Of a stretch of DNA of 64,000 nt, positions 1 to 64,000 are shown piece after piece. The notes beneath the pieces are model-generated. The model was not told the origin of the DNA. It made no database searches and worked only from the letters and a program-made list of their open reading frames with translations. Position 1 is the stretch's first letter. Every line of letters starts with the position of its first letter. This DNA is from Glutamicibacter soli (lineage in GTDB: Bacteria; Actinomycetota; Actinomycetes; Actinomycetales; Micrococcaceae). A program made the position numbers and the translations under genes. Location: NCBI RefSeq assembly GCF_003309065.1, contig NZ_POAF01000005.1, positions 62,001 through 126,000 on the forward strand, given 5' to 3'.

Positions 1-1002
1 CTTCAGCGCCTGGAAGAAGATCGAGTCGCGAACGGTCCGGCTGCGAGTGGCCGCCAGCAGCAGGATGATCGAGAGGACCAGCAGGACGAGCAGGTAATAG
101 AATACTCCGCGCTGCATGGTCGCGGCCGAGGCCATGGCGGTGCTCACCAGAATGAGCACCGCCAGCCAGGCGAGCACCCGTGAACGGAAGCGCACCGTGG
201 CGTAGCCGACAGCCACCGTGGCGATCGCCGAGAAAACCAGCCAGACGGTCGGTCCGCTCAGGTCCACGGTGTTGTAGGTGGCGATGGCGCACAACGGCAG
301 CAGGGCCAGCCCGGTGCCGGCGAACGCGGCCGCCGCAGGCCTCAGGGATTCACGGGTGGCATGGACTGCCAGTCCCCCGCCGTAGAAGGCGGCAGCCAGT
401 GCGAAGAGCGCCACCAGCTTGGCCAGCGGCAACAGCGCGAAGCTGAGGAACAGCGCCCCAGCGGCCACGATCATCAAGGCCGCGACGTACAGGGTGACGT
501 TGATATTGCGCAGTTCGCGTTCGCGCTTGCTCAGGACCTTGACCGGGGCTGCGGGCGCCGGAGGCTGCGCAGCCGTGCGGTTGCCTCCCGTCTGCAGGAT
601 GCGCGGACGGTCCTGCCAGGCGCCGGACGCGCCTGGGACGGCCGGGATGTCCGCGGCTGCATCCGCGAGATACGGCTGCCCCGCCGGCGGCGGTACGGCG
701 TCCGGCTGCGGGGCGGCCTGCGGCTCCGTCGTTTGGAATGCGGCGGGCCTGGGGATGCCGGCAGCCGGCAGGTGCTTGTCCTGTTCCGGCCCTGACTCGA
801 CTGCATCGGGGAGCTCGGGGCTGGGGCCGGGTTCCCTGCGCAGCTCGCCGAGGAACCGGACCGCGGCCTCGTAGCCTTCCTGCCACGCGGTTTCCCGGGC
901 TTGGCGCAGGGCCTGCGCGTCACTGGAGGGCGCCTTGCGGCCCGCGTTGCGGCCGACAATAAATGCCGCCGCGATGAATACCAGTGCTACGAGTACTTCC
1001 AG
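1..1002 (-). CDS. Polytopic membrane protein, clipped at its C-terminus by the window edge
   Basis: An open frame of 334 codons runs to the window edge without a stop. It opens with a hydrophobic helix (about residues 3-16, VLVALVFIAAAFIVG), followed by a soluble stretch with a charged helix. A long Pro/Ala/Gln-rich, probably disordered linker covers residues 60-155. A KRERELRN segment then leads into several consecutive membrane helices. No stop-free ATG, GTG or TTG lies upstream of the first helix: an in-frame TGA sits at about 1030, so the best start is a CTG at 1002 preceded by GAGGGGAG. This layout (signal anchor, linker, many helices) resembles large uncharacterised actinobacterial integral membrane proteins of the DUF2339 kind, but I cannot assign a family. 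Function unknown. Confidence 0.6.
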   Translation of the reverse strand, partial: MEVLVALVFIAAAFIVGRNAGRKAPSSDAQALRQARETAWQEGYEAAVRFLGELRREPGPSPELPDAVESGPEQDKHLPAAGIPRPAAFQTTEPQAAPQPDAVPPPAGQPYLADAAADIPAVPGASGAWQDRPRILQTGGNRTAAQPPAPAAPVKVLSKRERELRNINVTLYVAALMIVAAGALFLSFALLPLAKLVALFALAAAFYGGGLAVHATRESLRPAAAAFAGTGLALLPLCAIATYNTVDLSGPTVWLVFSAIATVAVGYATVRFRSRVLAWLAVLILVSTAMASAATMQRGVFYYLLVLLVLSIILLLAATRSRTVRDSIFFQALK

Positions 1003-1114
1003 TGCCCCGGCACTCCCCTCGCTGATGATTCGTCAATCCGACGGGAATATCCCGCCCCTCTAATTAGACCACCTTTTAGAGTTACTCACCACATCGGGTA
1101 GCGTTTAAGACAGA

Positions 1115-1147
1115 AATCCCCGCCACTCGTAATGAGTGGCGGGGATT
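1115..1147 (-). terminator. Terminator after tuf
   Basis: Perfect stem AATCCCCGCCACTC / GAGTGGCGGGGATT with a 5-base loop, followed on the minus strand by TTTCTGT. It closes the str operon 40 bases after the tuf stop and would also stop plus-strand transcription. Confidence 0.85.
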
Positions 1148-1186
1148 GCCGATAGACCGCTAGCGATCTAGATCGTCAAGCAGAGA

Positions 1187-2377
1187 CTACTTGGTGATCT
1201 TGGTGACCTTGCCCGAACCAACGGTGCGGCCGCCTTCGCGGATTGCGAAGCCGAGGCCCTCTTCCATAGCGATTGGCTGGATCAGCTCAACCGACATTTC
1301 GGTGTTGTCGCCTGGCATAACCATTTCGGTGCCCTCTGGGAGGGTGATAACGCCGGTAACGTCGGTGGTGCGGAAGTAGAACTGCGGACGGTAGTTCGAG
1401 TAGAACGGGTTGTGACGTCCGCCTTCGTCCTTCGACAGGATGTAGACGTTGGCTTCGAAGTTGGTGTGCGGGGTGATCGAGCCTGGGGCTACGACAACCT
1501 GACCGCGCTCAACATCGTCGCGCTTCAGACCGCGAAGCAGCAGACCACAGTTCTCGCCTGCCCATGCTTCGTCGAGCTGCTTGTGGAACATCTCGATACC
1601 GGTAACGGTGGTCTTCTGGATCGGGCGGATGCCAACGATCTCAACTTCCGAGTTGATGGCCAGGGTGCCACGCTCGGCGCGGCCGGTCACCACGGTACCG
1701 CGACCGGTGATGGTGAAGACGTCCTCGATCGGCATCAGGAATGGCTTGTCGCGGTCGCGAACTGGATCCGGGATGAAGGTGTCAGCAGCGTCCATCAGTT
1801 CCTCAACAGCTGCAACCCACTTTGGATCGCCTTCGAGGGCCTTCAGAGCCGAAACCTTGATGACTGGTGCGTCGTCGCCATCGAAGCCCTGCGAGGACAG
1901 AAGTTCGCGAACTTCCATCTCCACGAGCTCGAGCAGCTCTTCGTCGTCAACCATGTCGGACTTGTTCAGTGCGACCATCAGGGTAGGAACACCAACCTGG
2001 CGGGCCAGCAGAACGTGCTCGCGGGTCTGAGCCATTGGGCCGTCAGTTGCGGCAACAACCAGGATCGCGCCGTCCATCTGAGCAGCACCGGTGATCATGT
2101 TCTTGACGTAGTCAGCGTGACCTGGAGCATCAACGTGTGCGTAGTGACGCTTCTCGGTCTGGTACTCGATGTGCGAGATGTTGATGGTAATACCGCGCTG
2201 GCGCTCTTCCGGAGCCGAGTCAATGTTAGCGAAGTCGCGCTGCTCGTTCAGGTCCGGGTACTTGTCAGCCAGAACCTTGGAGATTGCTGCGGTCAGAGTG
2301 GTCTTACCGTGGTCGACGTGACCGATGGTACCAATGTTGACGTGCGGCTTGCTGCGCTCGAACTTTGCCTTTGCCAC
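1187..2377 (-). CDS. tuf: Elongation factor Tu
   Basis: Cytoplasmic GTPase that delivers aminoacyl-tRNA to the ribosomal A site. The 396-residue length is usual for the family. Visible GTPase motifs are GHVDHGKTT (P-loop, about residues 20-28), DAPGHADY (G3, about 83-90) and NKSD (G4, about 138-141). Domains II and III follow (GRGTVVTGR, and the C-terminal [10 protein letters not shown]). The start is GTG, with a strong AGGAGGAA Shine-Dalgarno nine bases upstream. It is the last gene of the str operon (rpsL, rpsG, fusA, tuf) but has a 239-base upstream gap with its own probable -10 (TAGACT at 2445-2450), so it is probably also transcribed separately. Confidence 0.99.
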
Positions 2378-2616
2378 AAGTTCCTCCTAGAAACATTTAC
2401 AGAAGACTTTTTTCGTCTGCGCGGTTCGCAAACGAACTTCAAATAGTCTACTGGGGGCATGGATAAATATGGAAATTTCGGTCCTCTGCGGGCCCTGCAT
2501 GTGATGCAAATCCCTCGTTGGCCGTTTGCAAGGCCGGCGTCGACGGATCTCCGCCGGCCTCGCGATCGGCCACTTCCCCACTCGGGGGTCACGGCCAAGT
2601 TTTGGTTCCGAGGCGA
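2378..2616 (-). promoter_or_regulatory. fusA-tuf intergenic region with tuf promoter and palindromes
   Basis: No gene is seen here. On the minus strand a TAGACT -10 candidate (2445-2450) is followed by the 14-base palindrome GTTCGTTTGCGAAC (2424-2437), which falls at the predicted start of transcription. Nearer fusA lies a perfect 9-bp inverted repeat AGGCCGGCG / CGCCGGCCT (about 2530-2561) without a T-run. No clear -35 is visible. Confidence 0.5.
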
Positions 2617-4731
2617 TTACTCGCCGCGGGACTTCTGGATGATCTCGTCGGCAACTGCCTTCGGGACCTCAGAGTAGCTGTCGAAGGTCATCGAGTAAAC
2701 TGCACGACCCTGGGTCTTCGAACGCAGGTCACCAATGTAACCGAACATCTCAGACAGCGGAACAGCTGCGCGGATGACCTTGACGCCTGCGGCGTCGGAC
2801 ATCTCCTGGATCGAGCCACGGCGGGAGTTCAGGTCGCCGATAACGTCGCCCATGTACTCTTCCGGGGTACGAACTTCAACGGCCATCAGCGGTTCGAGCA
2901 GAACAGGGTTGGCGCGGCGTGCACCTTCCTTGAAGACCTGCGAACCGGCGATCTTGAACGCCATTTCCGAGGAGTCGACGTCGTGGTAGGCACCATCGAT
3001 GAGGGTAGCCTTCACGCCGACCAGCGGGTAGCCGGCGAGGATGCCGTACTGCATAGCATCCTGGATACCAGCGTCAACCGACGGGATGTACTCACGAGGC
3101 ACGCGACCGCCGGTGACGGCGTTCTTGAACTCGTAGGTTACGCCGTCCACAACTTCCAGAGGCTCGAACGTGACCTGGACCTTTGCGAACTGGCCCGAAC
3201 CACCGGTCTGCTTCTTGTGGGTGAAGTCGACCTTCTCCACAGCCTTCTTGATGGTTTCGCGGTATGCAACCTGCGGCTTGCCGACGTTGGCCTCCACGCG
3301 GAATTCACGCTTCATGCGGTCCACCAGGATGTCCAGGTGGAGTTCGCCCATGCCGCCGATTTCGGTCTGGCCGGTGTCTTCGTTCAGCGAAACGGTGAAG
3401 GTTGGATCCTCCGCCGACAGCTTCTGAATAGCGGTCGACAGCTTCTCCTGGTCGCCCTTGGTCTTAGGCTCGATGGCCACGAAGATCACTGGATCCGGGA
3501 AGGTCATCGACTCGAGGACGATTGGATTCTGTGGATCGCACAGGGTGTCACCGGTAGTGGTGTCCTTCAGGCCGATGACAGCGTAGATGTGACCTGCGTG
3601 GATCTCGTCTACCGGCTGCTCCTTGTTGGCGTGCATCTGGAAGAGCTTGCCAACGCGTTCCTTCTTCTGCTTGGTCGAGTTCAGCAGCTGTGCGCCGGAC
3701 TCGGCCTTGCCGGAGTAAACGCGGACGAAGTTGAGCTGACCGAAGAACGGGTGAGCAGCGATCTTGAAAGCCAGTGCCGAGAATGGTGCATCCTCGGAAG
3801 GCTCGCGGGTGAGCTCGATTTCCTCGTTCTTTGGATCGTGACCTACCATGGCGCCCACGTCCAGAGGACTTGGCAGGAAGTCGATCACGGCGTCCAGCAT
3901 CGGCTGAACACCACGGTTCTTGAACGCCGAACCACAGAAGACCGGGTAGGCTTCCGAGTTCACGGTCAGCTTGCGGATGCCGGCCTTCAGCTCGTCCAGC
4001 GAGATCTCTTCGCCTTCGAGGTACTTCTCCATGAGCTCTTCGGATGCCTCAGCGACATCTTCGACCAGCTTGGCGCGGTACTCTTCGGCCTTTTCCTGCA
4101 GGTCTGCAGGAATTTCGCGAGTCTCGTAAGCAGCGCCCATGGTGACGTCGCCCTTGGCGTCGCCTTCCCAGACGAATGCCTTCATGGTCAGCAGGTCCAC
4201 CACGCCGGTGAACTCCGACTCGGAGCCGATTGGCAGCTGCATGACCAGCGGCTTGGCACCCAGGCGGTTGATGATGGTGTCCACGGTGAAGTAGAAGTCA
4301 GCACCGAGCTTGTCCATCTTGTTCACGAAGCAGATACGTGGAACGTTGTACTTGTCAGCCTGACGCCAAACGGTCTCGGACTGAGGCTCAACGCCTTCCT
4401 TGCCGTCGAACACGGCAACGGCGCCATCGAGCACGCGCAGCGAGCGCTCCACCTCAACGGTGAAGTCAACGTGGCCCGGGGTATCGATGATGTTGATCTG
4501 GTTCTTGTTCCAGAAGCAAGTCACGGCCGCGGAGGTAATGGTGATACCGCGTTCCTTTTCCTGCTCCATCCAGTCGGTGGTAGCGCCACCGTCGTGGGTC
4601 TCACCGAGCTTGTGGTTTACACCCGTGTAGAACAGGATGCGCTCAGTAGTAGTGGTCTTACCGGCATCGATGTGAGCCATGATGCCGATGTTGCGGACCT
4701 TGTTCAGGTCAGTCAGCACGTCCTGTGCCAC
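2617..4731 (-). CDS. fusA: Elongation factor G
   Basis: Translocation GTPase that moves tRNAs and mRNA through the ribosome and also acts in ribosome recycling. The 704 residues match the usual size. The P-loop [13 protein letters not shown] is at about residues 19-31, followed by DTPGHVDFT (G3) and [10 protein letters not shown] (G4). Domain IV contains [10 protein letters not shown] and the C-terminal domain ends with the [14 protein letters not shown] region. The start is GTG after GGGAGAC. It follows rpsG after 69 bases, which contain a long perfect inverted repeat, and precedes tuf as in the standard str operon. Confidence 0.99.
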
Positions 4732-4755
4732 GTTGTCTCCCTAAGAGGTGATGCT

Positions 4756-4791
4756 GGATTTGCTGGGCGCCGGTAGACGCCCAGCAAATCC
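4756..4791 (-). repeat. 14-bp perfect inverted repeat between rpsG and fusA
   Basis: GGATTTGCTGGGCG and its exact complement flank an 8-base loop. No T-run follows on either strand, so it is not a classical terminator. It could be an RNA processing or partial-termination site that sets fusA level relative to rpsG, or a protein-binding leader hairpin. Confidence 0.7.
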
Positions 4792-4800
4792 AAGCGGTTC

Positions 4801-5271
4801 TTACCAGCGGTAATGGGCGAATGCCTTGTTGGACTCAGCCATCTTGTGAGTGTCTTCGCGACGCTTCACAGCTGCGCCCAGACCGTTCGAAGCGTCCAGG
4901 ATCTCGTTCATCAGACGCTCGATCATGGTCTTCTCGCGGCGAGCCTTCGAGTAGCCAACCAGCCAGCGCAGAGCCAGTGCGGTTGCACGGCCTGGCTTGA
5001 CCTCGACAGGAACCTGGTAGGTCGCGCCACCAACACGGCGGGAACGAACCTCAAGGGCCGGGCGGATGTTATCCATGGCCTTCTTGAGGGTCGACACTGC
5101 GTCGGTGCCGGACTTTGCAGCTGCACCTTCGAGTGCACCGTAAACAATGCGCTCTGCGGTGGACTTCTTGCCGTCTACGAGAACCTTGTTGATCAGCTGG
5201 GTGACCAGTGGGGAATCGTAAACTGGATCAGAAACTAGTGGGCGCTTTGGCGCCGGACCCTTACGAGGCAT
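4801..5271 (-). CDS. rpsG: 30S ribosomal protein S7
   Basis: Primary 16S rRNA-binding protein that organises the 30S head near the E site. 156 residues, standard length. Starts [12 protein letters not shown] and contains the typical [18 protein letters not shown]-type loop ([19 protein letters not shown], about 77-95), the ALRWLV helix and the ending NKAFAHYRW. Its ATG overlaps the rpsL TAA by one base (TAATG), indicating translational coupling within the str operon. Confidence 0.99.
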
Positions 5272-5645
5272 TACTTACCATCCTTCTTTGCACCGTAGCG
5301 GGAACGAGCCTGCTTACGATCCTTCACACCCTGGGTATCCAGAGCACCACGAACAATCTTGTAGCGGACACCTGGCAAGTCCTTCACACGACCACCGCGA
5401 ACGAGCACGATGGAGTGTTCCTGCAGGTTGTGACCGACACCTGGAATGTAAGCGGTGACCTCAATACCACCGGCAAGGCGCACACGTGCGACCTTACGCA
5501 GTGCCGAGTTCGGCTTCTTCGGGGTGGTGGTGTACACACGGGTGCACACGCCACGGCGCATTGGGTTGCCCTTCAGGGCAGGAGCCTTGGTCTTTACGAC
5601 CTTAGGCGAGCGGCCCTTGCGGACCAGCTGCTGAATAGTAGGCAC
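5271..5645 (-). CDS. rpsL: 30S ribosomal protein S12
   Basis: Decoding-centre ribosomal protein, 124 residues, first gene of the str operon. It contains the conserved [19 protein letters not shown] segment and the [13 protein letters not shown] loop. Both lysines whose replacement gives streptomycin resistance (in PKKPNS and GRVKDLPG) are present, so the sequence predicts the normal sensitive form. GTG start preceded by GGAAGGA. Confidence 0.99.
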
Positions 5646-6076
5646 TTTCGTGTCCTTCCATTGTCTAAGTTCTTCGGCACGGCATCGGAGCGGGCGGGCT
5701 CTTGCGGGCTCACACTGTTCTTCTGCAGCACTAACTGCTTGCTTTACCGCCCATCCAGGATCAGAATGTCCCTAGGCGTGCGAAAGTGTGGCATTCGTTG
5801 CGCAACCTACCCGCAACCCGGACCGTGTCCATTTTGCCACACATAAAACAATTGCCTTAACTCTAGCATTAATCGGCCCCTGCACCATGAACAGTAAGCT
5901 ATCTCACCGCGTCGGCACCGTGCGATTACTGCTTGATGCCGCCGACCGGCGAGGAATCTGGCTCCAACCTATCCCCCGCCCGTGAACGCGCGAGCGCCGC
6001 GAGGTAACGGCCCACTGAACAGCGAGGCGGAGGATCCAGTGGAATCTCTAGTAGCAATATCTGCCAGGAGATAAAT
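5646..6076. other. Non-coding gap upstream of rpsL
   Basis: About 430 bases without a credible gene. It must hold the str-operon promoter. On the minus strand TGCTAGAGT (about 5860-5868) is an extended -10 candidate, but no good -35 precedes it, giving a leader of roughly 200 bases. No terminator hairpin for the neighbouring phospholipase-like gene was recognised. I see nothing else here. Confidence 0.5.
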
Positions 6077-7312
6077 CTACTTGCTGACTGTCTGCTTTTC
6101 TCCGGCCGGTTCCCCGATCTGCATCAGCCGCTGGGCGTTGGCCTGGTAGGCCTTGACCACATTGCGGTTGTGCAGTTCCAAGATGGCCTCGTCATTGCGG
6201 CGCAGACTGGTGGAATTGTAATTGTGGCTCCCAGTGAAGACGAAGGAGGCATCCCCGCGGTTGCCTTCGGGAGAGGCTGAATCACGCATTCCGGACACGA
6301 CGAAGTACTTCGAGTGCACGCGTCCAGTAGTAGATGTATCCTCTACTACGCGGCGTTCGATGCCCGCGGCATCCAGCACGGCGGCGACCTGCCCGTCAAC
6401 CGGTCCAGCGGCCACGGTGACCTCGCAGCCTTCGGCCTTCAGACGCCCGAGTTCTTCCGCGACGGCGGCGCGCGTATCGTCCCACTCGCTCATGGTGACA
6501 GCCACCGAGCTGTTCTTGTTTTTGCACTGCAGCTCCGAAAGCCGTTGCGCCACCGGGTCCGCAGTTGCCGCCGGGAAGAAGCGGACGACCGACACACCGG
6601 CCGGCCCGCGTGAGGTCTCGGTGCGGTGGTAATCCGGAGTCTGCTCCATACGAGCCATGTCCGCATGGTAGGAACGGTATGCACGGTACAGCCCGTCATC
6701 GCCGGTCACGGTAAGTGCGTTGTTCCAGTAGCTCACATGGTTCACATCCGTGACGTTGGCCGAGGACTGCACCACTACGTTCTGCTGCCCGGACACCGAG
6801 GAGAACAGCGCGAACTTGTTGTGCATGCCCTTGGTCCCCTGGCAGGAGCTGGTGTTCCCCTCCGGCGAGGTATTCGAGCAGACCGCCACCCAGGATCCGG
6901 CGGTCGTGTCGGTCCCCAGGGCCTTAATCAGCCGCGCCGACGGCGCCTTGGAAATCTGCCACCCGTCCATGACCACCTGGATCTTCACCCCGCGTTCGTG
7001 CGCGGCCAGCAACTGGTCGACGTAGTCTTCGCCGCTCTGTCCCGAAATCACGAATGCCGCCAGCGAAATGGTGGACCCCGCATCGGCCTGCTTGAAGTAG
7101 GAGCACAACCGTTCGGCAACTGCTCCGGCCCGGTCCTGCAACGGGTCGGAGAAGACCGCGCCGGTTTCAATTTTGACCGGCGGCGCTGCGGCGCAGGGTG
7201 TTTCGGGCTGCTTGCCCGGATCGATCTGCCCGGCGGCCTGCGCCGGCAGCGTACTGAACAGCAGTCCCAGGCCCAGTGCCCCTGCTGCGATGGCTCGTGA
7301 TGTCTTTCCCAA
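6077..7312 (-). CDS. Secreted phospholipase D-like protein
   Basis: 411 residues with an N-terminal Sec signal peptide (basic MGKTSR, hydrophobic AIAAGALGLGLLFST, then a cleavage-like PAQAAGQ at about 25). Two PLD repeats follow: GMHNKFALFSS at about residue 165 and VHSKYFVVSG at about 333, each in the HxK register. In both the Asp that normally closes HxK(x4)D is Ser. Downstream N residues (SSANVTDVN; GSHNYNSTS) match the GS/N part of PLD sites. It probably acts on phosphodiesters outside the cell, substrate unknown. The likely start is a TTG after GTGAGAAG. Monocistronic, between rpsL and rpoC on the same strand. Moderate certainty for the family, low for activity. Confidence 0.85.
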   Translation of the reverse strand: MGKTSRAIAAGALGLGLLFSTLPAQAAGQIDPGKQPETPCAAAPPVKIETGAVFSDPLQDRAGAVAERLCSYFKQADAGSTISLAAFVISGQSGEDYVDQLLAAHERGVKIQVVMDGWQISKAPSARLIKALGTDTTAGSWVAVCSNTSPEGNTSSCQGTKGMHNKFALFSSVSGQQNVVVQSSANVTDVNHVSYWNNALTVTGDDGLYRAYRSYHADMARMEQTPDYHRTETSRGPAGVSVVRFFPAATADPVAQRLSELQCKNKNSSVAVTMSEWDDTRAAVAEELGRLKAEGCEVTVAAGPVDGQVAAVLDAAGIERRVVEDTSTTGRVHSKYFVVSGMRDSASPEGNRGDASFVFTGSHNYNSTSLRRNDEAILELHNRNVVKAYQANAQRLMQIGEPAGEKQTVSK

Positions 7313-7452
7313 CTTCTCACCGTCTTCGTCTTCGATTCGTGGCGGGTTGCGGGGTTACCCGAGCCCGCGCTCCAACTTCTGCACGATTTCATATTGTGGT
7401 GAGCACCAAGTGAAGCCCTGGTGAACAGGCCTTTGCCAAATTAAAAGCGCAA

Positions 7453-7486
7453 GCGCCCGCCGCACACTTGCGTGTGCGGCGGGCGC
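7453..7486 (-). terminator. Terminator after rpoC
   Basis: Perfect 15-bp GC-rich stem (GCGCCCGCCGCACAC and its complement) with a TTGC loop, followed on the minus strand by GCGCTTTTAATTT. It ends the rpoBC transcript 40 bases after the rpoC stop. Confidence 0.85.
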
Positions 7487-7526
7487 CCTACGAGCTGGCT
7501 AGCTGCCAGCCTCGGTGCTTGCCGGT

Positions 7527-11417
<3,891 letters not shown>

Positions 11418-11515
11418 AGGGTCCTTTTCTCTCTTCTATGGTGTCTGAAGTCGATACGAATAAGTCGGTGTGCGGCGCGGCCGCCCGGGCTGTGCAGTCC
11501 GGGCGGCGCACCGGA

Positions 11516-15022
<3,507 letters not shown>

Positions 15023-15733
15023 GATGGATCCTTCCAAAGACCGTCAGGTTTCCGAACGCTTACCGTGCTAAGGTGCCTGTCATAGGACAAGCCCTCTTTT
15101 TCGTCCACGAGACCCACCGCTATATGAAGGCCGCGCGCGCAAACAGTAAGGCGCAAATTTCAACCTTACCGGAGGAATTTGCACTTGTCGACACCTCCGG
15201 CCAAAATCCGTGCTATAGTTTTTGGTTCTGCTCTCGCAACCCCTCGCTCCAGTGTCCCGGGACCCCGGATTTCCCGCGCTGGCAGCGTCGCCCTGCTCCC
15301 CCGGGCAGGAACTTTTCCCAGATGATCCCGGCATTTTTTCCCTGCGATTTACACCGCGAGGGCATGAGCTAGTTCACACCTGGTGGCCGAAAAATTCGAG
15401 TGCCGCACCTACGTGCGATTAGTCACAGGAGTTTCACGGGGCCGTCGATCTTGCGCTCCGGATTCCAAATGAGCGCAGTTTCTGCGATTGACGGAAATTG
15501 CTTCTGCCCGAAGGCGCCCGCTCAGCACCCGCACCGCTGCATTGCCTATCCCCCACCGTGGCCGTATCCCACGGGTACTCCCGCGATCCGGGAATCGGCG
15601 CGGCATCAAGTGTCGCGTTGGCAAACACCGCCTGCCAGGATCTTCTGCACTAGGCTCAGCTATAAGCATGCCGCGGTCGCAGCGCTGCCCACCTGCACTG
15701 CGACCGGGCCGGTCACGTGATGAGGGGTTTTCA
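15023..15733. other. Non-coding region upstream of rpoB and ybaK
   Basis: About 700 bases between divergent rpoB and ybaK. It contains the rpoB promoter described separately. A second minus-strand candidate lies further up (TTGCGA, 16 bases, TATAGC at about 15210-15237). No protein-coding frame here has family-like sequence; the frames present are GC-driven. Confidence 0.6.
15163..15191 (-). promoter_or_regulatory. rpoB promoter
   Basis: On the minus strand TCGACA (15191-15186) is separated by exactly 17 bases from TAAGGT (15168-15163). Transcription would begin near 15156, giving an rpoB leader of about 130 bases. Best sigma-70-type match in the gap. Confidence 0.65.
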
Positions 15734-16231
15734 ATGTCGGATCTGAAGTCGTCGGAAGCAATGACCCGCGTTCTGCTGGATGCAGCACGCCGCGAAGTGC
15801 CGATCGACATCGTTCCCCGGGCAGCGGCGACGTCCCTTGAGGAAGCCGCCGAACTTCTGGGTGTGGTACCTGGGCATCTGCTCAAGACCTTGGTGCTCAA
15901 GCGATCGGACGATTCATTCGTCTTCGCCCTGATCCCGGGCGGCCGCAAACTGGATTGGGCGAAGATCCGCGCGGTGCTCCGGGTCAACAAGCTTTCGCTG
16001 CCCGATGCCGAGACCGCGTTGGCCGTCACTCATTTCGTGCGCGGCACCATTACGCCCTTCGGCTCCCACACGGCACTGCCGGTGATCATCGATGCGAGCG
16101 TCTTCGCCGATCCGGTTCCCGAGCGCGTGGCCATGGGCAGCGGGGATCCGATGCACGGCCTGCTGGTGGATCCCCAGGATCTGGTCAGCGGCTTTGAGGC
16201 CACGATTGCTGATATTTCGACTCCGGAATAG
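15734..16231 (+). CDS. YbaK-type aminoacyl-tRNA deacylase
   Basis: 165-residue protein of the YbaK/ProX family, which hydrolyses mischarged aminoacyl-tRNA (classically Cys-tRNA-Pro) in the cytoplasm. The core is recognisable: LGVVPGHLLKTLVLK, the substrate-loop lysine region FALIPGGRKLDW, and the pocket segment GTITPFGSHTALPVIID. ATG at 15734 is chosen over longer in-frame options because GAGGGG precedes it and the family begins there. The 3' end overlaps the convergent acyltransferase gene by 47 bases. The exact amino-acid specificity cannot be read from the sequence. Confidence 0.9.
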   Translation: MSDLKSSEAMTRVLLDAARREVPIDIVPRAAATSLEEAAELLGVVPGHLLKTLVLKRSDDSFVFALIPGGRKLDWAKIRAVLRVNKLSLPDAETALAVTHFVRGTITPFGSHTALPVIIDASVFADPVPERVAMGSGDPMHGLLVDPQDLVSGFEATIADISTPE

Positions 16232-17372
16232 CCACTGGAGGCTTCGCGAATATTTTCTGCGTGGCGGTCTTGGCCTTGGTCAGGCCGGCGATCGTTGCAT
16301 TGCGCAGGCGCAGGCCCAGCGGCTTCTCGATGAATCGCACAACAGCATAGGACCACAGCATCAGCACCGCAACGGTGCCGGTCAGCAGGACGTACTTGTT
16401 CACTTGGCCATGCAGCTGCTCGATGATCCACCATCCCCACAGTTGGTGGAACAGGTAGAGCGGGAAGGTCAGGGAACCGGCAACGGCAAGCCATTTGGCT
16501 CGGATATGTTTCAGCGGTGTTAGCGTGCACAGCGCCAGCAGGCCAACGCAGAGCACGATCAGCGCCTGGAAGTGCCACGCGGGAACGTGCATGTTCGACA
16601 GTTGCAGCGCGTCTTCGCTGCCCTTCAAGCCGGTGAAGTAGGCCGCGATCACGGTATTGAATGCCACGACGAACCAGCGCAGCAGGCTGTGGCCATCGCG
16701 GTAGATCAGGTAGAGCACCATGCCTGCGGCGAAGAGCGCGGCGTAGGGGCCGGCGATCCAGTCCTGGAGTTTCACGTAGCTGGTGAAGTGCAGATAGAGG
16801 CCCAGCGCAGGCCAGAGCACCGAGAGCAGCATGATCGACTTGTTCTTCACCAGGCCGCACAAGAGCATGATGCCAAGCAGGATGTAGAAGCGCAGTTCGA
16901 CCCAGAGCGTCCAATACACGCCGTCCAGATGCCGCACCTCGAACGCCGTTTGCATCATGGTCAGGTTCGGCAAGATGTCCGCCGGAGTGCGTCCGTCGGC
17001 GATCGATGGCCAGAAGACGAAAGACAGCAGCGCTGCCGCGAGCACGGCAACCCAATAAGCGGGATAGAGCCTGCCCACGCGCGAACCGATGAATTGGATG
17101 ACCGATTTGCCCTGCATCGACATCAGGATCACGAAGCCGGAGATCAGGAAAAACAGCTGTACGCCGATCTGGCCGTACCGGGTGACCGTCGAGAGCACCG
17201 GCCAAGTATCGTGGGCATGTTGACCCCAGAAATTGTGGCCCCATGCGGTGTAGTGGTAGAGGACTACGACCACGGCTGCGGTGATACGTAGACCGTCCAG
17301 TAATCCCAAGCGCGGGGCCGGTTGACGCGGCTGAATGGTATCGCTGTTTGGCACGCCTCCAACTTTAAACAC
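16185..17372 (-). CDS. Acyltransferase 3 family membrane protein (OafA-like)
   Basis: 395 residues with about ten hydrophobic helices. The N-terminus LGLLDGLRITAAVVVVLYHY carries the R...H pair typical of acyltransferase-3 proteins (Pfam Acyl_transf_3), and FFLISGFVI and RLYPAYW (RxxRxxP/PAY-type motif) follow. These proteins transfer acyl groups, usually acetyl, to sugars of the envelope or to secondary metabolites. The target is not predictable. Start GTG at 17372 in an AT-rich upstream region. The C-terminal tail (residues about 355-395) is basic and cytosolic and overlaps ybaK on the opposite strand. Monocistronic. Confidence 0.9.
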   Translation of the reverse strand: MFKVGGVPNSDTIQPRQPAPRLGLLDGLRITAAVVVVLYHYTAWGHNFWGQHAHDTWPVLSTVTRYGQIGVQLFFLISGFVILMSMQGKSVIQFIGSRVGRLYPAYWVAVLAAALLSFVFWPSIADGRTPADILPNLTMMQTAFEVRHLDGVYWTLWVELRFYILLGIMLLCGLVKNKSIMLLSVLWPALGLYLHFTSYVKLQDWIAGPYAALFAAGMVLYLIYRDGHSLLRWFVVAFNTVIAAYFTGLKGSEDALQLSNMHVPAWHFQALIVLCVGLLALCTLTPLKHIRAKWLAVAGSLTFPLYLFHQLWGWWIIEQLHGQVNKYVLLTGTVAVLMLWSYAVVRFIEKPLGLRLRNATIAGLTKAKTATQKIFAKPPVAIPESKYQQSWPQSR

Positions 17373-17440
17373 TGAACCTATAAAAACGCTGTTAATAGAA
17401 ACGTTATAAATCTATTTCTAAGAAATCATTCAGTTAACGG

Positions 17441-17476
17441 CCAAGGGCCCACAGATCGAAATCTGTGGACCCTTGG
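17441..17476 (-). terminator. Terminator after rplL
   Basis: Hairpin CCAAGGG-CCACAGAT / ATCTGTGG-CCCTTGG with a tetraloop, 27 bases after the rplL stop. The T-run is weak, so some read-through is possible. Confidence 0.7.
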
Positions 17477-17502
17477 TAATAAGTTGCGAGTGACCGCGTA
17501 AC

Positions 17503-17877
17503 TTACTTAACGGTAACGGTTGCACCGGCAGCTTCGAGGGCTTCCTTAGCCTTCTCAGCAGCGTCCTTGGCAACACCCTCGAGCAGAGCCTTAGGAGCGC
17601 CGTCAACGAGCTCCTTAGCTTCCTTCAGACCCAGGGAGGTGATTGCGCGAACTTCCTTGATGACTGCGATCTTCTTGTCGCCAGCCGACTCCAGGACTAC
17701 GTCGAATTCGGTCTGCTCTTCAGCAGCGGCTTCGCCACCGGCAGCCGGGCCTGCAACTGCAACAGCAGCAGCGGTAACGTCGAAGGTCTCTTCGAATTCC
17801 TTAACGAACTCGGAAAGCTCGATGATGGTCATTTCCTTGAATGCGGAAAGCAGCTCTTCGTTGGTGAGCTTCGCCAT
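17503..17877 (-). CDS. rplL: 50S ribosomal protein L7/L12
   Basis: Stalk protein that recruits translation GTPases. 124 residues: N-terminal dimerisation helix ([20 protein letters not shown]), Ala/Gly-rich hinge (about 38-53), and C-terminal domain with the factor-binding segment [20 protein letters not shown]. Follows rplJ by 71 bases and shares its promoter and leader. Confidence 0.99.
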
Positions 17878-17948
17878 GGTCGGCGTCCTTTCGGTTTTGG
17901 CCTTGCGGCCTATGAATATGGGTTACGTTGCGAGAGAATCTCGAAAGC

Positions 17949-18470
17949 TTAGGCTTCTGCCGGGGCTTCCTCGGCGGCAGCGCCACCGTTCTCTTCGAGC
18001 TTTGCACGCAGGGCGTCGACGACGCGGGCAGCAGCGGAAGCTGGAGCCTGCAGCACGGCAGCAACACGTGCCAGCTGAGTCTCGCGCGATTCCAGCGCAG
18101 CCAAGGCTGCGATGCCGGCCGTATCAAGTGCCTTGCCTTCGAACCAACCGGTCTTGATAACCAGCTTGTCGTTGGCCTTGGCGAACTCCGTGAGGCTCTT
18201 TGCGGCAGCAACTGCATCGCCCTTAATGAAGGCGATAGCGGTCGGACCGGAAAGCTGGTCATCGAATGCTTCGATGCCGGCTTCCTTCGCTGCGATAGCG
18301 GTCAAGGTATTCTTCACAACGGCGTACTTGGTCTCCTGACCAAGCGAGCGGCGCAGATCCTTGAGCTGTGCAACGGTAAGCCCACGGTATTCGGTCAAGA
18401 CAGCCGCAGACGAATCTTTGAAGTCAGCAGTGATCTCTTCAATCGCTGCAGTCTTGCTCGGGGTTGCCAT
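17949..18470 (-). CDS. rplJ: 50S ribosomal protein L10
   Basis: Stalk base protein (173 residues) that anchors L7/L12 dimers. Begins MATPSKTAAIEEI, contains the conserved TEYRGLTVAQLKDLRRSL segment and the Ala-rich C-terminal helix for L12. RBS GGAAGGAG precedes the ATG. Expression is probably autoregulated through its 178-base leader, which contains paired hairpins and a T-run hairpin. Confidence 0.98.
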   Translation of the reverse strand: MATPSKTAAIEEITADFKDSSAAVLTEYRGLTVAQLKDLRRSLGQETKYAVVKNTLTAIAAKEAGIEAFDDQLSGPTAIAFIKGDAVAAAKSLTEFAKANDKLVIKTGWFEGKALDTAGIAALAALESRETQLARVAAVLQAPASAAARVVDALRAKLEENGGAAAEEAPAEA

Positions 18471-18648
18471 AACACTCCTTCCGGGGATTTGTTCGGTACC
18501 GTTTCATAACCGGCGAGGCCATAAAAAAGGCCCCGCGCAGGAGCACAGGGCAGTTCAACTCATTCAAGTCAAATCAAATCTATGAAACCTGCGTTGGTCG
18601 TCCTTGCGGACCTTTAGGAGCATAAATGCTCAACCGACGGTCTTCGGT
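18471..18648 (-). promoter_or_regulatory. rplJ leader (L10-leader-like)
   Basis: 178-base untranslated leader. In transcription order it holds the hairpins GAGCAT-TT-ATGCTC and GGTCC-GCAA-GGAC, a conserved-looking GACGACCAACGCAGG stretch, then a terminator-like hairpin before the ribosome-binding site. In many bacteria the L10(L12)4 complex binds such a leader. The structural match is my own folding and not a covariance-model hit. Confidence 0.6.
18522..18551 (-). terminator. Attenuator hairpin in the rplJ leader
   Basis: On the minus strand GCCCTGTGC-TCCT-GCGCGGGGC folds into a 9-bp stem (two G-U pairs) immediately followed by CTTTTTTA. It lies about 50 bases before the rplJ start, in the position of a regulatory terminator. 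Confidence 0.7.
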
Positions 18649-18654
18649 ATTTCT

Positions 18655-18684
18655 ATTGTAGGCACGCATCACGCCCTCTTCCAA
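18655..18684 (-). promoter_or_regulatory. rplJL promoter
   Basis: TTGGAA (18684-18679), 18-base spacer, then the near-perfect -10 TACAAT (18660-18655). Start predicted near 18648. A perfect 8-bp hairpin GCGGTATC / GATACCGC sits just upstream (18692-18717). Confidence 0.75.
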
Positions 18685-18733
18685 ATTCAGCGGTATCGTC
18701 GAGGCGTGATACCGCCCACTTGAACCGCTGCTT

Positions 18734-18873
18734 AAAAAGACAAGGCCTGCATCTAGCACTTGGGGGACGCTAGATACAGGCTCCTTGTCGATGAGTAAGC
18801 TTTGGGGAAACTTACCCACCCAGCGCCTGCATAGTCTTGGGGGTCCCATGCAGACACCGCTGAATAAATCAGT
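18734..18873 (-). ncRNA. Putative small RNA with three C-rich-loop hairpins (6C-like)
   Basis: A compact transcription unit of about 140 bases between rplA and rplJ. Reading the minus strand: a small CTGA/TCAG hairpin; hairpin 1 (18853-18827) with stem CTGCAT/ATGCAG and loop GGGACCCCCAAGACT; hairpin 2 (18815-18795) with stem GTAAG/CTTAC plus TTT/AAA and a CCCC tetraloop; hairpin 3 (18789-18739), a stem of about 18 bp with loop GTCCCCCAAGT followed by TTTTTAAG, which doubles as terminator. The loops share C4-5 followed by AA. The actinobacterial 6C RNA is defined by two hairpins with C-runs in the loops, so this may be a divergent relative. It has no open frame. Confidence 0.65.
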
Positions 18874-18879
18874 GCTTCA

Positions 18880-18903
18880 ATGGTAGCATTTCTTGCCCAT
18901 GAC
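18880..18903 (-). promoter_or_regulatory. Promoter of the putative small RNA
   Basis: Extended -10 TGC-TACCAT (hexamer at 18885-18880) with a poor -35 TTCTGT 18 bases further up. Start predicted near 18873, just before the first hairpin. Confidence 0.5.
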
Positions 18904-19341
18904 ACAGAACCGTAAGCTGGCAAATTCCAATGAATTTCCCATGTTTTCGGGGGTTGACACTCCAAGATCCGCGAAATTACGGGGTTAAACGCATGATGAA
19001 AAAAATTGAACGCATTTGCATGTTTATGCGAGCGTGGCCGATTTTAGCGCTTTGAGGAGGGTTTCCAGCGTCCGCGTTCCTCTCGATTCCCCGCGTATCG
19101 CACTGCCCGGGAGGCTCATCACGAAAGTCCACTTCTGGATGCACCCACTCGGAGATTCATCCCAGGTCCGTGCCCTGTTGCGGGCGCATCTGGGTGAGGG
19201 TGCACTTGATTTGGCCGCCCATTTCCTGGCCGGCCCGACGCCTGGCTTCTCCCGCTCCCCTGGACCCACGGCGCCGGGGCAGCCCTGTTATCGACCTTGG
19301 GAGGTTGCTTGCACAACAGCGGATGCCCTCGGGGAATGCAA
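18886..19341. other. Gap between the small RNA and rplA
   Basis: About 450 bases without a recognisable gene. A plus-strand TTGACA (about 18954-18959) followed after 18 bases by TACGGG could start a transcript ending at the rplA terminator. Downstream, a 20-codon frame begins ATG ATG AAA AAA at 18993 and ends at 19055. A longer GC-driven frame (19016-19399) has no family-like sequence and runs through the terminator. I cannot support a protein. Confidence 0.4.
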
Positions 19342-19386
19342 AAGCCCGCGGGCACCATCACGATCAGTGATGGAGCCCGCGGGCTT
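19342..19386 (-). terminator. Bidirectional terminator after rplA
   Basis: Long stem AAGCCCGCGGGC-a-CCATCAC / GTGATGG-a-GCCCGCGGGCTT with loop GATCA, 17 bases after the rplA stop; AAAA/TTTA-like flanks on both sides. Confidence 0.85.
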
Positions 19387-19402
19387 AAATAAGCTCTAAA
19401 GC

Positions 19403-20104
19403 TTAGGCCTCAACGCGGGTTACGTTCGAGTCAACAGGGATGCCTGGACCGAAGGTGGTAGCGATGGTGGCCTTCGAGATGTAGCGGCCCTTCGAAGCCG
19501 AAGGCTTCAGACGCAGAACCTCATCCAGTGCAGCTGCGTAGTTCTCGGTCAGCTGCTTGGCATCGAACGAAGCCTTGCCAATGATGAAGTGCAGGTTCGA
19601 GTGCTTGTCGACGCGGAAGTCGATCTTGCCGCCCTTGATGTCGGTAACAGCCTTGGCCACATCCATGGTCACGGTGCCGGTCTTAGGGTTTGGCATCAGG
19701 TTACGTGGGCCGAGGATCTTACCCAGGCGGCCAACCTTGCCCATCAGGTCCGGGGTAGCAACCGCTGCGTCGAAGTCGGTCCAGCCGCCCTGGATCTTTT
19801 CGATCAGGTCGTCCGAGCCAACGAAGTCGGCGCCGGCTTCGCGGGCTGCCTCAGCCTTGTCACCGTTGGCGAAAACAACCACGCGGGCGGTCTTGCCGGT
19901 GCCGTGTGGCAGGTTCACGGTACCGCGAACCATCTGGTCGGCCTTGCGTGGGTCGACACCCAGGCGGAATGCAACCTCAACGGTCGAGTGGGTCTTGTCG
20001 CCAGCGATCTCCTTGGCCAGGGCGATTGCCTCGGCTGGAGCGTAGAACTTGTCAGCCTCGATCTTAGCCGCGGCGGCTACATATGCTTTGCTGCGCTTTG
20101 CCAT
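19403..20104 (-). CDS. rplA: 50S ribosomal protein L1
   Basis: 233 residues. Binds 23S rRNA at the L1 stalk and helps release E-site tRNA. Contains [15 protein letters not shown] at the N-terminus, the [18 protein letters not shown] segment, the interdomain [16 protein letters not shown] signature (about 125-140) and the second-domain [14 protein letters not shown] region. Follows rplK after a 139-base spacer, the usual place for L1 or L11 feedback; no clear hairpin there. Confidence 0.99.
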
Positions 20105-20243
20105 CTGCGTTATCTCCTTATGCAGTCGTGGTCATGTGGACCGCGCTGGGTCCTGCCACGGGCGAAAAGTCCGGGTGAACTTATCGCCATTTCTTGAATT
20201 CTTGAGTGTCCTTCACCCATGGGGCGAATGACCGAAGGCGTTA

Positions 20244-20675
20244 TTAGCCTTCTACGGTCACGCCCATGGAGCGAGCGGTGCCGGCGATGATCTTGGCTGC
20301 TGCAGCCAGATCGTTTGCGTTGAGGTCAGCCATCTTGGAGGTGGCGATTTCCTCAACCTGTGCCTGGGTCAGGTTTGCAACCTTGTTGGTGTGCGGAACA
20401 CCCGAGCCCTTGGCGATGCCGGCAGCCTTCTTGATCAGCTCAGCTGCAGGTGGGGTCTTAGTGATGAAAGTGAACGAACGGTCTTCGTACACGGTGATTT
20501 CAACTGGAATCACGTTACCGCGCTGCGACTCGGTGGCAGCGTTGTAAGCCTTGCAGAATTCCATGATGTTGACGCCGTGCTGGCCAAGTGCAGGACCGAT
20601 TGGAGGAGCTGGGTTAGCAGCACCTGCCTGGATCTGCAGCTTGATGAGTCCGGTGACCTTTTTCTTTGGGGCCAT
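20244..20675 (-). CDS. rplK: 50S ribosomal protein L11
   Basis: 143 residues, GTPase-centre protein required for factor binding and stringent-response sensing, target region of thiopeptides. Shows [21 protein letters not shown], the [13 protein letters not shown] helix and the C-terminal rRNA-binding domain ending [12 protein letters not shown]. First gene of the rplK-rplA pair, 127 bases downstream of nusG. Confidence 0.99.
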
Positions 20676-20802
20676 GTCGGGTCCTTCTACTCTTGCAGTT
20701 CCCGCAGCACAGGAGCGTGGTGCGGGTTGTGGCTATCGTGGCGCGACAGCCGAACGCGCCCTCGCATCGAAAGCACTCGAAGCGGGGCACGAAGACTTAA
20801 TA

Positions 20803-21639
20803 CTACTGGATCTTGGTGACCTGGTTGAAGTTCAGGGTCACCGGGGTCTCGCGTTCGAAGATCGAAACGAGCACAACCAGCTGAGCGGCTTCCAGCTTGA
20901 TCTCGGAGATCGTAGCCGGCATGGTCTCGAACGGACCATCGTTGACGATGACCGATTCGCCGACCTCGAAGTCCACGGTGACCTCGGTAATCGGGGCGCG
21001 GCCTGGCTTCGCGGCGTTTGGCTGCTCGGCCGGGTCGACCACGGTGTGCTCCAGCATGGAGAACACTTCATCGAGGTTCAGCGGGTTCGGATCGTGGGCG
21101 TTGCCCACGAAGCCGGTGACGCCTGGGGTGTGTCGAACAACACCCCACGAAGCGTCGGTCAGTTCCATGCGCACCAGGACGTAGCCCGGAATGCGCACAC
21201 GGCGCACGATCTTGCGCTGGGTGTTCTTGACCTCGACGACCTCTTCCATCGGAACCTGGATTTCGTAGATGAAATCTTCCATGTCCTGGGTCTGGATACG
21301 GGTTTCGAGGTTGACCTTCACGCGGTTTTCGTAACCTGCGTAGGTGTGGATTACGAACCAGTCGCCCGGAAGACGGCGCAGCTTCGTGCGGAATTCTTCC
21401 TTGAGCTTGGCTACCTTGTCGGCAGCGTCCTCTTCTGCTGGAGCTTCTTCCTCGGCGTCTGCGTCATCGGCATCCACGTCCGCAACGAGGGCCTCGAAGG
21501 ATTCGTCAACCGCTGCGGTTGCCTCTTCGGTTTCGTCGATTGCAGCTTCTTCAGCTGCCTCCACCTGATCGCCGGTGGCTTCAACGAACTCGTTTTCGAC
21601 CTCGTCATTAATCTGCGGTTCGAGTTCCTTGTCGGACAC
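20803..21639 (-). CDS. nusG: Transcription termination/antitermination protein NusG
   Basis: 278 residues. The first 80 or so form a highly acidic Glu/Asp/Ala-rich extension, common in Actinobacteria but absent from the 180-residue enterobacterial form. Then follow the NGN domain ([15 protein letters not shown], about 95-109; [10 protein letters not shown]) and the KOW domain ([18 protein letters not shown]). NusG couples RNA polymerase with Rho and the ribosome. GTG start, RBS GCAGGA. Located after secE, separated by a terminator-like hairpin. Confidence 0.97.
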
Positions 21640-21675
21640 TGCGGATCCTGCTTTCTTTGACTGGATGACACTAAA

Positions 21676-21708
21676 ATTGCCTCGGAGCGATTATACCGCC
21701 GAGGCAAT
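21676..21708 (-). terminator. Hairpin between secE and nusG with TATAAT in its loop
   Basis: Perfect 10-bp stem ATTGCCTCGG / CCGAGGCAAT, 13-base loop, followed on the minus strand by TTTTAG. The loop contains TATAAT (21695-21690). It could end part of the secE transcript and at the same time position a nusG promoter. Confidence 0.65.
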
Positions 21709-21712
21709 CAAA

Positions 21713-21961
21713 TTACTGTTCTACTTGCCGGGTGAACAGGAGGATCGATCCCTGCCCGAAGACGAAGTCTAACGCTGTGACGATCGCGATGACCACCACG
21801 ACGAAGCCAAGAACAACGAAGAAGTAGTTCACGAGTTCGCTGCGCGTTGGTGTGACGACTTTTTTCAGTTCGCCGATTACCTGGCGGAAGAACAGCATGA
21901 TGCGGGCGAAGATGCCCTTTTTCTGCTTGCCTTTGCCCGAGTTCACTACAGCCTCTGTCAC
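21713..21961 (-). CDS. secE: Preprotein translocase subunit SecE
   Basis: 82-residue single-helix subunit of the SecYEG channel. The amphipathic surface helix (FFRQVIGELKKVVTPTR, about 24-40) precedes the transmembrane segment VVLGFVVVVIAIVTALDFVF. The start is the GTG at 21961 (VTEAVVNSGKGK) preceded by GAGGAAC; longer in-frame starts lack a ribosome-binding site. Lies between tRNA-Trp and nusG, the standard actinobacterial order. Confidence 0.95.
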   Translation of the reverse strand: MTEAVVNSGKGKQKKGIFARIMLFFRQVIGELKKVVTPTRSELVNYFFVVLGFVVVVIAIVTALDFVFGQGSILLFTRQVEQ

Positions 21962-21999
21962 GTTGTTCCTCGTTTCAATTTTTTGGCCAGTTGAAACAA

Positions 22000-22040
22000 T
22001 CACGGTGTGCCGCAGCCGTTCTGACCACAACACACCGTGA
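22000..22040 (-). repeat. Inverted repeat between tRNA-Trp and secE
   Basis: TCACGGTGTG / CACACCGTGA, 10 bp with a 21-base loop, followed by ATTGTTTC. It may aid tRNA-Trp 3' processing or partial termination in front of secE. Confidence 0.55.
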
Positions 22041-22076
22041 CGTGAGATTCTCGCTGAGCGATAGATCGCTACTGCG

Positions 22077-22149
22077 CAGGGCAGACAGGACTCGAACCTG
22101 CAACCTGCGGTTTTGGAGACCGCTGCGCTACCAATTGCGCCACTACCCT
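22077..22149 (-). tRNA. tRNA-Trp (anticodon CCA)
   Basis: 73 bases, cloverleaf complete: acceptor AGGGTAG / CTGCCCT (one G-U pair), anticodon loop CTCCAAA, T-arm GTTCGAGTC. No encoded CCA end. Stands directly upstream of secE, as in other Actinobacteria. Confidence 0.97.
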
Positions 22150-22413
22150 TTAGAGCTGAATGCTCCGTTGCATAATCTTGTCGGATTCAGCGTTATGCCT
22201 TGTCCGTTGCGATGTCTTTGCAACGAGAAATAACTTTACGCAACGAAATCCAAAATGTCGAACTGGACAGATGCAGTGTGGCGCATAACGCATTTTCGTC
22301 ACCACTGGACTGGTCGTGAGAGGTCATTTTTCCAGTTCGGCGCGGGAAGCGCGCCCGCGGGATCTAGACTAGAAGCATCACCAACCATCGTTGACTTCAG
22401 GACGAAATCTTCC

Positions 22414-23613
22414 ATGTCTAGAATCTCTCGCCGCATCGGCGCAATTTCCGAATCCGCAACCCTCGCCGTTGACGCCAAGGCCAAGGCCCTGAAGGCCGCA
22501 GGACGCCCGGTCATCGGATTCGGCGCTGGTGAGCCTGACTTCCCAACCCCGGATTACATCGTCGAGGCAGCCGTGCAGGCAGCCCGCGATCCGAAGAACC
22601 ACCGCTACTCTCCTGCCGGCGGACTTCCCGAGCTACGTGAAGCCGTAGCAGCGAAGACCCTGCGAGATTCTGGCTACGAGGTCGCCCCTTCCCAGGTCCT
22701 GATCACCAACGGCGGCAAGCAGGCCGTGTACAACACCTTCGCCGCGCTGCTGGATCCCGAAGACGAGGTCATCGTCCCGGCTCCGTACTGGACCACCTAC
22801 CCTGAAGCCATCCAGCTGGCCGGCGGCAAGCCGGTGGAGATCTTTGCCGGCCCGGAGCAGGGCTACAAGGTCACCGTGGAGCAGCTGGAATCCGTGCGCA
22901 CCGAGCGCACCAAGATCCTGCTCTTCGTTTCCCCGTCCAACCCGACCGGCGCCGTCTACACCCCGGAGCAGGTCCGGGAGATCGGCCTGTGGGCCGCGGA
23001 GCACGGCCTGTGGGTTGTCACCGATGAGATCTACGAGCACCTGACCTACGGCGATGCGCAGTTCAGCTCCATCGCCACCCTGGTGCCGGAGCTCGAAGAC
23101 CGCGTGGTCGTGCTCAATGGCGTAGCCAAGACCTATGCGATGACCGGGTGGCGCGTGGGATGGATGATCGGCCCGAACGACGTCATCAAGGCCGCCACCA
23201 ACCTGCAGTCGCACGCGACCTCGAATGTCGCCAACGTGTCGCAGCGCGCCGCGCTGGCCGCCGTGGCAGGTCCGCTGGATGCCGTGAACGAGATGAAGAC
23301 CGCCTTTAACCGCCGCCGCTTGGCCATCGTCGAGGGCCTGAACACCATCGACGGCCTGCACTGCCCGACCCCGGACGGCGCCTTCTACGCCTACTCGGAT
23401 GTCCGCGGCCTGCTGGGCCGCGAGATCCGCGGCGTCGTGAACAACACCAGCGCCGAGCTGGCCGCCTTCATCCTGGAGCAGGCCGAGGTCGCCGTGGTTC
23501 CGGGCGAGGCATTCGGCCCGTCGGGCTACATCCGGATGTCGTATGCACTGGGCGACGCTGATCTGGCCGAAGGTGTCGACCGCATGATCAAGCTGCTGGG
23601 CGAAGCCAAGTAG
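22414..23613 (+). CDS. Aspartate aminotransferase-type PLP enzyme
   Basis: 399 residues, fold-type I class I/II aminotransferase, probably aspartate:2-oxoglutarate transaminase (cytoplasm). Visible motifs: [13 protein letters not shown] near the N-terminus, [10 protein letters not shown] (substrate/PLP Asn), the Schiff-base lysine in [16 protein letters not shown] (about residue 240), and the C-terminal arginine in GYIRMSYA. The ATG at 22414 is preferred; AGGA lies 10 bases upstream. Upstream TAGACT (22367-22372) is a probable -10. This gene sits next to secE in many Actinobacteria. Confidence 0.93.
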
Positions 23614-23627
23614 GTTTCCAACACCAC

Positions 23628-23671
23628 ACAAGCCGAGGCGCCAACCTGGAAAGGGTGGCGCCTCGGCTTGT
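23628..23671 (+). terminator. Bidirectional terminator between aminotransferase and response regulator
   Basis: Long stem ACAAGCCGAGGCGCCA-a-CC / GG-g-TGGCGCCTCGGCTTGT with loop TGGAAA between the convergent genes. Confidence 0.85.
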
Positions 23672-23685
23672 CTGGTTTCCGGCAT

Positions 23686-24351
23686 CTAGAGGATCTTGCG
23701 CTCCACGGCCCAGCGGGTCAGCTCATGGCGGTTGGACAGCTGCAGCTTGCGCAGCACGTTGGAGACGTGCGATTCGACGGTCTTGATCGAAATGAACAGC
23801 TCCTTGGCCACTTCCTTATAGCTGTAGCCCCGGGCGATCAGCCGCATGACCTGCAGCTCGCGGTCCGTGAGCAGGTCCAGCTGCTCGTCGATCTGCCCCG
23901 ACGCCACCGAGGAGCCGAAGGCGTCGAGCACGAAGCCTGCAAGGCGCGGGGAGAACACCGCGTCTCCCCCGGCCACCCGGCGTACCGCATCCGAGATCTC
24001 CTGGCCCGAAACGCTTTTGGTGACGTACCCGCGCGCACCGGAGCGGATTACCAGCACCACGTCCTGCGCCGAGTCCGAAACGCTCAGCGCCAGGAACTTG
24101 GTCTGGGAGAAAAGGTGCGCGCAGGAGGCAAGCACCTCCGCGCCCCCGCCGCCCCGGCCGCCAGGCAGGTGGACATCCAGCAGCACCACGTCCGGGCGCT
24201 CGCGCTCGATCACCTCGATGGCCTGCTCCACGCTGCCGGCTTCGCCCACGATCTGCAGGTCCGCGGCAAGATCCGCGCGCAGCCCGGAACGGAAGATGGC
24301 GTGGTCGTCAACCAGCACCACCCGGTAGGTCTGTTCGGTGGTTTCACTCAT
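23686..24351 (-). CDS. NarL/LuxR-family response regulator
   Basis: 221 residues. Receiver domain with acidic pocket VDDH (15-17), phospho-acceptor Asp59 in LLDVHLPGG, and Lys in YVTKSVSG. C-terminal LuxR-type helix-turn-helix (LTDRELQVMRLIARGYSYKEVA ... IKTVESHVSNVLRKL, split here). Its ATG overlaps the TGA of the sensor kinase by four bases (ATGA), so the two are translated as a pair. The partner kinase carries a PspC domain, which suggests an envelope-stress role. Confidence 0.95.
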   Translation of the reverse strand: MSETTEQTYRVVLVDDHAIFRSGLRADLAADLQIVGEAGSVEQAIEVIERERPDVVLLDVHLPGGRGGGGAEVLASCAHLFSQTKFLALSVSDSAQDVVLVIRSGARGYVTKSVSGQEISDAVRRVAGGDAVFSPRLAGFVLDAFGSSVASGQIDEQLDLLTDRELQVMRLIARGYSYKEVAKELFISIKTVESHVSNVLRKLQLSNRHELTRWAVERKIL

Positions 24352-25619
24352 GATGCCCTCTGTTCTTCCTGCTCAGTGCCACGCGGCATGCTCAACTGTA
24401 CTTCGGTGCCGTCCTGGCCGCTGCGGATGCGCGCGGCCCCGCCGGCGCGTTCCATGCGCCCGAGGATGGATTCGCGCACCCCGTGCCGGTCCTCGGGGAT
24501 CGAGCCGAGGTCGAACCCGGCGCCGCGGTCGCGGATGAACACCTCGACCTGCGCCGGCGAGCATTCGACATATACCGAGATCTTGCCCTCGGCGTGCTTC
24601 GCGGCGTTCATCATGGCTTCCCGGCTGGCGGCCACCAGCGCCTGCTGCCCGGCGAACCCCTGGCCGTTGCCCACGGCCACCACGTCGATGTCGCGCAGCA
24701 TCAGCTGCTCGATGCTCTCCGCCTCGTTCTGGATCTCGACCACCACGTCTTCGGCGTCCAGGTGCTGTTCCCCGTAGAGCCACTGGCGCAGCTCGCGCTC
24801 CTGCACCCTGGCCAGGGTCCGCACCGCGGCCGGCTCCTCGCTGCGCTTCTGGATCACCGCGAGGGTCTGCAGCACCGAGTCGTGCAGGTGCGCGGCGAAT
24901 TCCGCGCGCTGCGCGGTGGCCTGCCGGTTGCTGCGCTCGGCCAGGTAGTCGCGCCAAAGCTTCGCGCCCCAGGGCAGCAGCACCACCACGGCGCCGGCGA
25001 TGATCGCCAGGGCCGCCCAGAACCCGCCCAGCAGGTCAGCCACCGCCACGGTGCCGCTGAGGATGGCCAGCAGCCCGCCGACCACCAGCACCAGGCCCAG
25101 GGCCAGCCGGATGACCAGGGTGGCGTTGATCTTGCGGTCCGGCTGCACCGCGCTGCGGTCGATCTGCATCCAGGCCAGCAGGATGCCGCCGAGGATGCCG
25201 ATCACCGGCCAGATCAGGTCCCAGCGGAAGTTCCAGCCTGCCCATTGGCCCAGGGCGAGGACCGCCAGCGCGAGCAGGCCCGCACCGATCAGCGCGTCCC
25301 GCCAGCGGCTCAGCGACACCGCGTTCTCCCGGCCGCTGAACAGGCCCTGTTGCACACGGGCCATCTCCTCGGCCAGGGTGCGGTTCTTGGCGCCCCAGGA
25401 ACGCAACTCGTCGGCCTGGGTTTCGTCCGCGCTGGGGGTGAAGACCCAGAGCCACCCGTACAGCAGCAAGCCCACGCCGCCCAGCGCGCTGAGCGCCAGG
25501 AATGCCAGGCGCACATAGCTGACCGGGACGTTCAGGTGCTCGGCCAGTCCCCCGCAGACGCCGGCAATGAACCGGTTCTCGCTGCGCACGATGAATTTTC
25601 GCTGTTCAGGGGTTGCCAT
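24348..25619 (-). CDS. PspC-domain sensor histidine kinase
   Basis: 423 residues. An N-terminal PspC domain (about 8-65, FIAGVCGGLAEHLNVP) is followed by membrane helices to about 225. A HisKA_3-type dimerisation segment has its phospho-accepting His in FAAHLHDSVLQTLAV (about 247), and an HATPase_c domain follows (NAAKHAEG N-box, DRGAGFDL and HGVRESILGRM G-boxes). Fused PspC kinases of this kind probably sense membrane stress. Forms a two-gene operon with the downstream regulator and is divergent from the PspC operon at 25746. Confidence 0.93.
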   Translation of the reverse strand: MATPEQRKFIVRSENRFIAGVCGGLAEHLNVPVSYVRLAFLALSALGGVGLLLYGWLWVFTPSADETQADELRSWGAKNRTLAEEMARVQQGLFSGRENAVSLSRWRDALIGAGLLALAVLALGQWAGWNFRWDLIWPVIGILGGILLAWMQIDRSAVQPDRKINATLVIRLALGLVLVVGGLLAILSGTVAVADLLGGFWAALAIIAGAVVVLLPWGAKLWRDYLAERSNRQATAQRAEFAAHLHDSVLQTLAVIQKRSEEPAAVRTLARVQERELRQWLYGEQHLDAEDVVVEIQNEAESIEQLMLRDIDVVAVGNGQGFAGQQALVAASREAMMNAAKHAEGKISVYVECSPAQVEVFIRDRGAGFDLGSIPEDRHGVRESILGRMERAGGAARIRSGQDGTEVQLSMPRGTEQEEQRAS

Positions 25620-25745
25620 GCTTCTAAGTCAAGCATGGAATCGCCGGGTTCCGCCGCGTTCTGGGCACAACCGGGGGCACCCCTAGGGACAAATCAGGGT
25701 AGCCCCTCATAGCGGGTACGGCTCCCTCTGCACCAGAATTGAAGC

Positions 25746-27167
25746 ATGAGGAACCAGAGCCCGGGCCATGAAGACAAATTCTTCGCCCAGATGCGCAAGC
25801 TGAAGATCGTCCGCCAGGAATCCAAATGGATCGGTGGCGTCGCCGCGGGCATCGCCGAGCGCTTCGGCATCGACGTGGTGCTGGTGCGCGGCGTGCTGGT
25901 GGCCCTGAGCATCCTCGGCGGCGTGGGACTGGTGCTCTACGGCATCGCCTGGGCGCTGTTGCCGGACACCGAGGACCGGATCCACCTGGAACGCGCCATC
26001 AACAAGGAATGGACCAGCGGCATGACCGGCGCGCTCATTACCGTGGTGCTCGGTATCTTCCCCGCTCCCTGGTTCCTGGACTCGCTGGCCCCGATCCTGT
26101 GGCCCATCGCCATCGTCGCGGCCATCGTCTTCCTGATCTTCAAGCGCCGCAACACCAAATACGACGGCTCGCGGCCCGGCGCTACCTACCGCCCGGCCCC
26201 GGAGGATTCATCACCTGCCGGGACCACGCAACACACGGCCCAGGGCTCAGGGGAAACCCTGACCGGCACCGTGGTTGAAAAAACCTGGCGTTCGGAAAAC
26301 ACGTCTTTCAGCGCGCAGGCAAGTGTTCCGGGGCATGAACCTGCCGGCGCCGATCAGTTCGACTTCACGCAGACATCCACTTCGGCTTCTGAGGAGCACA
26401 CCATGGAATCTGAGAAACCGGGTCCCTCCGGACCGCAGGAGGGCTCGGCCTCCACCTCGCGGCCGGACGCGGACTACACCACCCCGTTCGAGCACCAGGC
26501 CTACCCGCCGCGGCCCAACCCGTCGAAGCAGGCCAAGGAAGCCCGCCGGGCGCGGCTGGCCCCTCCGGTACCGGGTTGGATCGCCACCACCATCGTGGGC
26601 CTGACTGTCCTGGTGATCGCCGCGGTGCTCAGCATCGACTACCTGAACGTCGTGGAGCTGCCCGGCAACGGCTGGTCCGTCGCCCTGGCCTGCGGGCTGC
26701 TTCTGGTGGGTCTGAGCCTGATCCTCATCTCCGCCACCAAGCGCACCAGCGGGGGCCTGCTGGGGCTGGCCATTCCGCTGCTGGTGCTGACCGTCATCTT
26801 CGGCGGAAGCAACCTCGCGTCGGGCCACCAGTCGATGGTGCATACCGATGGTTCGGACCATTCGTACAGCGCCGTCTTCAGCAACTCAACCCTGGACCTG
26901 ACCGACAAGCAGGACATCACCTCGGATACCACCGTTGACGTCTCCTCGGTCTTCTCCAAGCTGGAACTGAAACTCCCTGACAATGTTCCGGTCAAGATCA
27001 AGAGCGACGGGGTCTTCATCTCGGACCTCGAGGGCCAGCTGCCCCAGGACTTGCGCCAGCTGCCGGCCGACGCACCGACCCTCACCGTGGACATCGACGG
27101 AGTGTTCTCCAGCTTCGAGTCAACGGTATCCACCGGCCCCGGCAACGCCACCAATCCGCAGTTCTAA
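25746..27167 (+). CDS. PspC-domain membrane protein with LiaF-like C-terminus
   Basis: 473 residues. PspC domain at about 18-75 (WIGGVAAGIAERFGID), further helices to about 140, a Pro/Ser/Thr-rich linker (150-265), three more helices (275-350), then a beta-rich soluble tail (370-473) resembling the LiaF/YvqF C-terminal domain. It probably works with the divergent sensor kinase, as an accessory or target. CAGAAT six bases before the ATG suggests a leaderless transcript. First gene of a three-gene operon. Confidence 0.85.
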   Translation: MRNQSPGHEDKFFAQMRKLKIVRQESKWIGGVAAGIAERFGIDVVLVRGVLVALSILGGVGLVLYGIAWALLPDTEDRIHLERAINKEWTSGMTGALITVVLGIFPAPWFLDSLAPILWPIAIVAAIVFLIFKRRNTKYDGSRPGATYRPAPEDSSPAGTTQHTAQGSGETLTGTVVEKTWRSENTSFSAQASVPGHEPAGADQFDFTQTSTSASEEHTMESEKPGPSGPQEGSASTSRPDADYTTPFEHQAYPPRPNPSKQAKEARRARLAPPVPGWIATTIVGLTVLVIAAVLSIDYLNVVELPGNGWSVALACGLLLVGLSLILISATKRTSGGLLGLAIPLLVLTVIFGGSNLASGHQSMVHTDGSDHSYSAVFSNSTLDLTDKQDITSDTTVDVSSVFSKLELKLPDNVPVKIKSDGVFISDLEGQLPQDLRQLPADAPTLTVDIDGVFSSFESTVSTGPGNATNPQF

Positions 27168-27178
27168 GGAATGGACAC

Positions 27179-27427
27179 ATGAATTCCAAACCAACCCGGG
27201 AGACCAAGTTCCCCACCGGAACCCTGGTCTTCGGACTCATTCTCGTTGTGGTCGCCGTGGTCTCGCTGAGCAACACGATCTTCGACTGGACGCTGGACAC
27301 CCCGCTGTTCTTCATCTCGCTGATCGCCCTGGCAGGTATCGTGATGATCGTTTCCGGCATCGCTTCAGCCATGAAGCGCGGCAACCGCGATGACGAGCTT
27401 CCACCCCCTGCCAACCCCAACTACTAG
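27179..27427 (+). CDS. Small two-helix membrane protein in the PspC operon
   Basis: 82 residues, two hydrophobic segments (LVFGLILVVVAVVSL, about 16-30; LFFISLIALAGIVMIVSGIA, about 43-62), basic/acidic C-terminus. RBS AAGGA upstream, 11 bases after the previous stop. No domain recognised; position suggests a part in the same envelope response. Confidence 0.8.
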   Translation: MNSKPTRETKFPTGTLVFGLILVVVAVVSLSNTIFDWTLDTPLFFISLIALAGIVMIVSGIASAMKRGNRDDELPPPANPNY

Positions 27428-27457
27428 TCTTCCAACCCGAAAACCAGGAGCCCGAAC

Positions 27458-27700
27458 ATGGACAAGTTCTTCAACTCGATCCGATCAATCCCGCTGCGCC
27501 GCGGCCCGGCCCGCATGGCCGGCGGCGTAGCCGGCGGACTGGCCGACAAGTTCGGCTGGGATGTCACCATCGTGCGCATCATCATGCTGGTCTCGTTCCT
27601 GCTGCCGGTGCTCGGCATCGGCGCCTACATCGTGGCCTGGCTGCTCATCCCGGCCCAGGACGACAGCATCATCCTGCAGAAATGGCTCAGGAAGTTCTAG
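27458..27700 (+). CDS. Small PspC-domain protein
   Basis: 80 residues, essentially a lone PspC domain: RMAGGVAGGLADKFGWDVT then a membrane helix (IVRIIMLVSFLLPVLGIGAY) and WLLIPAQ. Third gene of the operon; RBS CCAGGAG. Confidence 0.9.
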   Translation: MDKFFNSIRSIPLRRGPARMAGGVAGGLADKFGWDVTIVRIIMLVSFLLPVLGIGAYIVAWLLIPAQDDSIILQKWLRKF

Positions 27701-27731
27701 CCGGCACCGCCTGAGGCGGCGCAGCAACCCG

Positions 27732-27771
27732 GGGCGTGTTTGCGGATCTCCCATGGTCCGCAAACTCGCCC
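27732..27771 (+). terminator. Terminator after the PspC operon
   Basis: Stem GGGCG-t-GTTTGCGGA / TCCGCAAAC-t-CGCCC with a 10-base loop, 32 bases after the last stop; followed by TTGTGGG, so the U-tract is weak. Confidence 0.65.
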
Positions 27772-27940
27772 TTGTGGGCTTAAGCACGTAGACTATTTTT
27801 CAAACTCGATGCTCAATGGCGCGCGGATATCGAATGACATCCAGATGGATTGCCTGCAGCGCTGCCCCACGGGGCAAGCGATTTTCCCGTCCCCCACGCA
27901 CCGCCGCAGGTTATGTCCCATCATGACCAAGTGAGGGTAA

Positions 27941-28969
27941 ATGCGCATTGGAATCATGACCTCGGGCGGCGACTGCCCGGGCCTGAACGCAGTGATCCGC
28001 GGTGCCGTGCTCAACGGCATCAAGAGCTACGACCATGAATTCGTCGGCTTCCGCGACGGCTGGCGCGGAGTGAAGGAAGGCGACTTCTTCGAGCTGCCGC
28101 GCACCGCGGTGCGCGGCATCTCCAAGCAGGGCGGCACCATTCTGGGCACTTCCCGCACCAACGCCTTCGAAGGCGAAAACGGCGGACCGCAGAACATCGC
28201 CGCAGTGCTCAAGGACAACGGCGTGGACGCGCTGATCGCCATCGGCGGCGAGGGCACCCTCGCCGGCGCGCAGCGATTGTGCGAGGCCGGGCTGCCGATC
28301 GTGGGCGTGCCCAAGACCATCGACAATGACCTGGACGCCACCGACTACACCTTCGGCTTCGACACCGCGAACCAGATCGCCGTGGAGGCCATCGACCGAC
28401 TGCGCACCACCGGCGATTCCCATCACCGCTGCATGGTCGCCGAGGTGATGGGCCGGCACGTGGGCTGGATCGCGCTGCATGCGGGCATGGCCTCCGGCGC
28501 CCACGCCATCCTGATCCCCGAGGTCTCCACCACCATGGAGCAGATCTGCCAGTGGGTCAACGAGGCCCACGACCGCGGCCGCGCGCCGCTGATCGTCGTC
28601 GCCGAGGGCTTCGTGCCCGAAGGCATGGAAGAGGCTTTCTCCGTGCGCGGCCTTGACACCTTCGGCCGCGCCAGGCTGGGCGGCATCGGCGAGATGCTCG
28701 CCCCGCTGATCGAGGAGCGCACCGGCATCGAGACCCGCGCCACCGTGCTGGGCCACATCCAGCGCGGCGGGGTGCCCACCGCCTTCGACCGGGTGCTGGC
28801 CACCCGGCTGGGCATGGCCTCGGTGGATTCGGTCGTCGACGGGGCGTGGGGCACCATGGTGGCGCTGCACGGAACCAAGATCAACCGCGTGCCGATGCGC
28901 GCGGCCCTGAACAACCTCAAGCGGGTGCCGATGGAGCGCTACAACGAGGCGAAGATCCTCTTCGGCTGA
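27941..28969 (+). CDS. pfkA: 6-phosphofructokinase
   Basis: Glycolytic kinase, 342 residues. TSGGDCPGLNAVIRG at the N-terminus, IGGEGTLAGA (about 101-110) and VPKTIDNDLDATDYTFGFD (about 123-141) define the active site. In the position that separates ATP from pyrophosphate enzymes the first motif has Gly (GGEGT), with Lys in PKTIDND. This combination is that of actinobacterial ATP-dependent group III enzymes, so ATP is the likely donor. Monocistronic; AT-rich upstream region. Confidence 0.95.
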   Translation: MRIGIMTSGGDCPGLNAVIRGAVLNGIKSYDHEFVGFRDGWRGVKEGDFFELPRTAVRGISKQGGTILGTSRTNAFEGENGGPQNIAAVLKDNGVDALIAIGGEGTLAGAQRLCEAGLPIVGVPKTIDNDLDATDYTFGFDTANQIAVEAIDRLRTTGDSHHRCMVAEVMGRHVGWIALHAGMASGAHAILIPEVSTTMEQICQWVNEAHDRGRAPLIVVAEGFVPEGMEEAFSVRGLDTFGRARLGGIGEMLAPLIEERTGIETRATVLGHIQRGGVPTAFDRVLATRLGMASVDSVVDGAWGTMVALHGTKINRVPMRAALNNLKRVPMERYNEAKILFG

Positions 28970-28998
28970 CCCGTCGCGCCTGCAACGTCTTAAACGAC

Positions 28999-29038
28999 GC
29001 ACGAGCCGTGGAGTCCCTGAAGACTTCACGGCTCGTGC
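28999..29038 (+). terminator. Terminator between pfkA and ygfZ
   Basis: 12-bp stem GCACGAGCCGTG / CACGGCTCGTGC, 16-base loop, followed by TGTTTCG; lies between convergent genes. Confidence 0.8.
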
Positions 29039-29053
29039 TGTTTCGCCGGCCTC

Positions 29054-30136
29054 CTATTTGGCGGGCGGCGTGCGCAGGAATCCGGTGAACCGCCCGGCCA
29101 CCTGTCCGGCGTCCGGGGTCACGATGACTTCTTGGCTGGCGGGGTAGACGCTGTCTCCGTCCACCACGCTGAGCACTTCGCCGGGGTCCACGTTGCGCTT
29201 GATGACGCCCAGCGCAATCGGCCCTGCTTCGTAGTGCAGCGCCGCGGAGGTCACCTTGCCGACAACCCGGTCGCCGAGCTTGATCTCGGCCCCCGAAGCC
29301 GGCAGCGTGTGCATGGAGCCGTCCAGATCCAGGAACACGATGCGGCGCGGCGGGTGCCCGATGTTGTGCACGCGGGCTACTGTTTCCTGGCCCTTGTAGC
29401 AGCCCTTGTTCAGGTGCACCGAGGTGCGCAGCCAGTCCAGCTCATGCGGGATCGTCTTGTCGTCGATCTCCGCCCCGAAGCGCGGCTCCCAGGCGGCGAT
29501 GCGCAGGGCCTCCACCGACATCATGCCAGCCAGCTGCTCCTCGCCCACCGCCTCGCCGAGCTTCTCCAGCTCGATGACGTGCAGCAGCCACGGGCGCTCG
29601 GCGCCCGGGTGCTCGTCCCGCGAGTAGGCCCAGCCGCCCTCGGTGACTCCAGGCCACGGATCGGTCCAGACCAGCTCGCCTGCGGTGGGAATGCGGCGGG
29701 TGGCCGCGAGCACTCCGTGGGTGGCGGACAGGTCGTTGACCTCGACGCGGAGCATGAAGCGCATGGAGTTCAAGAACTCCTGGAGCGCCGGTCCACTGCC
29801 GGGCTCGACGATCAGCAGCAGGCGCTCCTGATCGACCAGCACCTTCATCTCATGCTCGATGCGCCCCTGGATGGAGAGCAGCAGCGCCTGGCTGCTGTCT
29901 CCCGGCTTGAGCGCGGTGGTCTGCTGGGTGCTCAGGGTGTTCAGCCAGCTCTGACGATCGACTCCGGTGATTTCCAGGACGTCGAAATGCGACAGGTCGG
30001 CGATGGCTTCGCCCTCGAACAATCGTCGGGCTTCGCGGGTCGGCGCACCGTAGTGCGCGGCAACCCCTGCGTCCACTCCCCCGGCTTCCACGGCGCCATC
30101 GCGCTGCAGCAGCTGGGAACGATAAGTTTCAGTCAT
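29054..30136 (-). CDS. ygfZ: Folate-binding protein YgfZ
   Basis: 360-residue GcvT-like protein. The signature KGCYKGQETVARVHN (about 238-252), with the essential Cys, is intact. YgfZ uses tetrahydrofolate to support assembly or repair of iron-sulfur enzymes. Starts two bases after the stop of the upstream nitrobindin-like gene, so the two are coupled. This pairing is common in Actinobacteria. Confidence 0.93.
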   Translation of the reverse strand: MTETYRSQLLQRDGAVEAGGVDAGVAAHYGAPTREARRLFEGEAIADLSHFDVLEITGVDRQSWLNTLSTQQTTALKPGDSSQALLLSIQGRIEHEMKVLVDQERLLLIVEPGSGPALQEFLNSMRFMLRVEVNDLSATHGVLAATRRIPTAGELVWTDPWPGVTEGGWAYSRDEHPGAERPWLLHVIELEKLGEAVGEEQLAGMMSVEALRIAAWEPRFGAEIDDKTIPHELDWLRTSVHLNKGCYKGQETVARVHNIGHPPRRIVFLDLDGSMHTLPASGAEIKLGDRVVGKVTSAALHYEAGPIALGVIKRNVDPGEVLSVVDGDSVYPASQEVIVTPDAGQVAGRFTGFLRTPPAK

Positions 30137-30138
30137 GG

Positions 30139-30753
30139 CTACTTCGTTGATTCGTCCGCGGCAACACGCTTCAGCGCGGCTGATGCATGGGCTTTGAGTT
30201 CCAGATTCCCCATGGACACGTCCCAGCGCCAGAACAGTTCGCCGTTGACCAACCCGTAGATGCGGGTTGAGGAGGCGTAATGCTTGGCGTTCTTGCTGCG
30301 CAGCAGCCCTTCGGTGGCCAGCTGGACACGCGGACCATCGATCAGGCCGTAGTACAGTTCCGAGATGCCGCCGGGCTGCACGATATGCGCCTGGATCTTG
30401 AATCCGTCCTTGGTGTGCAGCTGCTGCACGTCATCCGCCGAACGCAGCACCGGGAACACGTCGCCCGGAATCATGCCGGGACCGGCATCGGCTTCGAGCT
30501 GCTCACGATCCAGGGACCAGAAACCGGTCTCCACGGTAAGCAGACGCAATTTGTTGCCCTCGGCGTCGGCGAGCCAGGATTCGCTGCGGTATTCGAGGTA
30601 GGGGCCGCCGACGTCGCTGAAGGTGGCCTGCTGCCAGAAATATTCGTCCTCGGCTTCGCCTTCTCCAAGGCGCCCCATGCCTTCCCAGGTTCCAATGAGC
30701 CAGGCGAAAGGCACGAGTTCCGGGGTGAGGTCAGTCGGTAGGGCAAATGCCAT
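30139..30753 (-). CDS. Nitrobindin-like (FABP/THAP4 family) protein
   Basis: 204 residues, ten-stranded beta-barrel family with the N-terminal LIGTWEGMGRL motif (GxWxGxG) and C-terminal ALKRV. Actinobacterial members bind heme b and scavenge or isomerise reactive nitrogen species. The ATG at 30753 (MAFALPTD) follows AAGGAG at 10 bases; an upstream in-frame ATG lacks a ribosome-binding site. Operon with ygfZ. Confidence 0.9.
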   Translation of the reverse strand: MAFALPTDLTPELVPFAWLIGTWEGMGRLGEGEAEDEYFWQQATFSDVGGPYLEYRSESWLADAEGNKLRLLTVETGFWSLDREQLEADAGPGMIPGDVFPVLRSADDVQQLHTKDGFKIQAHIVQPGGISELYYGLIDGPRVQLATEGLLRSKNAKHYASSTRIYGLVNGELFWRWDVSMGNLELKAHASAALKRVAADESTK

Positions 30754-30786
30754 GGACCACTCGCTCCTTAGTCGTTGGTGAAACAA

Positions 30787-30818
30787 AAACAGCGCACACG
30801 CTATTGTGTGCGCTGTTT
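30787..30818 (-). terminator. Terminator between the 39-residue gene and the nitrobindin-like gene
   Basis: Stem AAACAGCGCACAC / GTGTGCGCTGTTT with a 6-base loop. It lies two bases after the short gene's stop codon; on the minus strand the AAACA arm is followed by GTTTTTGTTTC. Confidence 0.85.
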
Positions 30819-30819
30819 G

Positions 30820-30939
30820 CTACTTCTGGCCCTGGAAAAGACGCTTGACGACCAGTCCGGCGAAGCCCGCCATTCCCAGTCCGGCGATGACCACGAGAGC
30901 CTGGAAGAAAATTTCGAGTGCAAGGAAGTTATCATTCAT
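30820..30939 (-). CDS. 39-residue single-helix membrane peptide
   Basis: ATG at 30939 to TAG at 30820. The product has a short acidic N-terminus (MNDNFLALEI), one hydrophobic helix (LVVIAGLGMAGFAGLVV, about 15-31) and a basic tail VKRLFQGQK, so it would sit in the membrane with the tail in the cytosol. A dedicated terminator begins just after the stop, which supports a real short gene. No family recognised. Confidence 0.65.
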   Translation of the reverse strand: MNDNFLALEIFFQALVVIAGLGMAGFAGLVVKRLFQGQK

Positions 30940-31022
30940 GGCTTCATCTTAGCGCGAGCTTTGCATGAACCGCGACCTGCGTGACGCAGCCCGGGCTTCG
31001 GTGCTGCCACCGGTGCGATCCG

Positions 31023-31763
31023 CTAGCTGAAAACCATCAAATCCAGGGCGTACCAGCTGGCGGCGCCGCTGAGCAGGACGATCCCGCTGGACAGGCCCAG
31101 CACGCCGGTCAGGTTCCGCACGCTGCGCGTGGACAGCGCCAGGGCGCGCAGGGCGCTGACCAGGATTCCCGCCAGCAGGCCCAGCACCACGCCTTCAACA
31201 ATGTGCATCCCCAGCGGCAGCGCGGTGGCGATGGCGCCGAGCACCAGCGATACCAGCGGCGCCAGGAACATGGTGATGCGGTTGGGCAACCGCGTCATCG
31301 CCACGAGGCCGGCCCCGGCCAGCCCGATGACGGTGACCAGGGTCAGCGCGAACCCGAAGTTCACGGTTCCGGCGGCGGCCCATGCCGAACCGAGAACCGC
31401 CATGACCACGCCGGTGATGCCGCTGACCGTGCCGGCCATGCGGCCCTCGGCTTCGGCCCCGCGCAGCACCTGGCTGATGAACACCAGAAGCACGCCCACC
31501 GCGATGACTTCGACGCCATGGGACATCGGCGACACGCCCGGCATGAACAGCACCGCCGCGGTCGAGGCGAGCGAGCACACGGCAAGGATGACCGTCAGCG
31601 GCCATGGCGCTTCAGCGCGGATCAGCCGGGGCCAGGTGTAGGCGAACGCGAGCTGCAATATGACCGCGACAGCGCCCATCGCCCATTCGACGGAGTGAAG
31701 GCTGGCCGCTCCCAGGAGCAGGGCCGAAGCCAGCAGACCGCTTATTAATACCTTGATCCTCAA
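31023..31763 (-). CDS. Integral membrane protein of unknown function
   Basis: 246 residues with about seven to eight hydrophobic helices evenly spaced and few charged residues. Starts at a TTG (RIKVLISGLLASALLLG as first helix). Divergent from glnR. I see no transporter or enzyme motif. Confidence 0.8.
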   Translation of the reverse strand: MRIKVLISGLLASALLLGAASLHSVEWAMGAVAVILQLAFAYTWPRLIRAEAPWPLTVILAVCSLASTAAVLFMPGVSPMSHGVEVIAVGVLLVFISQVLRGAEAEGRMAGTVSGITGVVMAVLGSAWAAAGTVNFGFALTLVTVIGLAGAGLVAMTRLPNRITMFLAPLVSLVLGAIATALPLGMHIVEGVVLGLLAGILVSALRALALSTRSVRNLTGVLGLSSGIVLLSGAASWYALDLMVFS

Positions 31764-31890
31764 ACCAGAATTCCTGACGGTAATTTATGCGCACTTGTGA
31801 CTTCACATGCGAGCTTGGACTCTTCCATTCTCTATACTTTGACACGTAAAAACGATTTTCTCGCATCTATCTGGCAGGAGGAAGACCGCT

Positions 31891-32559
31891 GTGGCGAACC
31901 TGCTGCTCCTGACGAACAACGGACAGTCCGAAGCTGAAGTGCTTCCGGCGCTCGAACTACTACTGCATCAGATCCAGTGCCTCCCGGCGCAAACGCAATC
32001 CCTGAGCCAGGTTTCCGAATGCGACGCGGTCATCCTCGATGCCCGCACCGAACTGGTGGCGGCCCGCTCGCTGGCGCAGGTCATCCATTCAACGCTGAAG
32101 CTTCCGCTGCTGCTGGTGGCCAGCGAGGGCGCGCTGAGCATCCTGAACTCCGAATGGCATGCCGCGGACTTCATCCTGCCCACGGCGGTCCCCGCCGAGC
32201 TGGAGGCCCGCATCCGGTTGCTCCTCTCCGCCGTGCCGGAGCCCGCCGCCCCGGCGGAAGAGCCGCAGAACCGCTCCGGGTTGCGCATCGACGAGCTGAG
32301 CTACACCGCGAAGATCGACCAGCGGATCCTGGACCTCACCTATAAGGAATTCGAGCTGCTCAAGTACCTCTCGCAGTTCCCGGGCCGGGTATTCACCCGC
32401 GAGCAGCTGCTGCACGAGGTATGGGGATACGACTACTACGGGGGCACCCGCACCGTGGACGTGCACGTGCGGCGTCTGCGCGCGAAACTGGGCACCGACC
32501 ACGAACAATTGATCGGCACCGTGCGAAATGTCGGCTACCGGTTCCACAACGAGGCCTAA
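31891..32559 (+). CDS. glnR: Orphan OmpR-type regulator GlnR
   Basis: 222 residues. N-terminal receiver-like domain (LLLLTNNGQ..., DAVILDAR) lacks the usual acidic phosphorylation pocket. The C-terminal winged helix (LDLTYKEFELLKYLSQ; RTVDVHVRRLRAKLG; IGTVRNVGYRF) is intact. The sequence matches my recollection of Streptomyces GlnR closely, and glnR is next to mshD in Mycobacterium (Rv0818-Rv0819). GlnR controls nitrogen assimilation genes. GTG start with GGAGGAAG seven bases before; TTGACA at 31841 may be the -35. Confidence 0.88.
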   Translation: MANLLLLTNNGQSEAEVLPALELLLHQIQCLPAQTQSLSQVSECDAVILDARTELVAARSLAQVIHSTLKLPLLLVASEGALSILNSEWHAADFILPTAVPAELEARIRLLLSAVPEPAAPAEEPQNRSGLRIDELSYTAKIDQRILDLTYKEFELLKYLSQFPGRVFTREQLLHEVWGYDYYGGTRTVDVHVRRLRAKLGTDHEQLIGTVRNVGYRFHNEA

Positions 32560-32609
32560 CATGACAGGGCCTCTGGCGGGTCAGGTCATCCAGCGGATAA
32601 CCTGAGAGC

Positions 32610-33566
32610 ATGAACGAGCTGCCCCAGAAAACTGTGTCCATTCAGAAGGTCCTCGGCGAGCTGGAACAGAGTTCGCTGGCCGAGGTCCGAGACCTGGCCG
32701 CCGCCGCGCTGCAGGAGGACGGCAATCCGCCCTTGAGCGACCAGACGCTGGTCGCACTGGGCTCGGAAACCTCCGGCGAGAACGTCATCACGCTGCTGGC
32801 CTCCTCGGGCGAGGGAAGCGAAGCCCAGCTCAGCGGCGTCATCGTCGCGATCGACGACCCGATATCCCGGCGCTGGATCGTCGAACTGGTGGTCCACCCC
32901 CAGTTCCGCAACCACGGCATCGGCCGCCAGCTGCTGCAGAGGCTGGGCGAACAGCTGGATCTGAGCCAGATCCTGACCTGGGCGCACGGCGACCACGCAG
33001 CGGCCCGCAAGCTGGCCGATTCGATCGGCCTGTCGCGCAACCGCGAGCTGTACCGGATGCGCCGCGAAGGCACCGACTCTCTGGAAGAGACGCCGCTGCA
33101 GCGCGGGCTGACGCTGCGCAGCTTCCGCGTCGGCGAGGACGAGTCGGCCTGGCTTGAAGCCAATGCCAAGTCCTTCGCGCACCATCCGGAACAGGGTTCG
33201 CTGACCCTGTCCGATCTCGATGCGCGCATGAACGAGAACTGGTTCGACCCGCAGGGCTTCTTCTTGGCCTTCGACCCGGAAGACCAGCTCATCGCCTACC
33301 ACTGGACCAAGATCCATCCGGCGGGCGCCGACGACAACCGCCCGATGGGCGAGGTCTACGTGGTCGGAGTGGTTCCCGAGGCGCAGGGCCTGGGCTTGGG
33401 CCGCGCGCTGACTACTGTGGGCATCAACTACCTTCTCGAGCAGGGGGTCGGGTCGGTGCTGCTGTACGTGGACGCCGAGAACGAGGCGGCAGTCAAGCTC
33501 TACCGGTCGCTCGGCTTCACGCTATGGTCCGCAGACATCATGTACGGCCCCGAACAGATAGACTGA
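32610..33566 (+). CDS. mshD: Mycothiol synthase
   Basis: 318 residues: tandem GNAT domains (about 1-145 and 155-318). Acetylates Cys-GlcN-Ins in the last step of mycothiol synthesis. The CoA-binding loop is clear in both halves: HPQFRNHGIGRQLL and VPEAQGLGLGRALTT. The C-terminal ENEAAVKLYRSLGF is typical. TAACCT six bases before the ATG indicates a leaderless mRNA. Confidence 0.93.
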   Translation: MNELPQKTVSIQKVLGELEQSSLAEVRDLAAAALQEDGNPPLSDQTLVALGSETSGENVITLLASSGEGSEAQLSGVIVAIDDPISRRWIVELVVHPQFRNHGIGRQLLQRLGEQLDLSQILTWAHGDHAAARKLADSIGLSRNRELYRMRREGTDSLEETPLQRGLTLRSFRVGEDESAWLEANAKSFAHHPEQGSLTLSDLDARMNENWFDPQGFFLAFDPEDQLIAYHWTKIHPAGADDNRPMGEVYVVGVVPEAQGLGLGRALTTVGINYLLEQGVGSVLLYVDAENEAAVKLYRSLGFTLWSADIMYGPEQID

Positions 33567-33573
33567 TAGCGCA

Positions 33574-33602
33574 TGGCAGTCCGGGATTTTCCCGGACTGC
33601 CA
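33574..33602 (+). terminator. Hairpin between mshD and ppk
   Basis: 12-bp perfect stem TGGCAGTCCGGG / CCCGGACTGCCA with a 5-base loop, 8 bases after the mshD stop; no T-run, so partial. Confidence 0.6.
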
Positions 33603-33651
33603 GCCAACGGTGAAGATGGCCTCCACCTGCAGGAAGAAGTGAGTTCAGCAG

Positions 33652-35868
33652 ATGACAACCACCCCCAAGCAGCCCCCGGCACAACTGAGGGATGTCCCTT
33701 CATCCAAGGTCAATGAAGACCGGATCGAACCGGCAGGACTCCTGCCCGACCTCCATCCGGACGGGGGTTTCGAGAACGAGCGGTTCCTCGACCGGGAACT
33801 GAGCTGGCTGCATTTCAACGCGCGGGTGCTGGAACTGGCCGAGGACGTCGACCTGCCGCTGCTTGAACGCGTCAATTTCCTCTCGATCTTCGCCTCCAAC
33901 CTGGACGAGTTCTTCATGGTGCGCGTCGCCGGCCTGAAGCGCCGCATCGTGACCGGCCTGGCCGTCCCGGCGGCCAACGGGATGAACCCGGTGGACCAGC
34001 TCGAATTGCTGCTGAACTCGGCGCACGAGCTGCAGACCCGCCATGCAAGGGTCTACTCGGAGTCAGTCTCCCCCGACCTTGCCACGCACGGCATCCGCAT
34101 CACCGGCTGGGACGAGCTCTCGGCCTCCGAGCAGAGCTTGCTCTCCGAGTGGTTCATGGCCCAGGTCTTCCCGATCCTCACCCCGCTGGCGGTGGATCCG
34201 GCCCACCCCTTCCCTTATATCTCCGGCCTGTCGCTGAACCTGGCCGTGGTGGTGCGCAACCCGCTGACCGGCAAGGAGCTGTTCGCCCGCCTGAAGGTGC
34301 CTGACACCATCGACCGCCTGGTCAGCATCGACGGCCCGCGCGCCGCCCACTCCTCGCACCGCGCCGCACGCTTCATCGCGCTGGAGGACCTGATCGCCGT
34401 GCACCTGGAGCAGCTGTTCCCGGGCATGGAAATCGTGGAGCACCACTTCTTCCGCGTCACCCGCAACGAGGACCTGGAAGTCGAGGAAGACGACGCCGAG
34501 AACCTGCTGCAGGCCCTGGAAAAGGAGCTGCTGCGCCGCCGCTTCGGCCCTCCGGTGCGCCTGGAGGTGGTTGACGACATCAACCCGCAGATCATGGATC
34601 TGCTCTCCCGCGAGCTGGGTATCGACGAGGACGAGGTCTTCAAGCTGCCCGCCCCGCTAGACCTGCGCGGCCTGGGCGTCATCGCCTCGCTGGACCGCAC
34701 CGAGCTGCACTACCCCAAGCACATGGGGCACACCTCACGGTTCCTGAACGAGTCGGAAACCGCCAAGGCAGCCAACGTGTTCGGCGCCGTACGCCGCCGC
34801 GACATCCTGCTGCACCACCCCTACGATTCCTTCTCCACCTCGGTCCAGGCCTTCCTGGAGCAGGCCGCTGCGGATCCGAAGGTCATGGCCATCAAGCAGA
34901 CCCTGTACCGCACCTCTGGCGACTCGCCGATCGTCGATGCGCTGATCGACGCGGCCGAAGCCGGCAAGCAGGTGCTGGCGCTGGTGGAGATCAAGGCCCG
35001 CTTCGACGAGCAGGCGAACATCTCCTGGGCGCGCAAGCTGGAACAGGCGGGCGTGCACGTGGTGTACGGCATCGTGGGCCTGAAGACCCACTCCAAGCTC
35101 TCCCTGGTGGTGCGCCGCGAAGGCGACAAGCTGCGCCGCTACTGCCACATCGGTACCGGAAACTACCACCCGCGCACCGCGCGCTACTACGAGGACTTCG
35201 GGCTGCTGACCTGCGACGAGGAGGTCGGCGAGGACGTCTCGAAGCTGTTCAACCAGCTCTCGGGCTACGCCCCGCGCTCCACCTACAAGCGTCTGCTGGT
35301 CGCCCCGCGTTCGGTGCGCACCGGGCTGCTGGCGCACATCGAGCAGGAAGTGCGCAACGCCCAGGCCGGGGTCGACGCCAAGGTGGTCATCAAGGTCAAT
35401 TCGATTGTCGACGAGGCGATCATCGACGCGCTGTACCGCGCCAGCCAGGCCGGGGTGAAGGTCGACGTGATCGTGCGCGGCATCTGCGCCCTGCGCCCGG
35501 GCGTCCCGGGGCTGAGCGAGAACATCCGGGTCCGCTCGATCCTAGGCCGCTTCCTGGAGCACAGCCGCGTGTTCACCTTCGCCAACGCAGGGAACCCGAT
35601 CGTGTACATCGGCTCGGCCGACATGATGCACCGCAACCTCGATCGCCGCGTGGAAGCCCTGGTCTCCCTGGGGCAGCCGGAGGACATCGAGGAAATGATC
35701 AGCCTGCTGGAACGCTACATGGACGACGGGACCTCCTCCTGGCATCTGCACTCGGACGGCAAGTGGGACCGGCACTACAAGGACGAGGACGGCAACCCGC
35801 TCTCCGATGTCCAGTTCTGGCTCATCCAGGACCACGCCCAGCGGCGAAATAGCGGGCGAAACAGCTAG
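33652..35868 (+). CDS. ppk: Polyphosphate kinase 1
   Basis: 738 residues, reversible synthesis of polyphosphate from ATP. N-terminal [21 protein letters not shown], active-site stretch [19 protein letters not shown] with [19 protein letters not shown] (the autophosphorylated His in this family), and C-terminal [20 protein letters not shown] weak. The stop overlaps the next start by one base. Confidence 0.97.
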
Positions 35869-36875
35869 TGGCCGATTCGAATGTCCAACGCGCCCTTGAC
35901 CGGGTGCTGGAACTGCATCGTTCATCCGATGCCGAGGAAATTCGCCTGGGCCACTTCGACATCATCGCCGCGGGGGCCATCCCGTGGCGGCTGGAGCACG
36001 GCAAGCTGCGGGTGCTGGTCATCCACCGGCCCAAGTACGACGACTGGTCCTGGCCCAAGGGCAAGCTGGACGACGGCGAAGCCATCGCCGAATGCGCGGT
36101 GCGCGAAGTCCACGAGGAGATCGGGCTGCAGATCACGCTCGGCCTGCCGCTGGCGGCCACCGCGTACTCGGTGAAGCAGCGCGCCAAGGTCGTCTACTAC
36201 TGGGCGGCCGCCACGCACCACGAAGCCGAGGTCATCCCGGACGGATCCGAATGCGACGAGGTCCGCTGGGTCTCCCCCAAGCAGGCCATCGGCATGCTGA
36301 CCAACCCCTCGGACGCCGCGCCGCTGCAGGACCTGCTCGCCGCCCACAAGGCCGGCCATCTGGAGGCCAAGCCGTTCATCCTGGTCCGCCACGCAAAGGC
36401 CAAGCCGCGCAGCAAGTGGACCCGTGCCGAAGGCGACCGCCCGCTGGCGGCCACCGGGCGCCGCCAGGCCCAGGCGGTCTCGCGACTGCTGGAAGCCTGG
36501 GCCCCGGGGCATGTCGCGTCTTCGCCGTGGATGCGCTGCGTGCAGACCGTCGCGCCCTACGTCACGGCGAACCAGCTGAAGCTCAGCTCCGTGCGGGCGG
36601 TCACCGAGCATGCGGCCACCCGGCACCCGAAGCGGGCTGCGAAGGCGGTGCAGAAACTCCTGGACAAGAACCGCTCCCAGGTGCTGTGCACGCACCGGCC
36701 GGTGCTTCCCACGGTACTGAAGGTCCTCAAGGGCAGCACCTCGGCGACAATCGCCGAGGTGCTCCCCGCCAAGGATCCTTTCCTCGATCCCGGAGGGGTG
36801 ATCGTGGCGCACCAGCTACCCGGCGCGAATCCGCGGATCATCTCCCTGGAAGTCCATACCCCGTATCACGACTGA
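35868..36875 (+). CDS. Nudix hydrolase fused to histidine phosphatase (MutT1-like)
   Basis: 335 residues. Nudix domain at about 20-140 with a complete Nudix box (KLDDGEAIAECAVREVHEEI) and SixA-like phosphatase domain from about 160 (LVRHAKAKPRSKW; THRPVLPTVLKVL). Mycobacterial MutT1 has this fusion and cleans up oxidised nucleotides and diadenosine polyphosphates. GTG start overlaps the ppk stop (TAGTG), so the two are coupled, which links it with ppk. Confidence 0.92.
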   Translation: MADSNVQRALDRVLELHRSSDAEEIRLGHFDIIAAGAIPWRLEHGKLRVLVIHRPKYDDWSWPKGKLDDGEAIAECAVREVHEEIGLQITLGLPLAATAYSVKQRAKVVYYWAAATHHEAEVIPDGSECDEVRWVSPKQAIGMLTNPSDAAPLQDLLAAHKAGHLEAKPFILVRHAKAKPRSKWTRAEGDRPLAATGRRQAQAVSRLLEAWAPGHVASSPWMRCVQTVAPYVTANQLKLSSVRAVTEHAATRHPKRAAKAVQKLLDKNRSQVLCTHRPVLPTVLKVLKGSTSATIAEVLPAKDPFLDPGGVIVAHQLPGANPRIISLEVHTPYHD

Positions 36876-36909
36876 CACCACCGCCGGCGCCGCTGCACCG
36901 CACCCGGCG

Positions 36910-36950
36910 GACGGGCATCCCCGGCTCCTCACGCCGCGAGGATGCCCGTC
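36910..36950 (+). terminator. Terminator after the ppk operon
   Basis: GACGGGCATCC / GGATGCCCGTC stem, 19-base loop, followed by GTTGC; 35 bases after the stop. Confidence 0.6.
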
Positions 36951-37031
36951 GTTGCATCTGCGCACAAATGCGACTATGACTGTTTAATAAGAATCCCCAG
37001 TGGCTCTTGTCACCCAGAGAAAGGCCAAGCC

Positions 37032-37361
37032 ATGAGTGCAAATCAGCCCCAGCAACCGGTTGAGAAGATCGTGCACCAGGGTCTGCGCCTGGACCATGAT
37101 GAAGACCGCGGGCGTTTCTCGCTGTGGCACGGATCCACCTATGTCGGCTTCATCGGCTACCACCGCGAAGACGACGTGGTCACCATCCAGCACACCATCG
37201 TCAACGAGGAATTCGGCCGCCGCGGCTACGCCCGGGCGCTGGTGACGCTGGTACTGGACCGGCTGGCCAACGAGGGCGTCAAGATCGTTCCCGAGTGCAG
37301 CTACGTGCAGGACTACCTGCGCCGCTACCCGGAGTACCAGGGCATGGTCGTCAAGGGCTGA
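37032..37361 (+). CDS. Small GNAT-family acetyltransferase (NATD1/YjdJ-like)
   Basis: 109 residues, minimal GNAT fold. Contains GRFSLWHGSTYVGFIGY, the acetyl-CoA loop EFGRRGYARALVT and the ending VPECSYVQDYLRRYPEY with the conserved Cys, all typical of the NATD1/YjdJ type. Substrate unknown. The ATG at 37032 is preferred, with AGAAAGG upstream; longer in-frame starts lie in the terminator region. Confidence 0.88.
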   Translation: MSANQPQQPVEKIVHQGLRLDHDEDRGRFSLWHGSTYVGFIGYHREDDVVTIQHTIVNEEFGRRGYARALVTLVLDRLANEGVKIVPECSYVQDYLRRYPEYQGMVVKG

Positions 37362-37437
37362 AGCTTCGTTATCCGGGGCTTCGTGGGATACGCCACGGGA
37401 CCTCCGGCGCCGTTCGCCGGTGGACTAAACTGGTGGG

Positions 37438-38241
37438 GTGAGCATTCCTACCCCATACGAAGACCTGCTTCGCGACGTTCTGGAGAACGGCGCCGCCAAG
37501 GAAGACCGCACCGGAACCGGCACGCTGTCGGTCTTCGGACGCCAGATCCGCTTCGACCTGGCCGATTCCTTCCCGCTGATCACCACCAAGCGCGTGCATT
37601 TCCGCTCGGTCGCTGCAGAACTGCTGTGGTTCCTGCGCGGGGAGTCCAACGTGAAGTGGCTCCAGGACCAGGGCGTGCGCATCTGGAACGAATGGGCTGA
37701 CGAGGACGGCGAACTGGGGCCGGTCTACGGCGTCCAGTGGCGCTCATGGCCCACCCCCGAAGGCGGCCAGATCGACCAGATCTCCCAGCTGGTCGACTCG
37801 CTGCGCAGCAACCCCGATTCCCGCCGCCACATCGTCTCGGCCTGGAATGTCGCCGAAATCGAGAACATGGCATTGCCGCCCTGCCATGTCTTCTTCCAGT
37901 TCTATGTGGCCGACGGCAAGCTGTCCTGCCAGCTTTACCAGCGCAGCGCCGACATGTTCCTCGGCGTGCCGTTCAACATCGCTTCCTACGCGCTGCTGAC
38001 CCGCATGCTCGCCCATCAGCTGGACCTGGAGCCGGGTGAGTTCATCTGGACCGGCGGCGACGTGCACATCTATACCAACCACTTGGAGCAGGTGCGCGAA
38101 CAGCTCTCCCGCGAGCCGTACCCGTACCCGACGCTCGACTTCGCGTCCAAGCCGGAGTCAGTCTTCGACTACACTCTGGAAGACTTCGTGGTCAACGACT
38201 ACAAGCACCACCCGACCATCAAGGGGACCGTCGCCGTATGA
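37438..38241 (+). CDS. thyA: Thymidylate synthase
   Basis: 267 residues. Methylates dUMP with methylene-THF. Catalytic Cys in [12 protein letters not shown] (about 149), [19 protein letters not shown] and the C-terminal IKGTVAV. GTG start; TAAACT lies six bases upstream, so probably leaderless. Overlaps folA by four bases, which couples dTMP synthesis with dihydrofolate recycling. Confidence 0.98.
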
Positions 38242-38813
38242 CGCCTGAACCGCGCCACACCGCCGACCTCACGCCGCTGGTCGGCGCCATCTGGGCCCAG
38301 GCGGACAACGGAATCATCGGCAACCAGGGAACCATGCCCTGGCATGTCCCGGAAGACCTAGCCCATTTCAAGAGGATCACCGCCGGCCATCCTGTCATCA
38401 TGGGCCGCGCTACTTGGGAGTCGTTCCCGCCAAAGTTCCGGCCGCTGCCCGGACGCAGCAACATCGTGCTGACCACCCGCGCCGAGTCGCACCAGGCGCT
38501 GCGCGATGCCGGTGCGCTGCCGGTCGCGGACCTCGGCGAAGCCCTGGCCCTGGCCAAGACCTGCGAGGGCAGCCGGGAAATCTGGATCATCGGCGGAGGC
38601 AAGGTCTACGCCCAATCGCTTCAGCTGCTGGACCTGGCAGTGATCACCAAGCTCGATCTGGAGGTCCAGGGAGACACCCGCGCGCCGCAGCTCCCCGAGG
38701 ACTTTGCCCTGGGGCTCAGCGACCCGGGACTGGATGGACCGGAGAACCAATGGCACAAGTCCGGTACCGGCACTCGCTACCGTTTTGAAACCTGGATCCG
38801 CGAAAAGGACTAG
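38238..38813 (+). CDS. folA: Dihydrofolate reductase
   Basis: 191 residues. Regenerates THF after the ThyA reaction; trimethoprim target. [20 protein letters not shown] (active-site Asp/Glu region, about 26-45), [10 protein letters not shown] and the [10 protein letters not shown] segment are present. ATGA overlap with thyA. Confidence 0.96.
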
Positions 38814-38823
38814 TTAACATCCC

Positions 38824-39051
38824 ATGAAAAAATACCTCGCTGATCTCAAACAGCACTCAGATGCCCTGTTCGTCCTCGGCTACATGCTTTTCCCGCTGCT
38901 CGCGCTGGTTGTCGCGGTGCTCGGGTTTTTCATGGTGCTCGGCGGCCACAAGATCTTCGGCGTGATCCTGCTGTTCGTCCCGACCCAGGTGTTCCTCTAC
39001 GCGGCGTTCTGGGCCATCAAGAACCGCAAGCTGTTGCTTGAGGAAAAGTAG
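38824..39051 (+). CDS. Small two-helix membrane protein
   Basis: 75 residues; two hydrophobic helices (about 17-41, LFVLGYMLFPLLALVVAVL..., and 46-65, IFGVILLFVPTQVFLYAAFW), basic ends. 11 bases after folA and possibly cotranscribed. Conserved-looking but of unknown function. Confidence 0.8.
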   Translation: MKKYLADLKQHSDALFVLGYMLFPLLALVVAVLGFFMVLGGHKIFGVILLFVPTQVFLYAAFWAIKNRKLLLEEK

Positions 39052-39064
39052 AACTTTTGCTGCT

Positions 39065-39108
39065 GCAGAATCACACCCGGCCCTTCTGGGGCTTGGGTGT
39101 GATTCTGC
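39065..39108 (+). terminator. Terminator before asd
   Basis: 14-bp stem GCAGAATCACACCC / GGGTGTGATTCTGC, 16-base loop, then TTTAAG; ends the thyA-folA unit. Confidence 0.85.
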
Positions 39109-39163
39109 TTTAAGCGCTGTAACGAACCGGGATAATAACGTAATTCAGCCCTACCATTGAGGT

Positions 39164-40282
39164 ATGACTTCATCTGTTGGTTTTGTAGGTTACCGTGGCA
39201 TGGTCGGTTCCGTGCTCATGCAGCGCATGCTCGACGAGGGCGACTTTGCGCAGATCGACCCGGTCTTCTTCTCGACGTCGAATGCCGGCGGCCAGGCCCC
39301 CGCATTCGCCGAGGGCGCCGGCCCGCTACAGGATGCTTTCGACATCCAGACGCTGGCCAAGCTGCCGATAATCGTGACCGCCCAGGGCGGCGACTACACT
39401 ACCAAGGTCCACACCGAGCTGCGCAAGGCCGGCTGGGACGGACTGTGGATCGATGCCGCATCGAGCCTGCGCATGAACGACGACTCGGTGATCGTGCTGG
39501 ACCCGATCAACCGCAACGTCATCGACCAGTCGCTGGTTGCCGGCGTCAAGGACTTCGTGGGCGGCAACTGCACCGTGTCCTGCATGCTCATGGGCCTGGG
39601 CGGGCTGTTCAAGAACAACCTGGTCGAGTGGGGCACTTCCATGACCTACCAGGCGGCCTCCGGCGGCGGCGCCCGCCACATGCGCGAACTGCTGACCCAG
39701 TTCGGCGACATCAACGCCTCGGTCGCGGACGAGCTTGCGGACCCGGCCAGCGCCATCCTGGAGATCGACCGCAAGGTGCTTGAAACCCAGCGCGGCGGCC
39801 TGGACGCCGCACAGTTCGGCGTGCCGCTGGGCGGTTCGCTGATCCCGTGGATCGATTCGGACCTGGGCAACGGCCAGTCCCGCGAGGAGTGGAAGGCCGG
39901 CGCGGAGACCAACAAGATCCTGCAGACCTCCGGCAGCCGCCACATCGCCATGGACGGACTGTGCGTGCGCATCGGCGCAATGCGCTCGCACTCGCAGGCG
40001 CTGACCCTGAAGCTGAAGGAAGACCTGCCGGTCTCCGAGATCGAGTCGCTGTTGGCCGAGGACAACGAGTGGGCCAAGGTCGTGCCGAACGAGAAGGAAG
40101 CGACCATGGAGCAGCTGACTCCGGTGGCCGCCTCGGGCACCCTGGACATCCCGGTCGGCCGCATCCGCAAGCTGGAGATGGGCCCGGAGTACATCTCCGC
40201 CTTCACCGTGGGCGACCAGCTGCTCTGGGGCGCCGCGGAGCCGCTGCGGCGCATGCTGGCCATCGCACAGGGCCGCCTGTAG
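39164..40282 (+). CDS. asd: Aspartate-semialdehyde dehydrogenase
   Basis: 372 residues, NADPH-dependent reduction of aspartyl phosphate on the route to lysine, methionine, threonine and diaminopimelate. N-terminal [18 protein letters not shown] (Rossmann), catalytic Cys in [13 protein letters not shown] (about 135), the GGGARHMRE segment and [10 protein letters not shown]-type His ([14 protein letters not shown]). Resembles the Gram-negative-type (long) family. TACCAT six bases before the ATG suggests leaderless transcription. Confidence 0.95.
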
Positions 40283-40301
40283 GGACTACTTCCCCGCCGA
40301 C

Positions 40302-40348
40302 AAATGCCCGGGGCGCACAGTTCACTGAACGGTGCGCCCCGGGCATTT
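40302..40348 (+). terminator. Bidirectional terminator between asd and murB
   Basis: 17-bp stem AAATGCCCGGGGCGCAC / GTGCGCCCCGGGCATTT, 13-base loop, T-run on the plus side; between convergent genes. Confidence 0.88.
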
Positions 40349-40367
40349 TCACATATGCGGACGGATA

Positions 40368-41429
40368 CTAGAGCTCCACTCCGATCAGCAGCGGCTCATT
40401 GACCAGCGTGATGCCGAACCGCTCGGCAACCCCGGCGCGCACTGCGCGGGCGATGGCCAGGATGTCAGCCGCGCTGGCGGTGCCCCGGTTCGTAATGGCC
40501 AAGGTGTGCTTGGTGGACAGTGAAGCCCGTCCCCCGGCGATCTGGAACCCGTCGGTCCCCTCCAGTCCGTAGCCCTTGCCGAAACCTGCCTGGTCGATCA
40601 GCCAGGCGGCCGACAACTTGACCATTTCGGCCTGCTCGGCCGGGTAGTTCGGAGCGTTGTGCGGCAGCTGCTCCAGCACCGACGCGTCGACAATCGGGTT
40701 GGTGAAGAAGGAGCCGGTTGAATGCGAGTCCGGGTCCTGCGGGTCATAGACCATGCCCTTGGACCGACGCAGTTCCAGAACCGTCTGCCGAACCAGCGCT
40801 GCATCCGCGCCCTGGCCGGCTTCGACGCCCAGGCGGCGGGCCAACTCGGCATAGCGGATCGGCGCCGACTCGTTGCCGCGCTTGAGCAGGAACGCGGCTT
40901 CCAGCACCACGTACCGGGGCGAACCGTGGGTGCTGGTGCGCTTGATCAGCGAATCACGGTAGGCGAACGCCAGGTCCTCGTTCGACAGCTGCAGGATCTC
41001 CTGCGCGGTGCGGTCCCAGACGCGGGCCCAGGCCAAGGTCTGGGAGACGTCCGCTCCGTAGGCGCCGACGTTCTGCACCGGGGTGGCACCGGCACAGCCG
41101 GGGATCCCGGAGAGGGCTTCGAGTCCGCTCAGGCCTTCGGCCAACGAGTACTCGACCGTGGCGTCCCAGTTCTCGCCGGCCGCGGCGCGCAGCAGCGCCA
41201 GCCCGCCGTCCTGTTCCTCGACAACCAGGCCGCGCGTGGCGATGCGGATGACGGTGCCCGAGAAGCCCTCGTCCGAGATAACCAGGTTCGAGCCGCCGCC
41301 GATGAACAGGATGTCCTCGCCGGCGTTGTCCGCGGCGGTGATCGCCGCAATCAGCTCGGCTTCGGTGGACGCGGTCACGGTGCGCGCAGCGTCGCCGCCA
41401 ACAGCCGTGGTGGTCATGTTCTTCAGCAT
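40368..41429 (-). CDS. murB: UDP-N-acetylenolpyruvoylglucosamine reductase
   Basis: 353 residues, FAD enzyme of peptidoglycan precursor synthesis. FAD-binding ILFIGGGSNLVISDEGF and GIPGCAGATPVQNVGAYG, catalytic Ser in HSTGSFFTNPIV (about 234) and C-terminal Glu in LVNEPLLIG. Short spacing to the MaoC/MFS genes upstream; GATAGT six bases before the ATG. Confidence 0.96.
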   Translation of the reverse strand: MLKNMTTTAVGGDAARTVTASTEAELIAAITAADNAGEDILFIGGGSNLVISDEGFSGTVIRIATRGLVVEEQDGGLALLRAAAGENWDATVEYSLAEGLSGLEALSGIPGCAGATPVQNVGAYGADVSQTLAWARVWDRTAQEILQLSNEDLAFAYRDSLIKRTSTHGSPRYVVLEAAFLLKRGNESAPIRYAELARRLGVEAGQGADAALVRQTVLELRRSKGMVYDPQDPDSHSTGSFFTNPIVDASVLEQLPHNAPNYPAEQAEMVKLSAAWLIDQAGFGKGYGLEGTDGFQIAGGRASLSTKHTLAITNRGTASAADILAIARAVRAGVAERFGITLVNEPLLIGVEL

Positions 41430-41480
41430 TGAACTACTATCTTTCGATTTGTCTCTGGAAATACGTTGATTCGGGCGGAT

Positions 41481-42713
41481 CTAGCTGGCGGACTCGGGCT
41501 GGCGCGGATAGCCTGCGGCGTTCTTCGACAGCAGGAACGCCACGACAACCAGGATCGAGATGCAGCCGAGGGCAGGCAGCAGGCCGATAGCCCCGGCCAG
41601 CAGGCCCAGCAGCGGCGGACCTCCCAGGAATGCCGCGTAGCCGATGGTAGAAACCACTGCCACGCGCGCTGCCGCGTGTTCCGGGTCATCCGATGCGGCG
41701 CTCATGGCCAGCGGGAAGGTCAGGGCAACACCCATGCCCCACACGGCCAGCGCCACGAAAGCCAATGGCAGGTTGTCTCCGAACGCGAAGATCAGCAGGC
41801 CCACTAGCGCGGCGATGGCGCTGGCCCGGATCATCCAAACCCGCCCCATACGCAGGATCAGGTCCCCGGCCAGCAATCGGGTCAGCGTCATGGCAGTCAC
41901 GAAGGCCGCGTAGCCCAGCGCGCCGGTGGCTTCGGTGGTCCCGTAGCCATCGGCCAGGGCCAAGGCCACCCAGTCTCCGGCCGCGCCTTCGGCGAGCGCC
42001 ATGCCCAGCACCAGCACGCCCAGCAGGACCGTTTGCGGCTCCTTCCAGGTGCTCAGCAGCGAATGCCCCTTGAACTTCGAATCCTTCGAGGCCCGGCTCC
42101 GGTCTTCCCCGTAGAAACGGGTCGAATACAGCACCGTGGCGATGATCAAGATGCCCATGACCCCGTAGTGCAGTTGCAGCGGCAGCGCGACCGCTGCGGC
42201 GCCGGCGCCGATTCCGGCGCCGAGAACTGTACCCACGGAGAAGAACCCGTGCAGGGCAGGCATGACGCTGCGTCCCAGTGCCCGTTCCATGGCCGCGCCC
42301 TGGATGTTCGAGGCGACGTTCCACGAGGCGGCTCCAAGCCCCTGGCAGAAGAGCACCGTCGCGGTCAGCATGCTTGAGTGCAGCAGTCCCGAGGTGGAGC
42401 CGACGCCCATGAGCGCGAGTCCTGCAATCAGTGCGCCGTAGCGCATGACGTTGGTGGCGCCGAAACGCATCACCAGGTGACCAGCCAGGGATACGGAGAG
42501 GAAGGAGCCTGCGCTCATTCCGAGCAGCAGCAGGCCGACCTGCGAGTGGTCCAGCCCCAGCTCGTCGCGCAGTGCCGGAAGCCTGGAGACCAGGGTTGCC
42601 AGCAGCAGGCCGCTGGCCATGTAGGCGGCCATCAACGAGTTGCGCCAGTGCTTTACCGCGACCGGCACGTCGGCTGCGGGTTGCTGGTTCAGAGCTGCAC
42701 CACGGCCTGGCAC
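41481..42713 (-). CDS. Major facilitator superfamily transporter
   Basis: 410 residues, about twelve helices. SRLPALRDELGLDHSQVGLLLLG carries the typical loop before helix 2 and HLVMRFGATNVMRYG matches MFS motif A loosely. The fold resembles FucP/YcaD-like sugar or drug carriers; substrate unknown. The frame opens with GTG at 42713, overlapping the MaoC gene by 25 bases; a GTG at 42668 is a reasonable shorter start. Probably coupled to the MaoC pair. Confidence 0.85.
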   Translation of the reverse strand: MPGRGAALNQQPAADVPVAVKHWRNSLMAAYMASGLLLATLVSRLPALRDELGLDHSQVGLLLLGMSAGSFLSVSLAGHLVMRFGATNVMRYGALIAGLALMGVGSTSGLLHSSMLTATVLFCQGLGAASWNVASNIQGAAMERALGRSVMPALHGFFSVGTVLGAGIGAGAAAVALPLQLHYGVMGILIIATVLYSTRFYGEDRSRASKDSKFKGHSLLSTWKEPQTVLLGVLVLGMALAEGAAGDWVALALADGYGTTEATGALGYAAFVTAMTLTRLLAGDLILRMGRVWMIRASAIAALVGLLIFAFGDNLPLAFVALAVWGMGVALTFPLAMSAASDDPEHAAARVAVVSTIGYAAFLGGPPLLGLLAGAIGLLPALGCISILVVVAFLLSKNAAGYPRQPESAS

Positions 42714-43129
42714 TTGAGCAATACCTTGGTTCCGTTGGCGGAGACGGTCAGGTCCACGCGGGCGGTGCGGGCCTGGGCATCCAGGGCACCGATCTTGCCC
42801 TCGACCTCGATGGTGGTTCCTTCGAAGTCCGAGGGGTTGGTACCTTCGGGGTCCTCGACGACGACCGGCTTGGTGAAGCGGGTCTGGTAGTCGATGACTG
42901 CGCCCGGATTGCCCACCCAGGTGGAGACCAGGTCGATGACCGCGCCCATGGTGAACATGCCGTGGGCGATGACCGAGGGAAGCTCGACTTCCTTGGCGAA
43001 GCGCTCGTTCCAGTGGATGGGGTTGAAGTCCCCCGAAGCGCCGGCATAGCGCACCAGGTCGGCGCGGTTGACGTTGACAGTGTGGGTGCCGAGAACCTGT
43101 CCCTTTTCAAGGGTGTCGAAAGCGATCAT
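42689..43129 (-). CDS. MaoC-like dehydratase, HadB-type
   Basis: 146 residues, hot-dog fold with the hydratase-2 catalytic pair in YAGASGDFNPIHWNERFA (Asp and His) and IAHGMFTMG. In Mycobacterium the equivalent HadB works in mycolic-acid elongation. Here it sits two bases after the HadA-type partner; a heterodimer is likely. The acyl substrate in a probably mycolate-free organism is unknown. Confidence 0.9.
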   Translation of the reverse strand: MIAFDTLEKGQVLGTHTVNVNRADLVRYAGASGDFNPIHWNERFAKEVELPSVIAHGMFTMGAVIDLVSTWVGNPGAVIDYQTRFTKPVVVEDPEGTNPSDFEGTTIEVEGKIGALDAQARTARVDLTVSANGTKVLLKCQAVVQL

Positions 43130-43131
43130 GA

Positions 43132-43578
43132 TTAGTCCTCAGCTCGAACCAGTAGCGATGAAACGGTGGTGGCGATCTTTTCCCCACCGACGGTGGTGAT
43201 TTCGGCGCGGGTGGTGATCATGGCCCCGGCGCCCATTTCGCGGATCTGGTCCACGTACAGCTCGGCGAGCAGTTCATCGCCGGCCACGATGGGGCGGTGG
43301 TGGGTAAAGCGCTGGTCTGCATGCACCACGCGGGAGAAGTCGATGCCCGAGGCAGGGTCAGCGATCAGCTGGGCGTCGGCGCGCTGGGCCACGATGATGG
43401 CGAAGGTCGGCGGGGCGACCACGTCGTTGAAGCCGAGCTTGCGCGCGGATTCGACATCGTAGTGGGCCGGAGAGGTGGCCTTGGTGGCTGCTGCGAATTC
43501 TCGGATCTTCTCTCGTCCTACCTGGTAGGACTCGCCGGCAGGGTAGATGCGCCCCACCAGATCAGGGTTGATGCCCAT
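43132..43578 (-). CDS. MaoC-like protein, HadA-type
   Basis: 148 residues, N-terminal-type MaoC domain without the catalytic Asp/His pair (INPDLVGRIYP, FAAATKATSPAHYD, VAPPTFAIIVA, VHADQRFTHHRPIVAGDELL). It is the substrate-binding half of the heterodimer. ATG at 43578 follows CAGGAGAA; a longer frame upstream is not needed. Confidence 0.9.
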   Translation of the reverse strand: MGINPDLVGRIYPAGESYQVGREKIREFAAATKATSPAHYDVESARKLGFNDVVAPPTFAIIVAQRADAQLIADPASGIDFSRVVHADQRFTHHRPIVAGDELLAELYVDQIREMGAGAMITTRAEITTVGGEKIATTVSSLLVRAED

Positions 43579-43680
43579 TAGTTCTCCTGAACTTTGTGAC
43601 TGTGTGTTGATTGCTGTCCACGCAGGGCTCAGCCGCTCGGGGCTCCCAGCTCTGCGGAACACGAAACCTTCGGGGTGCGG

Positions 43681-43956
43681 CTAGTTGCCGCCGTTGCCCT
43701 TGTTCTTCTTGGCTTTAGGGGTTGCCAGGCCGTTGGCGATCCGCCAGTTGCGGGCGTCCCGGGCGCGAATGACAAGTCCTGCAACGTGGCAGAGCATGCC
43801 GATGACCAGCAGTCCGATGGCTACGTAGAGCACCGGTCGAATGTGGTTGACTGAACCGATGATCGTCAGGATGATCCCTAGCCCGATGGTGCCCATCGCG
43901 GTAAAGACGATCTTCTTGTAGTGCTGGGAGGCCGCCTCCCAAGGCGTATTGGTCAT
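43681..43956 (-). CDS. Small two-helix membrane protein
   Basis: 91 residues from the ATG at 43956. Two helices (IVFTAMGTIGLGIILTIIGS, about 17-36; VLYVAIGLLVIGMLCHVAGL, about 43-62) and a Lys/Asn-rich tail (KKNKGNGGN). The start overlaps the TGA of the upstream gene (ATGA), and TAGACT seven bases upstream is also a leaderless-type -10. An ATG two codons earlier is possible. Confidence 0.75.
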   Translation of the reverse strand: MTNTPWEAASQHYKKIVFTAMGTIGLGIILTIIGSVNHIRPVLYVAIGLLVIGMLCHVAGLVIRARDARNWRIANGLATPKAKKNKGNGGN

Positions 43957-44384
43957 ACCCACCAGTCTAGTTCAGGGCAGGGAGCGACCGCGGACGTACA
44001 AGGGTATTTCTGCTGACATCCCGCAACCGCCAGTTCATGGAAGGACATCTGGCCTGACTCATCGGCAGGACGCATCGGCAAGGCGAGCCCGCCCAGACGA
44101 CTAGGCGAAGATGTACGGCAGCGCTCGCAGGTGCTGAAGACCCCGAACAGCGCCACCGCGTAGCCGAGCGCCAAGGCGAGGATGGCGGCTTTCGCGCCTT
44201 GCTCATTTCTCGTTTTGATCTGGTTCAGTGCCACGTGGCCTGCACCTACCGCGAAAACCGCCGGGCCAGTGCCGCCCAGGAAGATCAGGGCCGGGATTTC
44301 GGCAATGGCCAGGCAGAGGGCGATGATCGACAATCGGTTGACCCGCAAGCTTGCGGAGGCTTGGGTGCCGTTGCGCTTATCCAT
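43953..44384 (-). CDS. DUF4190-like membrane protein with atypical tail
   Basis: 143 residues from the ATG at 44384, preceded by GGAGGAGAC. Residues 15-75 look like the two-helix DUF4190 domain (LSIIALCLAIAEIPALIFLG; GHVALNQIKTRNEQGAK; ALGYAVALFGVFS). After the second helix the sequence (CERCRTSSPSRLGG onwards, about 60 residues) is unlike the family, which normally ends there. A frameshift or decayed end is possible, though the frame stays open to a four-base overlap with the next gene. Confidence 0.6.
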   Translation of the reverse strand: MDKRNGTQASASLRVNRLSIIALCLAIAEIPALIFLGGTGPAVFAVGAGHVALNQIKTRNEQGAKAAILALALGYAVALFGVFSTCERCRTSSPSRLGGLALPMRPADESGQMSFHELAVAGCQQKYPCTSAVAPCPELDWWV

Positions 44385-44629
44385 GTCTCCTCCATCAATT
44401 CTGGAATCTGTGCAGGTGCCATCTGAGGTCTTGACCTCAGCCGGAGTGGGGATGTGCAGCATCTGGGGTCGGCATTCCGCCGACGACGTGGCATTCCCCC
44501 GTCACCCATTCACGGAGTCTAGGCGACGTCGGCGCCATGGGCGTCTATGCCATCGTCATCGGATCGCGGCCTCGCCCTGCAGTACTGCGTCCGTTGCATT
44601 GATCTACCGACCCGCGCTAGGCTCCGGGT

Positions 44630-45160
44630 ATGACAGCGCCTACGCAGGGCATGCCCTACTCACCGGCACCGGTAGAAGTGGTCGCATTCATCGGCCGCAT
44701 CCTCGGCCACGAATGGCCCCACAGCGAGGCTGAGCGCGTTCGCGTATTCGAAGCGTTGGGCATGCACAGCCCGCAGCGACCCACGGAAGATGCAGAGGAG
44801 AACATCGGAGGCATCTGGGTGCTGAAAGTTCCGTTGTGGGCCGAGGTGGATGCTCGTTGGAGTTCGTTCCGGGGTTCTCTCGTGCTGATCACCTTATTCC
44901 TGTACCCGCAGCCATCGGAACAGCATCCGCAGGTTCTGGAAAAATTCGCCGAGCTCCGGACGGAACTGTCAACGTACTTTTCTCCTCCGACGGAAACCTG
45001 GGGAACCGAAGCCATGCCCGCGGCAAGGTGGACGATCGGGACTTGCGGGGTTGAACTCTATTGCTTCAACAAACCCAACAGCGTGCTCTTGCTCTGTATC
45101 GAAGATCTGCAGCTGGCGCGCGTAGCCGAAGCCGCAGCCGTGGCGGATTCGGCCCCCTAG
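44630..45160 (+). CDS. Hypothetical protein
   Basis: 176 residues, soluble, no signal peptide. An N-terminal helical part precedes an alternating beta region ending RWTIGTCGVELYCFNKPNSVLLLCIE. This reminds me of small actinobacterial immunity-like proteins (DUF6301 type), weakly. TAGGCT six bases before the ATG indicates a leaderless transcript. Convergent with the DUF2797 gene. Confidence 0.65.
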   Translation: MTAPTQGMPYSPAPVEVVAFIGRILGHEWPHSEAERVRVFEALGMHSPQRPTEDAEENIGGIWVLKVPLWAEVDARWSSFRGSLVLITLFLYPQPSEQHPQVLEKFAELRTELSTYFSPPTETWGTEAMPAARWTIGTCGVELYCFNKPNSVLLLCIEDLQLARVAEAAAVADSAP

Positions 45161-45170
45161 CCTCGATTAC

Positions 45171-46112
45171 CTAGAACAGCGCAGACTGTTCTTCATGGAA
45201 GTCGCCACGTTCATCGGCAACTCCCAATTCGTGGGTTTTGAGTTCCGCCGCGTCGATGAGCCTCAGGGTTGTAGACGGGCCGCTGTCGACCATGATGGTT
45301 TGCCCCAGAACTCCGCGCACCCTGATGTTGAACTGGTTGTCTGCGATCTTCTGATCCCACGGATGCAGCGCATGCGCGTCCCAGGCGTCGACCACAAGTT
45401 GCGCATACTCCGGGTGCTCCCACAGCTCATCGCGAAGTTCGATGCCATAGGTCTCCAGCCCGCGTTGTGCAGACAGGAAGTCCCGGGCCTTGTCGGCCGC
45501 TGCACGGTTGATGTCATCGAGGCTGGCCAAAGTCAGTTCCCAGCTGGTCAGCCCCTTCACCTTGGATTTCTGCCGCACTTGCTGGCCCAGTCCCACGTGT
45601 TCGGTGATGAGATCTTCAAGCACGCGGATGGCCGCGCCGTCCCCCGCGCCAGCGATGTAGCGGGCGACGACCGCACCCTGCTGTGCTAGGCGGCTCCATT
45701 TGCTCTGGGTTGAGGTCGTGCCGACCTTCGTGGCTCCATGGGCGAAGCTTGCCACGTAGAGGAAATGCGGCTGTTCCAAATATTTTCGCATCCCCGCCGG
45801 CGCTTCGCCGGTCGTATGGAAGTGGTGCATGAATTTGGAGTGGTCAAGTCTCCGACACTGGTCGCACTGATTGCCTGTCCGTACAGCTTTGTTTTTCGGG
45901 CAGGGGAAATTGTTGCGACCGCCGTCAGGGTTCATGGTGATATAGCCCAGGCAGAACTTCAGGTCGCTGACTTGCAAGCGAAGGGCTCGATTCTTGGACA
46001 AGGACTCATGGATCCACTGTGAACCGCGACGGAGGCTCAGGCTTGGCGCCGGCTCGTAGTGGGAAAAGCTGATCCCGTGGCAGAGCTGTCGTGATTCACT
46101 GGGGAATTCCAT
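45171..46112 (-). CDS. DUF2797 protein
   Basis: 313 residues. The Cys pattern CLGY, CPKNKAV, NQCDQCRRLDHSKF suggests a metal-binding site; then HFLYVASFAHGATKVGTTS and RLAQQGAVVARYIAGAGDGAAIRVLEDLI as in DUF2797. Function of the family is unknown. Divergent from the alarmone synthetase with 265 bases between. Confidence 0.8.
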   Translation of the reverse strand: MEFPSESRQLCHGISFSHYEPAPSLSLRRGSQWIHESLSKNRALRLQVSDLKFCLGYITMNPDGGRNNFPCPKNKAVRTGNQCDQCRRLDHSKFMHHFHTTGEAPAGMRKYLEQPHFLYVASFAHGATKVGTTSTQSKWSRLAQQGAVVARYIAGAGDGAAIRVLEDLITEHVGLGQQVRQKSKVKGLTSWELTLASLDDINRAAADKARDFLSAQRGLETYGIELRDELWEHPEYAQLVVDAWDAHALHPWDQKIADNQFNIRVRGVLGQTIMVDSGPSTTLRLIDAAELKTHELGVADERGDFHEEQSALF

Positions 46113-46377
46113 GGAGGCCTTTCAAGAAAAGAGTCGCATTCAAGCCTAAGCCAGTACCACCTGATTCCTGGAACTCCGCTCACCGCTTCGTAGGCGCTCA
46201 CATTGCAGAGCTCGTTGGGCAGTGTTCCAGTTGTGCCGGAACCGCGTCAACTCTGGTAGGCATCGGATGGTTTTCGGTCGGTATACCCGGGGTTCTGTCC
46301 ATTTTCTTAGGACTGCGTTCTACTCTGGAGGTACATACAGACGCGTGCCCCGACTTCGCGACATTGAATATTCAGAG
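46113..46377. other. Intergenic region between the DUF2797 gene and the alarmone synthetase
   Basis: 265 bases of divergent upstream sequence. I see no convincing promoter boxes. The synthetase frame stays open back to 46222, but nothing family-like lies before about 46447. Confidence 0.4.
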
Positions 46378-47205
46378 GTGATAGAGATTTCAACTCAAAG
46401 CTCAGACAGGCCGTCCCCTCCCCCTGTGGCACTGCGTACCGCAGCGATGAACAACCCTGAACTCCAGAACATGGCTCGCACTTTCCATCACCAGTTCCAG
46501 CGCTTCATGATGGAACACCAGTTTGCGGTCGATGAAATCCTGACCAAGGTGTCGATTCTGCGCGAGGAATTCTTGTACCTGCACAAGTACAACCCCATCG
46601 AGCATGTCACCTCCCGGGTCAAGTCGCCGGAAAGCATCATGCGGAAAGTCGCCCAGCGGCGCATCACTCCAACGTTCGAGGCAATCCGCGAAAATATCAG
46701 CGACATCGCCGGCGTTCGCATCACCTGCAGTTTTGTGAAAGACATCTACAAGGTGCTCAATACGCTGACATCGCAAAGCGATCTGGAAGTCATCCAGATC
46801 AAGGACTACATCAAGAATCCCAAGCCCAACGGGTACAAAAGCCTGCATGCCATCGTGAAGATCCCGGTTTTCCTGTCCGAGGGGCCGGTTGATATCACCG
46901 TGGAAATCCAGATCAGGACCATTGCGCAGGACTTCTGGGCGACGCTCGAACACAAGATCTTCTACAAGTACGAAGGCGCCGTGCCCGAGCATCTTGTCGA
47001 AGAGCTGGCCGAGGCGGCACGGGTCGCAGAAAGCCTGGACATGAAAATGCAAAGGCTGCACACGGAAGTCCACGGCCACGATGTCAACAGCACGGAGTCC
47101 GAGGACGATCGAGGTTTCGATGATTCCGTTTTGCAGGAATTATTGATGATCGCCCAGCAAGGTATTCCTGAGGAACCAACCGAGTCGCCAAGGAAACAAA
47201 ACTAG
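46378..47205 (+). CDS. Small alarmone synthetase (RelA/SpoT-domain GTP pyrophosphokinase)
   Basis: Single-domain (p)ppGpp synthetase of the RelQ/RelP class. SPESIMRKVAQRR, the EXDD-free NISDIAGVRITCSFVKDIY stretch, the substrate motif PKPNGYKSLHAIVKIPVF and EIQIRTIAQDFWATLEHKIFY (split here) match actinobacterial members. No hydrolase, TGS or ACT domain, so a second Rel enzyme would have to break down its product. The start is uncertain: GTG at 46378 (AGAGG adjacent) or ATG at 46447; the homologous part begins near the latter. Confidence 0.88.
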   Translation: MIEISTQSSDRPSPPPVALRTAAMNNPELQNMARTFHHQFQRFMMEHQFAVDEILTKVSILREEFLYLHKYNPIEHVTSRVKSPESIMRKVAQRRITPTFEAIRENISDIAGVRITCSFVKDIYKVLNTLTSQSDLEVIQIKDYIKNPKPNGYKSLHAIVKIPVFLSEGPVDITVEIQIRTIAQDFWATLEHKIFYKYEGAVPEHLVEELAEAARVAESLDMKMQRLHTEVHGHDVNSTESEDDRGFDDSVLQELLMIAQQGIPEEPTESPRKQN

Positions 47206-47215
47206 GATGGATAGG

Positions 47216-47246
47216 CGCGGATCGGCACTGAGCCGATCCGCGTTTT
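47216..47246 (+). terminator. Terminator after the alarmone synthetase gene
   Basis: CGCGGATCGGC / GCCGATCCGCG stem, 5-base loop, then TTTTC; 10 bases after the stop. Confidence 0.9.
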
Positions 47247-47360
47247 CTCATTCATCGGGTGGCTTCACGGGAACTGCGTTTGGCTCCATTGAACCCACGG
47301 ATCCCTTTCGGAGGCATTATCTGAGTACCCGGGCTTGTGAACGGGCCGATCGCGAACACA

Positions 47361-47394
47361 AAAACCCCGGAAACCGTTGGGTTTCCGGGGTTTT
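47361..47394 (-). terminator. Terminator after tRNA-Met
   Basis: 11-bp stem CCCCGGAAACC / GGTTTCCGGGG with a GTTG loop; minus-strand TTTTTGTG follows. Ends the tRNA-Thr/tRNA-Met transcript and also blocks plus-strand read-through. Confidence 0.9.
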
Positions 47395-47401
47395 ACTGCT
47401 G

Positions 47402-47475
47402 TAGCGGCGCCGGGACTCGATCCCGGGACCTCACGATTATGAGTCGTGCGCTCTAACCAGCTGAGCTACGCCGCC
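47402..47475 (-). tRNA. tRNA-Met, elongator (anticodon CAT)
   Basis: 74 bases, acceptor GGCGGCG / CGCCGCT, anticodon loop CTCATAA, T-arm with GATCGAGTC. A paired first base excludes the initiator type. 47 bases after tRNA-Thr; one transcript. Confidence 0.96.
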
Positions 47476-47522
47476 ACAAGTGAGAAGCTTTCCAGTAGAA
47501 GCCAAGATCGCTTCTCACTCAG

Positions 47523-47594
47523 AGCCCCCTGCCGGAATCGATCCGGCGACCTCGTTCTTACCAAGAACGCGCTCTACCACTGAGCTAAGGGGGC
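47523..47594 (-). tRNA. tRNA-Thr (anticodon GGT), minus-strand copy
   Basis: 72 bases, acceptor GCCCCCT / AGGGGGC, anticodon loop TTGGTAA, complete arms. A TAGAGT -10 candidate lies just upstream (about 47607-47612). Identical to the plus-strand copy at 48113. Confidence 0.97.
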
Positions 47595-48112
47595 AACGAG
47601 TAAATACTCTACACGGGTTTTCGTGGAAACAAAAATCGCCAACCACCCCCGGGATCACCACCCGGAATCATGGATAAACCCAAGTCAGGTAGAGAATACC
47701 GATCACCGCAAGGCGGCGCGGGACGAAGAATGGGACAAGAACACCGTAAGTGACGATGCTCACGGCCGTTTCGGGGTCGAAAAATTGGCAAATAATTGCC
47801 ACCCGATAATAAAATCTCCAGCTCCTGCCCGCGGCGAACGGGCGACCCAATAAAGGTCACGGGCCGCACCCAATCATCGCTGGTCGCGATTCTTTCCAGC
47901 ACCGCACCCACAGGGACCCACTCCTGGCAATCCGGCTCCACCGCCTGAATGCCGGCGGAGCGACGTGGCACATCGCCATAATTTCCGCCACCTCACATCT
48001 CTTTGGTGCCAGCGTCGCTAATACCATCCTGAGTAGGAATGATGTGACCTCAACGACATATCCGCTCAGGATTTTGCAATCAACCGAAAGCTGTGTAAAG
48101 TTATTACTCGTT
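47595..48112. other. Region between inverted tRNA-Thr copies
   Basis: About 520 bases, less GC-rich than the neighbours. Minus-strand frames between 48000 and 47640 have some protein-like stretches (EVAEIMAMCHVA; VPVGAVLERIATSDDW) in different frames, so a frameshifted remnant is possible. No intact gene. The two ends share the tRNA upstream sequence (TTACTCGTT and a -10-like TA-AGT). Confidence 0.5.
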
Positions 48113-48184
48113 GCCCCCTTAGCTCAGTGGTAGAGCGCGTTCTTGGTAAGAACGAGGTCGCCGGATCGATTCCGGCAGGGGGCT
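48113..48184 (+). tRNA. tRNA-Thr (anticodon GGT), plus-strand copy
   Basis: 72 bases, identical base for base to the minus-strand copy at 47523-47594. TAAAGT upstream (about 48096-48101) is the likely -10, and a perfect palindromic terminator follows. Confidence 0.97.
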
Positions 48185-48190
48185 CGAAAT

Positions 48191-48224
48191 AAGAGAGACA
48201 ATCTGAATTCAGATTGTCTCTCTT
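48191..48224 (+). terminator. Terminator after plus-strand tRNA-Thr
   Basis: Perfect 34-base palindrome (AAGAGAGACAATCTGAA and complement), followed by TTCG. Confidence 0.85.
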
Positions 48225-48715
48225 TTCGTTTCCCTGCGTTTTTCTTGTGGTATTCATTGCCGTTTTAGCGGGCTTCGCGTCCTGGCATTCACAGCGCTTT
48301 AGTCGGAGTCCAAATCACTGAACTACGCATGGCTCTGCAATCCTTCAAGACCTTTCCGGCCGCTTGCAAGGTTCTCGCGCTGTTGCCAGTCATCACCCCT
48401 CGGATCAAGCACTGCATCCCCGGTTGGACTGATCAGGCTTTGGCCAGCGAACCCACGCTCGGGCGTTGCTTACCCTGAGCCTTTTGAATTTGAGCGTAGA
48501 ATGGCTGCGTTTGCCACTCATTCCCCGCCGCCGATGAATCACCTCTTCGCACGCCAGAGCGGATTTGACGGCCTTTCAGGAGTTCGTGCGGCTCCCGTGG
48601 GGCCACGTCCGGCATTCAGGTGTCCCTGAGGCCCCTCAAGACGCCGGAGACCAGGCATTCCCACATCATGGCGAGTTCTTGGCTACGGCGGCGCCAAGCA
48701 AGCCCCGGGATGCGA
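48225..48715. other. Non-coding gap after tRNA-Thr
   Basis: About 490 bases. Frames present are short and lack family-like sequence. I see no tRNA, repeat or promoter that stands out. Confidence 0.5.
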
Positions 48716-48757
48716 AGAACCCCTGGGTATGACCTTGCGGTCTTTCCCAGGGGTTCT
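48716..48757 (-). terminator. Terminator after the DEAD-box helicase gene
   Basis: 12-bp stem AGAACCCCTGGG / CCCAGGGGTTCT with an 18-base loop, 30 bases after the stop. Confidence 0.75.
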
Positions 48758-48786
48758 CAGTTCACGCTGGCTAAGCCACTGGCGGC

Positions 48787-50688
48787 TTAGTAGTCGCGGC
48801 GACGAGCCGAATCGCTGAAGCGATCCTTGCCTCGTCCGCCGAAGCGCTTGTCGCCGCCGCCACGGCGGTCATCGCCGCGGAAGCCGCCCGAGCGCTTGCG
48901 GTCGTTGAAGCTGCCGCCACGTCCGCCGCGGTAACCGCCGCGATCCGAGTCGTCATCGCGGCGCGGCTTGCGGCCGGAGTCCAGCTCCAGGTTGATCGGC
49001 TCGCCGCCGATGCGGGTGTTGGACAGTGCACGCCACTGGTCCTTGCTCAGCTCGGCTGGCAGCTCGACCAAGGTGTGGTCCGAACGGATCTCGATGCCGC
49101 CGATTTCCGAGGAGTTGAAGCCGCCCTCGTTGGCCAGTGCGCCAACAATGGAGCCCGGCTGCACGCGGTTGCGGCGGCCAACTGCCAGACGGTACATGGC
49201 GTTGCCCTCGGCGGCCGTCTTGCCACGGCGTGGGCCGCGCTCTCCGCGATCGCCACGGTCTGCGCGGTCGCGCTCCAGGCGGGCCTTCTTGGATGGTGGC
49301 ATGACCGGCTCGGTCATCAGCAGCGGGCGGCCGCCCTGGGCCATGAGGGCCAGGGCCGCAGCGATTTCAAGGTGGTCCAGGTCCTCGTGCTGGGCGGCGA
49401 ACTGCTCCACGATTTCGCGGAAGGTGCCCAGGTCCTGGCCGGTGATGGTTGCATCGATGCGGTCGGTGAACTTCTGGATGCGGCGGTTGTTCACCGAATC
49501 CAGGGAAGGCAGCTGCATCTGGGTCACCGACTGGCGGGTAGCCTTCTCGATGGCGCGCAGCAGGTACTTCTCACGCGGGGTCATGAAGAGGATCGCGTCG
49601 CCCTTGCGGCCTGCGCGGCCGGTACGGCCGATGCGGTGCACGTAGGACTCGGTGTCGTGCGGGATATCGAAGTTCACGACGTGCGAGATGCGCTCGACGT
49701 CCAGGCCGCGGGCGGCAACGTCGGTGGCGACCAGGATGTCGATCTTGCCCGAACGCAGGTTCTCGACCGTGCGCTCGCGCTGCTGCTGCGGGATGTCGCC
49801 GTTGATGGCTGCAGCGGTGAAGCCGCGGGCCTTCAGCTTGTCGGCGAGGTCCTCGGTGGCCATCTTGGTGCGCACGAAGGCGATGACGCCGTCGAATTCC
49901 TCGGACTCGAGGATGCGGGTCATGGCGTCCAGTTTGTGGGCGCCCATGACCTGCAGGTAACGCTGGGTGATGTTGGCGCCGGTGGTCTGCTTGGACTTGA
50001 CGGCGACTTCCTGCGGGTTGCGCAGGTACTCTGAAGCAATGCGGCGGATGGTGCGTGGCATGGTGGCCGAGAACAGGGCAACCTGCTTCTCTTCCGGGGT
50101 GGCTTCCAGGATCTTGTCGACCTCTTCGGCGAAGCCCATGCGCAACATTTCGTCGGCCTCGTCCAGCACCATGTACTGCAGGTTGGACAGGTCAAGGGAA
50201 CCCTTGTTGATGTGGTCGATCACGCGACCCGGGGTGCCGACGACAACCTGTGCGCCGCGGCGCAGGCCGGCCAGCTGCGGGCCGTATGGCGAGCCGCCGT
50301 AGACAGGCAGCACGGTGAAGTCAGGAAGGTACTTGGCGTAGGAGGTGAAAGCCTCGGCAACCTGCAGCGCGAGCTCGCGGGTCGGTGCCAGAACCAGGAT
50401 CTGCGGGGTGGTGGCCGGACCGTTCAGGTCGGCCAGCTCTGCCATGCGGGAGAGCGCAGGCAATGCGAAAGCGGCAGTCTTGCCGGTACCGGTCTGGGCC
50501 AGACCGACAACGTCGCGGCCGTCGAGCAGCAGCGGAATGGTGGCGGCCTGGATCGGCGACGGCTTTTCGTAGCCCAGGTCGGCCAGTGCAGCAAGCACGC
50601 GGGCATCAAGACCAAGTTCGCTGAAGGTAACCGTTGGTTCCTCGGTGGTCTGGGTGTCGGCAGTGTTTACGGGCATGTCAGAAGACAC
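48787..50688 (-). CDS. DEAD-box RNA helicase (DeaD/CsdA-like)
   Basis: 633 residues. Q-motif and FSELGLDARVL at the start, Walker A AQTGTGKTAAF (about 64-74), VLDEADEML (about 170), SAT, and HRIGRTGRAGR (about 345). A DbpA-type RNA-binding domain follows at about 485-565 (MYRLAVGRRNRVQPGSIVGA), then an Arg/Gly-rich tail (RGGYRGGRGGSFNDRKRSGG). Unwinds structured RNA in ribosome assembly and cold adaptation. GTG start with GAGG upstream; 293-base gap upstream could be a cold-shock-type leader. Confidence 0.95.
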   Translation of the reverse strand: MSSDMPVNTADTQTTEEPTVTFSELGLDARVLAALADLGYEKPSPIQAATIPLLLDGRDVVGLAQTGTGKTAAFALPALSRMAELADLNGPATTPQILVLAPTRELALQVAEAFTSYAKYLPDFTVLPVYGGSPYGPQLAGLRRGAQVVVGTPGRVIDHINKGSLDLSNLQYMVLDEADEMLRMGFAEEVDKILEATPEEKQVALFSATMPRTIRRIASEYLRNPQEVAVKSKQTTGANITQRYLQVMGAHKLDAMTRILESEEFDGVIAFVRTKMATEDLADKLKARGFTAAAINGDIPQQQRERTVENLRSGKIDILVATDVAARGLDVERISHVVNFDIPHDTESYVHRIGRTGRAGRKGDAILFMTPREKYLLRAIEKATRQSVTQMQLPSLDSVNNRRIQKFTDRIDATITGQDLGTFREIVEQFAAQHEDLDHLEIAAALALMAQGGRPLLMTEPVMPPSKKARLERDRADRGDRGERGPRRGKTAAEGNAMYRLAVGRRNRVQPGSIVGALANEGGFNSSEIGGIEIRSDHTLVELPAELSKDQWRALSNTRIGGEPINLELDSGRKPRRDDDSDRGGYRGGRGGSFNDRKRSGGFRGDDRRGGGDKRFGGRGKDRFSDSARRRDY

Positions 50689-50981
50689 GAAGAATTACCT
50701 CATTCGTTAGGGGAATAGGCCTAGCCGTCCCCAAAGAAACGACACAAGGCTACACAGTCAGAAAACAAGTCACGCTCATCAAGCGCTCCCCTATGACATA
50801 AAGACCCGCACACACTTTGCGGAGATACAACACGAGAAGGCTCTAACCTCAAAAATTGGGCCAGATGCAAGGGATACCCTGATGTTCGCGAACACTTAAT
50901 GCTAACGAACCCTGCCCCTGTTTGTCAGCGCCAGGGGTGTGTGAGATCGGGCACCGCTACTCACCCAGTAGGCTTGAAACC
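50689..50981. other. Intergenic region upstream of the DEAD-box gene
   Basis: Nearly 300 bases between divergent genes. AT-richer than the flanks. It should carry the helicase promoter and leader; I cannot place them. A palindrome GTTCGCGAAC lies at about 50884-50893. Confidence 0.4.
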
Positions 50982-51410
50982 GTGAATATTCGTGATTTTC
51001 CAAGGCGTCCGGACGAGCCGGTCCCCGGCGGGCTGCTCATCTCGCAGCTGCTCTGGGTACTGGCCGGAGTGCTCTTTCTCGGCTTCGGGGCATTCCTGGT
51101 TTACGAGCAGACCCAGCGCGGTTCGTTGGACCTTGCGGCCATGTCGCTGGTTGCGCTGCTGCTGGCGGCCGGCGTCGCTTTCGGCGTTCTGGCCTACCGC
51201 TTGTTTCTCGGCCAGCGCTCGGCGCGGGCCCAGCTGACCTGGGTCGGGCTGATCGCGGCGCTGCCCATGGTGCTGCGCATGGGACGCTATTCGATCCTGG
51301 CGGCCATTGTGCTGTTCAGTGTCGCGCTGATGTGGGTGCCGGCCAGCAACCGCTACTTCAAGGTGGTCTCCCCCAAGCCACGCAAACGCGGCCCGGTGCC
51401 TCCGCGCTGA
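50982..51410 (+). CDS. Membrane protein of unknown function
   Basis: 142 residues with four hydrophobic helices (first LLISQLLWVLAGVLFLGFGAF-like, residues about 16-36; last SILAAIVLFSVALMWV) and a basic C-terminus (KPRKRGPVPPR). GTG at 50982 with TAGGCT seven bases upstream supports a leaderless start. Confidence 0.75.
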   Translation: MNIRDFPRRPDEPVPGGLLISQLLWVLAGVLFLGFGAFLVYEQTQRGSLDLAAMSLVALLLAAGVAFGVLAYRLFLGQRSARAQLTWVGLIAALPMVLRMGRYSILAAIVLFSVALMWVPASNRYFKVVSPKPRKRGPVPPR

Positions 51411-51461
51411 CGGGCACTCCGCCTCGCAGCACCCGGGCCTCCGGGCACCAGAGAAAAGACC

Positions 51462-51505
51462 GAAAATGCGCGCTGAACCCGGAGACGGGTTCAGCGCGCA
51501 TTTTC
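51462..51505 (+). terminator. Bidirectional terminator before metB
   Basis: 19-bp stem GAAAATGCGCGCTGAACCC / complement with a 6-base loop; A/T runs on both ends, between convergent genes. Confidence 0.9.
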
Positions 51506-51552
51506 AGTTCTCGGCCGGATGGCTTTCCTCCGGCGCGGGGCTCCTGCCTCGG

Positions 51553-52710
51553 CTACAGCGCGGAGAAGGCCCGCTCCAAGTCGTCAATCAGGTCCGCGGC
51601 GTCCTCGATGCCCACCGAGAGGCGCAGCAGGTTCACCGGAACTGCCAGTTCGGTGCCCTTGACCGAGGCGTGGGTCATTTCCGAGGGGTAGTTCATCAGC
51701 GATTCGATGCCGCCCAGCGATTCGGCCAGGGTGAACAGGCGAGTGCTTTCCGCGACCTTGCGGGCCGCGGCCTCGCCGCCGGCGAACTGCACGGAAACCA
51801 TGCCGCCGAAGCCGCTCATCTGCGCTTTGGCGATGTCGTGGCCCGGATGGTTTTCCAGGCCCGGGTACAGCACGCGCTCGACTTCCTTGCGCTCCCCCAG
51901 CCAGGCTGCCACCTGCGCGGCGTTTTCCGAGTGGGTGCGCATACGCACGCCCAGGGTCTTCAGTCCGCGGGTGGTCAGGAATGCGTCCATCGGACCCGAG
52001 ACCGCGCCGACGGCGAACTGGATGAAGCCGATCTTCTCGGCCAGCTCGGAGTCCTTGACGATCACCGCGCCGCCGACCACGTCGGAGTGGCCGCCGATGT
52101 ACTTGGTGGTCGAGTGCACCACGATGTCCGCGCCCAGGGTCAGCGGCTGCTGCAGGAACGGGCTGGCGAAGGTGTTGTCCACGACCAGCAGCGCGCCGGC
52201 CGCGTGGGCGATCTGCGCGGCCTTGGCGATGTCGGTGATCTTCATCATCGGGTTGGACGGGGTCTCGACCCACACCAGCTTCGCCTTGTTCTTCTCGATG
52301 GCCGCGGCCAGCGCCGCATCGTCGCCCATGTCCACCGGGGTGTTGCCGATGCCCCAGGCACCCAGCACGCGGTCGATCAGGCGGAAGGTTCCTCCATAGG
52401 CGTCATTGCCCAGCACGATGTGGTCACCGGGGCGCAGGATGGCGCGGATCAGCGAATCCTCGGCGGCCAGTCCAGAACCGAAGGAGAAGGCGTGCGTGCC
52501 GTGCTCGGCGGCGGCCAGCTGGGCCTGCAGCGCGTCGCGGGTCGGGTTGCCACCGCGGCCGTACTCGTAGCCACCGCGCAGGTTGCCGATGCCGTCCTGG
52601 GCGTAGGTCGAGGAAAAGTGCAGCGGCGGCACCACGGCGCCGGTGACCGGTTCGAAGGCCTGGCCGGCGTGGACGAAACGGGTGTTGGATCCCTGGGGAT
52701 TTTCAGTCAT
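51553..52710 (-). CDS. metB: Cystathionine gamma-synthase/lyase family PLP enzyme
   Basis: 385 residues, Cys/Met-metabolism PLP family. TRFVHAGQAFEPVTGAVVPP at the start, GSGLAAED, VVDNTFASPFLQQPL and the PLP lysine in VHSTTKYIGGHSDVVGG (about 207). Directly after cbs, so it may run transsulfuration in either direction (synthase or lyase). ATG at 52710 preferred over the GTG/ATG at 52749, which would overlap cbs. Confidence 0.92.
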   Translation of the reverse strand: MTENPQGSNTRFVHAGQAFEPVTGAVVPPLHFSSTYAQDGIGNLRGGYEYGRGGNPTRDALQAQLAAAEHGTHAFSFGSGLAAEDSLIRAILRPGDHIVLGNDAYGGTFRLIDRVLGAWGIGNTPVDMGDDAALAAAIEKNKAKLVWVETPSNPMMKITDIAKAAQIAHAAGALLVVDNTFASPFLQQPLTLGADIVVHSTTKYIGGHSDVVGGAVIVKDSELAEKIGFIQFAVGAVSGPMDAFLTTRGLKTLGVRMRTHSENAAQVAAWLGERKEVERVLYPGLENHPGHDIAKAQMSGFGGMVSVQFAGGEAAARKVAESTRLFTLAESLGGIESLMNYPSEMTHASVKGTELAVPVNLLRLSVGIEDAADLIDDLERAFSAL

Positions 52711-52735
52711 TGAAAGTGTGTCCTTTGCGAAATCT

Positions 52736-54100
52736 CTAGCGGGTGACATAGGCCAGCAGGTCGGATGAAGTCAGTGCGGCGACAACCTCGCCGTCTTCGG
52801 TCAGCAGCGCGGCGGGGCAATGCTCCAGCAACTGGCGTGCGCGGTCCAGGCTCTCCCCCACTCCCAGCAGTGGGACCGGCAGCGATTCCAGGTCCGCCAA
52901 GGTGCTGTCCGGAGCGGCCCCGGCAAGCAGCGCCTCGGTGAGCTGGCCAGCGCCGACGACCCCGCGGACCTCGCCGATGCGGGCCGGAAGCTGCGCCGTG
53001 GCGACGACCAGCGCGTCGGCTCCGGATTCGCGCAGCAACGCGGCAGCCCGGGCCAGCGTGGCGTCCGGGCCAATTGTCATGACCGGTTCGGTCGCCAACG
53101 CCGTGGCCACGCGACGCAGCTCTGAGTTCTGCTCGCCGGTGAAGCCCTGGGTCAGCATCCATGATTCGTTGTAGATCTTGGCCAAATAGCCGCGGCCGCC
53201 GTCCGGGGCGATGACTACCACAACGTCGTTTTCGTCGAGGTCCTTGGCGATACGCAGGGCCGCAGCCACGGCCATGCCGGAGGAGCCGCCCAGCAGCAAG
53301 CCTTCTTCCTTAGCCAGCCGGCGCGTCATGGCGAAGGCTTCGGCATCGGTGACCGCCTGGACCTCGTCGGGCACGGCCGAGTCGTAGTTGCCGGGCCACA
53401 TGTCCTCGCCGACGCCTTCGACGAAGTACGGGCGGCCGGTGCCGCCGGAATAGACCGAGCCATCCGGATCCGCGGCGATGACCCTGACCGGGCCGGAGGC
53501 GCGATCGGCGGAAATCTGCTTGAGGTAGCGCCCGGTGCCGGTGATGGTCCCGCCGGTGCCGGCGCTGATCACCACGTGGGTCAGCTTGCCGTCGGTGTCG
53601 GTCCAGATTTCAGGTCCGGTGGTTTCGAAGTGGCTGTCCGGGGCTCCGGGGTTGGAGAACTGGTCCGGCTTGTAGGCGCCGTCGATTTCGGTGACCAAGC
53701 GGTCGGAGACCCCGTAGTAGGATTCAGGAGAATCCGGAGCTACCGCCGTGGGGGTCACCACGACGTCGGCACCGTAGGCGCGAAGCACGTCGCGTTTTTC
53801 CTCCCCGACCTTGTCCGGGGTGACGAAGACGGTGTTGTAGCCCTTAAGCTGCCCCACCATGGCCAGGCCGACCCCGGTGTTGCCGCTGGTGGGCTCCACG
53901 ATGGTGCCTCCGGGCTTCAGTTCGCCGCTTTGCTCGGCGCGCTCGATCATCTTCAGCGCGATGCGGTCCTTGATGGAGCCGCCCGGGTTCAGGTATTCGA
54001 GCTTCACGAGTACCGTGGCCTTGACGCCTTCGGTCACGCGGTTGAGCTTGACGAGCGGTGTGTTGCCGATCAGGTCCAAAACAGTAGGCGCATACTTCAT
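52736..54100 (-). CDS. Cystathionine beta-synthase
   Basis: 454 residues. PLP domain (GNTPLVKLNRV, PLP lysine in NPGGSIKDRIA, EPTSGNTGVGLAM, SAGTGGTITGTGRYLK) followed by two CBS repeats (from about 335 to the end). Makes cystathionine from serine and homocysteine; the equivalent mycobacterial pair is Rv1077-Rv1079. The ATG at 54100 is preceded by TAAAGT at seven bases, a leaderless layout; earlier frame-open Met codons lack support. Confidence 0.94.
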   Translation of the reverse strand: MKYAPTVLDLIGNTPLVKLNRVTEGVKATVLVKLEYLNPGGSIKDRIALKMIERAEQSGELKPGGTIVEPTSGNTGVGLAMVGQLKGYNTVFVTPDKVGEEKRDVLRAYGADVVVTPTAVAPDSPESYYGVSDRLVTEIDGAYKPDQFSNPGAPDSHFETTGPEIWTDTDGKLTHVVISAGTGGTITGTGRYLKQISADRASGPVRVIAADPDGSVYSGGTGRPYFVEGVGEDMWPGNYDSAVPDEVQAVTDAEAFAMTRRLAKEEGLLLGGSSGMAVAAALRIAKDLDENDVVVVIAPDGGRGYLAKIYNESWMLTQGFTGEQNSELRRVATALATEPVMTIGPDATLARAAALLRESGADALVVATAQLPARIGEVRGVVGAGQLTEALLAGAAPDSTLADLESLPVPLLGVGESLDRARQLLEHCPAALLTEDGEVVAALTSSDLLAYVTR

Positions 54101-54239
54101 GTCAAGAACTTTACCGGCGGGTGTCACACTTGTCGTTGCCGTTCGTAGCTTAACGTCACGCAGTCCCCGCACGCCCATCCACGGTGTTAACACGGGCCGC
54201 ACGGCGGCGGGCCGGCATAAGGAAAGGAAGCAGCCGAGC

Positions 54240-55211
54240 ATGCAATTGGACCAGGACGCAGTCACCGGAACCTACGCCCCGCAGGGACCGGTCTCTTTGG
54301 GCAGGTCGCTAGGTGTTCTGCGCCGCGGTCTGGGCGATCCGACCATCCGGCTGTCCGCTTCCGAGGCCTGGTTGGCGTTCACGACGCCGGCGGGCGACGC
54401 CTCCCTGCGAATTCTCAAGCCCACGCTTAACGCGCCTGCAACATTCCAGGGGTGGGGTCCCGGCGCCCACTGGGCCGTGGATTGCGCCCCGGATCTACTG
54501 GGCGCCAGCGATGACTGGAGCGGTTTCGACGCTCCGGAGTTCAGCGCCACGTTGCCGGAGATCGTGCAGCATACCCGCACCCTGCACCGGGACGTCGTCC
54601 TGCCGCGGACCAACCGGATCTTCGAGCATCTGCTGGGCGCAGTGCTGGAGCAGCGAGTCACGGGGATCGAGGCGAACTACGCATGGCGCTGGCTGATCCG
54701 CCATAAGGGACGGCCGGCGCCCGGACCGGTGCCCGATGGGCTGCGGATCGCCCCAGGTGCGGCCCAGATCGCTACGATGAATCGTTGGGATTGGCAGGCC
54801 GCGCGCGTGGACCAGAAGCGGGCAACTGCCCTGCGCCAGGTAGCGGCGGCGGCTGGAAGCCTCCAGTGGTGGGCCGGTCAGCCGATTGACGCGGCGAAGC
54901 CGGCGGCGAGAGAACCCGGGACTCTGGAGGTTGCGTTGCTCTCGCTGCCGGGTATTGGTCCGTGGACCGTGGCCGAGACGCTGCAGCGTTCGCACGGTTC
55001 GGCGGATTTCGTTTCGGTGGGAGATTTCCATCTGGCCGCGTTCGTGGGCCAGGTGCTCACCGGAAGGCGTGTGGATGACGCCGGAATGATGGAACTTCTT
55101 GCTCCGTTCGCTCCGCATCGGCAGCGAGTGGTTCGCCTGCTGCAGCTTTCGGGCGAACGGAAGCAAAGCTTCGGGCCCCGCTATGCGCCGCTGGATCACC
55201 GGGAGCGCTAG
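54240..55211 (+). CDS. DNA-3-methyladenine glycosylase 2 family (AlkA-like)
   Basis: 323 residues. HhH-GPD domain with LLSLPGIGPWTVAETL and the catalytic Asp in VSVGDFHLAAFV (about 262); RTNRIFEHLLGAVLEQRVT precedes it. Excises alkylated bases. The ATG at 54240 is the sensible start although the frame is open far upstream through the antisense of cbs. Divergent from cbs. Confidence 0.9.
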   Translation: MQLDQDAVTGTYAPQGPVSLGRSLGVLRRGLGDPTIRLSASEAWLAFTTPAGDASLRILKPTLNAPATFQGWGPGAHWAVDCAPDLLGASDDWSGFDAPEFSATLPEIVQHTRTLHRDVVLPRTNRIFEHLLGAVLEQRVTGIEANYAWRWLIRHKGRPAPGPVPDGLRIAPGAAQIATMNRWDWQAARVDQKRATALRQVAAAAGSLQWWAGQPIDAAKPAAREPGTLEVALLSLPGIGPWTVAETLQRSHGSADFVSVGDFHLAAFVGQVLTGRRVDDAGMMELLAPFAPHRQRVVRLLQLSGERKQSFGPRYAPLDHRER

Positions 55212-55229
55212 AACCCGAAGCGTAGGTGC

Positions 55230-55604
55230 TTAGGATTCCGCCTGGGCGGCTTCCTGGGCGATCTGCGCGTGGACCTCGCCCATGTCGATGCCCTTGACCG
55301 CGGTGACCAGGTCTTCGAGCTGGCTCGCGTTCAGTGCGCCTGCCTGCGAGAACACGAGGACCTTTTCACGGAAGGCCATGATGGTCGGGATGGAGGTGAC
55401 GTTGGCGGCGCGGGCCAGGCCCTGCTCTGCTTCGGTGTCGACCTTCGCGAAGACGACATCGGTGAACTTCTCCGAGGTCTGCTCGTACACTGGGGCGAAT
55501 TGGCGGCAGGGGCCGCACCACGCAGCCCAGAAATCCACGAGGACAATGTCGTTCTCTTCGATCAGCTGCGCGAAATCGTTTTCGCTCACATTTTTAGTTG
55601 CCAT
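55230..55604 (-). CDS. Thioredoxin
   Basis: 124 residues with the active site DFWAAWCGPCRQF (about 28-40) and cis-Pro in TSIPTIMAF. A 15-residue acidic extension follows the fold. TACCGT six bases before the ATG suggests a leaderless mRNA. Convergent with the alkylation-repair glycosylase. Confidence 0.95.
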   Translation of the reverse strand: MATKNVSENDFAQLIEENDIVLVDFWAAWCGPCRQFAPVYEQTSEKFTDVVFAKVDTEAEQGLARAANVTSIPTIMAFREKVLVFSQAGALNASQLEDLVTAVKGIDMGEVHAQIAQEAAQAES

Positions 55605-55698
55605 GCTTACACGGTAGCGGACGAGCGCGGTGAATACCCAGAAATGGGAGATTTCACAAACCTTTGCCATTTCGGGAATAGCTTCCGGTTAATCAAAA

Positions 55699-55726
55699 AA
55701 CTCCCAGATCTTTCGATCTGGGAGTT
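55699..55726 (-). terminator. Terminator after tRNA-Tyr
   Basis: 12-bp stem AACTCCCAGATC / GATCTGGGAGTT, then TTTTTTG on the minus strand. Confidence 0.92.
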
Positions 55727-55731
55727 ATTTG

Positions 55732-55813
55732 TGGCAGATACTGGATTCGAACCAGTGAAGGCGTTGCCAGCTGATTTACAGTCAGCCCCCTTTGGCCACT
55801 CGGGTAATCTGCC
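55732..55813 (-). tRNA. tRNA-Tyr (anticodon GTA)
   Basis: 82 bases, class II with a long variable arm (GGCAACGCC region), acceptor GGCAGAT / ATCTGCC, anticodon loop CTGTAAA. Confidence 0.96.
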
Positions 55814-55829
55814 GAGTCGCTCCGTTTGA

Positions 55830-55841
55830 GAACATTTGTTC
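55830..55841. promoter_or_regulatory. LexA-box-like palindrome
   Basis: GAAC-ATTT-GTTC, within AGAACA/TGTTCT arms, 17 bases upstream of tRNA-Tyr and 154 bases upstream of yajQ. Matches the GAAC-N4-GTTC core of Gram-positive SOS boxes. Confidence 0.35.
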
Positions 55842-55994
55842 TTGTCGGAACGAGAAATAACTCTACAGGAGATTTTCAGTGATGTGAAATCGAGAGGGGT
55901 CTTTTTGCTGTAACCCTGATCACAGCCGGTTTTCGGGGCCCAAACCCGGTAGTCTTGGACTCGAATCTGAACCGTTACATCTAGGAGTATTCAC

Positions 55995-56483
55995 ATGGCT
56001 AGCGATTCCAGTTTTGACGTTGTCAGCAAGGTGGACAGCCAGGAAGTAGCCAACGCGCTGCACCAGGCCCAAAAAGAGATCCAGCAGCGCTACGACTTCA
56101 AGGGCGTCGGGGCAGAGATCGATTTCAGCGGCGAGAAGATCCTCATGAAGGCCGCCTCGGAAGAGCGCGTCAAGGCAGTCCTCGACGTCTTCCAGTCCAA
56201 GCTGGTCAAGCGCAACATCTCGCTGAAGTCCCTGGACGCCGGCGAGCCGTTCGCCTCGGGCAAGGAATACCGCATCGAAGCCGCCATCAAGGAGGGCATC
56301 GCCCAGGATGTCGCCAAGAAGATCAACAAGCTGATCCGCGACGAGGGCCCGAAGGGTGTCAAGTCCATCATCCAGGGCGACGAGCTGCGCGTCTCTTCCA
56401 AGTCCCGCGACGACCTGCAGAGCATCATCGCGTTGCTGAAGGACTTCGAAGAAGCCGACCTCCAGTTCATCAACTACCGCTAA
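55995..56483 (+). CDS. YajQ family nucleotide-binding protein
   Basis: 162 residues, whole-length Yaj[44 protein letters not shown] and [11 protein letters not shown]. Homologues bind cyclic di-GMP or nucleotides; role here not predictable. RBS TAGGAG. Probably monocistronic. Confidence 0.95.
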
Positions 56484-56508
56484 GCGTCCACCGCTGCGGT
56501 ACGACCTA

Positions 56509-56538
56509 GGCGAGGAGCCCCTGCCGGGGCTCCTCGCC
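56509..56538 (+). terminator. Terminator between yajQ and htpX
   Basis: 13-bp stem GGCGAGGAGCCCC / GGGGCTCCTCGCC, tetraloop TGCC, then TATTTCC; shared by convergent genes. Confidence 0.9.
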
Positions 56539-56569
56539 TATTTCCATCTAACCGGTGCGATACCGGAGT

Positions 56570-57448
56570 TTAGTACTGCTGGCCGCCGGCCATGGACTCC
56601 AGGCGCGCAATACGCTGGTCCATTGGCGGGTGGGTGGAGAACATCTGCTTCAGCTTCGAACCGAACGGGTTGGCGATCATCAGGTGCGAGCTGTTGACCA
56701 GCTTCTGATCCTGGGCGGGCAACGGGGCCGCGCTGATGCCGCTTTCAAGCCGGCGCAGCGCGCTGGCCAGGGCCAGCGGGTCGTTGGTCAGCTTGGCGCC
56801 GTCCTCGTCCGCGTCGAACTCGCGGGTGCGGCTCACGGCCATCTGGATGATCGACGCGGCAATCGGAGCCAGCAGGGACAGCGCGATCAGCGCGATCGGG
56901 TTGACGTTGCGGTTCTCGTTGTTGTTTCCGCCGCCGAAGAACAGCAGGAACTGCGCCAGCGAGGTGATCACGCCGGCGATGGCCGCCGCCACCGAGGAGG
57001 TGAGGATGTCGCGGTTGTAGACATGCATCAGCTCGTGGCCCAGCACCCCGCGCAGCTCGCGCTCGTTGAGCAGCTGCATGATGCCCTCGGTGCAGCACAC
57101 CGCGGCGTTCTCCGGGTTGCGTCCGGTCGCGAACGCGTTCGGCGAGGCGGTCGGCGAAACGTACAGGCGCGGCATCGGCTGCTGGGCATTCATCGACAGC
57201 TCGCGCACGATCCGGTACATTTCCGGCTGCTGCTCCTCGGTCACCGGGTAGGCATGCATCGAGCGCAGCGCGATCTTGTCGCTGTTCCAGTAGCCGTACG
57301 CGGTGGTGGCGACGCCGATCAGGGCGAAGATCCAGATGAAGCTGGCGTTGCCGGTGCCGTTGGCAATCAGGGAGCCAATTGCCAGGAGCAACGCAAACAT
57401 GCCGCCAAGCAAAAGGGCCGTCTTGAATCCGTTGTTGTGTCCATGCAC
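56570..57448 (-). CDS. htpX: Membrane zinc metalloprotease HtpX
   Basis: 292 residues, M48B. Two N-terminal helices (about 10-50), zinc motif [14 protein letters not shown] (HExxH, about 137), two more helices, and the Glu ligand in [13 protein letters not shown]. Degrades misfolded membrane proteins. GTG start after GGGGAG. Confidence 0.95.
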
Positions 57449-57704
57449 GATGGCGTACTCCCCTAGTCATGAATTCGTACTTAGTCTTCCTAGTCTAGTC
57501 AACGTACGGAAACGCCGCACCGTTCCGCTGCGGGGAGAAAACCTGCGCCGCGGCAGGGTGATCTTGGCAACGCCGGCGGTTAATGAAGCGAAACTGGGAA
57601 CGCCGCGCACGGCTCGATGTTATAGCGTGTGATTTGTATCCACTTCTTGATAAGAAGTTTCCGGGCTCACCGCAGTCCTCCCTGTTCGAAAGCCGATCCG
57701 CCGC

Positions 57705-58643
57705 ATGACACCACGCACCGTGAACCCCATCCGCTCGCAGCACAGCTACGGCTTGATCCAGGGAAGCACCGCCTACCTCATCTGGGGCCTGCTCCCGGTC
57801 TATTTCCTCATGCTCCCGCAGATCTCGGCCTTCGAGTTCGTTGCGGTCCGAGTGGTGTTCTCCTTGGTTTTCTGCGTCCTGCTGCTGCTTGCGACCAAGC
57901 AGATGCGCCAGTTCGCGGCCATGTTCAAGGAAGGCAAGACCATGCGGCAGCTGGCGCTGGCCAGCTTCCTGATCGCGGCGAACTGGGTGCTCTACGCGGT
58001 GGCGGTGCTGACCGGACACGTGCTGGAGGCGTCGCTGGGCTACTTCATCAATCCGATCGTGGCGATCCTGCTGGGCGTGCTGGTGCTGAAGGAACGGTTG
58101 CGGACCCTGCAATGGGTGGCAGTGGGCTTCGCCTGCCTCGCGGTGATCGTGCTGACCATCGGCTTGGGCCGGGTTCCGTGGATCTCCCTGGGCTTGGCCT
58201 TCTCCTTCGGCTTCTACGGCCTGGTGAAGAACCAGGTGGGCCAGAGCGGCACTGCGCTGGGCACACTGACCATGGAGACCCTGTGGCTCGCTCCCCTGGC
58301 CGCCGTGTTCATCGGCTGGCTAGCCATGGCCGACGCCTCGGCCCTGTTTGCGGCCGATCCGGCCACGGTGCTCCTGTTGGCCGCCAGCGGCATCATTACC
58401 GCTGTGCCGCTGCTGCTCTTCGGCGGGGCTGCCCGGCGCTTGCCGCTGAGCACCGTCGGCTCCCTGCAGTTCCTGGCTCCGCTGATCCAGTTCATCCTCG
58501 GACTGCTGGTCTTCGGCGAGCAGATGCCGGTGGAACGCTGGATCGGCTTCGGGCTGGTCTGGATCGCCGTCATCATCGTACTGGTCGACATGCTGCGCGC
58601 GCCCAAGGCCGGCACCATGCCGGAGCCCAAGCAGCTCGTCTAA
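57705..58643 (+). CDS. rarD: EamA/RarD-type transporter
   Basis: 312 residues, ten hydrophobic helices in two EamA repeats. Starts GLIQGSTAYLIWGLLPVYF, contains GYFINPIVAILLGVLVLKERL, typical of RarD (putative permease, chloramphenicol-sensitivity protein). Natural substrate unknown. Confidence 0.92.
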   Translation: MTPRTVNPIRSQHSYGLIQGSTAYLIWGLLPVYFLMLPQISAFEFVAVRVVFSLVFCVLLLLATKQMRQFAAMFKEGKTMRQLALASFLIAANWVLYAVAVLTGHVLEASLGYFINPIVAILLGVLVLKERLRTLQWVAVGFACLAVIVLTIGLGRVPWISLGLAFSFGFYGLVKNQVGQSGTALGTLTMETLWLAPLAAVFIGWLAMADASALFAADPATVLLLAASGIITAVPLLLFGGAARRLPLSTVGSLQFLAPLIQFILGLLVFGEQMPVERWIGFGLVWIAVIIVLVDMLRAPKAGTMPEPKQLV

Positions 58644-58663
58644 GGCTCCCTCCGCGCGCAGCG

Positions 58664-58709
58664 AGGCCCGCAGCTTCTTCCAGTTCTTCGGGAAAGCAGC
58701 TGCGGGCCT
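58664..58709 (+). terminator. Terminator after rarD
   Basis: AGGCCCGCAGCT / AGCTGCGGGCCT stem with 22-base loop, then TGTTC; 20 bases after the stop. Confidence 0.75.
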
Positions 58710-58943
58710 TGTTCATTAGCTGAACCGCATGCCCCGCTTCTTGAGGCCTTCTGGCCGCTCCAGCGCACCCGTCCCGTGCTGCTTCACTTCCCGGCCGACA
58801 GGTCTCCTGCAGCGCCCGGCCGGGTGCCTCCCCGCGCGGGTGCGACGCGGAAGGCCGGGAAGTCCCCGGTTAATGCACGGCATCCCGCACAGCGCGAGCT
58901 GTGCGGGATGCCGTTTGCGGTGGGTTTATCCGTTCGCTGCCAA
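58710..58943. other. Gap between rarD and gabT
   Basis: Contains a second, stronger hairpin (58877-58914) and no credible gene. Confidence 0.5.
58877..58914 (-). terminator. Terminator after gabT
   Basis: Perfect 16-bp stem ACGGCATCCCGCACAG / CTGTGCGGGATGCCGT with a 6-base loop, 30 bases after the gabT stop. Confidence 0.8.
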
Positions 58944-60287
58944 TTAGGCGGCGTGCTTGCGGATTGCTGCTTCCAGAACATCGAACGCGTCGGTGAGCAG
59001 CTCGTCGCCGATGACCAGTGGTGGCAACAGGCGGACAACGTTGCCGTAGGTGCCGCAGGTCAAGATGAGGACACCCTGGGCCAGGCACTCGTCGGCGATG
59101 GCCTTGGTTACGGCTGCGTCAGGCTGCTTGCCGCCGGCCTTGACGAATTCCAGCGCGATCATCGCACCGCGGCCACGGACGTCGCCCACTGCCGGGACGT
59201 CCTTCTGCAGCGCGGTGAAGCGGGTGAAGAACTGCTCCTGGATCTCGCGGGCGCGGCCCGAGAGGTCCTGCTCCTCCATGAACTTGATGGACTCCAGCGC
59301 AGCTGCCACGGCAACAGGGTTGCCGCCGTAGGTGCCGCCCAGGCCACCGCCGTGCACGGCGTCGATCAGTTCGGCGCGGCCCACGATGCCCGACAGCGGC
59401 ATGCCACCGGCGATGCCCTTGGCCACGGTGATGATGTCCGGCTCGATTTCCTCGATGTCCGAGGCGAACCAGGAGCCCGAGCGGGCGAAGCCGGCCTGGA
59501 CTTCGTCGGCGACGAAGACGATGCCGTTTTCCTTGGCCCATTCGGCAATGCGAGGCAGGAAGCCGGTGGCCGGGACGATGAAGCCGCCCTCGCCCTGGAT
59601 CGGCTCGATGATGATCGCGGCGATCTGGTCGCCGCCGATCTGCTTCTCCATGGCCAGGATGGCGCGCTCAGCGGCTTCCTTGCCCGAGATGTTCGGGTTC
59701 TCTTCGCGGTATGGGTAGCTCATCGGCATGCGGTAGATCTCCGGCGCCAGCGGGCCGAAACCGCGCTTGTACGGAGCTGCCTTGGCGGTCAGGCCCATGG
59801 TCAGGTTGGTGCGGCCGTGGTAGGCGTGGTCGAAGGCAACCACTGCCTGGCGGCCGGTGGCCACGCGGGCCACCTTGATGGCGTTCTCCACTGCCTCGGA
59901 GCCCGAGTTGAAGAATGCGGCGCGCTTTTCGAAGCTGCCCGGGGTGATGGAGGCAAGCTTCTCTGCCAGCTCGATGTAGCCCTCGTACGGGGCGACCATG
60001 AAGCAGGTGTGGGTGAAGCGCTGGGCCTGCTCGGCGACGGCCTTGGCCACTGCCTGGTTCGAGGCGCCAACGGTGGTCACGGCGATGCCGGAGCCGAGGT
60101 CGATCAGCTGGTTGCCGTCCACGTCGACGATGATGCCGCCGTCAACGTCTGCAGCGTACACCGGGAGGGTCGAGGCGACGCCAGCTGCCACCGCGTTGGC
60201 GCGGCGAGCGGTCAGCTCCTGAGACTTGGGGCCTGGGAATGGGCCTTCGAGCTTGCGCTTCTGTTCAATGCGGTAGGTAACGTCCAC
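58944..60287 (-). CDS. gabT: 4-aminobutyrate-2-oxoglutarate transaminase
   Basis: 447 residues, class III aminotransferase. FFNSGSEAVENAIKVAR, FVADEVQAGFARSG and PLP lysine in ITVAKGIAGGMPLSG (about 290). Converts GABA to succinate semialdehyde. GTG start after GAGAGGAAAA. Downstream of metPS on the same strand and near a PucR regulator, which may control amino-acid use. No gabD is seen in the window. Confidence 0.93.
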   Translation of the reverse strand: MDVTYRIEQKRKLEGPFPGPKSQELTARRANAVAAGVASTLPVYAADVDGGIIVDVDGNQLIDLGSGIAVTTVGASNQAVAKAVAEQAQRFTHTCFMVAPYEGYIELAEKLASITPGSFEKRAAFFNSGSEAVENAIKVARVATGRQAVVAFDHAYHGRTNLTMGLTAKAAPYKRGFGPLAPEIYRMPMSYPYREENPNISGKEAAERAILAMEKQIGGDQIAAIIIEPIQGEGGFIVPATGFLPRIAEWAKENGIVFVADEVQAGFARSGSWFASDIEEIEPDIITVAKGIAGGMPLSGIVGRAELIDAVHGGGLGGTYGGNPVAVAAALESIKFMEEQDLSGRAREIQEQFFTRFTALQKDVPAVGDVRGRGAMIALEFVKAGGKQPDAAVTKAIADECLAQGVLILTCGTYGNVVRLLPPLVIGDELLTDAFDVLEAAIRKHAA

Positions 60288-60425
60288 CAGCTTTTCCTCT
60301 CACTATGGCTCTTGCATCCGCCGAGGAATGCAAAGTTCTAGTAGCAGAATATGTTGGCGCGAAACGTTGCACTACCGGATTCAGCACAAGGAGCTGCCGG
60401 CTTGGTAGTGCAAGTGCACAGACAA

Positions 60426-60464
60426 AGCGCGGCCCCCGTTCCGCGAAGGAACGGGAGCCGCGCT
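60426..60464 (-). terminator. Terminator after metS
   Basis: AGCGCGGC-c-CCCGTTCC / GGAACGGG-a-GCCGCGCT, then TTTGTCT on the minus strand; separates metPS from gabT. Confidence 0.85.
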
Positions 60465-60484
60465 GGTGCTGCCGTGAATCGAGG

Positions 60485-60622
60485 CTACAGCGAGTGTGCC
60501 GGCTCGATCACGTCGTCATCGGTCTTCTCCGGGTGACGCGACAGGTGGATGAGGGCTAGGGCCAGGCCGCCCCAGATGGTGAGCATCGAAATGATCATGA
60601 AGACAATCGCCAGTGCGCTCAT
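60485..60622 (-). CDS. metS: MetS-like small subunit of methionine/alanine importer
   Basis: 45 residues, ATG at 60622. One helix (LAIVFMIISMLTIWGGLALAL-like, about 4-24) then a polar tail (HLSRHPEKTDDD). It starts two bases after the metP stop with AAGGAA upstream. Corynebacterium MetS is an equally small partner required by MetP, so the pair is convincing. Missed by length-based gene calls. Confidence 0.88.
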   Translation of the reverse strand: MSALAIVFMIISMLTIWGGLALALIHLSRHPEKTDDDVIEPAHSL

Positions 60623-60624
60623 TG

Positions 60625-62232
60625 TCAGTATTCCTTTCCTGCGGGTTCCGGAATTTCCTCGGCTTCGACGTTCTTCTTGTGCTGGTGGAATTCCGGGTCA
60701 TCAAGCTTGGACTTCTTGCTCCACGGAACCATGGACAAGATGATTGCGCCCACGATCAGCGCACCGGCCATGCCCCAGCCGAAGACACCGTTGAACCATG
60801 CCGGATAGCCGGAATACTGCTCGGCCATCTTGGTCTGGACTTCGTTGATGAGCATGTAGCCCAGCGCTGCCGGGCCGACGCCGCCAACCAGGACTTTCCA
60901 GCCGGTGCCCACCTTGATGGAGCTGTGGCGGTTAAGGTGCTTGGCCAGCTTCGGGAGCATGCCCAGGCCGGCGCCGAGGACGATCACGATGACCAGTGCG
61001 CAGGCAAGGATGCCGAACTGGTTCACGAACGCGTCCATGGTGTCCAGCAGGTACAGGCCCGTGGTGGTCGGGAACAGCGCCAGGGAAATCAGCGCGACCG
61101 GGATGGTCACGATCAGGGTCGCCGGTGCGCGGCGCCAGCCCAGCTTGTCCTGGAACGCCGCCACGATCACTTCGAGGATCGAGATCAGGGAGGTCAAGCC
61201 GGCGAAGACCAGCGAACCGAAGAACAACACGCCGATGACCGAACCCAGCGGCGCCTGCGACACGATGGTCGGGAAGGCGATGAATGCCAGGCCGATGCCG
61301 CTGACCGCGACCTCGTCCACGCTGGAGTTCGCGTTGTAGGCCATGAAGCCAAGGGCGGCGAACACGCCGATGCCTGCCAGCAGCTCGAAGCTCGAGTTGG
61401 CGAAGGCCACCACGTAGCCGGAACCGGTCAGGTCGCTCTTGCGCTTCATGTAGGAGGAGTAGGTCACCATGATGCCGAAGGCCACGGAGAGCGAGAAGAA
61501 GATGTGTCCGAAGGCAGCAGCCCAGACGCTCGGGTTCTTCAGCGCTTCGAAGTTCGGGGTGAAGAAGGTGTTCAGGCCGTCGATGGCGCCGGGCAGGAAG
61601 ACCGACTGGACCACGAGGACCAGGAACATGATGATCAGCAGCGGCATGAAGATGGCGTTGGCGCGGGAGATGCCCTTGTTCACGCCGGCCACCATAATCA
61701 CGATGGCGATCAGCCAGACGGCGAACATCGGGATCAGCACCGGGCCGACGAAGTCGAAGCCAACGGTGACTTCTTCCTGGACTTTCAGGAAGTCGTTCAT
61801 GAAAAATCCACCGGCGCCGTCGGGGTTCTTGTCCCAGGCCTTGGTGATGGAGAACCAGCAGTACATGGCGGCCCACGCAATGATGGCTGCGTAGTAGATG
61901 GCGATGATGAAGCAGATCAGAACCTGCCACCAGCCGAGCACTTCGGCCTTGCGATTCGCGCGGCGGTAGGACAGCGGGGCCGACCCGCGGTAGCGGTGGC
62001 CGACTGCGTAGTCCAGGAACAGCAGCGGAATACCGGCGCACAGGATGGCAACCAGGTAAGGGATGAGGAATGCGCCGCCGCCGTTTTCGTAGGCGACGTA
62101 GGGGAAACGCCAAATATTTCCTAGACCAACGGCCGAACCGATCGCGGAGAGAATGAAGAGTTTGCGTGACGAGAAAGTCTCACGCTTGTCTGATGCGAGC
62201 GGAGCGCCCTGAGTAGATGATTGAGAGCTCAT
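60625..62232 (-). CDS. metP: Sodium-dependent methionine/alanine transporter (NSS family)
   Basis: 535 residues, twelve helices. NSS signature at the start: SRKLFILSAIGSAVGLGNIW and RFPYVAYENGGGAFLIPYL (sodium site). Conserved unwound helix 6 region (FFSLSVAFGIMVTYSSYM). TAGCTT six bases before the ATG indicates a leaderless transcript. Operon with metS. Confidence 0.93.
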   Translation of the reverse strand: MSSQSSTQGAPLASDKRETFSSRKLFILSAIGSAVGLGNIWRFPYVAYENGGGAFLIPYLVAILCAGIPLLFLDYAVGHRYRGSAPLSYRRANRKAEVLGWWQVLICFIIAIYYAAIIAWAAMYCWFSITKAWDKNPDGAGGFFMNDFLKVQEEVTVGFDFVGPVLIPMFAVWLIAIVIMVAGVNKGISRANAIFMPLLIIMFLVLVVQSVFLPGAIDGLNTFFTPNFEALKNPSVWAAAFGHIFFSLSVAFGIMVTYSSYMKRKSDLTGSGYVVAFANSSFELLAGIGVFAALGFMAYNANSSVDEVAVSGIGLAFIAFPTIVSQAPLGSVIGVLFFGSLVFAGLTSLISILEVIVAAFQDKLGWRRAPATLIVTIPVALISLALFPTTTGLYLLDTMDAFVNQFGILACALVIVIVLGAGLGMLPKLAKHLNRHSSIKVGTGWKVLVGGVGPAALGYMLINEVQTKMAEQYSGYPAWFNGVFGWGMAGALIVGAIILSMVPWSKKSKLDDPEFHQHKKNVEAEEIPEPAGKEY

Positions 62233-62348
62233 GTCACTAAGCTAGCGCAAAAATTTCGCAATGTGGTCACTTTTCGGCATCTTTCACTCAAGTTTTTGAG
62301 CATTTTGCGCAAATCCTTGCAGCAGCAGACGCACCATAGAATGAACCT
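62233..62348. promoter_or_regulatory. metP-PucR divergent control region
   Basis: Two leaderless -10 boxes face outward: TAGCTT (62244-62239, metP) and TAGAAT (62337-62342, PucR gene). A TTTTGCGC sequence occurs in inverted orientation at 62245-62253 and 62302-62313, the former directly against the metP -10. Candidate PucR operators. Confidence 0.5.
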
Positions 62349-63752
62349 ATGGCAATTAGTTTACGCGGACTGCTGGATCATGACGAGCTTGGTTTAAAGG
62401 CTTTGACTGATCCTACACACTCCTTGGAGACCGCGATCACATGGGGCGCGGTGACTGAGCTTCTGGACCCCTCCAAATTCCTCACCGGCCGCGAGATCGT
62501 GCTGACCACCGGAGTCCGCCAGAAGTCGGCCGCGGCGCAGATCGATTTCGTTCGCACGCTGGCGGCTAACGATGTGGTGGCGCTGGGGTTCGGTATCGGC
62601 TTGGAGCACGAAAGCGTACCGGGTCCGGTACTTGAAACCGCCCGAGAGGTGGGCCTGCCGGTCATCGAGGTGCCCTATAAAACTCCTTTCGCGGCGATTT
62701 CGCGCCTGATTGCCGAAGCGCTGAACGCAGACCACGTCAAGCGTGTTGAGAACCTGCTGCGCGCCCACCAGAAGCTGGCCCAGTCCCTGCTGTCTTCGGA
62801 TCTGGACCGCATGCTCACCGAGCTGTCCAAGATGCTGAGCACCGACGTCGCCTTGAGCCTGCACGGCGAAGTGATCAGCGGCGACTTCGATCCGGGGCGG
62901 GCCTGGCACGAGCTGCCGGTGGCCACCGGGCTGCGCGACCGCTGCACCTTGCACATCGCCGAGCCCTACACCCGTGACCCCATCGTGGAATACGCCCAGT
63001 CGCTGATCGGACTGGAGCTGACCAACAAGTCCCGGCTGCGCGCCTCGCGGCGCCTGGCCAACGGGCAGGTGCTGGCCGACCTTGCCTCCGGAGCGCTGTC
63101 CGGATCGGACGCGGCGGTCCGCCTGGGCGCGCTGGGCCTGGAATCCCAGCGCGAGCACTCGGTGGTGCTGGTGCAGGCCAGCGGCCAAGCCGACAGGCTG
63201 CAGACACTCCCCCTGCCCGCCGACCTCGCCTCGCAGGTCACCGCCATCGTCGAGGACCGGCTAGTGGTCATCGTGGCGTACAAGCAGGTGCAGCTGTCCA
63301 TCGACCGGCTCGACACCTACCTGGCCACCGCAGGCATCCCCGCCAAGGTCGGCTACGGCGGACGCTACTCGAACACCACCGGCATCCGGTGGAGCTATTT
63401 CGAGGCCCTGGAATCGCTGCGCCACGGCGAACGCGTCAATGTCCCCACCAAGCTCTCGCTGACCTCCCTGCTGCTGGCCGCCCGCGACGTGCCCTTGCAG
63501 GACCTGGCCGCCGAGGCGCTGGGCCCCATCCAGGATTTCGATTCCTCCCACGACTCGGGGCTGATGCGCACCCTGCGCGAGTACCTGAACCGCGACGGCT
63601 CCGTGGGAGCGGTGGCCGAATCGATGGGGCTGCACCGCAACACCGTGCGCTACCGCATGCAGCAAATTGCCGAGCTCTCCGGCTACGACCCGAACGTCAC
63701 CAGTGACCGGGTCCAACTATGGATTGCGCTCAGTGCACTTGAGCTGCGCTAG
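62349..63752 (+). CDS. PucR-family transcriptional regulator
   Basis: 467 residues. N-terminal PucR ligand-type domain (ITWGAVTELLDPSKFLTGREIVLTTG, about 27-52), GGDEF-like middle region, C-terminal helix-turn-helix VAESMGLHRNTVRYRMQQIAEL (split motif; about 425-447). Corynebacterium GabR, an activator of GABA genes, is of this type, and gabT is nearby, so control of gabT or metPS is plausible. Confidence 0.92.
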   Translation: MAISLRGLLDHDELGLKALTDPTHSLETAITWGAVTELLDPSKFLTGREIVLTTGVRQKSAAAQIDFVRTLAANDVVALGFGIGLEHESVPGPVLETAREVGLPVIEVPYKTPFAAISRLIAEALNADHVKRVENLLRAHQKLAQSLLSSDLDRMLTELSKMLSTDVALSLHGEVISGDFDPGRAWHELPVATGLRDRCTLHIAEPYTRDPIVEYAQSLIGLELTNKSRLRASRRLANGQVLADLASGALSGSDAAVRLGALGLESQREHSVVLVQASGQADRLQTLPLPADLASQVTAIVEDRLVVIVAYKQVQLSIDRLDTYLATAGIPAKVGYGGRYSNTTGIRWSYFEALESLRHGERVNVPTKLSLTSLLLAARDVPLQDLAAEALGPIQDFDSSHDSGLMRTLREYLNRDGSVGAVAESMGLHRNTVRYRMQQIAELSGYDPNVTSDRVQLWIALSALELR

Positions 63753-63771
63753 TTCTGGATAGGATTAACGC

Positions 63772-64000
63772 ATGGCTGACATGTTTCTAGAGAAGTTCCG
63801 TTCACTCGTCCCGAAATACCTTGAGGACCAGTGGAACGAAGCCGATGGCCTGAGCGCCGGGGAATTGGCAGACGGCCTGGCCGAGGCCAAGGTCAAGATC
63901 CCCTTTGTCCTGGAGGAGTTCTACCTCGCCCTGGGCAACAACGACGATTTCATGGAGGCCTACCACTACTTCTTCGATCCCGAAGAGCTGGAAATCGAGG
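63772..64000 (+). CDS. SUKH-like (SMI1/KNR4) protein, clipped at the window end
   Basis: First 76 codons only. VLEEFYLALGNNDDFMEAYHYF and FDPEELEIE match the N-terminal core of SMI1/KNR4 proteins, often immunity proteins. TAGGAT six bases before the ATG, leaderless type. Not certain without the rest. Confidence 0.6.
   Translation, partial: MADMFLEKFRSLVPKYLEDQWNEADGLSAGELADGLAEAKVKIPFVLEEFYLALGNNDDFMEAYHYFFDPEELEIE

Follow-up and report, generated by a model that had tools for sequence, protein, structure and literature searches.

A predicted small RNA with three C-rich loops between rplA and rplJ of Glutamicibacter soli, probably related to 6C RNA

A C-loop RNA unit of ~139 nt is predicted on the minus strand between rplA and rplJ, at about 18873-18735 of the window, the 64,000-nucleotide stretch of Glutamicibacter soli DNA analysed here. 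We consider it likely to be a 6C-type small RNA that stands alone and acts in trans, with three C-loop hairpins instead of two. Comparative sequence analysis established that the RNA is structured and conserved, that it has an extended -10 of its own which is conserved too, that paired changes maintain the stems, that CCCCAA is invariant in all three loops, and that four genera share the ancestral location upstream of rplJ. The bridge to 6C, established at the same level, is a same-place copy in a sister genus which passes the Rfam 6C model. 6C is thought to silence mRNAs with G-rich start regions.

Results

Layout of the locus and predicted fold

The features of the locus are as follows.

19403-20104, minus: rplA (L1), upstream neighbour, open reading frame with its own terminator-like hairpin 3' of the gene
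18880-18888, minus: extended -10 promoter element TGCTACCAT (TGNTANNNT), at the same offset in 16/16 congeners
18735-18873, minus: predicted small RNA, about 139 nt, from window sequence, fold and a match to covariance model R1
18860-18872, minus: 5' mini-hairpin CUGA-UUUAU-UCAG, 4 bp, arms 18872-18869 and 18863-18860
18821-18859, minus: hairpin 1 (H1), loop GACCCCCAAGA, arms 18859-18846 and 18834-18821
18790-18820, minus: hairpin 2 (H2), loop CCCCA in UUUCCCCAAAG, arms 18820-18808 and 18802-18790
18739-18789, minus: hairpin 3 (H3), loop region GUCCCCCAAGU, terminator-like by terminator scan match
18734-18738, minus: T-run TTTTT 3' of H3, window sequence
18655-18684, minus: separate promoter-like site TTGGAA-18-TACAAT downstream of the small RNA, a consensus match only
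18515-18665, minus: L10-leader-like element of rplJ, separate from the small RNA (RF00557)
17949-18470, minus: rplJ (L10), downstream neighbour, open reading frame

The frame at 17949-18470 was presumed to be rplJ from sequence knowledge and the adjoining L10 leader. RF00557 scored 31.4 bits (E 0.005) over 18515-18665, where the gathering score is 44, and this element is probably a diverged actinobacterial L10 leader. The rplA-rplJ gap measures 932 bases in the window versus 549 in the congener G016, and the spacer from the terminator-like hairpin of rplA to the small RNA (about 19020-19350) is long in the window. ARAGORN called a tRNA-Pro at 20299-20382 (+), antisense inside rplK; the Rfam tRNA model gave no match there, and the call is therefore probably false.

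The ends of the small RNA were placed from the positions of the -10 and the T-run. An earlier note on this DNA had proposed a stand-alone minus-strand unit of about 140 bases with an extended -10, and the sequence signals bear this out: TGNTANNNT is present in 16/16 congeners and occurs 13 times per 128,000 positions when both strands of the window are counted. No clear conservation of a -35 region was seen upstream of the RNA in the 16 congeners. Three consecutive hairpins with C-rich loops on unrelated stems, as described in that note, were confirmed in the window sequence. The loops of H1, H2 and H3 carry CCCCCAAG, CCCCAA and CCCCCAAG respectively, with the C-run of H3 at 18766-18762; the runs are 5, 4 and 5 C long, and 4 to 6 C across the 16 congeners. 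The fold of 18725-18890 has a minimum free energy of -75.4 kcal/mol; 200 shuffles averaged -49.2 (sd 4.3), which gives z -6.08, and none of them was as low.

In 860 kb of this genome (GC of the window, 62.9%), CCCC was found in 6 loops of 423 intergenic hairpins, and these six include H2 and H3 of the window RNA and one from locus L171; the survey demanded a stem of at least 11 pairs, and its criteria missed H1.

The absence of a protein frame, claimed earlier, holds for a conserved protein and fails as a literal statement. The mechanical ORF list contains one frame of 89 codons across the small RNA (18849-18580). The same ATG opens frames of 11 to 89 codons in 16 congeners; no conserved protein is thus encoded here, and the protein-coding reading of the locus was rejected.

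Conservation within the genus

BLAST with the window DNA found matches in 8 of 58 genomes, every one in the same genus, and covariance model R1 was built from these eight, thus from the genus alone. R1 matches 16 of the genus's 18 genomes. In each of the 16 the match is upstream of rplJ, and in 15 rplA lies on the opposite side within 1.5 kb. G005 and G010 gave no R1 match, and no match to a second model (R2, described below) even at E <= 0.1. Both retain rplA and rplJ with a shorter gap between them (365 and 357 bases), so the RNA behaves like a separate cassette which a genome may lack. Weak R1 matches from the family search in G058, G168 and G237 were treated as chance, since their folds show no C4 loops.

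Alignment A4 was made by MAFFT from the 16 congeners without structure, and the window's own fold served as the reference structure. In A4, 92.5% of cells are paired and 30 of the 52 pairs have a two-sided change; the covariation score was 0.554 versus 0.285 for shuffled and at most 0.155 for slid alignments. Two-sided changes were seen in 10/14 pairs of H1, 8/13 of H2 and 11/21 of H3 in these congeners. The mini-hairpin is paired in 100% of cells, with such a change in 1/4 pairs. A lack of compensatory changes in relatives had been named as what would speak against the RNA; the stems passed this test clearly, and the conserved secondary structure with two-sided changes is a feature expected of a new family of the Rfam type.

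The loops show the opposite behaviour. Pairwise identity of loop versus stem is 0.83 vs 0.57 in H1, 1.0 vs 0.56 in H2 and 0.93 vs 0.65 in H3, and CCCCAA is kept in 48/48 loops (three loops in 16 congeners). The 5' mini-loop, in contrast to the C-loops, has an identity of 0.34. The proposed selection on the loops is thus upheld. In the window the last hairpin is terminator-like, with a scan match and a T-run. Four or more consecutive T lie close 3' of H3 in 8/16 congeners; none is close in the other 8, which weakens the terminator reading for those 8.

Relatives in other genera and the relation to 6C

At gathering, no Rfam family, the 6C family RF01066 included, was found over the RNA locus. 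The earlier note had proposed RF01066 as a check, and over 18400-19420 it gave no match at E <= 10, the best match there being the L10 leader. The loci of two congeners gave no match at E <= 5, and a search of the genome that holds the window, in which 150 of 847 candidates were scored, gave none at E <= 10. As the window's copy does not reach the RF01066 cut-off (47 bits), it is not filed as a member. The host is actinobacterial, as for 6C (nearest named rplA, Paeniglutamicibacter antarcticus, 91%). 6C has two hairpins with about six or more C each, and the window RNA has three, with 5, 4 and 5 C. The copy falls short in both model score and loops, and is therefore reported as a 6C-like variant.

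Relatives in other genera supply the connection. Among 56 loci, R1 matches L043, the rplJ locus of G027 in genus g11, at 27.8 bits (E 1.3e-5), and L013, a 6C-like locus of G022 in genus g6, at 21.5 bits (E 6.6e-4). The G027 sequence matches a named Galactobacter caseinivorans record (R2 score 56.7, same loops), and g11 is therefore taken as what is apparently Galactobacter. RF01066 matched 15 of 197 family genomes (11 g6, 3 g11, 1 g10), 10 of them above the cut-off. In g11 the RNA lies between rplA and rplJ in 3/3 genomes and RF01066 accepts 2/3, with scores of 49.6 (G027), 50.0 (G101) and 45.1 bits (G078). A same-place relative of the window RNA in another genus is thus above the 6C cut-off in G027 and G101. 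The match in g11 spans H2 and H3, and the extra C-loop hairpin stands ahead of it. The g6 loci lie at other genomic positions; their folds, inspected by eye, likewise show, upstream of the 6C match, a third hairpin with a C-run.

R2 was built from 20 sequences, including L043 and L013. A covariance search over Micrococcaceae had also been suggested by the earlier note; across 295 family genomes R2 gave matches in 24, spread over 5 of the 32 genera. The matched genomes include two from outside the R2 training set: G219 (g44), with the RNA upstream of rplJ and rplA absent from the fetched flank, and G068 (g51), with the RNA between rplA and rplJ. The three-hairpin version is accordingly found upstream of rplJ in three further genera (g11, g44, g51). 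R2 also matches 10/10 further g6 6C loci at E <= 5e-4. In g6 and other relatives the fetched flanks of the related RNAs contain no rplA or rplJ. Alignment A5, from four genera and fitted to the R2 model, has a two-sided change in 47/50 pairs and a score of 0.770 versus 0.248 shuffled.

On canonical two-hairpin 6C loci R2 matched 0/4 at E <= 0.01; these four, from other families of the order, have two hairpins with 7 or 6 C. Under stricter filters, with which weak matches are lost, R2 gave 3 matches in 396 genomes of the order (two in the genus and L199 of G608, another family) and 1 match in 394 genomes of the class, the window's own genome. Our literature search, in which many subscription papers were beyond reach, returned no link of a 6C-like RNA to rplA-rplJ in Micrococcaceae.

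Taken together, the window RNA is probably homologous to 6C/B11, B11 being the mycobacterial 6C. The earlier choice between a divergent 6C and a new class is partly resolved towards 6C by the sister-genus RNA (RF01066, 2/3), but RF01066 leaves the window's own copy unmatched. A separate class of C-loop small RNA, independent of 6C, with convergent loops which would still pair with G-tracts, is unlikely. It would account for the blindness of RF01066 to the window's copy and for runs of 4-6 C followed by AA, as against 6 or more C in 6C, and C-loops have evolved in unrelated small RNAs too (sX13, and LhrC with UCCC motifs). However, the same place and three-hairpin layout recur in Galactobacter, where RF01066 accepts two of the three genomes, and both R1 and R2 link the genus with the 6C loci of g6.

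Further C-loop loci

In the window's genome R2 also matches C5:6214-6348 (93.1 bits), between aldo/keto reductase and alpha/beta hydrolase genes, where the C-runs are kept in loops 1 and 2, not in loop 3. Weak R2 matches were obtained at C19:476981 (28.9 bits, E 0.0023), C19:210782 (24.9 bits, E 0.018) and C22:110079 (23.6 bits, E 0.035), each with two hairpins with CCCCC[A/G]A loops. The genome thus has five such places: the window RNA on C21, one on C5, two on C19 and one on C22. Close conservation was seen only for C5 (L031) and C19:476981 (L172), both in the near relative G017. Paired C-motifs in the same genome gave 24 matches versus 23 for the backwards pattern, hence no overall excess. 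Of these, 20 of 24 loci were examined, four being dropped as overlaps of a listed place and L175 lacking a readable flank. At 3 places, the window RNA among them, two or more C-runs fall in hairpin loops.

Some congeners have other C-loop places; one member stands beside phage-like genes, and another family's (G608) has four C-loop hairpins. L087:1501-1626 (+), the second locus of G006, has three hairpins with loops AUCCCCCAAU, GUCCCCCAAG and AUCCCCCAAG, followed by a fourth, separate strong hairpin. L170:1501-1593 (-) and L032:1501-1627 (-), in the congeners G002 and G011, are two-hairpin C-loop RNAs with short flank stretches in common, and that of G002 adjoins proteins matching phage families phrog_32486 and phrog_4316. 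L171:1501-1581 (+) and L172 have two C-loop hairpins between PEP-utilizer-domain and short-chain dehydrogenase genes; the hairpins occupy most of the short intergenic gap and may represent a terminator or an element of a 5' UTR.

The window RNA had no match in phages and plasmids, and L170 had none in phages. In viral contigs the triple-CCCCCAAG pattern gave 106 stretches, 80 of which were made into loci. Places there with three or more C-runs in loops (13/153) were, by eye, tandem or coding-type repeats and were rejected.

The further members support, at modest odds, a class with several members. A larger Micrococcales class of repeated (U)CCCCCAAG-loop hairpins, of which 6C is only the two-hairpin, long-C-run corner and which forms a network of sibling RNAs, is a tentative proposal. 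If it is true, single genomes carry sibling RNAs which are unlinked, share their loops and have separate promoters.

Targets and possible mode of action

By analogy with 6C, pairing of the C-loops with G-rich ribosome-binding sites should be the mechanism of the window RNA. The RNA would be transcribed alone, and its rigid stems would expose the C-loops, allowing them to pair with G-rich sequence in or close to ribosome-binding sites and so block translation. The three loops may act redundantly, or on several mRNAs at once. In M. abscessus B11, either C-loop represses a reporter via G-tracts in the 5' UTR, and the RNA-RNA pairing is backed by compensatory mutations (PMC10470900). The three C-rich loops of Xanthomonas sX13 act on G-rich motifs near starts (PMC3771888).

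The target tests drew on 583 starts predicted from 860 kb, roughly one fifth of the genome, and their power is low (2 sites of UUGGGG). Near these starts UUGGGG was found 2 times versus 1 for the reversed motif; CUUGGG was found 3 times versus 3 and GGGGGA 4 versus 5. Duplexes of <= -14 kcal/mol for the H1/H2/H3 loops numbered 30/3/98 versus 29/2/89 with reversed loops at the 583 starts, and 60/5/99 on the opposite strand versus the 30/3/98 observed. The pairing with G-rich ribosome-binding sites proposed in the earlier note is thus not supported so far by enrichment of motif or duplex near the 583 starts. UUGGGG near a predicted start in L207 and L224, single sites, gives candidates only. If the window RNA pairs, it probably has few specific targets, not a broad regulon.

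CsrB-type RNAs are protein-binding decoys, and the window RNA might in like manner be bound by a protein which recognises the repeated CCCCCAAG loop. We regard this as improbable, more so than a separate class. The near identity of the three loops, although their stems differ, and the equally invariant flanking A-A would suit such a decoy, as would the lack of target enrichment at 583 starts. Against a decoy, we know of no protein of this sort for 6C. B11, moreover, is reported to pair directly with its target RNA, as supported by compensatory mutations (PMC10470900). A cis-acting leader or attenuator of rplJ-rplL is very improbable: the RNA is always upstream of rplJ within the genus, but it ends in a terminator-like hairpin which is followed by a second promoter-like site and the L10-leader-like element, related RNAs of g6 and other relatives have neither rplA nor rplJ in their fetched flanks, and in G005 and G010 both genes are present but the RNA is missing. 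Because other genera carry the RNA away from ribosomal genes, its place beside rplJ is read as a genomic address and not as a cis function.

Discussion

We thus favour a trans-acting small RNA of the 6C type. The model that defines the range of 6C was trained on two-hairpin RNAs with long C-runs, and a whole genus was missed. Since RF01066 misses a form with a third C-loop and shorter C-runs, this form offers a natural experiment on the numbers of C and of loops needed. The loss of the RNA in G005 and G010 provides natural null strains for comparison. In mycobacteria 6C has a reported job, repression by B11 (PMC10470900).

By analogy, the window RNA would work most like 6C (RF01066; B11 in mycobacteria). 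Both are actinobacterial small RNAs of about 100-140 nt, stand-alone by prediction in the case of the window RNA, with stable hairpins, C-rich apical loops and the last hairpin at the 3' end. The 6C address is next to an ssd-type gene. 6C has two hairpins with about six or more C per loop (PMC4046766), whereas the window RNA has three C-loop hairpins, and C-runs of 4-6 then AA instead of 6 or more C. The sX13 RNA of Xanthomonas also has three stable stems with apical C-rich loops (4C, 4C, 5C; PMC3771888); it comes from an unrelated bacterium and locus, and is likened here by architecture, with no sequence homology claimed. The LhrC family of Listeria is present in multiple copies within a genome; every copy offers three UCCC-bearing sites which are redundant and bind a G-rich site, and one of the three lies in the terminator loop (PMC4132741). 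Unlike the window RNA, LhrC belongs to a low-GC host and its loops are CU-rich rather than C-runs. The LhrC copies are also highly similar mutually, whereas the extra loci of the window type share their loops and hardly any stem sequence.
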